A stretch of DNA of 64,000 nt from Aphrocallistes beatrix (taxonomy: Eukaryota; Porifera; Hexactinellida; Sceptrulophora; Aphrocallistidae): positions 4,145,104-4,209,103 of the forward strand of contig OY725492.1 of the NCBI GenBank assembly GCA_963281255.1, in the 5' to 3' direction. This document shows positions 1 through 64,000 of this stretch, one piece after another. Made by a program: the position numbers and the translations under genes. Each line of letters begins with the position of its first letter. Positions within the stretch are counted from its first letter, which is position 1. The notes under the pieces were generated by a model, which saw nothing but the letters and a program-made list of their open reading frames with translations, searched no databases and was not told where the DNA came from.

Positions 1-3000
1 CTGATCTCTCTCTATCTCAACAATGGCGGGCTCCCCTGCAGCTGCCACTTTAACGGGACACAATCGGACACTCAGTGTAGCAGGTGTGGCGGGCAGTGCG
101 TGTGTCGAGACTTCTCTGTGGGGAGGAGTTGTGACCAGTGCTCTAGCATCGAGGACGTGTGCGCTACCTGTCCCAGGGCCTCCCCCACTATTGGGGACTG
201 TCTCAACTGCTTCTGTAACGGATTCAGTCAGGACTGCTCGGTGGCCAGCGGATGGGAACTCCAGGTGATAGCCAGCGACTTCAACTCGCAGGAATGGATA
301 GGAGAGTCTGAGAGAAATGTTCAGGTTTGTTTTTTCATTTTGATAATGGTTAAAGTTAGTAGTACTGTACGTATGTATGAGCAGAATGAATTAGTGTTTT
401 ATAAATAATAACGATTCTAATCCTGCGGTATCTGTACACACATGTATGCAGACATTCTAATTAACCATCTGATCCGATTCAAGATAGGAATATTTATTTA
501 GATCGCAATGTATCTGAAGTCTCTCCTCTACGAAATCCCTGCTGGGGAGTGGGGTCTATAATAAACGACTCTGTGTTTCATGTACACTAGCACGTCCATA
601 AACTGCTATTGCAACACATAGTATATAACAAACGAATTTCTGTAAGGAAGGAAGAGAACATTAAAACTCTCTGTTTTAATTGTTTGTAGTAATACATTTA
701 TTGTTCGTATAATTAGGTCGAGTACGGCTACAACCCAATCCTCTCTGTGAATGAGACGCATCTCTTCTACTACCTGAATTTATCTGACAGCGCGAGCTTT
801 CTCTTCCCACCTGAGTATCTGGGGAATAAGAGGAACGCCTACTCGAATAGAGTGTCCTTTGTTCTCAGACTCAACTTCAAGCCTGCGCACATTAGTCTCA
901 CGTTAGCGAGTTCGGAGGAGTCCAGTCTCCTTATTCGAGACCTTTCCTCCCTCACTAACGTGTCCGGACCCGGAGTCTACGAGTTCAGTTTAGCGCTGAC
1001 AGAGAGCGAATTCGTGCGTTTTGATTTCGACGATTTCAACTACCTGAGTGCCACCGAGACAGAAGTCAGGCGTACGCTGGCGGGAGTGAGTAGGATGGAG
1101 CTGGTGGTGACCGCAGAGACAGCCACTGCGGACCAGTTCGTAGAGCTGTTCAGTGTGGAACTGCTGGACTCAGTGCAGAATGGAGACGAGACCCAGCTAG
1201 CTAGCAATGTGGAGTCGTGTGTCTGTCCTGTCGGGCATACTGGACAGTTCTGTGAGAGGTAGGTTCTTACCGATCAAGTTTTACGTTCTAGAATGTTCCA
1301 TTGATTCATCCTGTGATATAGGTGCTCTCCCGGATACACGCGTTCTCCAGATAATGGAGGCCAGTTCGCCCGATGTGTCCCTTGTTCATGCAACAACCAC
1401 TCCACCACCTGCCACCCAGAGGAGTCCACCTGCCTCAACTGCCAGGACAACACAGTAGGGAAATACTGCCATCTGTGTAGAGAAGGGTTCTACGGGAATG
1501 CTAGCTCCCCCCAGGGCTGTCTCCCTTGCCTGTGTCCCAGCGGACCCAGCTCTCCCTTCCAAGTGTCCAACTCCTGCGTCGCTATCGACGCCTCTCGGCC
1601 TGAGACAGGACACACGTGCACGTGTCCTGACACCTACGCGGGGCAGTTCTGTGAGGGGTGCGTGGTGGGGTATAGAGGGGAGCCACAGGAGGGAGTAGCC
1701 TGTGAGAGGTGTGACGTGTGTTACGACCAGTATCAGAGTCTGGTTGAGGCCATTCCGGATGAACTGAATGCTCTTCAGCTGTTCGCAGTCTCTTGTCGGA
1801 ATTGGACTGATGGGTTTGACTATGTAGACAGGCTGCAGGTGAACATATCAATGCTACAGCAACTAATCGTTAAACAGAAACTATCGAACAGCTCAAATGT
1901 CTGCCAACTCAAAGACTCTCTGCTCGCCATCCAGACTAGTCTGAAAGGAGTGGCTGAGTCTGTCAGGTATATACGGATGTTGACACCTAACATAATGAAT
2001 ACAGTACAGCTAACAGAGCATTTAGTCATTATCGCAGACTCACAAAGCCGAATAAATCTTCCAATATTCAACGCCATAGAACCCGTTCTGAACTTAATTC
2101 GGGACACTATCTACCAATCACACGTGAGTCTTCTCTCTCTGTATCCTGACTTGGTTAATGCGAGTAACTCCTTCTACTTGGATGCGAACAGAGCTCAGGT
2201 TACACTTTATGACGCTGATATCGCCATTAGTCGGAGCATTCAGTTATACCTGACATTGAACACTACCGAGATCCCAACCCACTTAGATACGCTAGAGCGC
2301 TTTAGGAATGTAGTCTATAGAGTGTCAGTGGCGGGGAACACGTCACTATGTGGTGGTGCTGAGGAATGTAACCTAGGTACATATCAACGCATTGTAAATG
2401 TGGCAGATATTTTCCAGTCTTATTTAACGAACTTAACCGAGTTTAGAAACCAGGTGCTGGGCCCTTACAGCTACCTGTTGTCGAATAAATCCAGTTTCGA
2501 GAGTTTGCTGGGTCGATTTCAAGATATTTACGACATGTTAGTCCCGCTTAACCAGTCTGTGTGTGCGCTAGTCCCTGTTGTGGAGGAGTGGATTCAAAAC
2601 GTGGATGAATGTTTGCAGCAGAAAGTGAATGCTAGTGAGTTAGAAGTTATTTCCACTGAGATTTTACAGCTAACAATCACTCTAACTGTCACAGAGACAT
2701 TGGATATCATTGTCTTTATCAACCGAACTCTGGAGCAAGTGCTTATTAATAAACGATATCTAACCGAGAGAGTAGAACGTTTGGAACTGACCCAAATCTT
2801 CACCGCAAACCTAACTAATTATCAGGACAAACTGACTATGGCTTACTCAGAACTTATGAACTTGAATTCGAATATTACATCGAACAGACAAATGGTTTCT
2901 GGGAATTTGACCGATCTGGAAAAGCTCAGGGAAGACGTCAGGAACCTCAACGAGATTGTCGATGCACTCATTATTGACTTTAGCGTGATAGAGAATTCGC

Positions 3001-3458
3001 TGCCTTCCTTAGTCGAGAGAATTGAAAACGCGAGCACATCTCTGGACCAAACATTAGAACTACGAGCAAGTAACCAGGAGCGATTGTCCCAAGTTGAACA
3101 GAACAGCACAGACACTATTCAGGACATAAGTGCATTAGGCGCCAAGTCCGAGGATCTCGTGACGAAGGGAGAGAAGCTAGCTGATGATACACAGGAGCTG
3201 AGTCTTTCTGTCGTTCTCCGCTTCAAGAAACTCAATGAAAGCTATCCACGACTGCAAGTCCTGAGAGCAAGGATTGTAGAGCAGGAAGCCAAGGTAGTGG
3301 AGCTTCAAGAACTCGCTGATAACCTTGCAACGAGGCAGACTTCCTTGGAAGCACTGATGGACCAAACTGAATCGCATCTGGAAACGAACGTATTAAATGA
3401 CGAACTCCAAGAAATAGATGGAACTGGGAAATGTCTAAATTACGTAGGAGAGACTTAG
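1..3458 (+). CDS. LAMC: Laminin gamma chain, C-terminal part (5' end outside window)
   Basis: Extracellular basement-membrane subunit that joins alpha and beta chains through a long coiled coil. Three exons fit GT-AG rules in frame: 1-324 (open at the left edge), 717-1258 and 1322-3458. They give, in order, cysteine-rich laminin-EGF repeats, a laminin IV type A (LamB) domain with no internal EGF (about 717-1190), further EGF repeats (to about 1730), then some 570 residues of heptad-rich, N-glycosylation-rich helix. The protein ends shortly after the helix with a lone cysteine (GTGKCLN), where gamma chains carry the cysteine that bonds to beta. There are no LG domains, which excludes alpha chains; IV type A rather than LF, with no beta knob, argues against beta. 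Gamma subtype cannot be assigned. A DUF4602-like gene follows 205 bp downstream on the same strand. Confidence 0.9.
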
Positions 3459-3663
3459 TTTTGCATTCTAGCCTTCTACAATCACTTCCTCAAATAGTTG
3501 TGCCCGTGGATATATGCTCTAGACTGTACAATATTATTGGTAGCTAACTAGCTACGATTTTTTGTGTATTTCTTGTATGATATGTATGATATTGTATTAT
3601 AATCAGTACCCTGTAATATAAAACTGCTGAGGTACATTACACATGTTTTAAATATTAGTTAGC

Positions 3664-4149
3664 ATGTCAAGTGTAGCGAAACGGAATGTTAACCTATTTG
3701 ACATTAAAACGAAATACCACAAACAAAATGTGAAAACTGGAAAGGAGATTAAACCTAACCCACCGCTCGATGTTAAGAAGGATCTAGAAGGAATGATGAA
3801 CGAAATCCATCGAATGAACATGACGAGTCTGCTCGGCGAGAAGCGACGAAGTTACATCAGAGAGAGAGTCAAGAGTTTAGGTGGGAAGATTCCCAAAAGA
3901 AAGTGCATTCCTTATCCCGAGTATATGGTGCAGCAGAAATCAGCGAAACAAGAGGAAGCGAGGCAGAAGGAAGAAAACAGAATTCTAGGACTAGGCCTTC
4001 AGATGAAGAGCAAGAAGAGAGTGGTTAGAGGGAAGGGGAGGTGGAAGGAGGGGAAGGTCAAGTTCACTCCTAACGTAGGCCGACTCAAAGGAGGTGTGCT
4101 GAAAGTTAGTAGCCAAGACATAAATACTGTTACTAAAAATAGACATTAA
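3664..4149 (+). CDS. C1orf131-like (DUF4602) nucleolar protein
   Basis: Single exon, 161 aa, strongly basic. Two signatures fit the C1orf131/DUF4602 family: the block LGGKIPKRKCIPYPEY, equivalent to the family's LGAKPPKK..NYK, and the C-terminal GRLKGGVLKVSSQDI, equivalent to GRF.NG.L.LS..DI. Between them is a Lys/Arg/Glu-rich stretch typical of RNA-binding nucleolar factors. Family knowledge: C1orf131 is a component of the small-subunit processome. The ATG at 3664 is the first in frame, and the gene starts only 205 bp after the laminin stop on the same strand. Assignment is from motif recognition without alignment; a generic basic nucleolar protein is the alternative. Confidence 0.65.
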   Translation: MSSVAKRNVNLFDIKTKYHKQNVKTGKEIKPNPPLDVKKDLEGMMNEIHRMNMTSLLGEKRRSYIRERVKSLGGKIPKRKCIPYPEYMVQQKSAKQEEARQKEENRILGLGLQMKSKKRVVRGKGRWKEGKVKFTPNVGRLKGGVLKVSSQDINTVTKNRH

Positions 4150-4258
4150 AAGTATCTCTGAATACATCTACGAATATGAGTCTATAATCGGATCAGGTAG
4201 TGTGTGCATATGTTACTGATACTCAGATATATTAATAATTAGAAGGTAGCTTCACTCC

Positions 4259-5931
4259 ATGGGAGAAGTGATTGAGTTGGATGAGTCAGTATGGCTGGGA
4301 CAACTTGAGCACCTGTGTAAGCGTGGACTGCCACAAGCTCACTTCCAGATGGGGCAGTACCTCTGTGAGGTGGGTAGCTACTCAGAGGCTTACAGTTCCT
4401 TCCTGAAGGGCCGTGAAGGAGGGAGTAAGGAGAGCGAGTACCAGGTCGGAGTTATGCTGTTTGAAGGGTTAGGAACTGGGCAGGATTCAAAAAAAGGGAT
4501 TGTGTTGATGAGAGAAATAGCAGACAGTAATGACAAAGCGACTGAGCACCTACGACCCAATGCACAGTTCCACTTAGGGAAGGCATATTACGAGGGATTC
4601 GGAGTATGGCCTGATCAGAAAAAGTGAGCTATTAATGTAATGTAGTACAGTAGTAGTAGTAGATGGTAAATTGACAGTTTACCATCCTAGTGATGTTGTA
4701 AGACAAACTATCCATGGTTACTTACTTAATTTCTTGCAGAGCTGCTGAGTATTGGGAACAAGCTGCTCAGGCAAGAAACACCGAAGCAATGAACATGTTA
4801 GGTTTCTTCTACACGCGACCTGATACCTTAGATATAAAGAAAGCATTCCATTGGCACAGACGGGCTGCTAGGAACGGATCAGTTGAGTCACTGTCAGTAC
4901 TGGGCGTGTTTTTAACAGAGGGACAGGGCTCTGCTCGGGACCTCAGCCAGGCCTTCAGGTGTCTCGAGAGCGCTGCTGAACAGGGCAGTGTGTATGCTAA
5001 GGGACAGCTGGTCTATGCCTACTATCGCAATCAGTTTTATAAGAAGACTAAAGAGAATGCTCTAGCTCTTTTGAAGTGAGTCCACTCAGGTAGACTGTAG
5101 CATCAAATTTCCAGTTTTATTTCCTTACAATACAAGCGCGCTTCTTTCCCACCATGATCAACATTACGATTATAATGCAAATTTTCCACCATAATAAATC
5201 AAAATTACGATCAGTTATAACTCGAGTTATAGCTTTGATTCCAAAACAACTTTTAACACTCAAATAATAGACTAAAAAATAGCTGTATTTGATTATTTAA
5301 GTTAAATCAAATCTTATGATTTCATTAAAAAAGCCTGATGATTGATTGGTTCTCACTTGAACCAACGAATTTCAATCACAAATAGTCCTTTCGATTGTAT
5401 GTATTAAATGTAAGTCACTGCTATTTAGCTCCCAATGTATTTGCATTATAAAATTATCGAATTCGATTGGTCAGCACAATTTGTTACCTATCTCGTGAGG
5501 TGTGAAGATTTCGCTTAGATCTTCGAACTCCCTTGTAGACTGATTATTATTTACCTGTGTGCCAAATTTCACATTTCTAGCACCTCCCAGTTCCTCAATC
5601 AACTTGCACAAACAAAAAATCATTGAGTTTTAATATATAAGATTGTAGCTAATAATCCTTCGCATATGTCTTATTTCATTATCATTATAGGTATGAGAGT
5701 AAAGAAGAAGTGATGGAAGAAGCGTGCAAGCTTAAGTTCAGGCCTCATCTAGCCAGCTCCGGCCTGGCTCTTGGTCTGTTCGTTCTAGCGAGATGTCTGC
5801 ACCGCAGTATTGCTAAGGCAGAAGGAGATTTTGTAGGGTTGACTCCAGAAAAACTTTACTCGAAAGCGCATAGATTTGACAAAGAAATTGTTGCTGAATT
5901 ACAGAAGTTAGTAACGCATGGGAAACTATAG
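4259..5931 (+). CDS. LRP2BP: LRP2-binding protein (SEL1/TPR-repeat)
   Basis: Three exons join in frame: 4259-4623, 4740-5075 and 5691-5931, giving about 313 aa (human protein about 347). The product is a series of SEL1-like repeats: YQVGVMLFEGLGTGQDS, QFHLGKAYYEGFGVWPD, SLSVLGVFLTEGQGSARD and others. The closing section (ARCLHRSI..AEGDF..TPEKLYSKA...VAELQKL) matches the end of vertebrate LRP2BP rather than generic SEL1 proteins. The vertebrate protein binds the megalin tail and has been linked to ciliary and microtubule functions; here it is presumably a cytoplasmic scaffold. The second intron (5076-5690) carries a Helitron-like repeat copy. The N-terminus is shorter than in vertebrates, so an upstream exon could be missing. 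Confidence 0.85.
5128..5642 (-). mobile_element. Helitron-like dispersed repeat, copy 1 (LRP2BP intron)
   Basis: Read on the minus strand it begins TCTTATATATTAAAAC, directly after an A, and ends near a small GC hairpin (AAGCGCGCTTGTA). The same 5' terminus and a diverged body occur at 17984 (-) and 54351 (+). A 5' TC next to an A and a 3' hairpin fit a non-autonomous rolling-circle element. No clear CTRR terminus is visible, so the class is tentative. It lies entirely within the second LRP2BP intron. Confidence 0.55.
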
Positions 5932-6115
5932 ATATCGTTGTGTGCTTTATTTAACTGGACTGGATATATCACTTATTTATTAAAAATTAACCTTGAAGAT
6001 GTTAGGATTCGTTATGTTAGGCCAAAGTATGAATAACCGCAGGAAATAGTTAGTTTTAAAGGGCCGATATAGGAAGCATAAGTAATGAAGTGTTAGTTCA
6101 GTGCAATGCTCTCTC

Positions 6116-6394
6116 ATGGGCAACAACTCAACAGCGCCGAGTAGATCTCAACACAAGAGAACAAGCAGCAGACAGACCACTACACCTCTCCCACAGCCTG
6201 CCCCTCGTTCCGTCGCAAGCAGGAAAGGAAGCCGAGTATTCTTCCCGTCTGAAGATAGGCCCAGTCACAGGCAGCAGTTCAGCCAATCAAGAGAAAGAGC
6301 ACATTCTATTCAGAAACAGAAACCGCCAGATCTCGGCCATCCCGGAGAGTTAGCAAGATACAGGACCACTCGACCCTCCGCGCCCCCACTAGAA
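6116..6394 (+). CDS. Orphan 5' coding exon with N-myristoylation-type start
   Basis: An open exon of 93 codons starts at ATG 6116 and ends at a strong donor (GAA|GTGAGT) in phase 0. The protein begins MGNNST, fitting the N-myristoyl consensus MGxxx[ST], and continues as a basic, Ser/Pro/Gln-rich, probably disordered segment ending SAPPLE. I do not recognise it. No matching acceptor exon is visible before the MFSD8-like gene. The next phase-0 exon on this strand without its own first exon is at 16956, part of the TNIP-like gene, and that exon also ends in SPLE before its donor. If joined, two same-strand genes and a mariner relic would sit in a 10.6 kb intron. That link is inference. Confidence 0.4.
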
Positions 6395-6508
6395 GTGAGT
6401 AACACATATAATACAATGTATAACGCTCTAGAGTCTAGACCACACACCACGCCCTGCAAACCTTTAATCTTATCTAAATGCTTCATAGAACCTCTCCGTA
6501 AGTGCGTA

Positions 6509-7440
6509 CGAGGGTCAGACCGAAAGTTTTTAGACTAGCATACTTCTCATTCAGCGATTGTTATGAAATTTCAATCAAACCATATTGCTTTGTTCAGTAA
6601 CGCATTGTTGAATTTCAAGTGGCTAACACAATAATTCTTCAAAATATAGCGTCATCCTTACCTTGACATTCAGCATTATTTTTATTTTTTGATGGTTGGA
6701 GCGGCGTGATTTCAGAGCCATGATTTATTACGATTTTTTGAGAGATTTGAGTTCTTCATAGTCACTCACTCAACTTAATTCTGTTTTTGGAGATCAAGGT
6801 CCATCCCTCGCAACAGTTTTCAACTGGTTTGCTGAGTTTCGGAGGGGAAGAACGCCATTGTCCGATGAAGACCGCCTTGGACGTCCCGCGACGGCGGTAA
6901 TACCCGATAACCTCGCCAAAGTGAAGAAAATCATTAAGTTAGGTCGGCGGATCACCTATGAAGGGATAATGGAGGAACTCCGGATTGGAAGGAATGCGAT
7001 TACAACCATCCTTCATGATTATCCATGGAGGTGTCAGGAAGGTATCAGCCCGTTGGATCCCTCATAGGCTTTCTGATGAGCAAATAGACAAGAGTGGAAT
7101 GGTGCAAGTTTATGCTTCACAAATTCAGATCTGGAGAGTCGAAAGCTCTAAGTAAGATCGTTCCGGGTGATCTTGTGCCCTGCTACTTTTTTGTGTTTCC
7201 AGAAGTCAAAAAACAGATCCGAGGAGTGACTTATAGTAGCCCAAAGGCTGCGACCTCGGCCTACAATTCGGCGATTTTAGACAGCCCCCAAGAACAATGG
7301 AAAGAGTGCTTTAAAAGTGGTTCTGGCGAATTAAACTTTGCATAGATTGTGATGGGGAGTACTTTGAAGAACTGTGAAAATTATAGCTAATTCTGATAAC
7401 CTTTAGTGCTTGAGTCTAAAAACTTTCGGTCTGACCTACG
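6509..7440 (+). mobile_element. Decayed mariner element with TIRs and TA target site
   Basis: Terminal inverted repeats of 27 bp (6509-6535 and 7414-7440) are identical except for positions 3-4, and TA dinucleotides flank both ends (6507-6508, 7441-7442). The interior, 932 bp overall against about 1.3 kb for a full mariner, carries transposase remnants in several frames: a helix-turn-helix region with GRPATAVIPDN and RRITYEGIMEELRIG, then RWIPHRLSDEQ, then WCKFMLHKF. Frameshifts separate these blocks and the second half of the catalytic domain is missing. Non-functional copy; near-identical TIRs imply fairly recent activity of the family. Confidence 0.9.
6858..7345 (+). pseudogene. Mariner transposase remnant
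   Basis: Fragments of a mariner transposase lie in at least two frames. The N-terminal DNA-binding part runs from 6858 to about 7030, then frameshifts through RWIPHRLSDEQ (about 7045-7080) into the piece containing WCKFMLHKF and a trace of the first catalytic block near 7160-7180. Later catalytic aspartates are not recognisable. It is enclosed by the inverted repeats at 6509 and 7440. Confidence 0.85.
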
Positions 7441-7442
7441 TA

Positions 7443-8212
7443 TTTCGTAGTTGAGGGAAATTTTCTATTTACAAGGTACACAGACATAACTCGGTGATAC
7501 GTGTCCCTAGTCTGTTCTATCCTGTCTGTGTCTCTGTGAGAGGTCAGATGATCAGCGTGCTATTTATAGCACTCCATCTGGGTGGGATCAGAGGACAACT
7601 CTGTTGTATACGTAGATATGTGCATATAACCTATATATTGCATTTAATTGTTGTCCTCATGCACTTAGATAACAATTCAGGATTGTGAGAGGATATTACA
7701 ACACTCTACGTGTATCACGTGCTAATTGATCGTTAAGCAGCCCACTGGTACATCCTGTTCTAAATTATGAATAAATTTACTCTAATTTTTTTCAAAGTCT
7801 ATTACGAACTATAATTTCCCTTGCATTATCTTCATGTCTTTCTAAGATAATTGGTTACACTGTTTAGAGAATCTAGAATCTAGTTTGTAGTAGTAGTGTG
7901 ATTAGAAACAGCATAGTACACAGGTATTTACACTAGACTCTGCTATGATATTGTACAATTCTTTGAATCTAGAATAAGAACATTTGGACAGATAGTTTAA
8001 TTGTGTAAAAATGAGTCGTAACAGTACGTAGAGTTAGAAAGCTATTTTGTATCTGTTATGAGTAAACTAATTAAATTTCAGCTTCAGAGGTCATTCACAT
8101 GTGACTCATACGAAAGAATGGAGTAATTATAATTGTACCTCGAGGAGATAATAGGCCAACTCCTCATACTATATGTATACATTAGCAGGAGGCCGAGTGG
8201 AGTTCTTAAATC
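7443..8212. other. Intergenic, nothing recognised
   Basis: AT-rich DNA between the mariner relic and the MFSD8-like gene. No conserved coding frame, repeat termini or RNA gene was recognised. It presumably contains the promoter of the transporter gene. Confidence 0.5.
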
Positions 8213-9631
8213 ATGCGTTGCAATTTGTCCAAGATTCGCCAAGCATTGACATTTCTCATTTTCTGCGGCTACAACTTCCTTAGCGGCGTTGAGTACGCAG
8301 TGGTTATCCCGACCCTCTGGAACTACCTCGCTCGATATGGAGCGTCTCACTCCTTCTACGGGCTCACTCTTTCTATCTTTAGCGTCGCTCGCTTGCTCTT
8401 CGGCCCAATATTCGGGTACTGGTACGATAAGACACATGCGCTCAAGTTTATAACATGTTTCTCACTGCTCTTCGAGATTGGAGGGAACTGCCTATATTCC
8501 ATGGGATTCTCGTCCTACTCCATACTGGCTGCCAGGTTTATAAACGGAATCGGCGCCTCGGCTGGGGCTATCCTCATCAGCGAACTCTCCTGGACGATCC
8601 CGAAGGAGAATCAGACCCGGATGTTTTCCCTCTTCTTCTCCTGCTTTCAACTCGGCCTGTTGATCGGGCCTGGCTTTAACTTCTTCTTGCAGTATCTGCA
8701 TTTCTATATTGGTCCCTTCTTAATAGACGCACTCTCAGTGCCAGGGGCAGTCATGGTATGTCTGTGGGCAGTGCTTTTACTTGCCTTTTTAATAGTCGTA
8801 AAATCTACTCCTCATCCATTTTCATCTATTCCAGAGCCAATCGACAGTCACAATCTAACCAGGGCGAAACACATCTCCGAAGCTTCGCCTCTCATCAATG
8901 AAGAGAAGCCTCTAACAATATCCAGAAGCTTCCAGAATGAACTGTTCTCCTCGAGGAGTAGGAGTGTGAGTGAATTGAGTAGGCATGGCATTCAGGTCTA
9001 TTTCTCTTGGAAAACTCTCGCGCGGACCTTATTCCGAGAGGAGGTCATTCTACTGCTAACTCTAACTTTTGTGACTATGTTCAATCAGACCTGCATCGAA
9101 ACGTTTATAGTGCCATGGACGGAGAAATACTTATATTGGGACGAGGGCTACCTCAGTATATTCTACATCACGTGTGCCTGTGAAGCTCTGATTTCCTACC
9201 TGTTCGTCAGCATTCTAAGTCAATACATCGGAGATAGGTGGCTGCTGGTGATAGGAGTGGTGGGAAATACGCTGGCCTACATTCTACTGCTGGTATTGCT
9301 GCCTGCTATCCAGCCTGCAAGGATGGGCACTCACGAGGGAAACTTGAACCTTCTCAAAGTGTTTGGAGTCTCCACGAGTGTAATAATTTTTCTTCCCTTT
9401 CACTTCGTCGGAGGTTCATCTCTATTTTCGAAACTTGTCCCACACGAGGTTCAGGGGGTGTCACAGGGGATTAGACGATCCTTTCTCTGCTTTGGGGCGA
9501 TAATGGGCCCTTTGTGGGCAGGAGCTAATGTGCAGCGTCCGCTCATGATGGGAATTGTTCTTGAAGCCATCTTCCTTGTAGTTTTATCGATGGCATTTCT
9601 TTCTTGGAAAAAAATGAAACCCAAGAATTAG
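8213..9631 (+). CDS. MFSD8/CLN7-like major facilitator transporter
   Basis: Single exon, 472 aa, with about 12 hydrophobic segments in two groups separated by a soluble Ser/Arg-rich loop (about residues 205-265). The first half has the MFS signature region (LLFGPIFGYWYDKTHALK) and the MFSD8-type LAARFINGIGASAGAILISE. The second half (FNQTCIETFIVPWTEKY, QYIGDRWLLVIG) follows the layout of MFSD8/CLN7, a lysosomal membrane protein. No signal peptide is expected. Substrate and location are inferred only from the family; another SPX/MFS-type transporter is possible. The start is the first in-frame ATG, just before the first membrane segment. Confidence 0.75.
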   Translation: MRCNLSKIRQALTFLIFCGYNFLSGVEYAVVIPTLWNYLARYGASHSFYGLTLSIFSVARLLFGPIFGYWYDKTHALKFITCFSLLFEIGGNCLYSMGFSSYSILAARFINGIGASAGAILISELSWTIPKENQTRMFSLFFSCFQLGLLIGPGFNFFLQYLHFYIGPFLIDALSVPGAVMVCLWAVLLLAFLIVVKSTPHPFSSIPEPIDSHNLTRAKHISEASPLINEEKPLTISRSFQNELFSSRSRSVSELSRHGIQVYFSWKTLARTLFREEVILLLTLTFVTMFNQTCIETFIVPWTEKYLYWDEGYLSIFYITCACEALISYLFVSILSQYIGDRWLLVIGVVGNTLAYILLLVLLPAIQPARMGTHEGNLNLLKVFGVSTSVIIFLPFHFVGGSSLFSKLVPHEVQGVSQGIRRSFLCFGAIMGPLWAGANVQRPLMMGIVLEAIFLVVLSMAFLSWKKMKPKN

Positions 9632-11268
9632 TACTGTATCTGTTTTTAGTACACAGTTTAAGTACTAAATTAATTAAACAAATGAAGTGATGCACGAATT
9701 AGGAATTTATTTGGGTTGTCTCGTGCTTAGAGAATGTTTATATAGTATCTTGTCTATTTTATAATTAAATTTAAATACATACATACAATTGCGATACATC
9801 GTACGTACATACGTAGAATTTATGCTATGATTAGGAGCAACAAGGAAGAAGAACTTAATCAGAGAGAATGATTGAGACCATTATAGTAATAGTCTCGTCA
9901 TATCATTACGTACCTTTAGAAATCAGAACGCCTAATTAGTAGTGGAATTTGCTTATTAGCAATATTGCTCTATTAGCAACCAATCTTCAGGTCCCAGGTG
10001 AAGATTTTGTATTAATTCTGTTCCCTTATTAGCAATTAGCAACCATTTTATGAGCAAAACTCGAATTGCTAATAAGCGAATTACACTGTATATCAATAGC
10101 GAATGAATTCATCCTTAATATAATGATATATCACATAGACAATGAATATTTCGTCTCAAGTACTTGTACGTAGTTCCAGATGTTCTCTGCTTCCATTTGG
10201 AATTACATTAAACTAAACAAATATTCTCTTAATGGAAGCTACTCTTCACACCTCTATTGTCCAGCTAAGTACCATCGGGCGACATCACATACTTTCGCTT
10301 GTCTACAAAATAACACACCCTTTTGAAAACTACCCCTACATATTTTAAAATTAGTTTTATTTTATACCAAGACATATTGCAGAGTGAATGTAGACAACAG
10401 AAACAATTTATTTGTCATAGAGCTTTATATTCGAAACCTAATCTAGACATCTGTTTTATTATTTAATTATTTTAAAATTGTTTTAAAATTGTTTACTAAT
10501 CTAATCCTAAAAGTGCTGTGTAATTTAGGTGATAGGGAACCTCTGAACCATTTGTACCAGATCACCAGGGAGATATTTGCGAAGTTATTTCGACCCTAAT
10601 AAATTAGGATTCATTATACATAAATATATCTTAAAAGGCGCTTTGAGAGATTTATCATAATTCTAGTGAAAGGAGATTTCAATTTTCTTCTGAATCATTT
10701 GTACTGGATACACCTCTGATAATTCAGGAGACACTTGTAATCAGACATCGTTTCTGACTCCACTTTTTTATCTACGTGCCAATATGTATTTTTGAAATTA
10801 CAGATTCTCTTCTAAGATCCATGCAATTGATGCATCTTTTTAGTACCTTTAAAAGCTGTAAAAAATCAGATCGACATTCGAGATCGAATACATAAGTATG
10901 TATCCATAAAGCACGTATTAGTATACGAGGAATTTCGGTCTAAATGCTTAACGTCTGTATTCTAATTAAACTGTAATCACATTCCTTATATCGATTGACA
11001 ATGGGGACGAAGGCAGTTGTAAATTGTTAATTCCATGGCCTTACATCACCGTAGTGACAGGCTCTAGGCTTTAGTATTACACAGCACAAGAGCGGTCAGA
11101 ACATGGCCTGACTTGCCTGTCCCCTCTAATTTAATCTTAATAATAGAATTACAAGTAAAGCCATTATTTCAATGATTCATCAAATGCTAAACCACTAAAT
11201 TCTTATTAGAGTATAGGAATTGATACAACTGTTCGTTGAATTAGGCCTAGCTCTTCGAATTCCGTAGT
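9632..11268. other. Intergenic region with one MITE relic
   Basis: About 1.6 kb of AT-rich DNA between the transporter stop and the CHD start. Apart from the inverted-repeat element near 9940-10088 I see no genes or structured elements. The 3' part presumably holds the CHD promoter and 5' UTR. Confidence 0.5.
9940..10088. mobile_element. Pogo-like MITE relic
   Basis: Imperfect inverted termini: the left side contains TTGCTTATTAGCAA, and the right side reversed reads CAGTGTAATTCGCTTATTAG. The right end is followed by TA. The CAGT..CGCTTA-type end resembles pogo/Tigger-derived MITEs, as at 25242-25511. The left end has decayed. Confidence 0.5.
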
Positions 11269-14200
11269 ATGTCAGAGGATGTCACTTCAAACAACCATTC
11301 CCCTTCCCACACGACACAACACACCCACAGCTCGACCCTTCATTCTCCTAACACCTCTCTACTGGACGCACACTCGCAGAACTCTGAGCTAGCACCCGCA
11401 GATACTGCCGTCCGTAGACCATGGATTCACAAGACGATGGAGTCTAACTCGAATAATGGGCACAATAACAGTTCTCCGCCACGACTCACAACATGCAGCA
11501 CACCTACCCACACAGACACTCCTGCCTTCTCTACCCGCACCCTGCCCAGGCTTGCGGTCTCCACGGATGGAGAGTCCGCTTCAGACTCTGAAGGGGACTC
11601 TGAAGACGGAGCCAGCTCTCCAGGAAACAAGAGCATTATCAGAGACCACTGCTACTCCCCGGCCACTCCGTCGCCCAGCCTGAAGGCCAGGCCCCACCGA
11701 CAGGACAACACGTCCCTGAGCGCGGCGATCCCTGCATTCCGCCTGGCCTACGCTCCCGCCGTCCCCACCACCTCCCTCATGCTGCAGCGCCTCTTGCAGC
11801 TCAACCCGACTCGCACCCTCCCCCCCTCCCCCGCCAGGACCACCATGTTCACAGCTGCTCGGGGGCAGATCCCCCCGCGCCCCCTTCTAAACACCAGCAG
11901 GCCGGAAATTAAACGGCCCAACTTCTACTCCCAGTTCCAGCACCGGCCCAGCCCCACCCTGACAGGAGGCAGCCGGCTGTTCCCCAGGGGGGGCAGGGGG
12001 AGAGGGAGGGGGCAGATCGCCGCGCTCTCTCACCTCGCGCAGAAGAAGAAGGCGCTAAAGAGGAAGTTCACGGAGAGTCCCAGCGGCTCGACCGACACGG
12101 ACGAGGACACGAACCTGATGCTGTGCCGCAGGTCTGACCGGAACATCGGGAAGAAGCAGAAGTACCGGTACGAAGTGGACCTGAATCTGAGCGATGACGG
12201 GTCTGAAGATGAGGCGCGCAGGTCCAAGAAGACGCAAGTACTCGACCTCCCACGCCCATCCGAGGTCTACAAACGCCGCCCCACCTTGATGCTCAGCTCC
12301 GACGACACGCTCCAGCAGTGGTCCAGCGATGAGGAGCACGTCATTGACAAGGTGTTGGCCACCCGGACCATGGATAACGAGGAGAATGAGGAGAGCGAAC
12401 AGTTCTTCGTCAAGTTCAAAGGTTACTCATATCTGCACGCGAAATGGTCCACTCTCTCCCAGCTGAACCAAGTGGACAAACGCGCCATGCAGAAGATAAA
12501 TCGGTACCGACAGAAGCAGCAGACGGGGCTGTCCCTGCTCGAGGAGGAGCCGTTCAATCCGGACTACATCCAGGTGGACCGGATCCTGGACACGGAGCGG
12601 GTGCGCGAGACCAACGGCACCCTGAGCGCCTACTGCCTGGTGAAGTGGTGCTCCCTCGCCTACGAGGACGTCACGTGGGAGCTGAAGCAGAACATCCCAG
12701 ACGAAGACAAATTCCGGCAGTACGAGGTGATCAACAAGCCGCCCCTCCTCTCCTCTCTCTCCCACAAGCCCCGGCCCTCCTCCGAAGTGCCGGTCTCCGC
12801 CACCAGCAAGGAGTACCGGAACAAGAACTTGCTCCGGGGGTACCAGCAGGTGGGAGTGAATTGGCTCATGATGAAGTGGTTCTCTCGCAAGAACTGCATC
12901 CTCGCAGACGAGATGGGACTCGGCAAGACCATTCAGACGATTGCATTCCTCAACGCCGTGGTGGAGTACGGGATCAAAGGCCCCTTCCTCATCATAGCGC
13001 CGCTGTCCACCATTCAGAACTGGTACCGGGAGTTCCAGAATTGGACCCATATGAACGCCATCGTCTACCACGGCACTGCCGCCAGCCGTCGACTCATCGA
13101 GGCGTACGAGTTCTACTACAAGTCCTTCGGGGAGAAGAGGCACTGCTACAAGTTCAACGCGGTTATCACCACCTACGAGGCTGTCATGATAGAGGGCGGG
13201 GAGCTCATCAACGTTCCGTGGCGAGTGACCGTCATTGATGAGGCGCATCGCTTGAAAAACACCCGCGCCAAACTTACCTCTCACCTGAAATCGTTTGAGA
13301 TGGAACACAAGATCCTCCTGACTGGCACCCCCCTCCAGAACTCGGTGGAGGAACTCTGGTCCCTCCTCAACTTCCTCGACCCGGTCAGGTTCGACTCGGA
13401 CCAGGAATTCCTGGCCAAGTTCGGGCAGCTACTGACGGAGGAGCAGGTGATCGACCTCCAGAAGGTGTTGAAGCCGATGGTCCTGCGGAGACTGAAGGAA
13501 GACGTGGAGAAGAGTCTGGCGCCTAAAGAGGAGACCATCATCGAGGTGGAGCTGACCTCGATCCAGAAGAAGTACTACAGAGCCATCATGGAGCGGAACT
13601 TCTCCTTTCTGATGGCCAAGACCCCATCTCGCGCCCTGCCCAGCGTCATGAACCTGTTCATGGAGCTGCGCAAGTGCTGCAACCACCCCTTCCTCATCAA
13701 GGGGGCCGAGTCGCACATCACTGAGGAGTGGCAGCGGTTCCACCCGAGGGAGGAGAGCTGGCAGGCCCTGGTGCAGGCGTCCGGCAAGTTGGTCCTGGTG
13801 GACAAGCTGCTGCCCAAGCTGAGGGAAGGCCAGCACAAAGTGCTCATCTTCTCGCAGATGGTGAAGTGTTTGGACATCCTGGAGGATTACCTTATATGGC
13901 AGCGGTACCCGTACGAGCGGATAGATGGGCAGGTGCGAGGGAATCTGAGGCAGGCCGCTATCGATCGGTTCTCCAAGCCCGGTTCCGACCGGTTCGTGTT
14001 CCTCCTGTGCACGCGGGCGGGCGGGCTCGGCATCAACCTGACGGCTGCGGACACCGTCATCATCTACGACTCAGACTGGAACCCGCAGAACGACCTGCAA
14101 GCGCAGGCCCGCTGCCACCGGATTGGACAGGACAAAGCCGTGAAGGTGTACCGGCTCATCACGCGGAACTCCTACGAGCGGCAGATGTTCGACAAGGCCA

Positions 14201-16518
14201 GCATGAAGCTGGGCCTCGACAAGGCCGTGCTGCAGTCCGTCAATAACGGCCAGAGGGAGCCCAGCGGACACCTCAGCAAGCTGGAGGTGGAGGAGCTGCT
14301 GAAGAGGGGCGCGTACGGGGCTCTCCTGGACGAGGACGACTCCTCGCGGTTCTGCGACGAAGACATTGAGGTCATCCTGGAGCGGAGGACGCAGGTGGTC
14401 ACTATCGACACCATCGGACAGAAGAACTCCACTTTCGCCAAGGCCAGCTTCGCTTCCAGCGAGGGGGACTCTGAGATTTCGATGGATGATCCTGAGTTCT
14501 GGCAGAAATGGGCGCTGAAAGCTGAGATCGACCTCGCGAAGCTGGAGAACAACACGGAAGCGCTCATCCTCCACGAACCGAGGGAGCGGAAACAGACGAA
14601 GCGGTTCGAGAGCCAAGACCCGTCCTTTGACGCTGCGGCCATGCCTTCCAACAGCTCGTCAGAAGTGGACGAGGAGGAGACTCAGCCGACAGAGACGGAC
14701 CCACAGTGCCCGCTGTTCCGGGGCGTGTGCATGAAGATCGAGTCCGCCCTGATGACGTACGGCTGGGGGCGATGGAGCATGATGCTAGAGAACACAGATC
14801 TGAAACTCTCCTTCAAGCCGCGGGACCTCGAACTCATCTGTAGACAGATTCTAGTCTTCAGCCTGCATCACTTCAGAGGAGACGACAAAGTGAAGTCCAC
14901 CATTCATTCCCTCCTGCTTCCTGACCCATCCCAGTCTATGTGCGACTCCCTGACTCAGTTCAGCCGGGAGGATCACGAGCAGATGTTGGCACAGCCCCCC
15001 GACACTCTCTTCTCCGATTCTGCATACAAGCGACACCTCCAGCGTGTGAGCGGGCGGGTGCTCCAGAGAGTGCGTGTGCTGTACCACATCCGCGGCTACC
15101 TCACAGCTGAGAAGTACGAGAGACTGATGGCGGGAGAACTGAGTGTTGAGCAGTTCGACGCGCACATTCCTGAGATTGACAACGTCCCCGTGTTCTGGTG
15201 GGACCGGACAGCTGACAAGGCGCTGATTCTGGGTACGATTAAGCACGGATACGAAAACTACTCACTCATATCTGAGGACGCCTGTCTCCAGTTCTGCTCC
15301 CCTTCTGAAGAGAGGAACGGGACGAACAGACAGGTGTCAGAGGGGGCGACAGAGTTGGATGAGAGCTGTATGGACACGTGTGAAGTGGAGGCCAACAACT
15401 CACACCCCGCGAGGGAATGGCCGTCCCCCGCAGAGCTGAACAACAGACTGAAGAAGATAGTCACCGAGTCTGACCGCAACCTCAAGAAAACCGTCCTCCG
15501 CTCTGAGAAGAAAGCGCTCCGGGATAAGAAACGGGAGAAGCGACAGAGAGCGAGGGGATCGACCCAACCCGTCCACTCCCGCTCAGGCTGGACGCACAGA
15601 GAGGAACAGAGCTTCTCTCGAGCTGTCTACTCGCACGGAGTTGTGTTTGGTCCTGGCACCGACTCTCACAATTGGAGCAGAGTGAGAGAGGCTGCAAGGC
15701 TGAAGAAGAGTGACGAGGAGATTGAAAAATTTTACAAAAAGTACGTCTCGATGTGTTACTCCGTCTCCATGGGGTCCCCACCCACTGACGGGGGCGTGGT
15801 CCCTGTGTCAGAAGGCAAAGCTCGCAGATTCATCAAGCGACTCCAGCTGCTCTCCCTCATTCGAGAGGTGCTAGCAGACGAGAATATCGCGGATAGACTG
15901 CAGGTGTCAGAGGGCTCAGATGTCCCCTCGTGGTGGCGCAACCCTACCCATGACTTGGATCTGTTAAGAGGCGTGGTTAAGCATGGACTGACTTGTAGCG
16001 ACTTGAAGATCTACTCAGATACGGAGCTCTCATTCTCTCAAACAATCCCCACGACTCAACAAGTGGCGCCACCTGGCAAGAAGCTAGCGCAGAGACTTCC
16101 TCCCAGCTGGCCCAGTTCCCGATTCATTCTGTCCCGCCTCAACAAGCTGGTGCACCTCGCCAAGAACTCGTTCTGGCCAGAGTACATACTCCCACTGCCC
16201 CCTATCGAGCTGGACATCTCGGTATACGGGCCATACGCTGTTAAGTCTGCACCGGAGAGAGATGCCACAGCTTCTCCTATTCCCCGGGACTCCGGAGAGC
16301 TAGAATTAGTCGTGAGTATCCCCTTCCAGAAAGGAGTGCAAAGTGAGGTCTGCTCGGATTTAGAGAGCTCTTGTTCTGGAGGCAGTGGCTCGAGTCCAAT
16401 CCAATTCTCCTCCGATGATTCAGATTTCTCGGATTCAGAAGACCTCTTGTCCTCACGGACTGAGAATGAGGTTCTACTCATTTCCATTCCGCTTGACAAA
16501 GTCCCAGAACGATTCTAG
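11269..16518 (+). CDS. CHD6/7/8/9-subfamily chromatin remodeller, intronless
   Basis: Nuclear SNF2-type ATPase that slides nucleosomes. One open frame of 1749 codons. A disordered Ser/Thr/Pro-rich N-terminus (about 1-340) is followed by tandem chromodomains (about 355-405 and 430-480; FVKFKGYSYLHAKW, CLVKWCSLAYEDVTWE). The ATPase follows, with Walker A in DEMGLGKT (about 547), DEAH in VIDEAHRLKN (about 655), and helicase C with RAGGLGINLTAADT and ARCHRIGQ (about 920-950). A linker with FAKASF and DDPEFWQKWA and a SANT-like stretch (about 1440-1500; GWTHREEQSFSRAVYSHG) are subfamily III features. I see no BRK domain, and the protein is shorter than vertebrate CHD7/8. Helicase codons are very G/C-ending compared with neighbouring genes. 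Absence of introns over 5.2 kb is striking for this family. Confidence 0.95.
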   Translation: MSEDVTSNNHSPSHTTQHTHSSTLHSPNTSLLDAHSQNSELAPADTAVRRPWIHKTMESNSNNGHNNSSPPRLTTCSTPTHTDTPAFSTRTLPRLAVSTDGESASDSEGDSEDGASSPGNKSIIRDHCYSPATPSPSLKARPHRQDNTSLSAAIPAFRLAYAPAVPTTSLMLQRLLQLNPTRTLPPSPARTTMFTAARGQIPPRPLLNTSRPEIKRPNFYSQFQHRPSPTLTGGSRLFPRGGRGRGRGQIAALSHLAQKKKALKRKFTESPSGSTDTDEDTNLMLCRRSDRNIGKKQKYRYEVDLNLSDDGSEDEARRSKKTQVLDLPRPSEVYKRRPTLMLSSDDTLQQWSSDEEHVIDKVLATRTMDNEENEESEQFFVKFKGYSYLHAKWSTLSQLNQVDKRAMQKINRYRQKQQTGLSLLEEEPFNPDYIQVDRILDTERVRETNGTLSAYCLVKWCSLAYEDVTWELKQNIPDEDKFRQYEVINKPPLLSSLSHKPRPSSEVPVSATSKEYRNKNLLRGYQQVGVNWLMMKWFSRKNCILADEMGLGKTIQTIAFLNAVVEYGIKGPFLIIAPLSTIQNWYREFQNWTHMNAIVYHGTAASRRLIEAYEFYYKSFGEKRHCYKFNAVITTYEAVMIEGGELINVPWRVTVIDEAHRLKNTRAKLTSHLKSFEMEHKILLTGTPLQNSVEELWSLLNFLDPVRFDSDQEFLAKFGQLLTEEQVIDLQKVLKPMVLRRLKEDVEKSLAPKEETIIEVELTSIQKKYYRAIMERNFSFLMAKTPSRALPSVMNLFMELRKCCNHPFLIKGAESHITEEWQRFHPREESWQALVQASGKLVLVDKLLPKLREGQHKVLIFSQMVKCLDILEDYLIWQRYPYERIDGQVRGNLRQAAIDRFSKPGSDRFVFLLCTRAGGLGINLTAADTVIIYDSDWNPQNDLQAQARCHRIGQDKAVKVYRLITRNSYERQMFDKASMKLGLDKAVLQSVNNGQREPSGHLSKLEVEELLKRGAYGALLDEDDSSRFCDEDIEVILERRTQVVTIDTIGQKNSTFAKASFASSEGDSEISMDDPEFWQKWALKAEIDLAKLENNTEALILHEPRERKQTKRFESQDPSFDAAAMPSNSSSEVDEEETQPTETDPQCPLFRGVCMKIESALMTYGWGRWSMMLENTDLKLSFKPRDLELICRQILVFSLHHFRGDDKVKSTIHSLLLPDPSQSMCDSLTQFSREDHEQMLAQPPDTLFSDSAYKRHLQRVSGRVLQRVRVLYHIRGYLTAEKYERLMAGELSVEQFDAHIPEIDNVPVFWWDRTADKALILGTIKHGYENYSLISEDACLQFCSPSEERNGTNRQVSEGATELDESCMDTCEVEANNSHPAREWPSPAELNNRLKKIVTESDRNLKKTVLRSEKKALRDKKREKRQRARGSTQPVHSRSGWTHREEQSFSRAVYSHGVVFGPGTDSHNWSRVREAARLKKSDEEIEKFYKKYVSMCYSVSMGSPPTDGGVVPVSEGKARRFIKRLQLLSLIREVLADENIADRLQVSEGSDVPSWWRNPTHDLDLLRGVVKHGLTCSDLKIYSDTELSFSQTIPTTQQVAPPGKKLAQRLPPSWPSSRFILSRLNKLVHLAKNSFWPEYILPLPPIELDISVYGPYAVKSAPERDATASPIPRDSGELELVVSIPFQKGVQSEVCSDLESSCSGGSGSSPIQFSSDDSDFSDSEDLLSSRTENEVLLISIPLDKVPERF

Positions 16519-16955
16519 ATAAATTGAATATACGCCTGGGAGGGCTAGAGTTGATGCCAATCGAACTGTTCTCCTTTAGTTAATTTATTAACAAATATTA
16601 ATAATTAATGTCAATTGTTGTGATATTATCTCTTATCTAAATGAAACAATGCTAAATCACGCATATTATTAGCCATGCCGGACGTGGCAATATCCTTATA
16701 TGGTCAACGGATATCTCTATACACTACCCTGGCTCTTATTACATCGATATATTATAACTGTTTTAATTAAATACCATTAGAATTTAATTTTGGGAATTAT
16801 CCATTCCATTTGAGCCAAATTATCACTAGTGTTGTTAATACATTATTGCAAAGGAATCAATAACCTCCTCCATCACATTCCTGTCGAGAACAAACGTAGC
16901 TACATTAACTATTTGTCACATTTATATAAGTTTTCACTGATTCTCTATTAATTAG
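16519..16955. other. Intergenic or intronic gap, nothing recognised
   Basis: AT-rich sequence between the CHD stop and the first recognised exon of the coiled-coil gene. It ends at a plausible acceptor (attaattag|TTG). No ATG-bearing first exon for the downstream gene was identified here. Confidence 0.4.
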
Positions 16956-19900
16956 TTGAGAGAGCAGAAGGAATCCCAAACTACTCCAGAACCAGATCAT
17001 TTCACTCCAGATTCAGTGTTTGAAGCAAATCCAGACAAGAAACAGGATACTCCTATATACACAGAACCAACGAAATACCCGTACTTGCAGCCAAGAGTGA
17101 CTAGCCACTTAACTTTCTCACCATTAGAGGTACGTAACCTAGTATTACATTATACAATTCGAAAATTCTAAATTATTTATTAGTACGAATTAAGACAAAG
17201 CAAATTAGTCTGATAGTTGAAGCGTATCATTGATGGAATGAGGTTAATATAAAGCATTTTGCTAAGCCATTTCGAATATGTCCACTAGTGGCGTCCTGTG
17301 TCAATTTAGCTAATACTTTGTGAAAATATCCAGGAGTGGGGGTCCTGTGGCATTCTGCAGAGATCGGGCATTTTGGGTTGTTCTTTTCGATCCAGCCAAC
17401 CAGTGGGCGTCCTGTGGCATTAGTCAGAGATCAGGCATTTTAGTTTACTCTTTTCGATCATATGCAGAGATCAGGTATAGTGGCTTAATATTTTCAATCA
17501 AGCCCACCAGTGGGCTGTGGCATTCTGAATTTGATTATATTCCCTGGCATCCACATGGCGACTCTGCGAACGCGAAGTGTTCGCTAGCCGGGCTACGCAA
17601 GTGCGCGAAGCACGCTTGTATATGATAATATTATATAACAAAAGTTTTCAGTTTCCATGGTTCTACAGCGTCCCCCGGCCTCCTAACCGTACGCTGTACA
17701 CCTGATTAGGCATCACAGCCACTGGGCTCACGGCCTCACGAACCTTTGTCGTACAATAATTTCTATTGTGATAATGTTGCCATTTATTTTGTATAGAAAA
17801 GGTGTGAAAATTTGTTTTCCATTTTTTTTTGCAAAGGTATGAAAATTTAGTTTAGATCTTAGAACTTAATCGTGGTCATATCATTTGACACCTACATGCC
17901 AATTTTCATATCTCTACGACTTGCCAATTCTTCAATCAATTCGGACAAACAGAAAAAAAAATCCTAGCGTTTTAATATATAAGATTTAGCAATTATTTGT
18001 CAGATGATGAATGATTGCATATTTGGTTATTACTACGTATATAAGGCGCTACGCAGCCTTTGCTCTAAACTGTTATATAACAACAGTGGAATTATTTACA
18101 TCATGCACTACAAAATAAATATATTTTTTTAAAAACGGAGGCACTCACTTCAGAAGTTGGCCGCTTGCATAGTATAGTACAAACTAAAATGCTTGGTTAT
18201 CAGAGTCATGAAACATTGTAGTAGTAATGCCATTCACCCTCAGAAATGTAATTCTGAGCTGAAGCAATTGTATCAGTTATATTGGCGTAAAGGAATGTAT
18301 TTCCAAGCTTCCATACTTATATCTATTCTATAATAGGCTTCAAATGTCATACATTAACTATTATATAAGTTGACACGTTTAATCATGGCCAGTTCACACT
18401 TATCGTATTTTACGTTTGAAGGAGAAGAGAGAGATGGATCCGATGAATCCTATTGATCTTGAAAATGAAATCCAAAAGCTGGTAGGGTCTGAGGAAGAGC
18501 AGAGAGTAGCAGATGGGGTGAAAAGACACATTGGAATTATGCTACAGAACTTTCGGAGTTAGTTTTCACACAAAGTCTTAGTTTAGAATATACTTAAATT
18601 AGACAATTACTCATTTCAAGTTTCTAAATTGAAAATGTTCTTTGTACAAACACAAACAAACGCATTGGTTCTTAAATCGTGATTCTGATAATAATATACT
18701 TCCTATCCACATGTGATAAAAATGAATTTCATTATTTAATAATGTTGTAAGGATTTATATGATAGCCAATCTAAATTTAAAAAGATTTGCCATTGTATAT
18801 ACTCGTATGTATGTTATATAAATACAAGCGCGCGCGCTTGCGTACGCGGCTAGCAACACTTTATATCCCTCAGGCACAGCAAAACAAATAATGACTACAT
18901 ACTCGTAGTTTCGGAAATATGTAATTCGGAATCCTCTGTCTTTGAAAACACTTGATTGCTTAGGATTGGAGCAGGAGAATGCGCTGCTAAGACGCACGGG
19001 AGGTGGCAGAGGGATGGGAGCAGATGCTGCGGGAGACATCGCCACCATGCAAGAAGAAATAACTAACTACAGGAACCAAGTTCAGGGGTTGGAGGAAAAG
19101 AATGATGAGGTAAATACTAATCTTCTTCACTTCAAAATATCATCTTACCCTATCTTGCCTATTCAATGTGTTTAGTTGTACAAAGTTAACCATGAGTGGT
19201 CAGAGGAATACAAGAACATGAGAAAATCTCTGACTGATCAGATCAAGAAGGTGGAAGGAGAGAAAGATGCGTTAGAGAGACAGATCGCGAAACTTGACGC
19301 GGATTTGAACGAAAACGACAGTGCCACTGAACAGCTGATCAGAAAACTGAAATCATCGAATGCTATCCTCACTCAAGAAAAAGAAGTACTTTAACTTGGT
19401 TTATCTAAGAACGCTGGATACGTTATAATTCCATATTCTAACATTTGGTGGTGCTGTTTTGTAGAGTTTAAACCGCTCTTGCGAAGACCTGGACAACGAG
19501 AAGACGAAGCTGACGAAGCGGCTGAACACTCTAGAGAAGCTCTACGAAGAGGACGTGAATGACGAGCTAGCGGCCAAGGAGCAGATCCGGGACCTGGCCA
19601 TCACTGTACGGGAGATGAAGGACAAGGAGAAGAAGCACATCAACGAGTACAGGCTGCTGGATGATAGGGTCACGGATCTGCAGGATCAGGTGCGTTCTGG
19701 CTCTGAAGTATGATTTGTACCTTTTTATTATTATTTCATTTTCTAGCTCCGCAAAGCTAAGACTCAACACAAAGGAGAGAGAGATAAGAGAGAAAACGCA
19801 GAGAAAGAACTGAAGAAAGCGAACAAAGCTTTTAAAGAGATCAAAAAGGTCATCCCACTTCCCTCCTCCCAAACTAGAAAATCCCGTCACCACTCCTACG

Positions 19901-21600
19901 ATCCATTCGATTACCTAGACCCCTTAGAGTCGCCATTCCCCCACCATCACCACCACCATTTGAGTTCCTATGACCCATCTGATCCCTATGACCCTTATAA
20001 CATATACGACTTCCTAACCGGTCCAATATAACCAATGTCAATGTTATGTTGTAATGCACGCTGTAATAATGACCTGATGATGCTATGTGTGTAACCTCGC
20101 AGTGTTGAATTGTAATGAATTATTCAGTGATGAGTCTGATTGTGTAAATAAATTGTTTCTAGCTAACTCGTTTTAAGTCGCTTTGGGGATGTACGTACGA
20201 GTGTGTGGTATAATTGTGCAATATAATTCATTCGTAATTTAACCCCGTTTTCTTGCAAACTAGATTCATTTGTTTACTTTTCTCATTTGATGTAAACAAA
20301 AACAGACAGCTTTGTTATTAGTATCAAAATGTCTTAGCTTAATTAAGGGATATAAGTGCACTTGTGTGTGATGTCAGTTGTTAGGTTTTTCACAACTAGT
20401 TTCATATCAGTGAGCATGGTAAATCACCACTTTGTGAAATATCCAGTCTGTACCTCTGCGCCGTTCACAATTGAACTAAAACGCTAAAACCTCCCTCGCG
20501 AGATATAATGTGAGAAATATTAATCGTTCATATCTTATTATTTTAAAACGAGATTCTTCACCGTCATGCAAATCGTCAACTATTCTTGCTAAATCCAATC
20601 AGGTGTCAGATAGTTGCTCATTGCGTGGAGATTGAGCATATTTGATATAATCAACTCGCTATAATGTCTTACTTTTTTTCAACCAAGTGATACATTATAA
20701 TTTATCCGGGAACCCATTAACAGTATAATTATGTTTTGCTACTAAAACCCATAGAGTCCCCATATCACTCCTCTAAACTCACTTTGAAAACTAATCTTAA
20801 GTAGTATCAGGCGTTTAACCGGGATCTATCTAAAATTTATTGCCATGCCTAAATTTGAAATTTCTGTCTAAGATCGATGTTGCTGTCTATTATGATAAAC
20901 TGCATAGATATGTAACTTTATGTTTAATATCCATAAGATTCCTGTTCCTGGAGACTCGAGAGTGTTCACACGGACCGCTTCTCAGCCTCTGGCTAGGTGT
21001 GAAATGTAATACCTATCATAAATTGAACTAGGAACAAGGCATCCTAAGTTACAGGTCTTCTAATAATATCTAACAGCGTTGTACAATGCTGTATGATTGT
21101 CCCAGCAATAGGGCTCGACATTCTGTGCAGTTGAAAATATTTCTGAATCTATCCGGACTTTAAGTATACGTAACTTCAATTCTATTAGACATACGTTGTT
21201 TACTATTGAAATTCAAAACTGGCTACTATACCTATGTCGATTTTTACTAGTCTCTCATAGGAAATCTTTGAGCAGCTCAACAAGGAGCACTACTCTCCTC
21301 CCGTAACCTCGAAAGAGAGGAAGAGAATGCCCAAATACCCGCCCAGGTACGCATTCGGACCTTCGGAGCTTGCAGCTGAGAAAAAACTCAACAAACGTCT
21401 AGCGAGCCTAGCTACTTGGGATGAGGTAGGATTTCTAATGATCCATCAGCAAGATTCGAACTCTAGCTGGAATTAAATTAGATTGGTTAATGGAATTGTT
21501 TAATGCTGTTTTCCTGTAGGATTTCTCTATCTTAGATGATTGCATTCCCAGCAAGGATGGCTACTCCTACTCTGAAACCAGTGAAGACGAGTTCTATTAG
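16956..21600 (+). CDS. Coiled-coil protein resembling TNIP/ABIN (UBAN-like)
   Basis: Eight exons splice in consistent phase: 16956-17129, 18422-18557, 18964-19109, 19176-19385, 19465-19689, 19747-19848, 21261-21425, 21520-21600. The first begins at an acceptor, so the start codon lies upstream, possibly in the exon at 6116. The product is mostly coiled coil. NHEWSEEYKNM recalls the NQQWDQQY block of TNIP1, and QHKGERDKRENAEKELKK matches the ERxxRxxxxEK core of the UBAN ubiquitin-binding motif of TNIP/optineurin/NEMO. ABINs bind linear ubiquitin and restrain NF-kB signalling; that role here is inference. The penultimate donor (AAG|GTCATC) is weak, and reading through it gives a different, His/Tyr-rich tail ending at 20031. 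An unrelated coiled-coil protein is the main alternative. Confidence 0.5.
17282..17530 (+). repeat. Degenerate minisatellite, about 65-70 bp units
   Basis: Imperfect head-to-tail copies built on CCAGTGGGCGTCCTGTGGCA followed by GCAGAGATCAGGCATTTT and a TTTTCGATC block, about three and a half units. It lies in the first recognised intron of the TNIP-like gene. No coding function seen. Confidence 0.7.
17555..17640 (+). repeat. GC-rich dispersed module (Helitron-like 3' end), copy A
   Basis: A GC-rich island in AT-rich DNA containing TTCGCTAGCCGGGCTACGCA and a terminal GCACGCTTGTA. Related modules occur at 18800-18870 (-), 45390-45460 (+) and 54840-54920 (+), and a short form at 5128 (-). At 54 kb and 5 kb it forms the 3' end of a unit whose 5' end is TCTTATATATTAAAAC. 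Confidence 0.55.
17748..17984 (-). mobile_element. Helitron-like dispersed repeat, copy 2
   Basis: Read on the minus strand from 17984 it starts TCTTATATATTAAAACGC after an A, then TTTGTCCGAATTGATTGAAG and GGCATGTAGGTGTCAAATGA. It closely matches the copy at 54351 as far as the stretch CTATACAAAATAAATG..CACAATAGA. Sequence beyond differs, so the copy is truncated or recombined. Intron of the TNIP-like gene. Confidence 0.6.
18800..18870 (-). repeat. GC-rich dispersed module, copy B
   Basis: On the minus strand it contains AAGTGTTGCTAGCCGCGTAC and GCGCGCGCGCTTGTATTTAT, aligning with the module at 17555-17640 in opposite orientation, including the adjacent TTATATAAC. Intron of the TNIP-like gene. 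Confidence 0.5.
19849..20031 (+). CDS. Alternative C-terminal tail by intron retention (His/Tyr-rich)
   Basis: If the weak donor after 19848 is not used, the frame continues 60 codons to TAA at 20029. The tail contains YDPFDYLDPLESPF, six consecutive histidines, and YDPSDPYDPYNIYDF. Its repeated YDPxD/YDPYN tyrosine motifs look non-random. A canonical AATAAA-type signal (about 20145) follows. The spliced alternative ends instead in an acidic tail at 21600. Confidence 0.5.
   Translation, partial: VIPLPSSQTRKSRHHSYDPFDYLDPLESPFPHHHHHHLSSYDPSDPYDPYNIYDFLTGPI
20032..21260. other. Intron or 3' UTR of the TNIP-like gene
   Basis: Acts as 3' UTR of the retained form or as intron of the spliced form. 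Contains GTAAATAAATTG near 20145, a plausible polyadenylation signal for the retained form. No other gene or repeat was recognised. Confidence 0.45.
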
Positions 21601-22493
21601 CACAAGCAGACTACCTGCTGATTAATAATAATACACAATCACTTACACGTTTTCTTCCTTCCTTAACTTAGCGATATTTTGTTTCTTAGCGTGTAGGTGT
21701 TGTTTGTAAGTTTGAGTGTCGTAAGCTGCTACTAAATCACTTAATTCAGTTTGCTATTTCAATGATATCATTTATTAATTCCACATTCAAAACGAGTTCA
21801 ATGTGTTAGCTACTCTCTCAGTGGTTCTTTCCGGTCCCACCTTAACTTGAAGAATTGTCCGTATGCATGTGTTGTGGTACACGAATCAATTCTTTATTTT
21901 TGTGGTGTAATTTTTACTTGCAAGCCTTATTACCTTTGCAGTTGACATCACGATACATACTGGTGTTTGTTAGTGTTTTAATTTACATTCCATTGGTCTG
22001 AAAATTTGCATAGTCCAATCAGTCTATCCACCTGGAGTAGGGGAGTAGGTGGAAATGCATTTTAACAGGTGGATTGCTTCACTGTCTATCTCCATAAATA
22101 TTCCTAACCATCTCCATAGCAACTGTACAAATTATGATATTTAGGACAGTCCCACCACAACCCACAATTAAATTGTTTACACTGCATTTAGTTTCGTATT
22201 GCGAGTGTGCATTGCCTCATTAATTGGTGATGACTAAAGGCATATTACTGAACCTTTCCAGGCGGGGATAACAAACGTTATAATTGTTATACAATCCTTT
22301 TTTAATGATAGCGATTATGGAAAGTGGAAAAATGTTATTGATTTATCGTATACCGTATTTGGCTAGTGATTACGTGTGTGTGGATCTCAGTTCATATTTC
22401 ACTGAGAGATTTACCTGGGATTCCCTGTAGGCTCTATGTCGACTGATTTATTATAAAAACACTGACAATGACACAATTTTTATTGAAATAGCT
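21601..22493. other. Intergenic, nothing recognised
   Basis: AT-rich spacer between the TNIP-like gene and the first gene of the paralogous pair. No coding frame, RNA gene or repeat termini stood out. Confidence 0.45.
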
Positions 22494-22952
22494 ATGGCCG
22501 GTCGGAGAATAAATAATGGATCAGTTTCACCAGATCTCAGCGACCTGGAAGTAGAGCCGGAATTAGGACATGAAATCTCAGAACCTCTCGAATTAAACGC
22601 CAATGTCAGTAGTAGTGACACCCGCACCGATTCTGATCCGAGTGATCCCATCATTCCCAAATGGAAACGTACTAAAAGTAAATGTTTGAGAATTAGAAAT
22701 GTGACAGATCAATCAGGAGATATCGATCAAAAGCCTCTGAATAAGCGAAGATGGCGGTGTTCCATTAATCGGAAGAAGAAGAGAGATGCAGTCGAGAATA
22801 CTCAAAAGATAGAAGAAATAACTCGTAGGCTCAGAGAGCTGGAAGAGAGGTCCTTCAAGATAACAATGTTAAAGTTCCGGATTGACTACCTGATCGCACA
22901 GTACACACAGCAACAGCAGGAAGACGAAGACTCTAACCCTGATGAAGAGTAG
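22494..22952 (+). CDS. Unrecognised acidic/basic protein sharing a C-terminal module with the next gene
   Basis: Single exon, 152 aa, clean ATG after an AT-rich leader. The N-terminal half is acidic and Ser-rich (SVSPDLSDLEVEPELG), the middle basic (KPLNKRRWRCSINRKKKRD), and the C-terminus is a short helix EEITRRLRELEERSFKITML followed by a Gln/Asp/Glu tail. The same helix (DEITRRLKELEERSAKVIAQ), a following IDxLIAQ and an acidic end close the neighbouring gene at 24400-24535. The two are therefore partial paralogues, and this one lacks the N-terminal region. I do not recognise the family; the basic and acidic patches suggest a nuclear protein, by inference only. Confidence 0.6.
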   Translation: MAGRRINNGSVSPDLSDLEVEPELGHEISEPLELNANVSSSDTRTDSDPSDPIIPKWKRTKSKCLRIRNVTDQSGDIDQKPLNKRRWRCSINRKKKRDAVENTQKIEEITRRLRELEERSFKITMLKFRIDYLIAQYTQQQQEDEDSNPDEE

Positions 22953-23219
22953 CTGTGTTACTTGGATACCAATATAGTCTGTTGTAATGCCATAAATACT
23001 TCAAATCGTATATATTCTTATGGTAGCAAAATGTGATAAAAAGTCCTTTACTTCGTATTTTTCGTTTGGCTATTGTAGAGGAAACCTTGAAAACTCAGTA
23101 GACTGGAGACAGTGATATTGTGCGTGAATAGGAATTTGTCTAAAAATCCAAATCATTTTATGGTCGCTAGCGAGTTTATATAAATAGGAACTTGCATTAC
23201 TTGAATTGATTGATTAGTA

Positions 23220-24535
23220 ATGGCTGATTGGCAGAGAATCCAGTCACAAGCTATGCTTCGAGATCTGGCAAACATGGAGCGGCGTGCCACCCCCTTGTCC
23301 AGCGAGGAGGATCGACGCAGGAATCTGCTGCGGTTACAGCAGGACATAGACCACGTGATCACAGACTCCCTCGTGTCCACTCCTAGAGAGGATGACATGG
23401 ACGTACTGCGGCATCTTGTAAGACAAAACAAACGAGTACGTTGATGCAGATATTATCATACAAGTGTAATCTTACATTTGTACACTTGAGCAGTTGAATC
23501 CTAAACAAACACATATCAAAGCAATAACTTCACTGTTGAATAAGCGACAAACATACGAAATGTTCTGTCGCCTTTGAATGTGTTTATTACCAAATGTTTC
23601 AATAGCTGCGCGAGCATGGACTGACTCTACGGGAACAGGTGCACCGGAAGGAGCAGATTTACAGGAGAAGATTGGTAACTAAGAGGCACGAGACGCACGC
23701 ATTCGAAGAGATGATCGAGGATCTTGAAAAGGCGAACGAGCGCCTCAAGGACTATTACGAGCTGTACAAAGGAACCGGCATCCACCTGGACCCAGAAGCC
23801 ATCAGGAGGAGGCGTATGGAGGAACCGGCTCGTATTCCGGTATACCGCAAGAATGTGTACGACAGCTACGCGAGGGCATACCCCAGCCGTAGGGAGGAGA
23901 CACCGGTGAAATCCCTCGCGGACCAAGTACTCATGAAGACCATGCTGCGAGAAAAGGGACTCAGAGGTGACCCGATTGTCGGAGATGAGACCAAGCGAAT
24001 GCGGGATAAAATGGAGATGTTGAATATGAGCGTTCTAGGAAGCAAGAGGTTGTCAGACAGCAAGAAAGTCAATCTCCCGAAAGGAGCAATGCTAAGCGGA
24101 GCTAAAGACAAACCTGAAAAGCTTGCAATGCTGAAGTTATTGAGTCAGAGGACGGACGGTGAGTCTACCAGCAGTGACGAGTATGACAAGGAGACCGACA
24201 GCTCCAGCGAGTCCGAAAGTGAAGACGTATCTGAGACTCGGAAACGGATGAGACAGGAGAAGTATCGGAAAATCAAGAAAATGTCTGATACACTCGAGAC
24301 CATCCACGGCGACTCTCCGAAGGAGTTCAGAGATCGAAGAAAGCGCAGACAGAATATCGAAATGGATAAGAAGAACAGAAACATGGGGGAGACGGTGATG
24401 AAGGTGGACGAGATAACTCGCAGACTCAAAGAGCTGGAAGAGAGATCAGCTAAAGTCATCGCGCAGAAATCTAAAATCGATGATCTGATAGCTCAGCACA
24501 AGCACGAGCAGGCAGATGATTCCGGCTCAGACTGA
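23220..24535 (+). CDS. Unrecognised charged coiled-coil protein
   Basis: Two exons, 23220-23435 and 23607-24535, join in phase 0 (AACAAACGA|GTACGT ... aatag|CTGCGC), giving about 381 aa. The N-terminal half is highly helical and charged (EEDRRRNLLRLQQDIDHVI, HAFEEMIEDLEKANERLKDYY). A central part has YKGTGIHLDPEAIRRRRMEE, followed by a Ser/Asp/Glu-rich stretch (about residues 260-285). The C-terminal helix DEITRRLKELEERSAK is shared with the preceding gene. No enzyme motif, signal peptide or membrane segment. Function unknown. Position and shared C-terminus imply tandem duplication and divergence. Confidence 0.7.
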
Positions 24536-24783
24536 GAGAGAGAGAGAGTAGCTATTTATAGATCTATTAATTGGTCACTCCCTAGTTAGTACCTGCATTC
24601 ACTTAATTAATTCTAATCTTATCTTGATGCTGAGTAGGAATTCGGATTGGGTTCACAATGGCATAAAATGAAGAGATCTGATATATTGAGGCAGTTAATT
24701 AAAATTATATTAACATTATTTCTTTAAACACCAAACACGCTTCGCTCAATATCTCGACACATCCGGACAAGTATGCGTATGTA

Positions 24784-25144
24784 CCAGTGCTCGACGAAAT
24801 CAAAATATGGTGGTGGCTATCTTAACCACCATTTTACTTATTCTGGTGGTTAATAGTCACCAAATTATAAATACAGTCGAAAGCGGTTTTTTCTCACTCT
24901 GGTTTATCCTTACTTATCGTTTTTTCATACTATTTCAGAATCTTAATTATGTAAAAAATTCCAAACCTATATTAATTTCCATCGTTTTTTTCTTACTGTT
25001 TGAACCTGTAAAGAAATAGTAAGAAAAAACGGTTTCGACTGTACACGATATAAATAGACCAGTACTCCATAAAATTTGGTGGATTAGTTAGCCACCACTG
25101 TTTGTTGGCCATCGACAGCGAACTCCAGATTTGTCGAGCACTGG
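24784..25144. mobile_element. TA-flanked MITE containing another MITE
   Basis: Inverted termini CCAGTGCTCGAC(G)AAATC at both ends, each bordered by TA (24782-24783, 25145-25146), with GGTGG-rich subterminal sequence. Size and TA target site fit a Tc1/mariner-type MITE. A second inverted-repeat element sits inside it. Confidence 0.75.
24874..25041. mobile_element. Pogo-like MITE (CAGTCGAAA family) nested in a larger MITE
   Basis: Starts CAGTCGAAAGCGGTTTTTTC and ends with the near-perfect reverse (GAAAAAACGGTTTCGACTG), flanked by TA on each side. The body (AAAAATTCCAAACCTATATT and GTTTGAACCTGTAA) recurs in reverse at about 53130-53215. The short open frame spanning it is not a gene. Confidence 0.75.
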
Positions 25145-25241
25145 TATGTACAGTATATTCTATACTCTAACCCAAAAGCTAATTTTTAACCAACTCGTGT
25201 CGACATAATGCAATCATGGCAACATGTGTCTAATGCTTATA

Positions 25242-25511
25242 CAGTCAGGGTCGCTTATTGTGAACCACCAGGAGACCAAAAAATATGTTCATAATAGCGA
25301 TACTTCACATTAAGCGAACTTGATTCAATACAAATCCTATCTAAAAAATGAAATTGGGACCAGGAGGTTAGTTCATAATAAACGAATGTTCATATTAAGC
25401 GAACTTGATTCAATACAAATCCTATCTAAAAAATGAAATTGGGACCAGGAGGTTAGTTCATAATAAACGAATGTTCATATTAAGCGGATTCATAATAAGC
25501 GACCCTGACTG
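25242..25511. mobile_element. Pogo-like MITE with internal 85-bp duplication
   Basis: Terminal inverted repeats CAGTCAGGGTCGCTTATT(G/A)TGAA, 23 bp with one mismatch, flanked by TA at 25240-25241 and 25512-25513. An internal unit of 85 bp, starting at the GCGAACTTGATTC motif, is duplicated exactly in tandem (copies begin near 25314 and 25399). No coding capacity. Confidence 0.85.
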
Positions 25512-25805
25512 TAATTAGAAAACAATGTGACTCACTTATTTATGACCGAGACATAAAAAAGAAAAAATATGTAGAAACAAGTTGCAAAATCAAGTTTGTT
25601 ATACTTAGCGATTAAGTGCCAAAGAATTGGAGATAATAAATCGATTTATGCAGAATTTCTATTTATTTTATAAATACAATGTTAATTTTCAAGTTAAATA
25701 TCGAGACTAAAGAATATAGATACACAGTTCGCTCCTCCGCCTCATCTGTACGACATTTCTAATTCCTAATTCCTTCAAGTTAACTGAGTTAGCAGCGGTA
25801 CAGCC

Positions 25806-26420
25806 ATGAACATCCGCAACTGCACCGTGGATGACATGATCAACATGCAGAACTGCAACCAGCTGTGTCTGCCGGAGAACTACCAGCTGAAGTACTACCT
25901 GTACCACGGACTCTCCTGGCCGCAGCTCTCCTACATCGCGGAGGACGAGGCCGGGAAGGTGATCGGGTACGTCCTCGCTAAGATGGAGGAGGAGTCTGAT
26001 GATGTGCCGCACGGACACATCACATCTCTGGCGACCAGACGGACCTATCGGCGCTTGGGACTGGCCAGGAAGCTCATGGACCAGGCGTCCCAGGCCATGA
26101 TAGACAACTTCTCCGCCGAGTACTGCTCTCTCCACGTGAGGGTGAGCAACAGGGCGGCCCTGTTGCTCTACAGCAAGAACCTCGGATTCGCGCAGTCGGG
26201 TGTGGAGCCGAAGTACTACGCGGATGGAGAGGACGCATTCGCTATGAAGAAAGATTTCAAGGGATGGAAGCGACGGGTTGATCTCCCCTCCTATAAGATC
26301 GCAGACGCCCCAGTCCCCGTCCAACAGGTGGAGGACGTAGTGTCCTGGGGAGGAGGGGACACGCAGAAGAAGGAAGAGAAACCGGTTAAGATTGACGAAA
26401 TAGAACATGAGAAAACATAA
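25806..26420 (+). CDS. NAA10: N-alpha-acetyltransferase 10, NatA catalytic subunit
   Basis: GNAT-fold enzyme that transfers acetyl from acetyl-CoA to the N-termini of nascent proteins on the ribosome, as partner of NAA15. Single exon, 204 aa. It begins [20 protein letters not shown] and includes [20 protein letters not shown], then the acetyl-CoA-binding R/QxxGxG/A loop as RRLGLA (about residue 82). The conserved ending [32 protein letters not shown] follows. The C-terminal tail after about residue 160 is short and variable, as usual. Codons are strongly G/C-ending. A hAT MITE lies 60 bp past the stop. Confidence 0.95.
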
Positions 26421-26479
26421 ATTAGCATTGTATATTGCATGTACATAGTTAGTTCTTGCATCTTGATTATCAGCTAGAT

Positions 26480-26855
26480 CAGTGTTTCCCATCCTTTTTC
26501 TTTGTAACGCCCCCTAAAGTGCTTGAAACTTTCAGAAGGCCCCCCATACTTCATTGTTTATTAAGTCAGAGTATAATCCCTTTTTATAATTCCTTGATAA
26601 GAAGCCATCTGTAACTGTTGATCCAAAACTGAGACATAATACATTGGATATATTCTGATTGATGAAAAATTTTCTTGTAGGCAGCTTGTAATTGAGCAAC
26701 ACAACAATGTTATAATGATATTTACATATGTGACAATAAATTCTCATTCAGTGCCCCCTTCTCAACATTCCCCACAACGCCCCTTCCTCTCCAGCGCCCC
26801 CCTGAGGCAAGCAAACGTCCCCTGGGGGCGGTAGAGCCCCCGTTGGGAACCACTG
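26480..26855. mobile_element. hAT-type MITE with 8-bp target duplication
   Basis: Flanked by a perfect 8-bp duplication AGCTAGAT (26472-26479 and 26856-26863). The ends are CAGTGTTTCCCA on the left and, reversed from the right, CAGTGGTTCCCAACG, a typical hAT terminus. Subterminal C-rich blocks (GCCCCC) are present and there is no transposase. Confidence 0.85.
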
Positions 26856-26863
26856 AGCTAGAT

Positions 26864-27364
26864 TTAGGAAGCAACTTTTTCACCGAAAAATTTCAAGGTT
26901 TGAAATGGGACTTAACAGAATTAACTAGATTTCCCGAATGTTTGATTTTTTACATTTAATATGTAAGTGTAAATTTTGAAATTCCAATAAGCAATTATTG
27001 AACCTAAATAACAGAGGCGGTTCCAAGATCTGACAACCTCGGACCGGAGCCCTCCCATACCTCTGGCTTAGGCCGGTCAAAAACTTCTGAGGCACGGATC
27101 AAACCTGGAGGAAAGCCCCGCACCACCCTGCTAAATAATCACAGCGACTAATGGCAGACATTATAAAGGTTCCACACACAAACTAGAGTCAATTCCTGTC
27201 CTATGCCATTCTATCCTGTCCGTTCTGTGAAATGTCAGTTTCTTGAAGTATAATTCGAATATTATAACTAATACAATTAGCATATACAAGTTGTTTCGAA
27301 AAAAGCTATGTTCTATGTCGTAGTACTGTGTAATCGAGTTCTATTATTAGACTATAAAACAATT
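26864..27364. other. Intergenic, nothing recognised
   Basis: Between the hAT MITE and the PGP-like gene stop on the minus strand. It contains a moderately GC-rich segment (about 27015-27130) without coding potential or recognisable repeat ends. Confidence 0.4.
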
Positions 27365-28249
27365 CTATTGTAACAGCGTCTGTAGCGAGCTGGTGTAATA
27401 GAGAGGCTTTAATTCGGAGTCCGTTCCCTTCAGCTCCTCATCCAATGACTGCTTGCTCGTCACTCCTGTCAGTGTCAGAACTGTCTTCATCCCGTTCCTA
27501 TTCCCGAACACGATATCTGTATTCAGTCTGTCTCCTACCATCACTGTCCGCGACGGAGTTATGTCCACCAAACTTTTCAGACAATCAAAGATAGGAAAGT
27601 GCGGTTTCCCTATCACGGTTGGCTCTCTCCCTGCGATACATTTAACCGCCGCCACAAAGCTGCCAGTTCCTGGCACCACCACGCCTCCAGGCGTAGGAAG
27701 CATGTTGTCCTCATTCGTCGCGATAAATTGACAGTTGGGATCGGCGAGGTAGGAGCCAGCTAGTGTCATTTTCTTGAAGTTGAAATGTTCGTCGAATCCT
27801 ACAATCACTCCAGTAATGCTCGGATCTAGAGGAATGCTGCTCCAGCTATCCAAATCTCCAGAGGTCACATCCGGGCCTATGTCCGAAGTTTCAATCCCGA
27901 TGTCATTCAATTCCTGTTTGAATCCAGGTCTCCCCAGCAAATAAGCCTTCCCTTTGAAGTTTAGCACATTCTTCATGTAATAACCGGTCGCGAAGGCGGT
28001 ACACATTATTTGGTCGAACTCAACCGGGTAACCGAGTTTCAAGAATTTCTTGACATATTCGCTCCTAGATTTGGTGCTATTATTAGTAACGAAGAAAATT
28101 TGTTTTTTGCGTGCTTGGAGAAACTTGATCATTTCAACGCCTCCCGGTATGACCGTGTTCCCCTTCCAGAGGACTCCGTCGCAGTCGAATAGGAAAGTAT
28201 CGCAAGTCTCTACCAACTCCTGCCAATCCTTCCCAGTGCTCAGTTCCAT
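27365..28249 (-). CDS. Phosphoglycolate/pyridoxal phosphatase (HAD superfamily)
   Basis: Cytosolic HAD phosphatase of the PGP/PDXP type, which dephosphorylates 2-phosphoglycolate and related metabolites or pyridoxal phosphate. Single exon, 294 aa. Motif I is FDCDGVLWKG, with nucleophile Asp and acid/base Asp (about residues 21-23). Motif II is FVTNNSTKSR (about 54), and the C2 cap lies between (TGVIVGFDEHFNF, FIATNEDNMLPTPGG). Motif III/IV is VIGKPHFPIFDCL and MVGDRLNTDIVFGNRNGM. The length fits the family. PGP and PDXP cannot be separated by eye. It is divergent with NPEPPS, starts 356 bp apart. Confidence 0.92.
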   Translation of the reverse strand: MELSTGKDWQELVETCDTFLFDCDGVLWKGNTVIPGGVEMIKFLQARKKQIFFVTNNSTKSRSEYVKKFLKLGYPVEFDQIMCTAFATGYYMKNVLNFKGKAYLLGRPGFKQELNDIGIETSDIGPDVTSGDLDSWSSIPLDPSITGVIVGFDEHFNFKKMTLAGSYLADPNCQFIATNEDNMLPTPGGVVVPGTGSFVAAVKCIAGREPTVIGKPHFPIFDCLKSLVDITPSRTVMVGDRLNTDIVFGNRNGMKTVLTLTGVTSKQSLDEELKGTDSELKPLYYTSSLQTLLQ

Positions 28250-28605
28250 TCTATAGAAAAGATAATAACGGGCTAGGAATCTCTACTCACAAATTGTTTC
28301 CGTTACCGTCGGAAGCTCACAAACAGTGGGTCCTCCTTCCTCCTTATCGCCCATAGCCCATTGTACTAATACAGTTTATGAAAAAGTGGTAACCGCTTCC
28401 TACGGCCATGGTTTCACAAGGGACTCCGCCTCTGTTCATCTAACGTTAGCTCGTACATGGCCTAACAGTAACTTAAGCCGTGGCTAGTACTTTGCATCAA
28501 CTCAAGTCACTGGGTTTAGATAATTTCCAATCTTATTATTTGCTTGAGAATTAATTCTGTTCACACATTCCAATACGTCCGGTTAGGTCCATATTTAGCT
28601 CTGAG
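28250..28605. promoter_or_regulatory. Shared bidirectional promoter region of PGP and NPEPPS
   Basis: The 356 bp between two diverging start codons must hold both 5' UTRs and both promoters. No TATA box or other defined element can be assigned confidently, so the call is positional. Confidence 0.5.
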
Positions 28606-31600
28606 ATGGCTAGTAAAGTGGCGGCAGAGAAGAAGCCATTCGAGCGGCTGCCGACTAAAGTTATCCCGAAACACTACAACCTGCACATAACTCCGGACCT
28701 CGTAGCCCTGACTTTCCAGGGAAGAGTATCGGTCGATGTGACCGTGAGGGAACCGACAGACCGAATCGTCCTGAACTCAGTTGACATTAAAGTGTCACTG
28801 TGTCGCTACAAGGGGGCGGCGGGAGAGCCGTTAGAAGGGAAAGTGGAGTACGATGAATCAGCTGAGACGCTGTGTATTAGCTTCTCGCAACAACTGACCA
28901 AGGGTGACGGTACCTTATCATTGGAATACGCGGGCAACCTCAATGACCTGATGAAGGGGTTCTACAGGTAGCAGCACGAGGCTTAGGCTTTGTGGTACAT
29001 AGGTACCATTGTAATTCTATTTATACCTCGTCAGGTCCAAGTACAACACGCCCGCAGGAGAAGAGAGATACGGAGCTGTGACTCAGTTCGAACCGACAGA
29101 CGCTAGGAGAGCGCTGCCCTGTTGGGATGAACCCGCACTCAAGGCTACGTTCGATGTGACACTCTGCGTGCCAAAGGACAGGACCGCCCTGTCCAACATG
29201 CCGGAGAAGAGTGTGAAGGATCTAGGAGAGAAGAGGGAAATCCTGTTTGAGAGGACACCCATCATGTCCACCTACCTCCTGGCATTCATAGTCGGTGAGT
29301 TGATAGTTGAATTATATCGAATCAGCTTGTATACTAATGCTAACTGCTGTGTGACTAATGTCGGCTTCAGGTGAGTACGACTTCGTGGAGGAGAAAGACA
29401 AATACGGCGTCCTACACAGAGTGTACACACCGCTAGGGAAGGCGGAGCAGGGGAGGTGGGCACTCGAGGTGTCGGTGAAGTCCCTCACATTCTACAGAGA
29501 CTACTTCGACATCCCTTACCCCCTCCTCAAGATCGATCTCATCGGGATAGCGGACTTCGCAGCCGGCGCGATGGAGAACTGGGGTCTGGTGACGTACCGA
29601 GAGAGACTCCTGCTGATCGACCCGAAACTCTCCTCACTCATGACCAAGAGACGCGTGGCACTGATCGTAGCGCACGAACTGGCACACCAATGGTTCGGGA
29701 ACTTGGTGACGATGGAGTGGTGGACTCATCTGTGGCTGAATGAAGGGTTCGCCACTTTCATGCAGTACAACTTCGTGAGCTCAGCCTACCCCGAGTACGA
29801 CATCTGGACTCTGTTCGTGGACGAGACCCTCTCCTCTGCACTCACACTCGACGGGATGGCCTCCAGCCATCCGATCGAAGTCCCAGTCGGACACCCCTCA
29901 GAGGTGGACGAGATCTTCGACCTGATTTCCTACCACAAGGGCTCCTCCGTGCTGCGCATGCTGTACGACTACATCGGAGACGCGGACTTCAAGAAGGGGC
30001 TGAACCAGTACCTGACCAAGTTCAGCTACAAGAACGCAGAGACGGAGGATCTGTGGGAGAGTCTGGAGAAGGCGTCTGGGAAACCGATCCAGAAGGTTAG
30101 TTCTATTCCTATGCACTTAGATCATAGTGTAGCACCATGGATATATAAGTTGTGGTGCTAAGATAGATTCCAGCTCATTCACTAAAGTTCTTAGAATTTT
30201 TCTTAATTTAATTCTAAATGCCATTCTAAGAATATTTCTTAGAATTCATAAATAATTATGTGACATCAAATTCTTTACGGATTCTAAGAATTATTCTTAG
30301 AATTTGATCAAATCTTAGAAATGTTCTTAGAATCGCATTTTTTTCTTAGAATTCTTAAGAATTCTTAACGATTTTAAGAAATATACTTAGAATTGGTGTC
30401 ATTCTAAGAAGAATTCTAAGAATAGTATCTTAGAAAATTCTTGAAACATTAATCAAAGTTGATGTTAATATTATAAAATCCTTTAAAAAATTACAACATT
30501 GGGGGGAGCTGAAGAGAGTAGATGTTAGGACGTTGCACCTAACCATTTCATAAATTAAAGCCAATGTTTTTTCTGAAACTAACGGTGTCCAACAATGTAA
30601 ACTATACCTTAAGAGACAGCCACTCAATTAGCGAGAGGTTAACATAGTAAACAATGTATATCTTTAAAAATTCGAACTTCAACAATTTAGAATGAATTTA
30701 AGTCAACCCCATACCTCACTTAAATTTTCTCTTAGAATTCGTATAAATTCTAAGAATTTTGACTTAAAATAATTCTCTAAGAATTCGACTTAAAATTGAA
30801 AATTTCTTAGAATAATTCTTAGAATCAAGTGAAATTCTAAGAATTACTGCGAATTCTAAGAAAAATTCTAAGAATTTTAGTTTAGAACTTTAGTGAATGA
30901 GGCCCCTGCAGATCAACTCAATGTAAAATAAGACTGGAGATATCACACTCCTCGTAAATAGTTGTATAATTTTACTTTTTATCAACTTCACCCCTTAATA
31001 ATCTACATGCTTACAATCTATATCTAGCACCGGGAGGTAAGCAGTGAACAGATTCACTGTGACCTGGGTTCTCCCCAGAGCGTTTGGCCTATCTGCCGAT
31101 CGCCTTCGAAAATCCTCGGGGAAAACACCGCGCTGTGTACTGTTTTTTTAATTTTCAAGATGAGAATGCACTGTAGCGCATCTCGTAACTACTTTATTGA
31201 CTAACTGAATTAGAATTTACAAAAATTAAGTGATATTAATTTTTCTTCTCTGCCGCTCGCCTCTTCTGTTGCTGCTTTCTAATCCATTGTCTGTAGTCGC
31301 TGAGGGAGAGGATTTTCTCTCCGTGGTAGTCATCCTCCCAGGACTGCTGAGTCATTCCTCTAAACCGCCCCTTCTCTATCCTCCCCATGAAATCCTGGTC
31401 TCTCTTCGCGAGTGCTCTCGCTTTACTCGGATTAATCAGGCGCCACAGTACGGAAAACCCGTGGAAGAACACCATATAGCTAATCAGCATTGAGCTCATT
31501 CCCCCTAGCCCCAGCACGATCATGGGGTCCATCCCGAGAATGGGCTTGATGTCCTCTGGCGACATTGTGAAAAGGTTGGGATAGAGCTGAATAAATAAAT

Positions 31601-34600
31601 TCATAAATGCAAACGTAGAAACAGTACTCCCTAAAAGCCCCACTCCCATATCTCTCCACTTCATCTGTTTCCTCATCCTCCTGTACTCTCTGAATGGAAT
31701 GTCGAATGGTCGCTCTTGTGGCTGCTGCTGTGGCGAGTTTGTAGAACCGCACCTGCACACTGACTGAGCGTAATGGCGGGAGGTAGTCGATCTCAAGCTT
31801 TTCATACTGCTCAGCGTTAGGAAGCGGAAAACCATTTTAAGTACTTCTTAACTTAGCTAAGTTGAGATACAGACATACATACGGTAAGGCTCTAATACCA
31901 CCGATTGGATTAGTCATTTTATCTATTCAGATCAAACTAACATAATATTTCTTGCAAACCACTCTAAAGGTCAGTCGTACGAGTGAAAGAAGTTAAAGGC
32001 TTCCTTTTCTAAATCCCTGGTCCTCCTAGGTATGCTTTTGTAATAAGGATGACTGCAAACTATAAACTCTATAGTCTATAGGATCCCCGGATTTCCAGCG
32101 GTCCTTGGAATTACTACGATTTTGTGGAATATCTCCAAGTTATTACTTACATCAAATCCAAAATTATTTTCTCTAAGAGACGTACGTAATTAGATTACTG
32201 AGCTAAGATGTCTTAGAATTAATTTATGAATTCAGGCAAAATAACTAAAAAAGTCTACTATTCGCGTAGAGAAGCCTTCATTGAGTTTGTCTTATCATGA
32301 ATACCTCTTTCAATGTCCTGTCACAAGTCTTCTCATCGATTTCTTTGTAGTGACATAATTTCCTTAAATACCCCGACTAGTACTCGCATTTACGGATTCA
32401 TTCAACAAAATTATATATACAAATTAATGTGCGTCAGTTGTTATCACGAAAAGTTTAGTCAGATCTCAACAGTTTACAGTTTACTGGCATCTTATTGTCT
32501 GACTCGATAGGTTTTATTGGAGATCAGTTCGCTTATGCTCCATAAAACAATAGTTAGGTCATGTGGAATGTTCTAAATATAATTTATTCAAATTTAATTG
32601 AAAAGGCTAATCATATAATTTTTCAAAATGTAAGGATTTCAAAGAGGAGAATACGAATATATATATACTTATATCAATGGCAGAGAATCAGGTGTTGATT
32701 CTTTAAGAGATAAATGCTTTGGGATTCGGTGCGATAGCCCCAATCAATTCGGAGTGAGAATGCCGGCCATAGCACTAGACCCTTGGAGGCGGATATTTTG
32801 TAGTGGATTTTGCCTTCTAGGGAAAATGGAAGATTGCTCCCAGCGTTTGCTTCCTTCCTTCATGACACTTCGGTAGGTGCGTCCAGTGAATCGGAACTTG
32901 GATCCTCTCCTCAGGAAGTTAGGCCTGCTGGGAGATGAAGGCGTTTTGTTGCATCTGAAGAATCCATGGTGTTCTATGCATAATTTCCAAACCTAGAAAG
33001 AACCATATTCACCCTGATGCTTCTAGAGTAAGTATCCTTAGGAATCTGAACGAACCTGTTTGGCCATTTGTCTGCTTTCAAGCTTGAAGACGATGATGTC
33101 TTTGTGGAGGTTGTGATTATCCCCGCTAACCTCTCTCCTTGATAGGATGGGAACCAGGTGTATGAGCAGCTTTCTCTTCTGGTACTCTATCCGGGAAATA
33201 CGCAGCCACGGGATCTCATGAAGTTTCACAAGGTTCGGCCATTCTCCCGTGTGCGTATTGATGCCTTTACTAGATATCCCAATCAGGAGTGGAGGCCCTA
33301 GGAAAGATGACGCATGTCAACTTGGTTTCATAACGTTAGCCGACTGAAAATGTTAATTTAACTAATTCGTAGAGCTGTGTGGTCTTATCACAGATTGCAT
33401 TACATTGGTATTGGGTTAGCAGACACATATTCGTCCTATGTTATGTAAATTCATTTAATCATTGTGAGAAGTATTTAATTGTCTTCTTTCAATTACAATT
33501 AAACTGGACTCGTGCATTTTGGTAGCCAACTTCTGCATCAACACTGCTAAACATGATTTCTACTCATTCATTCATTTCATTTCCAAGTCACAAAAAAATG
33601 TCAAATAATCATTTCTAGTTGTGTCGATTAATATCTCCTTATCAGTAGAAGAATGTGGCTAATATTAATTCACCAGATTCGACCAGATATTAGTCGCACT
33701 GACTTAATATTATTTACAATTATAATAAATCGAATAAGGACAATTGCGATAGAATAATTTAAAATTAACTGAGGGATTTACCATCAGATTCCACTGCAGA
33801 GAAGTGAATGCCGTAGTACTGCAGTCGCGTCGCTCTGTCTAGGAACAGTTCGTCTGTCTCTGCAGGCGTTAGCGACTTTTGTTCTTGGTGCATTGATCTG
33901 ACATAATTAAGGATGGAACCATCCTGGTTTCTGAGTAGGGGGAGTTTATCCAAATAATCTGTGTAGGAGATGTTTAATAAATTTACAAGTAATAAATTTA
34001 CATGTTGTGAATAATACTTGCAGGTATAATGTGGTAGGTGGGGGGCTGACTCAATAAAATTTTGCAGATTCACTTTTTGTTTCTCAGCCAAGTTTACTTG
34101 GCTATTGCAAGTGCTTAGATCACTGCTTCACTCACACGAACTCACCAATATTCTCGTGCTGCTCACTCTCAAAGTCCCCGATTTCTGCCTGGGCAATAAG
34201 GCTAGCGAGGTAGACTGCACTCGCAAAGCTACAGGGCAGCTGTCCCGAGAACACGTCCTCCCTCAGCTGCATGACTAGGTAGTAGCGAGTCACTTCGTTG
34301 TGGATCTGCCGACTATCCGGCGGGAACAACTTCACCTAAAGATAGAAACATGACTACTGTCTGCCTGGATTGGAATGTTTTGTAGCTAGGCTAGCATTCA
34401 AGTAATTACAATATATTTTAGAGTGGTGTGGTGAAATCACACAATACCACCTAGATGAGAATAAGAATTCCTGAGCATGGATTCAGTTCCTTCTGATATT
34501 ACAATGGCTATGGATCGGATACCCCACATGCTCCCACTTTCTAACTGATTTCACTTTGTGTCAGTCGAGTTAGAAGTAATTGTATATCAGGGCAGTCCGA

Positions 34601-37600
34601 CTACAAATATATGTTTAAATCACTCAAACCGGATATCAAATAAGTGTACTCGCTCGTCCAGGGTTTCAATTCAACTTTGTTTCACTCTTCACAACCAGAG
34701 GCCTTACCAGCCCAATTTTTAGGGTGCGGCAATTCCGTGAGAGGGTTGCGGCACCCGATGCTAATTTGTGAAATTTTAGTGGGCACAGCCTTTGAGGTTG
34801 CGGCCTAGGCCCCATGTGCCGCACCCTGGCTACGCCTCTGTTCACAACTAGTAAATTTTCAATTAACAAATGCTAACCGATACAAAGTATGAATACATTC
34901 GCGAATTTGTAACTTGCTACAATCAATTTGCTAACTCACCTTTAAAGTAAATACATACTCTTTGTCGTTATCTTTTTTATCATAGCCGATCTGTTTTCGG
35001 AGAGGTTTGTTCGGTTCCACCCAGTGAGTCATTTCGTTTATGACAGTCGTTAATCCGAAAAAGTCGCACTCTTCAATACCAAGAAACGTAAAAACCCGAT
35101 TTAGTAGTTCTTGTCCATTCGAATTAAGATCCAACTGCAGTGAGTACTGCTGTCCTTCGTAGTAACTGACTCGGCATTGTATTTTAGATTTCTGCCATAG
35201 AAAAGGAAGGGGACTGCGCTTAGAATTCATGTTAAACTTATCGCATAGCAGACCCTACCAGCTACTTATATACTCGGAGAAGCCTATGCATTCTGCCATC
35301 CACTGGCTTTACTATGCCAAAGCAGTGGATGGAAATATAATAGTAATTACACAGTGACACCAATCTAACCTACATATGTTCCAGCTATTGATCTGTCTCA
35401 GAACAAGTCAAGCATGCAGTGTTTAATTACGTCTCAAATTCTTCCTCTCACTTTGAATAGTATTGTGAATTTATCGAGTCTAAACACTGGCTGAGTGAAG
35501 CCACATCTCGCAGGTTAAAATGACTCAACTACTACGTATCTAGGTGATGCCGTCCTGGACCAAACAGATGGGACATCCGGTCATCACTGTCTCAGCCGAT
35601 GGAGATGGAGATGATTTGCTGATCAACGTTTCTCAGAAGAAGTTCAACCTAGACGGAAGCCCAGCTGATCCTAAGCACCAGTGGTGTGTTCCGATAAATG
35701 TGTCCACGGACAAGAACCCGCTAGTCCATACCTTCCTACTGGATACAACTGAAACGCAACAGAGGCTAGTGAATGCTGTCAAAGAGGCGAATCATGTTAA
35801 GTTAAACCCTCAGCACAAAGGGTTCTACCGAGTTAGCTATTCAGAAGGGACGTTCGCACGGATCCTACAGGACCTCCATGCACTGACACCCTCTGACCGT
35901 CTCGGCGTACTGAATGATCAAGTCGCGCTGGCTAAAGGCGGAGTCGCCAACACTACCCAGTGTCTGGATCTGATCAAAGCTATCGGAGCGAAAGAAGAGA
36001 ACTACGTTGTGTGGGCTGCAGTGGATAAGGCAGTGGGGACGTTTGGAGGAATGTTCGAATGTTTGGGACAGAAAGATGCGTATAACAAGTTTGTACAGGG
36101 ACTGTACGATGGCATTTTTAAGAAGTTGGGATTTGAAGCCAAGGAAGGAGAAAATATTCTCAATTCCATGCTGAGACCTATAGTACTGGCAAGATTGGGG
36201 AAATGTGGACATCATGAGGTCATCGCTAACTTCAGGTAAGAATACTAAGATCAGGTAATTTCTAAGGAATTTAATATTGAATAAATTACTAATTTTAGAA
36301 TAGAATGTCTCCATCGGATTTCCATCAAGTATGACCAGAATTTCTTTATTATTCGAATGTCTGATTAGGATTCTTACCAATAATTTAATGAAAGCTTTCA
36401 AATGTGTCTCTACGACTTACTGTCCATCATGCATCAGCTTACTTTCTGAGAATGTAAGAGAGTTTAGTGAGCTTCCCAGCTGTTGGGACAACTAAACAAT
36501 ATTTAAATTTCTGATTTTCAACTTGGAAATGTATCCGAACGCGAATAAATTCCTATTTTTAATATTCTATTAGCTACTGTCGCTAGGCTTCTGAAACTTT
36601 GTTTTATTGGTAATAACTCCTTTACAAAATAGTCGTGTTTTGGTCGCCTCCATTGGACAAAAAACCCCGACTTCGACTGTACACAATAGAGACAATGGAA
36701 TGGAATTGCATACACAATGACAGCGATATCGTATTTCCATCCTCGATTGCCTTAATATTCAATTACAACAGTTCCTGACCCAACCTAATACATGATAATC
36801 TCTCAGGAGCATTTATATCCGTCTAGAAATGATCATGTTATAGTATTCCATATTCGAGCTAATTTAAAATTTTGCAGAGTAGCAAATTGCAGAGGAAGTC
36901 ACTCCCATCTCAGGTTGCAGTGATCACCCATCTACGAAGCTGGCGAGTACTCCTACTCGTAACTCGATAGTCAGTCGAGCCAATAACATTATCAAACTAA
37001 ATACAATTATAACATTACTGATTATACACTTGTGTGTGTGTGGTAACTTGTCATCACTGAAATAGACTAATTAATGCGTATTCCTAATGGGTCCTAATCT
37101 AGTGAGAAGTTTAAGCTTCACTGCTCCGGGGCTGGAACTCTCCCAGCAGATTTGAGGGCTTGCATTTACTCAACCCTCGCGAGGCACGGGGGAGAAGCGG
37201 CGTATAAGGACCTGCTTAAGCTCTACGAAGAGAGCGAGTCCCCGGAGGAGAAAGTCCGAGTGCTGCAGTCCGTCTCTCAGACCAGTGAACCTGGTCTGCT
37301 CGAGAAGCTGCACGAGTACGCGAGGGGGGACAAGGTGCGTAACCAGGACCTGGTGAGTGTGTACCTGGGAGGGAGTGACAGCCAGCAAGGACTACATGTC
37401 TCCTACGAATATTTCAAAAAGCATTGTGACTGGTACTATGAGAACTTCAAGGGCATCTTCCTACTATCTGCTATCGTGGGCCTGGCAACGGGAGGGTTTA
37501 TGACGAAGGAAAAAGCTGAAGATGTGAAGAGCTTCTTTGCTTCTCATCCCTGTGAGACAGCTGAGAGGAAGATCCAACAAAGTGTGGAACAGATCGAGAT

Positions 37601-37667
37601 CAGAGCCCAGTGGATAGGGAGGGATGGAGAGAAGATGAAACAGTGGTTAGCGAAGGAGGCGAGTTAA
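28606..37667 (+). CDS. NPEPPS: Puromycin-sensitive aminopeptidase
   Basis: Cytosolic M1 zinc aminopeptidase that trims peptides. Five exons join in frame: 28606-28967, 29035-29294, 29371-30095, 35544-36235 and 37103-37667, about 867 aa (human cytosolic form similar). N-terminus KPFERLPTKVIPKHYNLHI; exopeptidase motif AGAMENWGLVTYRE; zinc site [20 protein letters not shown] with the third ligand in LWLNEGF; ERAP1-like C-terminal half ending near AERKIQQSVEQIEIRAQWI. The third intron is 5.4 kb, against 67-76 bp for the first two, and encloses two complete genes on the opposite strand plus several transposons. No signal peptide, consistent with the cytosolic enzyme. Splice phases across the long intron match the known protein continuity (SGKPIQK|VMPSWTKQMG). 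Confidence 0.95.
30174..30901. mobile_element. MITE built of TTCTTAGAAT palindromes
   Basis: Perfect 17-bp terminal inverted repeats CTCATTCACTAAAGTTC enclose 728 bp filled with many copies of TTCTTAGAAT/ATTCTAAGAA in both orientations, able to fold extensively. No coding capacity. It lies in the long NPEPPS intron, 79 bp after the donor. Confidence 0.75.
31028..31149 (+). ncRNA. Possible small structured RNA (weak)
   Basis: A GC-rich island in AT-rich intron DNA. It contains an ACCGGGAGGTAAG stretch, a 7-bp hairpin (CAGTGAA/TTCACTG, 31042-31059), a 5-bp hairpin (CTGGG/CCCAG, 31064-31078), a further GC-rich stretch, and a run of seven T at about 31143-31149 that could stop RNA polymerase III. 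No match to a known RNA family was recognised and no Sm site is evident. It could equally be a decayed repeat. Confidence 0.2.
31236..31835 (-). CDS. Pam17-like presequence-translocase motor subunit (nested in NPEPPS intron)
   Basis: Inner-mitochondrial-membrane protein of the TIM23 import motor. Single exon, 199 aa. It has a basic, Ser/Arg-rich N-terminus compatible with a mitochondrial presequence (MVFRFLTLSSMKSLRSTTSR). The core FREYRRMRKQMKW precedes a first membrane segment (about 76-96), then GMDPMIVLGLGGMSSMLISY gives a second. The C-terminal signature DDYHGEKILSLSDYRQWIRK corresponds to the Pam17 ending [20 protein letters not shown]. Pam17 is best known from fungi and is not found in vertebrates to my knowledge. 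It sits antisense within the third NPEPPS intron, next to a FERM gene on the same strand. Confidence 0.8.
   Translation of the reverse strand: MVFRFLTLSSMKSLRSTTSRHYAQSVCRCGSTNSPQQQPQERPFDIPFREYRRMRKQMKWRDMGVGLLGSTVSTFAFMNLFIQLYPNLFTMSPEDIKPILGMDPMIVLGLGGMSSMLISYMVFFHGFSVLWRLINPSKARALAKRDQDFMGRIEKGRFRGMTQQSWEDDYHGEKILSLSDYRQWIRKQQQKRRAAEKKN
31836..32743. other. Intron/intergenic DNA, nothing recognised
   Basis: Between the two nested minus-strand genes. It presumably includes the Pam17-like promoter and the FERM gene 3' UTR. No repeats or RNA genes recognised. Confidence 0.4.
32744..35230 (-). CDS. FERM-domain protein of the band 4.1/FRMD type (nested in NPEPPS intron)
   Basis: Membrane-cytoskeleton linker. 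Five exons on the minus strand: 34940-35230, 34146-34335, 33782-34096, 33056-33297 and 32744-32992, about 428 aa. F1 is the ubiquitin-like lobe (CRVSYYEGQQYSLQLDLNS). F2 is the helical lobe (FPPDSRQIHNEVTRYYLVMQ, LREDVFSGQLPCSFASAVYL, SPAE-equivalent LTPAETDELFLDRATRLQYYG). F3 is PH-like (LLIGISSKGINTHTGEWPN, IPWLRISRIEYQKRKLLIH) and ends WKLCIEHHGFFRC. The last exon (SKFRFTGRTYRSVMKEG) resembles the FERM-adjacent region of 4.1/FRMD proteins. There is no actin-binding or PDZ/phosphatase domain. The exon 2/3 acceptor (ccaag|TA) is weaker than the rest and should be checked. Subfamily not assignable. Confidence 0.85.
34696..34840. mobile_element. Short hAT-type MITE
   Basis: 145 bp flanked by a perfect 8-bp duplication TTCACAAC (34688-34695, 34841-34848). 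The termini are CAGAGGCCTTACCAG on the left and CAGAGGCGTAGCCAG on the right reversed, with inner GTGCGGC/GCCGCAC inverted blocks. Lies in the first intron of the FERM gene. Confidence 0.85.
36236..37102 (+). other. Fourth NPEPPS intron with a pogo-like MITE relic
   Basis: 867-bp intron (AG|GTAAG ... ctag|TGAG). Around 36565-36680 it holds a degraded inverted-repeat element ending CGACTTCGACTG followed by TA, related to the CAGTCGAAA family at 24874 and 53098. Nothing else recognised. Confidence 0.55.
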
Positions 37668-38205
37668 TCGAGTATGTTTTAGAATTTAGATGTTATATCT
37701 GACTATATTATAGGTTAGTTTAGAGCGATCGAGGATTTGTATGGTGTGTAGGACTAGTTCTATTTCTAGTTTATTATATTCCCCCCAATTTATTAGAATC
37801 TATATGAATTAACGATGTGTGTTTATTTTGAAATCTTCTAAGTTGGCAAAATCTACGAATTCCAGTAACTAGTGTGCCATAGAAACGCTGTAATGCACAT
37901 TGCAAAACATAAGCGATTACGTACCAATTGAAATGGCTTTAAACACAGCTGAACTGAGTTATACCATATGTTTTCGATGCTACAATGATGTATGTTGAGA
38001 ACGTGACGTAGAATATTTGTAGAATAAAATACCAGTTCCCACATCCCAAAATGCGAAGACTATTCGAATCTGAGAATAAATTGTCAAGTAGGCAACTACG
38101 AGGCAACACGTTCAAACAAGTAAGGACAGTCTGAGTAAATAGCAACACAGCTGAGTGTTTTATGAACTTAAATATCTTTGTATATGAGAAAATAAAATAG
38201 AGGGT
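37668..38205. other. Convergent intergenic spacer, nothing recognised
   Basis: Contains the 3' UTRs of NPEPPS (+) and the CDKL kinase (-), whose stops face each other. No further features seen. Confidence 0.45.
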
Positions 38206-39835
<1,630 letters not shown>

Positions 39836-40528
39836 TCAGTCACAGTCACCTAATTCGAGTCCATCCAGATCTTGAAACAAGGATTCGTCTATCTCGACCG
39901 CCTCTATGTCTGCATCCGGGGAATCCTCATAGAACTGCATGTCCGAGAGAATCAGCTTCTCATCCCTCTCGAATAGCTGTCTCCCTGTCAGCTTGCCCCC
40001 GGATTCTGTATCGATGATTTTATCCTTTAGCTCTGCCATCTCTGCTCTGAACTTCTTGCTCCAATCCAGAAAGGTCTCCTCTGTCACCATTGTCCCGTAT
40101 CTTTCAGGTGGAACCTCCTCCTTCACGGCCACTCCCCCATCCGATAAGTCTGTGACACGGCCGAGGGCATCTGACAGCAACTGCTGTACTTCACTGCATA
40201 AATCGTATATCATGATTTGTCCGACATAGTTCATGACAAGATTCTCCATCTTAGCGTTGATATTCGTGACTACAACCGCCGGAGTTGTGAAGGTCGATTT
40301 AAGCTCGAACAGAGGCGGTTTTTCTGGGTAGGAAGGCGGGTAAGTGAATGTAATTATAAGTCCGTAACGGCCCACATTACTATACTCGTCTACTTCGTCC
40401 AACTCGGAAGTCAGTTTAATTTCAAAAGTCGTTTCATCCATTATTGTGAATTCGTCCGATGAATAAATACATTTCAAAGTTTCTAGTTCCGCTTCTTGCT
40501 CTTGCTTGTATGTTTCCAGATCTGCCAT
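39836..40528 (-). CDS. RWDD1: RWD domain-containing protein 1 (DFRP2-like)
   Basis: Single exon, 230 aa. The RWD domain (about residues 5-110) includes EQEAELETLKCIYSSDEF and YPPSYPEKPPLFELKS, the YPxxxPxF-type signature shared with GCN2 and RWD proteins. The C-terminal half (RYGTMVTEETFLDWSKKF, KLTGRQLFERDEKLILSD) matches RWDD1, including the DFRP-type segment that binds the GTPase DRG2 in the cytoplasm. It ends in an acidic tail. Absence of introns is notable. Confidence 0.92.
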   Translation of the reverse strand: MADLETYKQEQEAELETLKCIYSSDEFTIMDETTFEIKLTSELDEVDEYSNVGRYGLIITFTYPPSYPEKPPLFELKSTFTTPAVVVTNINAKMENLVMNYVGQIMIYDLCSEVQQLLSDALGRVTDLSDGGVAVKEEVPPERYGTMVTEETFLDWSKKFRAEMAELKDKIIDTESGGKLTGRQLFERDEKLILSDMQFYEDSPDADIEAVEIDESLFQDLDGLELGDCD

Positions 40529-41213
40529 TGAGTTGTAGCATATAAATACAATTTCCTAAAGTTAAGTGACATTCATATGTTATAATTAATAATATTACTA
40601 AATTATTGTCAAATCTAGATAGACACAAATCTTGAGTACTTCGTTTTGGTGAAAAAGTTTGTAAATGTATTTGTTAGAAAATTATGGACAAAAAATCCCA
40701 AGAATTTATCGCTGACCTAACACCTCCCCACTCACTGATTATACCAATATAATCTTAAATGTGAAACAATTCGCATATTTAAGATAAAAAAGAATGCGAT
40801 AGAGGAGCAACTTTATACGAACGTTGGTATGTAGCACCAGGATACGATTAATACCAAATAGAATAAAGTTATGAGTTAAACCGCTGATTTTAATATTTGA
40901 TTCGACCAATTTCGGGTGTGTATACTTTATTGGAATTCGAATTATTTAATTATTCTAACTTGTTACGTAATTGTGTAACAATTAAGAGAATCGAATTTTA
41001 AATTGAGGAAGCTTTGAAGAAAATATTTTGCGTAAATACAACCACATAGTTTATATTGTACATAATTGAACCAGGAATAAATGAGTTTAACACTTAGAAA
41101 ATTTTAAGAAAATTTAATAGTGAATGTTTGGGAATAACGAAACTAAAAGAATAGGTAACAAAAAGTAAAAAATTGTTTGCCAATTAACTGGAAGGAAGAG
41201 ACATGGAAGCGCA
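40529..41213. other. Intergenic, nothing recognised
   Basis: AT-rich spacer between the RWDD1 start and the CNG-like stop, both minus strand. No features recognised beyond presumed UTRs. Confidence 0.4.
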
Positions 41214-43334
41214 CTATACAGTAGACTCATCGATGAGACAAGAACTGATGTGTGTGTGTTGTTTCTGGAGGAGGCGTCGTTTCCTAACAGGTGCAAGTCG
41301 TGGCGAGATTTCATGAGGATCTTCCCGAATGGATTGCAGCGGTTCCAAGATCGTTGGGAGGGAAGGGCGTGCAGTCGGTTCAGGATATAGCAGCTCAGAC
41401 AAGCTCCCCTCTACCACCTCACTCTCCGATTCACTCTCGTCCTCACTTTCGTCATCATGCGTTTTGCTATATCTCCTCATGTTATCCCGCATTATAAGGA
41501 GAACCTGGATCATCTGCAGAGCTTGTAAAAGCGACGTCTCAATGAGGTCTTCAGTGTTGAATACATCGGCCCGGCTCAACTTCCTATCTCGCCCATGTTT
41601 CAAGTTCTCAATGATCAACTTTCTTTTCACACTCTCCATATTCTCCTTCATCTGTTGGTTGTCGTCTTCAGAGACATAGGTTTTAATGATCATTTCAAGA
41701 TCTCGTTTAAGAATCACCAAACAATGCACAAATCCTTCTGTAATAGCATCTCCGGTGCGCAATCTCACGTCGAAACCTTCCACTCCAGTGAAGCCACCCC
41801 CGAATAATTCCTTGAATCCGAATGACTCCCCTTGCTCTATCGTGGTGGACATTTCTTCACGCCTACTTCCCACATACTCTCTTAATTCCACACCACCTTT
41901 CGTGACAATAAACATTTCCTTGGCTGTCTCCCGGTACTGGTAGATGTACTCGCCGGGGAGGTAGTAGCGGTTCTCCAGTCGAGGGATGAGATAGTTGAAA
42001 AAGCTGTAAGACATTTTCTTGAAGATCTCTGGCTTCTTCAGAATTTCAAAATAACTCTCTTTGAACACGTTCAAGCTGAGCTTTCTAGGAAAGTAAGCCA
42101 AAATTTGTTTTTCAAATACGTGGATTTGGTTGTCGTATCCGTACGCAAAGTATTCAGCCGCTTTTTGCTGTGAAGGATCAGTTGGTGGTATTTTAGAGAT
42201 GTGAAAAATTTGCCTCGCTCTAACAGTCTTGACGCGGAACTGGTTACGTTGCCAGTGCTTTATTCTGAGAGAAGATACGAACACTGCATACACATAAGCC
42301 ATATTTAACGCACCCATAAGATGGCATATGATCATGAACATGTACTGGTAACTGCCCTTAGGCCGCGATTGATTGTGTATGTTAGTGATTATTACAAATC
42401 CCCAGTAGAACGAGAATAAGATAGGGTGAGCCTTGATATCTTTTTCAGGATCGAAACTGGCGAAAATTCCTATTTTCTCTTGCTTCTGAAGTATGAAATA
42501 AGCGAAATATAATGATCCGAACAGGTTAGAGAGAAGCACAATTTGTAGGAGCACTTTGAACTGTCTGAAGGTTTGTGCGAAAGAAAACTTTCGTTCGATT
42601 AAAGAACCGAATTGTATCACTCTTAACATTTTCACGATACGTAGTACACGGAATAGGGGATGACTCAATTTGGTGAAAAAATACTGGAACTCGTGTACAA
42701 ATGGAACTAAAATGGAAACGACATCGACCAAGAAAGAAAAGGTTTTGACATAGCGCTTCACAGTTTCACTTAACACTTCGATTTTATTTCCATCAGACTT
42801 TGAAATAAATTGTATCCGACTTTGACAGAGGAAAATATCTGCTAAGTAGATCAGGTCGCAAAAAATGTCAGCGATATAAAACGCAGGGCTATCATAGAGA
42901 AGTACGTAACCTGTCTCTAAAGTTGAGTTAGTTGAGTTCAGGTAGATATTAAAAAAAGCGAATCGTAAAGGAATCGTCACGAAATTATAGATGGCCGCTA
43001 AGCTAACAATGAGCATAGAAAAGAAGTATATCTGACCATGGTCATCTAATGTGAAGCTGAGCGGAGATTTCCAGTTGTACGGCTTTTCAAAGTGGATTCC
43101 GAGAGTGTTCTCCAAGAATCTCTCTGCCCCCTTCTGATCATACTTCTTTTTCTTCAAAGATGACCACCCGATTTGTCTAGAGTCATTTGTTTCAGATCCC
43201 CCCTCTGTATCAGTATCCTCTGAGACCATCATGTTAGGAGACGGGTAGAAGAGAGAGCTAGTCATGCTCAGTCTCCTCTCAGCTCGATCTGATGAGATCA
43301 AACTGTTGATAGATGAGTTCATTGATGACGTCAT
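41214..43334 (-). CDS. Divergent cyclic-nucleotide-gated/HCN-like channel with altered filter
   Basis: Single exon, 706 aa. Layout follows CNG/HCN channels: S1-S3 (about residues 100-180), an S4-like segment LFRVLRIVKMLRVIQF (about 220-240), S5, a pore segment, S6, a C-linker and a cyclic-nucleotide-binding-like beta-roll (about 455-555; YYLPGEYIYQYRETAKEMFIV). The pore YWGFVIITNIHNQSRP aligns without gaps to the CNG pore, but TIGET of the filter reads NIHNQ, so the Gly and Glu that set cation selectivity are gone. In the phosphate-binding cassette the FGE glutamate is Phe (FGFKEL), while an Arg-Thr pair (RLRTGDAI) remains. Ligand binding and conduction are therefore uncertain. A Ser/Asp/Glu-rich stretch is followed by a disordered C-terminus. 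The open frame is intact, so it is under constraint rather than a pseudogene. Confidence 0.8.
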   Translation of the reverse strand: MTSSMNSSINSLISSDRAERRLSMTSSLFYPSPNMMVSEDTDTEGGSETNDSRQIGWSSLKKKKYDQKGAERFLENTLGIHFEKPYNWKSPLSFTLDDHGQIYFFSMLIVSLAAIYNFVTIPLRFAFFNIYLNSTNSTLETGYVLLYDSPAFYIADIFCDLIYLADIFLCQSRIQFISKSDGNKIEVLSETVKRYVKTFSFLVDVVSILVPFVHEFQYFFTKLSHPLFRVLRIVKMLRVIQFGSLIERKFSFAQTFRQFKVLLQIVLLSNLFGSLYFAYFILQKQEKIGIFASFDPEKDIKAHPILFSFYWGFVIITNIHNQSRPKGSYQYMFMIICHLMGALNMAYVYAVFVSSLRIKHWQRNQFRVKTVRARQIFHISKIPPTDPSQQKAAEYFAYGYDNQIHVFEKQILAYFPRKLSLNVFKESYFEILKKPEIFKKMSYSFFNYLIPRLENRYYLPGEYIYQYRETAKEMFIVTKGGVELREYVGSRREEMSTTIEQGESFGFKELFGGGFTGVEGFDVRLRTGDAITEGFVHCLVILKRDLEMIIKTYVSEDDNQQMKENMESVKRKLIIENLKHGRDRKLSRADVFNTEDLIETSLLQALQMIQVLLIMRDNMRRYSKTHDDESEDESESESEVVEGSLSELLYPEPTARPSLPTILEPLQSIREDPHEISPRLAPVRKRRLLQKQHTHISSCLIDESTV

Positions 43335-43513
43335 CTCTGTTCTCTGAGCTAAATATTAATTCGGGGGATTCACTTTTAAAAAATTGAAGTGTTTTCAAAA
43401 TTGCACAAACTCATTAAACAGATCAATTCAAAGCAGGCAATATATGCTATGTGGGATGACTGTTCTCGAGGCTGACGTTTTAATTTAGAAATTTTCTCTC
43501 AATTCTTAAGGAC

Positions 43514-43531
43514 GGCGTAGACTCTACGCCG
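43514..43531. repeat. GGCGTAGA/TCTACGCC hairpin
   Basis: A perfect 8-bp inverted repeat around a single C, directly beside the left end of the MITE at 43534. Confidence 0.6.
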
Positions 43532-43533
43532 TA

Positions 43534-44027
43534 GAGGTCAAAATTGCAAAATAACACACTTTCGGAATGTGAAGAAGTTGATATTTGTTGTTTTGCAACA
43601 AAAAACTCTACAAAGCACCCTTTGGAGGCATCTTTTACCTAAAATGTCCACTTAGCTCAATAATTTTGAATTCAAATAACAAAATTTCCAACCTTGGCGG
43701 AAGCATGACCCTAAAGGTATTGATTTAAAAAAATACCATTGTAGTTATAACAAAAATAAAAAAAAGCCGAGTTTTGGGGGAACTTTTAAATTTGAAGCGT
43801 TATAACTACCTTAACCCTAATTGGACTTGGAATGTTGAAGTGAAAGTGAAAGTTAATTGAAAGTGAACTGAAAGTGAAAATGAAAGTGGGAATTTTCTAT
43901 TTATACCTTTGACCCCAAGTCCAAGTAGGGTTAAAAGGCATTTTTCAAAAATCAAAACCAGTGATTTTGTAGAGAAGACCTCATTCCCATCCTAAGTCTT
44001 TTTCAATAATTTTCCAATTTTGACCTC
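43534..44027. mobile_element. TA-flanked MITE carrying a nested piggyBac-like MITE
   Basis: Inverted termini GAGGTCAAAATTG (13 bp, perfect), each bordered by TA. The interior includes AAGCACCCTTTGGAGGC, shared in reverse with 52620-52650. A second inverted-repeat element sits inside at 43815-43930. Located upstream of the CNG-like gene. Confidence 0.65.
43815..43930. mobile_element. piggyBac-like MITE with TTAA target site
   Basis: Flanked by TTAA on both sides (43811-43814, 43931-43934), with 16-bp inverted ends CCCTAATTGGACTTGG and CCCTACTTGGACTTGG, one mismatch. TTAA plus CCCT ends is the piggyBac hallmark. 116 bp, with purine-rich GAAAGTGAA repeats inside; non-coding. Confidence 0.85.
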
Positions 44028-44228
44028 TATACCATGATTTACCTCTTCATTCAATCTCATGATCCTTATCGCACACCAAATCATTATACCTGCAACCATC
44101 ATTATAATTAGTTATTTTTAGTTGTCACATGAGAACCTAGAATAAATCACAGGGCATTTCTTACAATTTAGTACAACTTAACACTAATAGTACAACTTAC
44201 ACAATTAAACACACAATTACTAGTAATC

Positions 44229-44470
44229 CAATTCAAGGAAATATTATCATGAGATTAGAACAATTGTTGCATCCAGGACATTTTCTTACCATTTGTCTTA
44301 GAAATAGTACAACTAAACACGCAATCAATTCAATTCAAGGAAATATTATCATGAGATTAGAACAATTGTTGCATCCAGGACATTTTCTTACCATTTGTCT
44401 TAGAAATAGTACAACTAAACACGCAATCAATTCAATTCAAGGAAATATTATCATGAGATTAGAACAATTG
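44229..44470 (+). repeat. 102-bp tandem repeat (two full copies plus a partial)
   Basis: Unit begins CAATTCAAGGAAATATTATC and recurs at 44229, 44331 and 44433, period 102 bp (34 codons). It stays open in one frame, so a repetitive peptide could be read, but the frame has no recognisable domain and ends at 44527. It lies just upstream of the first ML-domain gene. Confidence 0.85.
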
Positions 44471-44624
44471 TTGAATCAGTTCAAATTGTTTAGTGAATTC
44501 AACCAAATGCTAATTAAGCAACTGTGAAACCTTAAGAGATGTGTCATATTGTCTGAACAATATGAGTAAATTGTATATATAGGATGAAACTCAAACGATG
44601 TTTATTCTTGGTAATAATAACAAA

Positions 44625-45170
44625 ATGAAATCGTATCTCCTCATCGCACTTGTATCCGTACTTCATGCGTTCGTTTACACTGCAAACTTCAAACTTGAAG
44701 ATTGGCTAAAAATTGACGACATCCAACCTGTTGCTGCACAAACTGAAACGGAAGCAACCACACCGCCATGGACTAGCTGTTACAGCAACTCGATTGGTCA
44801 AATTACAAACTCAAGTTTAGTGCCTGATCCCTTCAAACCAGGGGACACAGTTAGCGTCGCTGGCACCATGGTATTCTCAAAAGATGTCGATGCAAGTATG
44901 AGTGGAGCGAAAGTAGATTTAAAAATAGACGGGCTAGATTTCTTTACAGACTGTCTCGAGTTCTGCGACATCTGGACGAGACTCGCAAATACTACTTCTT
45001 GCACTATCAAAGCAAATACAGTATATAAGCTAGGTGGAAGCGCCCAGATTCCACCAGCAGCCCCGCCAGGAAGTTACGATGGAACACTGAATATCACTTC
45101 AGGCCAGGAGTGTAGCGGGACGGAGGTCATTTTCTGTGGAGAAGCTAAATTCAAATTTGAAATATATTAG
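44625..45170 (+). CDS. Secreted ML-domain lipid-binding protein 1
   Basis: Single exon, 181 aa from ATG 44625; the upstream in-frame ATG at 44598 would add nine polar residues before the signal peptide. Signal peptide MKSYLLIALVSVLHAFVYTA, then a short linker and an ML (MD-2-related lipid-recognition) domain. That domain opens with WTSCYSNSIGQITNSSLVPD and has paired cysteines in DCLEFCDIW, SCTIKANT and ECSGTEVIFCGEA. The family (NPC2, GM2 activator, phosphatidylglycerol/phosphatidylinositol transfer proteins) binds one lipid in a beta-sandwich pocket outside the cell or in lysosomes. Closest in style to the PG/PI-transfer group. It is the most diverged of four copies and is separated from the others by a transposon relic. 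Confidence 0.8.
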   Translation: MKSYLLIALVSVLHAFVYTANFKLEDWLKIDDIQPVAAQTETEATTPPWTSCYSNSIGQITNSSLVPDPFKPGDTVSVAGTMVFSKDVDASMSGAKVDLKIDGLDFFTDCLEFCDIWTRLANTTSCTIKANTVYKLGGSAQIPPAAPPGSYDGTLNITSGQECSGTEVIFCGEAKFKFEIY

Positions 45171-45389
45171 TATCATCTGTACGCTCATTCATGTGGTTGC
45201 TGTGCATGTAGGATACCCTATTAATGAGTGTCTTGAAAATAATTGATAAATAAATGTATCTGTTATCACTCTGTTATGATGTCATCATTACGCATTAAAA
45301 TTGACAAATTTTGTGATTTTTCGAGTGATATCGACTATAACAGTAAGACAGAGATGTTATCTACCTTATAATTAATCAATGTGAGCCTA

Positions 45390-45460
45390 GGTGTCCAAAG
45401 GACGCTTCTAGCGGACACAAAGTGTCCTCAGCCGCACAGCGCAAGCAAGCGATGTGCGAT
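45390..45460 (+). repeat. GC-rich dispersed module, copy C
   Basis: Contains GCGGACACAAAGTGTCCTCA followed by GCCGCACAGCGCAAGCAAGC, closely matching the module at 54840-54920. Isolated here without the 5' part of the element. Confidence 0.6.
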
Positions 45461-45695
45461 TGTTAGTATGAAGACGTGTGGCAGATATCAGATATGTTCT
45501 CTATTTCCCTAGATTTGAAAGAAAATCCTTATATTCTATTCACTTTAATAGTTTTATTCATTAACTGTAGCTACATTCTCAGGAATGTTCTTGCGATTCT
45601 TAAAGCAGATTATTCTTATTCCAAAAGCGATTGGTGGGGACAAAAATTGACTGGAAACCTGGATAGTTGGTCGTATGAATTTCAACTATATACTA

Positions 45696-46965
45696 CAGGG
45701 TGCGCCAAAAAAATTGAGACATTTTTTTTCCATATTTTTGCATTATATTTTATTTGATAAAAGGAAGATTCCAGTATTATGTTTATATATCATTACTTTG
45801 TCATAATTATTTATTAAAAAATTAGCATAGTTAAAAATGAACGAATTAGAGAAACGCAAAATGGTAGAATCGCTATACAAAAGTGGTAAAAGTGCATCAG
45901 AAATATTCACTCTTTTAAAACATGAAAATATATCTGTGCTACAATATATCGTGCTGTTAAAAGGCTTCAGTAGGCATAAGTATGTCTAGACAGGAAGGAT
46001 CTGGCAGAAAAGTCAAATATCAGGCAAAAATAGCCAAAAAAAAGATAGCTGATCGTCTTAGACGTAATCCAGCTCAATCAATCAGGAAAATTGCAAGATA
46101 AATAAATATTCCTGCAACCAGTGCCAGAAATATTCTGAAAAGAGATTTAAAATTGACTCCAAGAAAAAAGGATTGCAAACAAGCTCTCAATTCTCCCCAA
46201 AAGAAGAAATGGCGAACAAGGTCATTGAAACTCTACCGTGGACTCGCAGGGGACGCATACCGGCGAGTACTCTTTAGTGACGAGAAAAACTTTTACTTAG
46301 ATCAACCTCTAAACCGCCAAAACGACAGGGTATACATTCGAAAGGGACAGAAGAAGCCCCTGAATACAAAAACTGTAGTTGAAAAAAGAAAATTCCCTCC
46401 AAAAATAATGGTTTGGGCTGGTATTGCGCACAATTTGAAAACCACCTTGTTTTTCATCGAAAAAGGCTCAACTCTAAACGCAAACAAAAATAAATACAAA
46501 AATAACATTTTAAGGGACATCGTAGTTCCATTCTGTCGTAAGAACAAGTTAATGTATCAGCAAGATGGAGCTCCTTGTCATACTGCTAAAATTTGCTCGG
46601 ATTATCTTAAATCTGAAAATATCGAATTTTGGGACAAGAACGACTGGCCACCAAATTCCCCAGACCTCAATCCTCTTGATTATGGGATATGGGGTATTCT
46701 CGATGCTGAGGTCTACAGAAAACCCCCGAAAAGTTTGGAAGCGTTGAAGCGAAGGATTCAGCAGACTTGGGATCAGCTTCAAATTACCATTGTTAATAAC
46801 TGTATTGATTCGTTTAAGAAGCGCCTTAGAAAATGTGTAGAGATGCTAAAGGAACTCATTTTGAATAAAATGTGAAGATGAATGCATTGTTATGACTAAG
46901 ATTCACATAAAATTCTAGTTTTTGCATCGCTTTGTGTTTTGTCTCAATTTTTTTGGCGTACCCTG
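45696..46965 (+). mobile_element. mariner-type (DD37D, maT-like) transposon relic
   Basis: Terminal inverted repeats of 26 bp (CAGGGTGCGCCAAAAAAATT ... reversed on the right, one mismatch). TA precedes the left end; the right flank reads TTTA, so the target duplication is imperfect. About 1.27 kb, full length for the group, inserted between ML-domain genes 1 and 2. Confidence 0.9.
45838..46875 (+). pseudogene. DD37D transposase, disrupted
   Basis: The helix-turn-helix N-terminus starts at 45838 (MNELEKRKMVESLYKSGKSA). A frameshift near 45985 and an in-frame TAA near 46098 interrupt it. From 46153 the catalytic part is open: FSDEKNF (first Asp), YQQDGAPCHT (second Asp) and SPDLNPLDYGIW, whose last Asp is 37 residues after the second. 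This DD37D spacing marks the maT group rather than Tc1 (DD34E) or mariner proper (DD34D). The N-terminal lesions make it inactive. Confidence 0.88.
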
Positions 46966-47760
46966 TTTATCTATTACACAATTGTACTATCAGACATCAC
47001 ATGAGCACTTATCTCGAACATGAGATGAGATGTCTCCTTATTATTTGCAAGATAAATATTACAAGAAAAGTCATGTGACTGACCCTCGTATCTCTCAGGT
47101 CACAAGATAAGAAGTTTTAAATTTAGATGTCGTGTGAATAAATTGGGCAATTAACCGTAGAATGCCCAGAGGGGACACAGTGTCCCCGATATCGCGGATG
47201 TCTCCCAGCCATTTTATATGGCACTGAAGCCATATAAATGCTGGGCATTCTACAGTTAAAGAATATTGTAATGTTAATTTTATTAATAATAATAATGTTG
47301 TATGTATATAAATGCCTATCTTCACATTTTTTGGCTGGTATTTTAATAAAGGAGCTGCACTATCGGTGTTGACCGACATTTTCCAATTTGAATTTATAAG
47401 TTTATAATGAAAACAAATTACCAGTACCATGACGACATCATACTACATTTGTGGATAAAAATTTTATTTGACTTTCCTCGGGAATTGCAATTCAATGTAT
47501 GCAAATATTAACTCATAAAATGTTCATATTACCATCAGTACAAAATAGGATTTTCAGAGTGAGATCCTATTAATTAATAATTTTATTTCAAAACACTGCT
47601 CTGCTGTACAATTTTATTCATTTTAGATCAGCAATTGCATTCGCTGAAATGGAATGAATTCCATTTGTAATGAATACATCATTATCAACTATTTGCACGA
47701 GCAATAGGCAGTCCTGATAAATATATATATCAGAACCTCGGCTCTACTTCAAATACAAAG
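46966..47760. other. Intergenic DNA with a piggyBac-like MITE
   Basis: AT-rich DNA between the transposon relic and ML-domain gene 2. The only element recognised is the TTAA-flanked MITE at 47155-47255. A TATATATAT stretch near 47720 lies shortly before the gene start. Confidence 0.45.
47155..47255. mobile_element. piggyBac-like MITE with TTAA ends
   Basis: 101 bp between TTAA sites at 47151-47154 and 47256-47259, with inverted ends CCGTAGAATGCCCAG and CTGTAGAATGCCCAG (one mismatch). Interior contains the palindromic GGGGACACAGTGTCCCC. Confidence 0.8.
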
Positions 47761-48222
47761 ATGACTGTCTACTGGAAATGTAATGCCTTACTAGCACTTG
47801 TATTTTTAACCTGTCTATCTTCAAGTCGCGTAGGTTCTGGGGGGTACGGCGTAAGCTGGAAAAACTGTAATAACGACTCGGCAATCAGTGTTCGAAATGT
47901 TACGGTCTCCCCGGACCCTCCTAGGACGTTCCGACCCTTCGCAGTTACAAGCATCTGGGAATTCTCCAGCCAGGTAGACACAGGTGAGATGAAGATCGAG
48001 GTTTTCCATCAAGGTGAGGAGGTTTACTATGAAACGATGGAATTTTGTAGGTTTTGTAACGATCGTGATCTCCCCTGTCCGATTTCCCCAGGGGTGCATA
48101 CGATTCACTACCAGATGACGGTGAGGTACCCTAGAGGGGTGTATCAGGGGCGAATAACTGCTTACGATGAAACATATCAGTCACTCCTGTGTACTAATTT
48201 CCAATTGACTGTATTGAGTTAG
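47761..48222 (+). CDS. Secreted ML-domain lipid-binding protein 2
   Basis: Single exon, 153 aa. Signal peptide (ALLALVFLTCLSSSRVGSG) followed at once by an ML domain: VSWKNCNNDSAISVRNVTVSPDPPR, a cysteine cluster FCRFCNDRDLPCPI, and GVYQGRITAYDETYQSLLC near the end. The pattern C..C....CP(I/M).(A/P)G and G.Y.G.I.A.D is shared with copies 3 and 4. It lacks the linker between signal peptide and domain seen in the other copies. Lipid ligand unknown. Confidence 0.82.
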   Translation: MTVYWKCNALLALVFLTCLSSSRVGSGGYGVSWKNCNNDSAISVRNVTVSPDPPRTFRPFAVTSIWEFSSQVDTGEMKIEVFHQGEEVYYETMEFCRFCNDRDLPCPISPGVHTIHYQMTVRYPRGVYQGRITAYDETYQSLLCTNFQLTVLS

Positions 48223-48463
48223 AAGTTAGATTAATTAAGTTTTTGCGACTTGAAATTATGGTTACAGACATAAGTAGATATCTACCTTCGATTCACAAAT
48301 ATTTTTAATGCAAATTAAAAGAGAAAAGTGACAGCGATTAGCTAATGCTTGTTTATTTATACTTTTTCTGGGTCTCGGGATTTACAATTAAATTGTTGGT
48401 GAGATTAAACGGGGGAATCTCTTAATCTTTAAAGAGTTTTTCAGTTTCATTAGTCTCAGTTAG

Positions 48464-48985
48464 ATGAAGACCTGTGCCATCTTACTACTGTTATTCTCTC
48501 TGTCACTCACACTGACACAGGGGAGGAGAGTGGCGATTGAACTCGAAGTATTCGATACCATTGAAGCCATTCCGCTTCAGGAATCAATACAATCTCCTCA
48601 ACAGCTCGGCGACATCTGGAGCAATTGTGGTACATCAGCTGATGGTGGCACTATCAACAATGTCACCATCAGTCCCAATCCGCCCGCGAAAGGTCAAAAT
48701 CTGACAGTCACTGCTTCATTCACTTTGAAGCATCAAGTAACTGCGGGGAACGTTGCCATCGTAATAAAATATTCATTTATTACAGTGTTAAACAAGAATG
48801 AACCTGTCTGTGACTTGGCTAAAGATGCTGGCCACCCATGCCCCATTGCTGCAAGTACTATAACCGTAACTCAATCCGCTGAAATCCCGAGTGCGGCACC
48901 GGGCGGGCACTACACTGGGAGCATTATAGCAACTGATCAAAATGGAGATCGGCTCTTCTGCATTGATCTAGATTTTCATCTCTAG
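48464..48985 (+). CDS. Secreted ML-domain lipid-binding protein 3
   Basis: Single exon, 173 aa. Signal peptide MKTCAILLLLFSLSLTLTQG, an acidic propeptide-like linker of about 28 residues (IPLQESIQSPQQLGD), then the ML domain from IWSNCGTSADGGTINNVTIS. Core: PNPPAKGQNLTVTASFTL, VCDLAKDAGHPCPI, ATDQNGDRLFCIDLDFHL. This is the canonical form of the PG/PI-transfer-protein type found also in amoebae and fungi. A propeptide between signal and domain also occurs in those proteins. Same strand as copies 2 and 4 with 240-330 bp spacers. Confidence 0.88.
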   Translation: MKTCAILLLLFSLSLTLTQGRRVAIELEVFDTIEAIPLQESIQSPQQLGDIWSNCGTSADGGTINNVTISPNPPAKGQNLTVTASFTLKHQVTAGNVAIVIKYSFITVLNKNEPVCDLAKDAGHPCPIAASTITVTQSAEIPSAAPGGHYTGSIIATDQNGDRLFCIDLDFHL

Positions 48986-49316
48986 AACTCGAGGCAGTCG
49001 GAAGTTTACAAACCTCGTTTCTTTTTGTGAGTTAGAGCGATACTATAGGCTAGTGTGTGATAGTTATTAGAATGTATAATGTGTATTTGTACATCCCTGT
49101 ATGTGTTTTATTAAATTGTTTTAGAAATTATACTCGATTCGGTTTTCGGGATACCATAATGGTAGTTAGGAATTGTACACAAATATAAAGATATTGAAAA
49201 TATAGTTGGATTGTAAAATAATATATTTACTGAGCTAGGGAATTCCAAGTCAAAACTGTTCTTAGTTCACTAAATCATGAATGTAAATCCATCAGTTAGT
49301 TTAGCCACAACTAGCA

Positions 49317-49823
49317 ATGAATACCTTCTATGTTACAGTACTGATACTTTCGCTTTGTCTCGAACTAACGTGCGTGAGAGGAGTGAGTCTAGAGTTGGGA
49401 GAGGATTCCGTTCCTGCCATTCTTCTCAAAGAACCAGAGACAGCTGTGCAAGATATGTGGAGCAACTGTGGAACGAGGTTTGATAAGGGGACCATCAACA
49501 CACTGACTTTCACCCCGAATCCATTAGTCAAGGGTCAAAATCTGACTGTTACAATGAATGTGACATTAAAAGAAAATATTACTGGTGGCAAAATTAATAT
49601 GTTTCTAAAATTAGGCTTCGTTACGATATTTAACAGTACGTATCAGCTCTGTGATGTCTTAAAAATGGAAAAAACATGCCCCATGAAAGCAGGTGATTAT
49701 GAATTTTTGCTTATCGAGGAAATTCCCAGCGATGAACCATCATTAAACTATACCGGAAAAGTCGTCGCTCTAGACCAAGTTGGAAACCGGATTGTATGTA
49801 TTAGCCTGACACTGCATTTTTAA
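49317..49823 (+). CDS. Secreted ML-domain lipid-binding protein 4
   Basis: Single exon, 168 aa, ATG 49317. Signal peptide MNTFYVTVLILSLCLELTCV, a linker (VPAILLKEPETAVQD), then MWSNCGTRFDKGTINTLTFT and NPLVKGQNLTVTMNVTLKEN. The conserved cysteines are in QLCDVLKMEKTCPM and NRIVCISLTLHF. Clearly the sister of copy 3, sharing linker style, WSNCGT and KGQNLTVT. Several N-glycosylation sites. Probable recent tandem duplicate. Confidence 0.86.
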   Translation: MNTFYVTVLILSLCLELTCVRGVSLELGEDSVPAILLKEPETAVQDMWSNCGTRFDKGTINTLTFTPNPLVKGQNLTVTMNVTLKENITGGKINMFLKLGFVTIFNSTYQLCDVLKMEKTCPMKAGDYEFLLIEEIPSDEPSLNYTGKVVALDQVGNRIVCISLTLHF

Positions 49824-50122
49824 TCGATTCTTCATCATGTTGGAGTTTCACCTCCTGAGAGGATATTGTAGAGTTTTACATGTTTCGAATTGTGATGTGA
49901 ATGCTAAATAACTATAAATAACTATGCTTTTTTTGTTCATTCAGTGATGGGTTAATATAGTCTGTGACCTTGTACAAGACCTCAGAGGTTGTACGGTGAG
50001 TTCATCTAATATGGGTGAAGTCGCAATGGAATCGCTTAATTAATAGGCAAACCTACATAACTGGTACTTCATGTGTATTTGTCATTGGATCGGAAATAAA
50101 ACGTTGTTAAGAATTGAATTAG

Positions 50123-51163
50123 ATGTCGCATGCTACACGCAGGCCTTCATTGCACGTGCGAGACCTGAAGGCCCGACTGGAGGCCGTGGGCTGTCCCTTC
50201 ATGGGCGGAGTGGAAGAGGCGTGGGTCAATGAGTTGGTGCTCGAGGTGGGCGAGTCCAGGGACAGGATCGTGAAGTGGTTGGTGGAAGAGGTGTTAGGTG
50301 CACCTATTGAGAAGGCGGATATCGGGGCCGGAAAAACCGGTGACTCGAAAGGGCTGATTGGAAGACTGACGTACGTCTGTGCCTGTCTAGGACTGTGCGA
50401 CGCAGGAGACCATGAGCTGGTGTCAGGCGCGCAGAAGAACCAGACTCAAGCTGTCTTCTTCAGCAGGCTCCTATCCATGGTCGGGATCTTGAAGGGAGGG
50501 GCATGTGCGGAACTGGTGGAACAGGGACAGGAGCTGGTGTCCGGCCTAACGCAGGAAGAACTGAGGGAAATAACCGGCAAAGGAGAGATCGACCTGATTC
50601 CCGCGGACATCCGGAAATACATCGAGCTGGACAGCCTGGAGGAGACTGAAGGGAAGCCAGTAGGTCCCGGGACGGTGAAGCTAGCGGGGCTGCTGGCTGA
50701 ACTGGGGAGAGAGGCTGAGAATATCCAAACAGAAATAGAAAGACAGATCCTCGAGATAGGAGCACTAGGGACGAGCGAGTGCGAGAAAACCGAATTCTCT
50801 GACCTGACTCGGGGAAGAGATTTCGAGTATACAACCAAAATAAAAAGCATTTCTGTGTCGCTACAGAACCTCAAGTACCTCCTGGCTAGCTTCACGGACT
50901 TCTACAGCTCGGAGGTGGAGCCGGGACTGAGAACTCGGCGGTTCCCCTCCCCTCAGACAGAGCTCGGCCTAGAGATCGCACAGGCACACTCTGCCCTCAG
51001 AGAGAATTTGGAACTAATTGAGCGCGCGAAAGAGTTAAGTTTGAGCGCCAAACATATCAGCGCGCTAAATGAATCCAAGCAACAGTACGGCAAGTTAGGA
51101 ATGCTGGCTGCTAACATAGTTAAAACACTTGATATTCATAATGAGAGCGAGTTAATACTATAA
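50123..51163 (+). CDS. HAUS7: HAUS augmin-like complex subunit 7
   Basis: Spindle protein: augmin recruits gamma-tubulin to existing microtubules for branching nucleation. Single exon, 346 aa. The N-terminus (LKARLEAVGCPFMGGVEEAW, RIVKWLVEEV) matches the HAUS7 start, where a short helix and Cys-Pro-Phe precede a segment on the edge of the head domain. The middle (GLCDAGDHELVSGAQKNQTQ, FFSRLLSMVG) follows the human order, and the rest is coiled coil. Assignment rests on several short blocks. Its stop lies only 24 bp from the stop of the WD40 gene on the other strand. Confidence 0.8.
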   Translation: MSHATRRPSLHVRDLKARLEAVGCPFMGGVEEAWVNELVLEVGESRDRIVKWLVEEVLGAPIEKADIGAGKTGDSKGLIGRLTYVCACLGLCDAGDHELVSGAQKNQTQAVFFSRLLSMVGILKGGACAELVEQGQELVSGLTQEELREITGKGEIDLIPADIRKYIELDSLEETEGKPVGPGTVKLAGLLAELGREAENIQTEIERQILEIGALGTSECEKTEFSDLTRGRDFEYTTKIKSISVSLQNLKYLLASFTDFYSSEVEPGLRTRRFPSPQTELGLEIAQAHSALRENLELIERAKELSLSAKHISALNESKQQYGKLGMLAANIVKTLDIHNESELIL

Positions 51164-51187
51164 TACATGACGTAGCACTCACTGTTA

Positions 51188-54100
51188 TTAAACGAGTGTA
51201 GCATAAGACTGAACTGTGCAATCTGAGCTGAGTGTAGCCAGGCTCGCTCCCGTCCCAAGTCTGAACCAGTCCAGTCCCTCGATGGACCCCAGGTGTATCC
51301 TGGCACTAACCACTTCCTGCGAGGTGTTGGACAGGTCAGAGAAGAGGATGTGTCCGTTCTGAGTGACACAGGCGAGCGCCTGGCTGTCGGGCAGGGGGGA
51401 GAACCTCATGTAGGTGAGGGTGTACCACCCGTAGATCCCAGTGGTGTGAATGGTGCGCAGCGCGCTGTACGTCCGTCCGCAATGGACGACAATCGTTCTG
51501 TCGTCTGAACAGCTGGCCAAAAGAGACCCTCCACTCGTGCTCTTCCAGTCCACAGCTGTTACAGCAGCTGAGTGGCAGAGGAAGGTGTGAAGAGGAGGAG
51601 AGGTTGAGTTGTGGTTCCAGACCCGGACCGACCTGTCCTCAGATGCAGTGACGAGTTTCTCATCATCAGGACTCCAGCAGACACTCCACACCTCTCCCGC
51701 ACTCATCTCATGCGCGTAGAATAAAATGTTCAAAGATGGAGCCTAGCACGAGTAAATAAGGACACAGGCATTCTCTTGCTTGAATTTATCATTGATAATT
51801 CAGCTGTAACTGTCTTAAAGTAATGAATAATAAATTTAAAAAGTTGTTCTAAACAGACCTTATCTTTCCCGAGTTTAAACACTCCTAGTTGTCCTGCGGA
51901 GTTCCCGACTGCTAGCCTCTCCTCTGAGTGGCTGATTCTGAAGTGCAGCACACTCCCCTGCAATGAGCAGAACAGCTCCGGTGGTCCCCAGGACACGTCA
52001 TCCCACCGATACACACTGCCATCCAGACAACCAATCAGAATCCCGGATTCTCGCGTCCATGCGATGCACCTAACAGAGTTGGACAGCTGGCACTGGTGCA
52101 GGGGGACGGATTGGTCCCTCCACACGCACAATCTCCCTGTCATGTCGCCGGCAACTATCTCTCCACTTCTCGGGTTGTGACTGAGTCCGACACAGGTGAC
52201 CTCGTACCCCTCCACCTGACCAATCAGCTCGCAGCGTCCGTTCTTCCGATCCAACCGCACTAAACTCAGATACGACTGCCCCACAACCCACAAACTGTCT
52301 GGGTCTCCGCCCCACCGCAAGGTGATCGCCTGTTCATTGGGTAGACCCTTTATCGCCTGCACCAGCGTCCCATCCATGGTCCACCACATTAAAACGCCAC
52401 TCGCGGTTGAGAATAGAATCTCATTTCCCTGCATAAGAAAGGACCTGATCGAGTTTTGTATTTCAAAGGCCCGTGTTTTGAGGTCGGAAATATTAGCCAC
52501 TATAATCCAGCCGCCGTCCAGCCCAATTGCCACTTCTCCGTTGACAGGACTGCCTAGAGAACATGCATCAACTCACAGTGTAGCTACCCGCATTCCTATT
52601 TGAATCATATTTTTTCGGTAAAAAAAGCCTCCAAAGGGTGCTTGGTGGTAAACTACAAATTTCAACCTTATTCGCCGAGTAGAGTGCATATTTTTTCGGT
52701 GGTTAACACCACGGTTAATTAAGCTGAGATACACCTAGGTCTCAACTTTTAAAAAAATCAGCAGGTACAGGTATAATTATCATCACATCAGAGTGCAGGG
52801 GGATGGATACCTAGTATGAGTGCGGTGGTGTGCTTGATTTTGGTGCTGGGAACAGTCAGCTGTTGTGACTGCTGGATACTGCCATCAGCAGCTAGTCTGT
52901 AGATGACGTCATCACCACCTTGTCTCTCTTCTACTGCGATTATGTCCTCACTCGTGTCGCTAAACTGACACATACTGAATGAGTCCACATAATCACGTCC
53001 CTTTCCAGTTTCTCTACCTAGCAACAGCTGCGGTTAAAATGATTTGAAAGAATGTAATGATATTTAGAAATTAGTTGGTTTGGGGGAAAGTAACGAGACA
53101 GTAGAAACCGTTTAATTCTGACTATTTCCTTACAGGTTCAAACAGGAAGAAAAAGCCGATGGAAATTAATATAGATTTGGAATTTTTTACACCCAAACAT
53201 ATTCTGAAATAGTAAGAAAAAAAAAAGAAAAAGGCATGCCTAATTTCCGGGACGAGACGGCATCCCGTCCCGTAAATTAGGCATCTTAACCCGTCCCGTC
53301 CCGTAAATTAGGCATCTTAACCCGTCCCGTCCCGTAAATTAGGCATCTTAACCCGTCCCGTCCCGTAAATTAGGCATGCCCGAAAAATATGGTGTGAGAA
53401 AAAACCGGTCTCGGCTGATAACATATAGGCAGTACTAGCTAGATAATTGTTGATAGGCAGTGCAGGATGGGACGTATCTTGAGGAAGGGAGAGCGGGGGA
53501 TAGCGACTCAATACATAACTCGCAACAGAGCGATCCGGCGCTTGCAAGTGACTCTCTCAGACTTCCGGAAGCTGTGCATCCTGAAAGGAATCTACCCGCG
53601 GGAGCCACGCAAGAAGAAGAAGCTGAGAGGCCGAGGCAAGACCTATTACCACATCAAGGACATCCAGTACCTCTCCCACGAATCCATCATCGACAAGTTC
53701 CGCGAGTTCAGGATCTACCTCAAGAAGGTCAAGCGCGCGATGGGTCGCAACGACTACCACACGGCGCACCACTTGAAGCTCCGTAAGCCCACCTACCGAC
53801 TGGAGCACGTGGTGAAGGAGCGCTACCCCTCTCTACCGGACGCTCTGCGGGACCTGGACGATGCTCTCAGCACCATCGCCCTCTTCGCCTCCTTGGCGCA
53901 GATCGCCCACGTGGCCGTGGCCGTGATCGACGCGTGCAAGCGACTGCTCACTGAGTTCCAGCTGTACCTGATCCAGACGCGCGCCCTCCGCAAAGTGTTC
54001 CTCTCCATCAAGGGGCTCTACTTCCAGTGCTGCGTGGAGGGGGAGGTGGTCACGTGGGTGGTCCCCCACGAGTTCACCACCAGGCGCCCGGCGGATGTGG

Positions 54101-56694
54101 ACTTCCGAGTGATGCTCACCTTCGTGGAGTTCTACATCAACCTTATCGGGTTCGTAAACTTCCACCTGTACCAGAAACTTAACCTGACCTACCCGCCTAA
54201 AATCCCGGACCGTATGGCGGCACCGCCACACCTACACATCCACAAGGCCCAGAACTATCTGTTCAAGCCGGATAGGTACGATACCCTAGACCGACTCAAC
54301 TCTCTCAACCACTCCATAGAGGCTGCAGGTACTGAGCTAGCAGGACGATATCTTATATATTAAAACTCTAGGATTTTTTGTTTGTTTGTTTGTTTGTTTG
54401 TCCGAATTGATTGAAGAATTGGCAAGTCGTAGAGATATGAAAATTGGCATGTAGGTGTCAAATGATGAATCTAGGATTGAGTTCGAAGATCTAAGCGAAA
54501 TTTTCACATCTCTGCAAAAAAATGGAAAACAATTTTCACACCTTTTCTATACAAAATAAATGACTTACACTATCACAATAGAGATCATTGTACGACACTA
54601 CAATAGATCGTTATGGTTAATAATACTCGTACTTCAAGCCACAACTTATGTTTGATATCTTAAATGTATTAAGTTACAAAAATGGACTAGAGACTAGCTT
54701 CCAACGGTTGACATGGGGTTTTTAGTGCTGTAGATTTCGAATATTATATTTTCGGATCCATATGAGAAATTATTCGTCGAACTTTGTTTACAATATTTAT
54801 ATAAAGGAAAAATTCCAAAATATGTTAGATTGAGTGACTCCAGGCGCCCGCAGGGCTACTCTGCGGACACACAGTGTCCGCAAGCCGCGCAGCGCAAGCA
54901 AGCGAAGCGTGCTTGTAAGATATAATAATTGAATAATAATTATATAATAATTATATGCGCAAACAATGCACCGCATTAAAAAGGCAGACATTTAAAATTA
55001 TATAATAATTATATAATTTTAAATGTCTGCCTTTTTAATGCGGTGCATTGTTTGCGCGTTAAATAACGCACTTAAATACAGGACGATACCGTAGTTAGTA
55101 ATTCTATGGTGTGGATATTGATTGATACGGACATATGCGTACAGGTATGGATGCGGATCGAGAGGATGTGGAGGATGAGCTAGACCCAGAACTGATGTCA
55201 GAGGACGAACTGAGCGAGGATGAAGCGGCGCTGAAAGAAGCGAGGAAGAGGGAAGAGAGACTGACTCAAGCACAGAAGGAACTCTTCAAGGACTGCTTCT
55301 TCTACCTGGACAGAGAGGTGTCTAAGTCCCCTCTGGTGTTCTGCATCCGGAGCTGTGGGGGCAGCGCTACTTGGGACGGAGACACGCGGTACAACATCGA
55401 GGTGTCAGACGGAGACATAACCCACCACGTGGTGGACAGGAGCGGCCAGCCCAAGCACAGATTCCTACTCAGAGAGTACGTCCAGCCGCAGTGGGTGTTC
55501 GATAGCGTCAACTGCCGCAGACGCCTCCCCTTCGAGGGGTACAGACCGGGGGACGATCTGCCGCCGCACCTGTCCCCCTTCATGCAGGAGAAGGAAGGAG
55601 ACTACATCCCGCCTGAAAGGTTGGAACTGATTCGGTACGAGAGAGAGATGGAGGAGAATGAAAATTCAGATGATTCTCTTGAAGATGAGAAATCTGGATC
55701 CGACCAATCAGCTGACGAGATAGATAATATTAGGCAGTCAGCTGACGAGATAGAGAATATTAGGCAGTCAGCTGACGAGACTGTGCCAGGGGATGACGCG
55801 CAGAAAAGCGCGAAGAAGAAAGCGAAGAGGAAGCGGGGTTTGCGCGTGGGAGAGGTGGTGCAGGGACAGGTGGAGGTGAGCAGACAGGACGAGAGTGTGG
55901 AGGAGGACAAACTGCGGGCAATGCTGCTGACGAAAAAGAAACGTAAATTGTACGACAAACTGCGAGGCCGAGACAAGAAGCGAAGCAGCCGGATTAACAA
56001 ACTGAGAGAGCGGCGGAAGCAGATCGATAGGAAGACATCCCTCGCAGTCAAGGCTGCCATGAATAACTACTAGTTAGTGTAACCGTAGATGTTAGATTAA
56101 ATTCCATAATAAATATAATTGGACACGAAGTTATGGGTAGAAGATTAAAACATAGCAGGTTTCACCAAAAATAATGAAGGATGTTAGATTCTACAACTTT
56201 TTGACTTTATCCAAATATATAAATAAACCTAACTCACCAGGAAATCGAGTACTCCACAGGAGTTCTAGCCTACACTTGTCCAACACCTCGTAACAGAGGA
56301 CAGCGGACTCGTGCCCCACCCCAGTCACGCACACCCTCGCTCCATCTGACCGCCAGACCACGTATCGGGTATCCATGGTGTGTGGCATGCGCACACTATG
56401 CAGTCGCTTGTAATTAGTGTCCCAAAGTGTCACGCTCCCGTCGAACCCTACCGTGACACATCTCGTGTGGCACGCACTGAGCACGTGCGCGGCCACCAGG
56501 GACTCGTGTGCTTGCTGCCGCCACACTTGAGTCCCGGCGTCAACGTCCCACCTGACTACGAACATGCCGGAAGGAATGTCAAAGCAGTGTTTATTTTTGG
56601 AGGATAGTTCGGCGTCGAAACCGGAGCAGTAGCGAGGCGATCCGATCCCGTAGTTCTGGATTGGAGTCATAATCTTCCGAATACTCTCAGCCAT
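51188..56694 (-). CDS. WD40-repeat protein, family not assigned
   Basis: Four exons on the minus strand join in phase: 56238-56694, 52811-53017, 51859-52553 and 51188-51742, about 637 aa. Multiple WD40 blades are visible, e.g. VTVGFDGSVTLWDTNYKR, IVAGDMTGRLCVWRDQS, GEVWSVCWSPDDEKLVTASE followed by DRSVRVWNHN, and LLASCSDDRTIVV. It probably forms one or two beta-propellers; no other domain was seen. I could not match it to a specific WD protein. The first intron (3.2 kb) encloses the whole PES1 gene on the opposite strand. The second exon acceptor (gctag|GTAGAG) is chosen because it keeps phase. The stop is 24 bp from that of HAUS7. Confidence 0.78.
52600..52700 (-). repeat. Fragment of a dispersed repeat shared with 43600
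   Basis: Contains GCCTCCAAAGGGTGCTT followed by a tract resembling the reverse of 43570-43625. It lies in an intron of the WD40 gene. Ends not defined. Confidence 0.45.
53098..53420 (-). mobile_element. Pogo-like MITE with an internal satellite
   Basis: The left end reads CAGTAGAAACCG and the right end reversed reads CAGCCGAGACCGGTTTTTTC. The body between 53130 and 53215 is the reverse of 24930-25015 (AATATAGATTTGGAATTTTT). A 31-bp tandem array sits inside. Located in the first intron of the WD40 gene, just upstream of PES1. Confidence 0.7.
53240..53385 (+). repeat. 31-bp tandem array
   Basis: Unit based on CCCGTAAATTAGGCATCTTA plus ACCCGTCCCGT, period 31 bp (AGGCATCTTA at 53278, 53309, 53340), about three and a half copies. 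It is bounded by inverted GGCATGCCTAATTT/TAAATTAGGCATGCC. Ends about 80 bp before the PES1 start codon. Confidence 0.85.
53467..56073 (+). CDS. PES1: Pescadillo, ribosome biogenesis and cell-cycle factor
   Basis: Nucleolar scaffold of the PeBoW complex (PES1-BOP1-WDR12), required for 28S/5.8S rRNA maturation. Two exons, 53467-54328 and 55145-56073 (phase 1), about 596 aa. Pescadillo N domain: FRKLCILKGIYPREPRKKKK, DIQYLSHESIIDKFREFRIY, ARAxG-type and WVVPHEFTTRRPADVDFRVM. The BRCT domain (about residues 330-420) has VFCIRSCGGSATWDGDTRYN and YVQPQWVFDSVNCRR. After it come acidic and Lys-rich stretches, including a 10-residue repeat (QSADEIENIR), and a basic C-terminus. Exon 1 is markedly G/C-ending, while the second part of exon 2 is not. 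The gene lies wholly inside the first intron of the minus-strand WD40 gene. Confidence 0.95.
54351..54920 (+). mobile_element. Helitron-like dispersed repeat, copy 3 (PES1 intron)
   Basis: Starts TCTTATATATTAAAAC after an A, followed by a (TTTG)n microsatellite and TCCGAATTGATTGAAGAATT. Ends with the GC-rich module GCGCAAGCAAGCGAAGCG and a small hairpin AAGCGTGCTT. It is the most complete copy, with 5' and 3' modules in the same orientation. It begins 22 bp after the PES1 donor. Confidence 0.6.
54957..55057. repeat. Perfect 48-bp inverted repeat (101-bp hairpin)
   Basis: Arms 54957-55004 and 55010-55057 are exact reverse complements around a 5-base centre (ATAAT). The outer part is GCGCAAACAATGCACCGCAT and the inner part AT-rich. 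Adjacent to the Helitron-like repeat inside the PES1 intron; no target duplication was identified. Confidence 0.92.
55707..55786 (+). repeat. 30-bp in-frame tandem repeat in PES1
   Basis: GCTGACGAGATAGA(T/G)AATAT units begin at 55711, 55741 and 55771, period 30 bp. They encode SADEI(D/E)NIRQ repeats in the acidic linker after the BRCT domain, a likely length-variable region. Confidence 0.85.
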
Positions 56695-57227
56695 ACTCGA
56701 CTACTCTATCTTATCAGCTCACAGTTAATAAATGACCCAATCCCGTTAGATGTAGTGTACTCGACCAGTTAACATGAACATGGAGAACATACATGGGAGG
56801 AGGAGGATGCTGAAATTGGCCATCGTATGAGAGTATATTTTGCTGATATATCAAATGCTAATCATGATCTTACAGAGATGCAATGACTGGTTGCTCATTG
56901 TTAAGTTTATCAGCTAAAATAAACGTGAAGTGTTAAACCTATACAGAATGTTTCAATGCTCGCATCCATCTTACCTGTATATAAGTAGGCTGAATAGAAT
57001 GGCTCAAACAGAATAGTTGTCTCGACGATACGAATCAAGTAATAGAGAAGTCAGCATCAGTTGACGCGTTTAATTAAACACATTCACAAGTTTAGTTCGA
57101 ATAGACAGTACGTACATACACTTCTATAATAAAAGAACCCTCGTCTCACTGCACAGTAGGGCATTTAAAAGAGCGTGAGAAATGAGGACAACAGTATATA
57201 CATAACCCAGTAGATAGCTACTGTCTG
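56695..57227. other. Intergenic, nothing recognised
   Basis: Between the WD40 start and the UBE2K stop, both minus strand. It includes the WD40 promoter by position and the UBE2K 3' UTR. No repeat recognised. Confidence 0.4.
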
Positions 57228-59134
57228 TCACGAGAAGATTGATTCTATTGCAGTAGGTGCGTCCCAGTTGTAGTGTGATAAAGCGCGAATCGCGTCCAAC
57301 TATGGGATGAGTGATAATAATCATACGAATCTACCTTAATTGGGACACATGGGACAGGAAATGAATAGTTCCCAACGTCCCATCCCATAGAAAAATTTCG
57401 TCGGTTAATTGGGAACTCCGCTTAATCGAGGCCAAATATCTTGTCCCGATTAGTGGAGTCAATTATACATAATTAATTCCAGCTTAATTATAAAAGTACA
57501 AACCGATTGTATTCCCATATCGCAGAGAGTTTTGACCTTCTGTCTAAGGTCTGCAGAATTACTGGAAGGATTTCCTAATTGGAAATAGAATATTCATAGA
57601 TTATATTTTAACACATGGAAATATTCGTAGCCTAGAACACACTCACCGCCAGCAAAGAATTCAGCCCAGAACTTAGCTGTCATATGGTATATCGCAGGGT
57701 GCTCTTTGTACTAGGAGAGATTCAGCTTAAAATAAGTATTTTTACAAAAGGTGTGAAAATAATAATACATACATATGTAGTATAACTCATAAAATACTCA
57801 GATTATTACTTTCGAAGTGTGAAAATCGGAATCTACATATTAAAATACCCTATATTAGCCGTTGAGAACTCCTTCAAACTAAACATTTTTCAAAAGGTGT
57901 GAAAATATGTATATAGTATACATGTGCAGAAAAAAAAAGCAGTTCAAGTCATATGAAAATTGCTAATCACAAATATAAATGGATTTTTAGGACTTATTTG
58001 ATACATAGGACTTCATGGCCGAGTGGTAACTACTTCCATCAAGGAATCGCTACACTGAAATGATTGAGAAGGTAACTCACTTGCTTCGCAACCACTGCGT
58101 CTTGTGGGTCGTTAGGCTCAGCAGAAGCGAGTAGAGCCTATTTGAATAGACAATAAAAGCAGCCGAGTTGATTGGCCGAGAACTGAGACGGACTCTGACC
58201 TGAATTGAGATCAGAACTGTTCTTAACGTCATCGCTGCTGCCCTACACACCAAGTCTTAGATAACGCAGATGTGATATAAACTATTACGTATATAGCATA
58301 GGCGCCAAGTGTGAAGACCTGGGGGCCGGCCCCTCCCAGGTCTGGACCCTGGGGGGGGGGGGCGGCCCCCCCCAGGTTTGGAGCCTGTGGGGGGCCGTAG
58401 TCTAAATATATCCCAATTACATTTTTCTTCCACTATAGTCCGAGATTTTCTTTTCCCTAGGTAACAACAATAGCTATATATCGATATTTGAGCATCTAAG
58501 ATTTTACAAATTTTCTGGGGGGCAAGCCCCCCTGACCGTCGCTCGCTCTTGCCCCCCCCAGGTTTTATTCTATTTTTCAAAACTTGGCGCCTATGGTATA
58601 TATAATAGTACAGCAACTCCCCATTGGTCTTTGAGAATGTCCAAGCAGATGGCTCCTGTTGCAGAACTGATATTTGGATGCCAAATTTTAGTCGCAAATT
58701 TTACCTGAAACAGAATAGAAATACTTACGTAATGTGCATAGCATTCGTACATATTGGTTGATAGGGATGTTACCTTTGGAGGACTGAAAGGATAATTGTC
58801 TGGAATCAAGATTTCCAGAATAAATGTAGCGCCTAAGTGAGGAAATTTCGATTATCAACATTTTGTGAACTATTTTTAAAATCTCATATATTTACCCTCG
58901 AACGGAGTGTCGGGAGGTCCTTTGATCTCTCCCGTGAGGTGCTTCAAGTTCTCTTCCACCATTTCAAGTTTGATTTGGGAGCTTTCGGCCTAAACAATCA
59001 CAAATGCGTATCCAACTAGCAATGGTTATATTATCGATAGTCAATCTTCAGATTCCAACCCACTCACTCACCTCTGAACTTGTGACTACTTCTTTGAATT
59101 CTCTCTTCACACGTTGCAGAGCCAAATGTGACAT
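57228..59134 (-). CDS. UBE2K: Ubiquitin-conjugating enzyme E2 K with UBA domain
   Basis: E2 that accepts ubiquitin from E1 and builds Lys48 chains. Nine small exons on the minus strand: 59072-59134, 58896-58989, 58774-58832, 58612-58705 (approximate), 58200-58243 (approximate), 58081-58137, 57647-57710, 57504-57574 and 57228-57299. Order: [44 protein letters not shown], then [20 protein letters not shown] with HPN and catalytic Cys, [28 protein letters not shown], and a UBA domain ([32 protein letters not shown]). All junctions are in phase except exon 4/5: no GT-AG pair keeps the frame there. The intron in question contains a hAT-like MITE ending about 15 bp from the exon. It may use an unusual site or be damaged. 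Confidence 0.88.
57330..57470. mobile_element. Degenerate pogo-like MITE in last UBE2K intron
   Basis: Contains inverted blocks TTAATTGGGAC and GTTAATTGGGAACTCCGCTT followed by AATCGAGGCCAAATATCTTG and TCCCGATTAGTGGAGT, the subterminal style of pogo/Tigger MITEs. Exact ends are unclear. It lies between UBE2K exons 8 and 9. Confidence 0.45.
58297..58595. mobile_element. hAT-like MITE in UBE2K intron 4
   Basis: Perfect 14-bp inverted ends CATAGGCGCCAAGT, with flanking 8-bp GTATATAG and GTATATAT (7 of 8 match). C/G-homopolymer-rich interior (GGGGGGGGGG, CCCCCCC). Removing it would leave an intron of about 60 bp, the usual size here, so insertion into a short intron is likely. Confidence 0.8.
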
Positions 59135-59453
59135 TTTATCCGCTTAAACTGACTGATCTAATTAGCAATGCTTACTTAGCATAGCAAATACAAATTCCAT
59201 AATCCCAAAGTTGTAACCTGGATAAAGTATATACTTGTAGTAATATAGTTGGAAAAGTGATTCCCGGTAAATCATAATTTGATTTTAAATGTAAGAGGTG
59301 CATTGGAGGATGTAATTGAAGAATGCAGTCTTCAAAATCACATACATTTGTATTGTTGAGTGCAGGCGAAATATTCATATGAAAATAGAAAATGATCCTA
59401 CATTAGCGACAAATTGAATCTAATAAAATTAAGAATTCTACAAATAAGAAATA

Positions 59454-62400
59454 TCAATTCGTATTTTGGACAAGTCTATCTTCTACAAATTCTCTCGCAC
59501 TCTCCATGACCCTCTCTACGTCCTGCTCACTGCCATGCTTCTTCTCAAAAGTCAAAAACTTCTTGTAGAATGCCTTCATTTGGTTGACAGAGAGTTTCAA
59601 ACTGGTACCTCTCTCAAAAAGCTCCCTTACTGCCTCTATACTCTCGAACTTTGACAGAGTGTCGATGTATACGAACCAGATGTCCACCCTTTTCGGATAG
59701 TTGTTGATTAGGGACTCGAATATCGTCCTGCCTCTCTCTGGATCGCTAAATTTGAACTCAAACTGTCCGAATTTTGAAAGTATTTCGGTGTGGAATCGTT
59801 GTGGGAGCTTTTGCAGCGCTTTTTCGCAAAGTTTCCTCGCTTCTTCAATCTTTCCCGTTTCCATCAACAGCTGTCCGAACTCCTTCCATACTTTCGGGTT
59901 GGTTTTGAACTTGCGAGTCATAATCTCGAACGTCTCCTCTGCTTGATGGGATTTGTTTGAATTCGTGTAAATGTGTGCTAACTTGAAATAAAGAGTTTCA
60001 GCGTCATTTTCCTTCAGAGCTTCCTGGAAGACGGAATTGAGAGTGTCAGGGTTTCCATAGATATTCTCAAGGTTAAGCAGGGCAATCCAGACATTCAGTT
60101 TCTCATCTTCCATCCTGAAGTTGATCGTCTCGAGAGCTTTCCTCCCCATCTCCCTCGCCTTGTCCACGTTAGCCAGGTGCAGCTGGTAGGCGGAGTACTG
60201 GATCCAGAGATAAGAGGAGTTGGGGTTGGCAAGAAGGAGTCGGTCAAAGTCTTCAGCTGTCTCGGGCTGCTTGTTCGGGTCCAGCAGTCCCTGCTCTGCG
60301 GTATAAATACTCTCTTCCTCTCTACGCTTTGCCGCTCTCTTCTGTCGTTTCGTTTTCTTCTTAGCGGGTTTAGACTCCTCATTCTCAGATTCTGTTTCTG
60401 AACTCGATTTATTCTCTGCCATACGGATTTGTTCCCATTCCCACTTAAACCCGCCGGTCCCCTCAAGCCGAGGGAGAGGCGATGGGTCAGGGAGAGATGG
60501 ATCATGCTTCCGCTTTCCTAAAGTGGCGCCTGACGACAGCTTTAGTGTCCCCAGTGGCACTGATTGAAGTGCCGTCGGGTCACAATCTTCCAGTGACATG
60601 TCTTCGTCTGAACTGGAGGAAAGGTGCTCAACTTCGACACCCCGAACCTTCGTGATGTCATCAATATGTTCGTCTCCAGAATCATCTGTCAAGTTCTCCC
60701 TTGCCTCCCCATTCTCCAACTTCTCCTTTTTCAGCTTCGCAATTCCTTTCTTCTTGCTCGGAGCACCCTTTTCCAGACAAAGTTGCGCAAACTTTTCGGG
60801 ATTAGTATGAGAGAGACGAAGAGACAAATCTACATTTCCATTCTCCGCATTGATATTCATTACTTTACACTTGACTAGTTTTCCGATTATATATTTGCTC
60901 TTAAAATCTTTTATAAATTGGTCGCTCAAATTCTTGATCCTAACTCTCCCAGTTAGGGATCGGCCTAATTTGATGAAGACTCCAACGTCAGTAGCCGACT
61001 TGACGAATCCGCGTAAAACTTCTCCTTTAGTCAAATCATGAATGGAAGTAATGACACGGTCCATGACAACAGGTTCTTCAACCAGGAATTCATTCAAACA
61101 GCTGTTTCTGGCGGATAGAAATATCTTGTCATTGTCCATGCTGACAACTCGAGTTGCAATAATCTGTTTATCTTCGAAAGAGCTTGTCATGTCCTTGCAA
61201 TAAGAATCAGATAAGTCCACTGCTTCAATCCTTCCGTTTTCACCAAAAGGGAAACTCACTAACAGACATTCGTTCGGAATCACTTTTTGTATTTGTACAC
61301 AGAATCGAGATCCAACTTCAACATTTCTCTTTTTCACAAGTGTGCAGTTGGCTCTCTTATTCTTCGCTTGCTGCTTAAGTAGCTCGACACTAACGACCTG
61401 TCCGAGTTTGAAATGTGCGTCTACATCTGATATCACGTCTGCATCTTCACTGCACAAGATGAGAGGGACATACACCGAAATGCTCGCACTCACATTAACA
61501 ACGAGGTTGCTCTTCGGCCAGATCTCCTCTATACATCCGTAGCACGTGTCTCCTAGCCGAGCTAGCGGACTCTTGGCAAGCTCCTCCACACTACAGTTCA
61601 TTCTGCTGGTACGTACTGAGAGGTCCAATATGTTATATTCTCGCTTCAGAACATTGGTAGTCTTTTTTTGTGTTACGGCGATTATCCTTGCTTTAATATT
61701 GTCTCCGATCTTGAACGGTTTTGTAGGTCGTTCTCCTTCAGTTGGACTGTCCGATATCTCGCTAGCCAAAATCCTCCCAAAGAAACCTCCAACGCGAACC
61801 TTGAGCATCAAAAACTGGACTTCTTTCACCTAAAAACACAATTTATATCTAAAATGACTACTCTACAGCCTTCACATGTTAAACATTACCTGAGCTGTGA
61901 CCACGGCTCCCACCTTGATCTCATCCAACCCTTTGACCAGCCGTTTCTTCTGACTGGTGGTCAACTGAGGTCCTTCAATCAACACCCCTAACGCCACACC
62001 CACGCTCTCACCCCCACACTCAAGACTGCCACTTAACACCACCACGTTCACTCTCTTGCTGAGGTACTGTTCTCTAATGCTTTGGGTGCTCTTCGTACTC
62101 ACGGCCATGTCTCGGATAACATACACGAGTCTGCTACCCCTCAATGTCCCCACCACACCCACCATGTACTGGGGCTGCACCAGCTCTATCCTAGCCTCAA
62201 TCGCGGACCCAGGCACCAGCTCACTTGGCGCGTAGTCAGCTGATGAGTAGGACTCCACCAAATTCTCACTCAGGGTAACAAATATTTTATCTGGACACGC
62301 TGAAACTCCCAGCACACAACCCCTACGCTCCTCTCCTGACCCGAACTGAGCCGACTCAGTACCGACAGCTGTGGCATTCGTCTCACCACCAAGTGACACA

Positions 62401-64000
62401 ATGGTCCCCTCCTCCCTCTCTCCGATCAGAGTACAGTCCACAACCTGGCCTGGTCTGTACTCGCTTACAACACTGGAAGCTTCTCGCAGCAATTCGTCTC
62501 GATCAGACAAATACGTACGGAACCAGTGTCCTATTGTACCGATGGTATCCTCATTGGGAGGATCCTGGGAGATGACGTCAGAATCTCGAGCCGACACTAC
62601 GAACCTTCCCTCGTTGACCTCCATCACCTTCGTGAGGACAGTGTCCCCCACCTGAAGCAGGCCGACCGGCGATTGTACGAACTCATCCTTAATGAGCCTA
62701 TTCGGCAGAAGTCCGGTGCTGTCTCCAGGATATGCAATGAGGAAACCGTACTTGTCCACTCGCTTCACAACTCCGTGTATCAGCAGACCTGGCTCCAACT
62801 CTGTGGCGCCCTGCATCACAGTGCCAGCGCCGATATCTCTCTCAACGCTCTCCTTCATCGAGACGACGCAAACCTGGCCTCGACACGACTGAGTGAAGAC
62901 GCGAACTGAGTAGAGACAAAGTGAGTCGTCCGCCCCCAGCTGCCGCTCCAGACGCTGGAAGCGGAGTTGCTGGATGTCCTTGTAGTCGGACAGGTGGCCG
63001 ATAGGGAGAGCGGCCTTTTCCTTCGTCTCGCTATCAAATAGTTCCAGTCCGTGAGGAGAAATCCCTCCCACTGTCAGACGAACCTGTGAAAAGCTCTCCA
63101 GCAGGGATACATTCTCTTGCTGGGAATTGGTTGCTAAGGTGAGCACTAGTTTCTGCTCAGTTGGTTCACAGCTGATTACGCGGCATTCCAAAACCTGTCC
63201 TTCGTAGAACAGCTCCGAGACCTCCTGCTGGGGCATCAGTTGCAGCTGGGACTTGTGGAGGAGTCCTTTCACCTGCTGGAAGAACCTCATCACGCAGCCG
63301 AATTCCAGCACTGCTACCACGTATCCATGGTACAGCCCACCAATCACGGCCTCACTGTACTCGGACAAGATCGGATTGGTCGAGGTTACGAGAGCTTTCT
63401 TATGAGTGAGAGTCAGCCTCTGTTTAGCTTCCACCTACAATCAACAATAGATCTCTCTCCTTTGAGTTTTTAACAAGTATGCCGAGAAATTTGTCAATAA
63501 AATGTATTGTCCTACTCGACTAGAATGGTTAAAACTAACTTTAAGAACTCTGAAGGTTTCCATACAACCTTCTTCAAGCTTCTTGTGTTTGTATTTCAGT
63601 TGGCTCTTTCTTTCGAAGTAGTGTTCCTTAGGACAGAACCCTTTCACGTGAGGAGACAGCGACACCAACAGTCCCTTCTCAGACTTAGCGAGTATCTTCC
63701 CCTTAACCACGTCTCCCACGCGAACAAACTCGAAGTTGAGAAACTTCTCCTCAATCACAGACTTGCGTAAGCTGACGACTGTCATCTCATCCATTGAGTT
63801 GTAGTAGACGACACGGCAGGAGTGGTTAGTCCCAGATCTGTACTCTTTGCCGGGTTTACTCAGGAACTCGTCCGAAATATTCTTGAGCGGACAGAATCCG
63901 GTTTTGCCATCGGTTAATTTGAGAAACAGTCCTCTCACCTCTGATCTCAAAACCTGAGAATCTTCGAAAATCTGTCCAATCTCACAAGCTTCTGGAAAAT
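59454..64000 (-). CDS. PDCD11: PDCD11/RRP5 rRNA-processing protein, C-terminal part (5' end outside window)
   Basis: Nucleolar factor needed for 18S and ITS1 processing. Three exons are visible on the minus strand: 63540-64000 (open at the right edge), 61890-63434 and 59454-61829, about 1460 codons. They show serial S1 RNA-binding repeats (GDVVKGKILAKSEKGLLVSL, GLLIHGVVKRVDKYGFLIAY, GEVLRGFVKSATDVGVFIKL followed by GRSLTGRVRI). An acidic, Lys-rich linker (about 60300-60780) follows, then seven or so HAT/TPR-type helical repeats to the end (SSYLWIQYSAYQLHLANVDK, NPKVWKEFGQLLMETGKIEE, RVDIWFVYIDTLSKFESIEA). S1 repeats plus a C-terminal HAT array is unique to RRP5/PDCD11. Introns are 60 and 105 bp. 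Confidence 0.95.

Follow-up and report, generated by a model that had tools for sequence, protein, structure and literature searches.

What kind of subunit is encoded by a cyclic-nucleotide-gated (CNG) channel gene of the glass sponge Aphrocallistes beatrix whose selectivity filter has been rewritten? The gene, here called P0001, lies in the window, the whole 64,000-nucleotide stretch of DNA that was analysed. The translation of the minus strand runs for 706 codons from an ATG with zero internal stops. The plus strand at 41214-43334 contains many stops in the frame translated. In a phmmer search against PDB, the similarity of the protein to CNG channels extends from S1 across the cyclic nucleotide-binding domain (CNBD). 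The top match is CNGB3 (E 1.6e-28, 102.7 bits, residues 96-602), CNGA1 reaches 101.5 bits, and animal CNG chains fill the first 19 places among the best 60 matches listed. The features of P0001 are as follows.

41214..43334, minus strand: CNG-type channel subunit gene, single exon, 706 aa, intact.
42585..43049, minus strand: S1-S4 sensor-like domain, residues ~96-250, limits approximate, from alignment to CNGB3 and CNGA1.
42807..42824, minus strand: QSRIQF, residues 171-176, resembling QPRLQF/QTRLQF of CNGB in the alignment.
42621..42650, minus strand: S4 charges R229, R232, K235 and R238, in columns invariant among four proteins aligned.
42369..42419, minus strand: pore helix and filter LFSFYWGFVIITNIHNQ, residues 306-322, 16 of 17 identical to the paralogue.
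42372..42383, minus strand: filter N318-I319-H320-N321, replacing TIGE/TIGG by alignment columns.
42252..42344, minus strand: S6, residues 331-361, with hinge Gly341, Met345/Tyr349, Val353 and Arg357.
42015..42251, minus strand: C-linker, residues 362-440, limits approximate, from alignment.
41679..41969, minus strand: CNBD, residues 456-552 (PF00027, 33.7 bits, cut-off 27.5).
41814..41816, minus strand: Phe507 at the position of the phosphate-binding-cassette Glu, from alignment.
41214..41678, minus strand: C-terminal tail without leucine-zipper-like heptads.

The Pfam Ion_trans profile (PF00520) has no match in P0001 or in its paralogue P0002, and the CNBD is recognised in both, with PF00027 above cut-off in P0001. 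Ion_trans also misses P0005, a CNGA-like protein of the same genome, so its absence is not peculiar to the two paralogues. NCBIfam returned nothing useful.

The pore was aligned with those of human CNGB1, CNGB3, CNGA2 and CNGA3, bovine CNGA1 and the channels of this genome. Relative to the vertebrate CNGs, P0001 is free of gaps from the pore helix to the end of S6. The columns that hold T407-I408-G409-G410 in CNGB3 and T-I-G-E in CNGA hold N-I-H-N in P0001. The earlier note had described an intact 706-codon frame, a gap-free pore with NIHNQ in place of TIGET and a Phe for the conserved cassette Glu, and all of these are confirmed here, the last at residue 507. The four highly conserved filter residues of CNG channels are given in PMC10761061 as TIGE in CNGA, TVGD in human CNGA4 and TIGG in CNGB. 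The N-I-H-N filter, present in both P0001 and P0002, is none of these. As the filter Glu is also missing from vertebrate CNGB (PMC10761061), losing Glu alone is nothing new. What sets P0001 apart is that the filter Thr and Gly are gone as well as the Glu. No CNG subunit with an NIHN filter was noticed in open-licence PMC titles and abstract starts, among the matches listed.

The remaining pore positions are compared by the roles described in PMC10761061, which also covers TIGE/TIGG and 3:1 assembly. At the cavity-gate positions, P0001 has Met and Tyr and P0002 has Met and Phe, unlike CNGA and CNGB. The arginine-gate column holds Val353 in P0001, and an Arg lies four residues further in both paralogues. 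The corresponding residue of CNGB3, R442, is Gln in some animals (PMC10761061). The pore-helix basic residue of CNGB (R403/K841) is Val in both P0001 and P0002. The S6 hinge Gly is kept in P0001.

At the cassette Glu position, P0002 has Tyr, P0003 has Met, P0004 has Ile and P0005 has Leu. The four-repeat CNGK channel of this genome keeps the Glu in repeats 1-3 and has Phe in repeat 4. Judged by these residues, the loss of the cassette Glu belongs to this animal's CNG set, not to P0001 in particular. All three CNGA-like genes also lack it, so Phe507 does not point to a special sensor. None of the five single-repeat proteins has lost the second cassette Arg; the next residue is Thr or Ser in four of them (Thr in P0001) and Glu in P0005. 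With this Arg kept, the CNBD of P0001 may bind nucleotide.

The genome searched (100,537,919 bases in 28 contigs) contains a second NIHN gene, P0002, on contig C1. The two proteins are 41% identical over residues 60-634 (38-44% depending on the span), with 257 identical residues in 674 aligned codons. Silent sites between the two genes are saturated, so a dN/dS number is unusable and proportions are used instead. The proportion of replacement differences (pN) is 0.04 in the pore helix and filter vs 0.44 across all 674 aligned codons. The TNIHNQ stretch is identical in both proteins and is encoded by different codons at five of six positions (ACT AAC ATA CAC AAT CAA vs ACG AAT ATC CAT AAC CAA). 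Across residues 306-322, 15 of the identical residues have synonymous codons available, and 13 of these are encoded differently in the two genes. The longest identical run, FSFYWGFVIITNIHNQ (16 residues), is equalled in length by 18 of 20000 shuffles of the core identity pattern. Identity between the paralogues is 94% in the pore helix and filter, 71% in S6 and 40% in the CNBD. The NIHN filter is ancient and is maintained by strong purifying selection, which is most intense at the pore; for practical purposes, the codon and pN pattern excludes an error or a dying gene. That selection has kept the protein had been argued from the open frame, and it is better supported by the silent and replacement differences to P0002. 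The filter has stayed constant despite divergence beyond what silent sites can register. It offers a natural experiment on the requirements of a CNG filter, in which evolution built another filter and then held it.

In the ~10-kb flanks of P0002, no gene is shared with the window and only short repeat-like matches are present. Short stretches of the window at ~45270-45478, 54847-54933 and 25242-25476 recur in the P0002 flanks (L044, L045) and are probably dispersed repeats. The filter pattern has three matches in the genome and one in a backwards control, and two of the three are P0001 and P0002. The third, on contig C13, lies among stops near what we take to be a hAT-type transposase, and is regarded as a chance match. 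In prokaryote and viral contigs, which contain no animals, 130 and 157 stretches match the peptide pattern, respectively, and none is a relative. The DNA pattern of the filter region has 0 matches in either set.

The genome contains at least six CNG-family genes; as only the best candidates were scored, and the genome has 25 CNBD matches, there may be further channels. P0001 and P0002, used as protein queries, return nine matches each, in these six genes. Besides the NIHN pair, the set found comprises three CNGA-like genes (P0003-P0005) and one four-repeat CNGK gene. P0003 and P0004 are in tandem on C10, and P0005 is on C16.

L011:2190-3989 and L011:4239-6233 (contig C10), minus strand: tandem CNGA-like pair.
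L010:1519-8118 (contig C1, ~6.833-6.840 Mb): four-repeat CNGK-type channel, 2199 aa, in one open frame.

The filters are TIAE in P0003, TIGE in P0004 and TIGE in P0005. The first gene of the tandem pair combines its TIAE filter (Gly to Ala) with an Ala at the S6 hinge Gly. P0004 scores 332 bits against CNGA3, in a match that continues past the CNBD into the tail, and 192 bits against CNGB3. By a home-made heptad score, shuffled tails score as well as the real one in 231/300 cases for P0001, 78/300 for P0002 and 6, 1 and 1/300 for P0003, P0004 and P0005, respectively. A zipper domain is absent from the Pfam matches of P0003-P0005 at E 0.1. The K+-type filters of CNGK repeats 1-4 are TSTGFGD, TSTGFGD, TSTVGYGD and TSTGYGD. 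P0001 and CNGK share the CNBD-channel superfamily. P0001 itself is not a CNGK channel, as it has a single repeat, NIHN and no GYG/GFG, and the genome's CNGK is a separate gene. An HCN, KCNH or plant K+ channel is also rejected (no GYG/GFG; the best of them, AKT1, at 37.3 vs 102.7 bits for CNGB3).

On balance we favour, with some reserve, a reading of P0001 as a CNGB-like modulatory subunit (beta type) in a heteromeric cation channel gated by cyclic nucleotides. P0001 resembles CNGB1 and CNGB3 in its alignment from S1 to the CNBD, in the absence of a zipper-like tail and of a filter Glu, in an S2-S3 insertion and in being nearest to them in the tree. It differs from them in having NIHN rather than TIGG, in lacking the arginine gate and the basic pore-helix residue and in the replacement of the cassette Glu. 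By the absence of TIGG, arginine gate and basic residue, the NIHN pair are not strict members of CNGB. P0001 resembles CNGA1-3 in architecture, in the second cassette Arg and in similar match scores, but has neither TIGE nor a zipper-like tail, and a tree grouping with vertebrate CNGA is rejected. Among the three functions that the earlier note had offered, the modulatory subunit thus fits best, given the absence of a zipper tail, a non-decisive grouping with CNGB and the lack of the filter Glu in CNGB itself; new selectivity and a non-conducting sensor keep lower probabilities. A CNGB-type gene beside CNGA also has a parallel, by presence alone, in the sponge Amphimedon queenslandica, for which both CNGA and CNGB are reported (PMC9803222).

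The proposed mechanism follows the precedent of CNGB, which does not function by itself and whose 3:1 assembly is mediated by the CNGA zipper (PMC10761061). A core trimer would be built from the zipper-bearing P0003-P0005, with the fourth place taken by a single NIHN subunit, either P0001 or P0002. This subunit would set uncharged Asn and His where the others have Glu and Gly (or Ala), which would break the ring of filter carboxylates. A broken ring would be expected to bind Ca2+ more weakly and to be less blocked by it, and permeation in the heteromer would be altered. The 3:1 assembly and the changes in Ca2+ block and permeation are all drawn from the CNGB precedent. His320 may add proton or metal sensitivity, perhaps a pH response. 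As a homomer, the NIHN subunit would probably be silent.

A bolder claim is conceivable though rather unlikely. The pair may represent a new class of CNG subunit, with at least two ancient copies and an Asn/His filter that selects ions or protons in its own way; the host animal may conduct action potentials in syncytial tissue, with no neurons involved. Glass sponges are described as coordinating the arrest of their feeding currents with action potentials (PMC10280926).

It is unlikely that P0001 is a non-conducting pseudochannel, acting either as a membrane sensor of cyclic nucleotides or as a subunit that silences any channel into which it is built. The replacement of the filter Thr, Gly and Glu positions, two cavity-gate residues unlike those of CNGA and CNGB and an S5-pore linker that lacks the W-V-Y present in the vertebrate CNGA and CNGB sequences used are all consistent with such a protein. 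However, the pore helix with the filter, followed by S6, is the part best kept between the paralogues, ahead of the CNBD. This is unexpected if the pore lining had ceased to matter.

That the new filter is so extremely well conserved in two old paralogues would suit a self-conducting channel whose Asn/His filter confers a new selectivity. In adult Amphimedon, the cell types with the highest expression of CNGA and of CNGB are reported not to overlap, and homotetramers of CNGB are put forward by the authors as a possibility (PMC9803222). In the larva, the two are reported as co-expressed in several cell types (PMC9803222). A self-conducting P0001 is nevertheless distinctly unlikely. Vertebrate CNGB does not work by itself (PMC10761061), and CNGA-like partners for a heteromer are present in this genome. 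Among the CNGs compared, the only filter without Gly besides those of the NIHN pair is that of P0003, which has Ala. We know of no CNG channel that conducts with His at the filter Gly position.

In the tree that includes the CNGK repeats, P0001 and P0002 are split from the rest together with human CNGB at 92.2/86 (SH-aLRT/UFBoot), and in the tree without CNGK this group has 96.1/94; the only two CNGB references in these trees are both human. In the approximately unbiased (AU) test with CNGK included, the p-values are 0.874 for a position with CNGB, 0.253 for a position outside CNGA and CNGB, 0.0503 with the genome's own CNGA-like genes, 0.035 with vertebrate CNGA and 0.026 with all CNGA. Without CNGK, they are 0.93 with CNGB, 0.081 with the own CNGA-like genes and 0.005 with vertebrate CNGA; in gap-free columns, they are 0.933, 0.080 and 0.004. 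A grouping with vertebrate CNGA is rejected in all three tests (p-AU 0.035, 0.005 and 0.004). The branch to the NIHN pair is very long (1.4-1.7). The pair thus adjoins vertebrate CNGB in the trees, not decisively, with two other placements unrejected.

A working rule for CNGB requires that the best human match is a CNGB and that a CNBD is present (PMC9803222). Among PDB chains, the best match of P0001 is CNGB3, barely ahead of CNGA1. The best PDB matches of P0002 are CNGA3 (138.4 bits) and human CNGA1, ahead of CNGB1 (126.1) and CNGB3. A profile of P0001 and P0002 scores 145.3 bits against CNGB3 vs 142.5 against CNGA3. Identity of the pair is 23-26% to human CNGB, 23-25% to vertebrate CNGA and 21-23% to the own CNGA-like proteins, and does not discriminate between CNGB and CNGA. 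The one-residue insertion of CNGB over CNGA at S2-S3, with QxRxQ, is present in P0001; this marker is taken from the two human CNGBs used and is not a published definition. We conclude that the NIHN subunit probably works like CNGB and derives from it, but lacks three of the CNGB hallmarks.

It is very improbable that the pair instead branched off, within this lineage, from the CNGA-like genes of the same genome. This origin is unrejected at 5% (p-AU 0.0503, 0.081 and 0.080), and both groups lack the cassette Glu. However, its likelihood is lower in all three tests (deltaL 13.8, 8.7 and 8.8), identity to the own CNGA-like proteins is below that to human CNGB, and the pair has no zipper-like tail and a CNGB-like insertion is present. 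A sequencing error or pseudogene, for which nothing speaks beyond the oddity of the filter, can be dismissed, as two loci on different contigs carry the same filter in different codons and both frames are intact.

The wider genome can be compared with those of other glass sponges. For Oopsacas minuta, PMC10280926 reports no Nav gene, no obvious Kv gene and the presence of CNG/HCN channels, and treats the K+ channels that end the action potential as an open question. In a glass sponge, CNGK is a candidate for the K+ conductance that ends the action potential; a four-repeat CNGK is also reported for the sponge Amphimedon (PMC4749565). Wnt, Dishevelled and innexin families have no matches in the genome of A. 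beatrix, but the control genomes are also without matches, so absence is not proven. The same source describes O. minuta as without Wnt and Dishevelled, with TGF-beta components kept, and innexins as missing from it and likewise from other sponges (PMC10280926). Aphrocallistes vastus is reported to be without Wnts and to have many single-exon genes, and the genomes of O. minuta and A. vastus are given as 61 and 80 Mb (PMC10282587). The genome of A. beatrix is small and contains five TGF-beta matches and several long single-exon frames, a content that fits a glass sponge.

Upstream of P0001, a 102-bp tandem repeat is present at 44225-44477 of the window, with 2.5 copies and 98% matches. An open frame with a DDE_3 transposase domain, presumably mariner-like, lies at 46153-46875, ~2.8 kb upstream of the gene.
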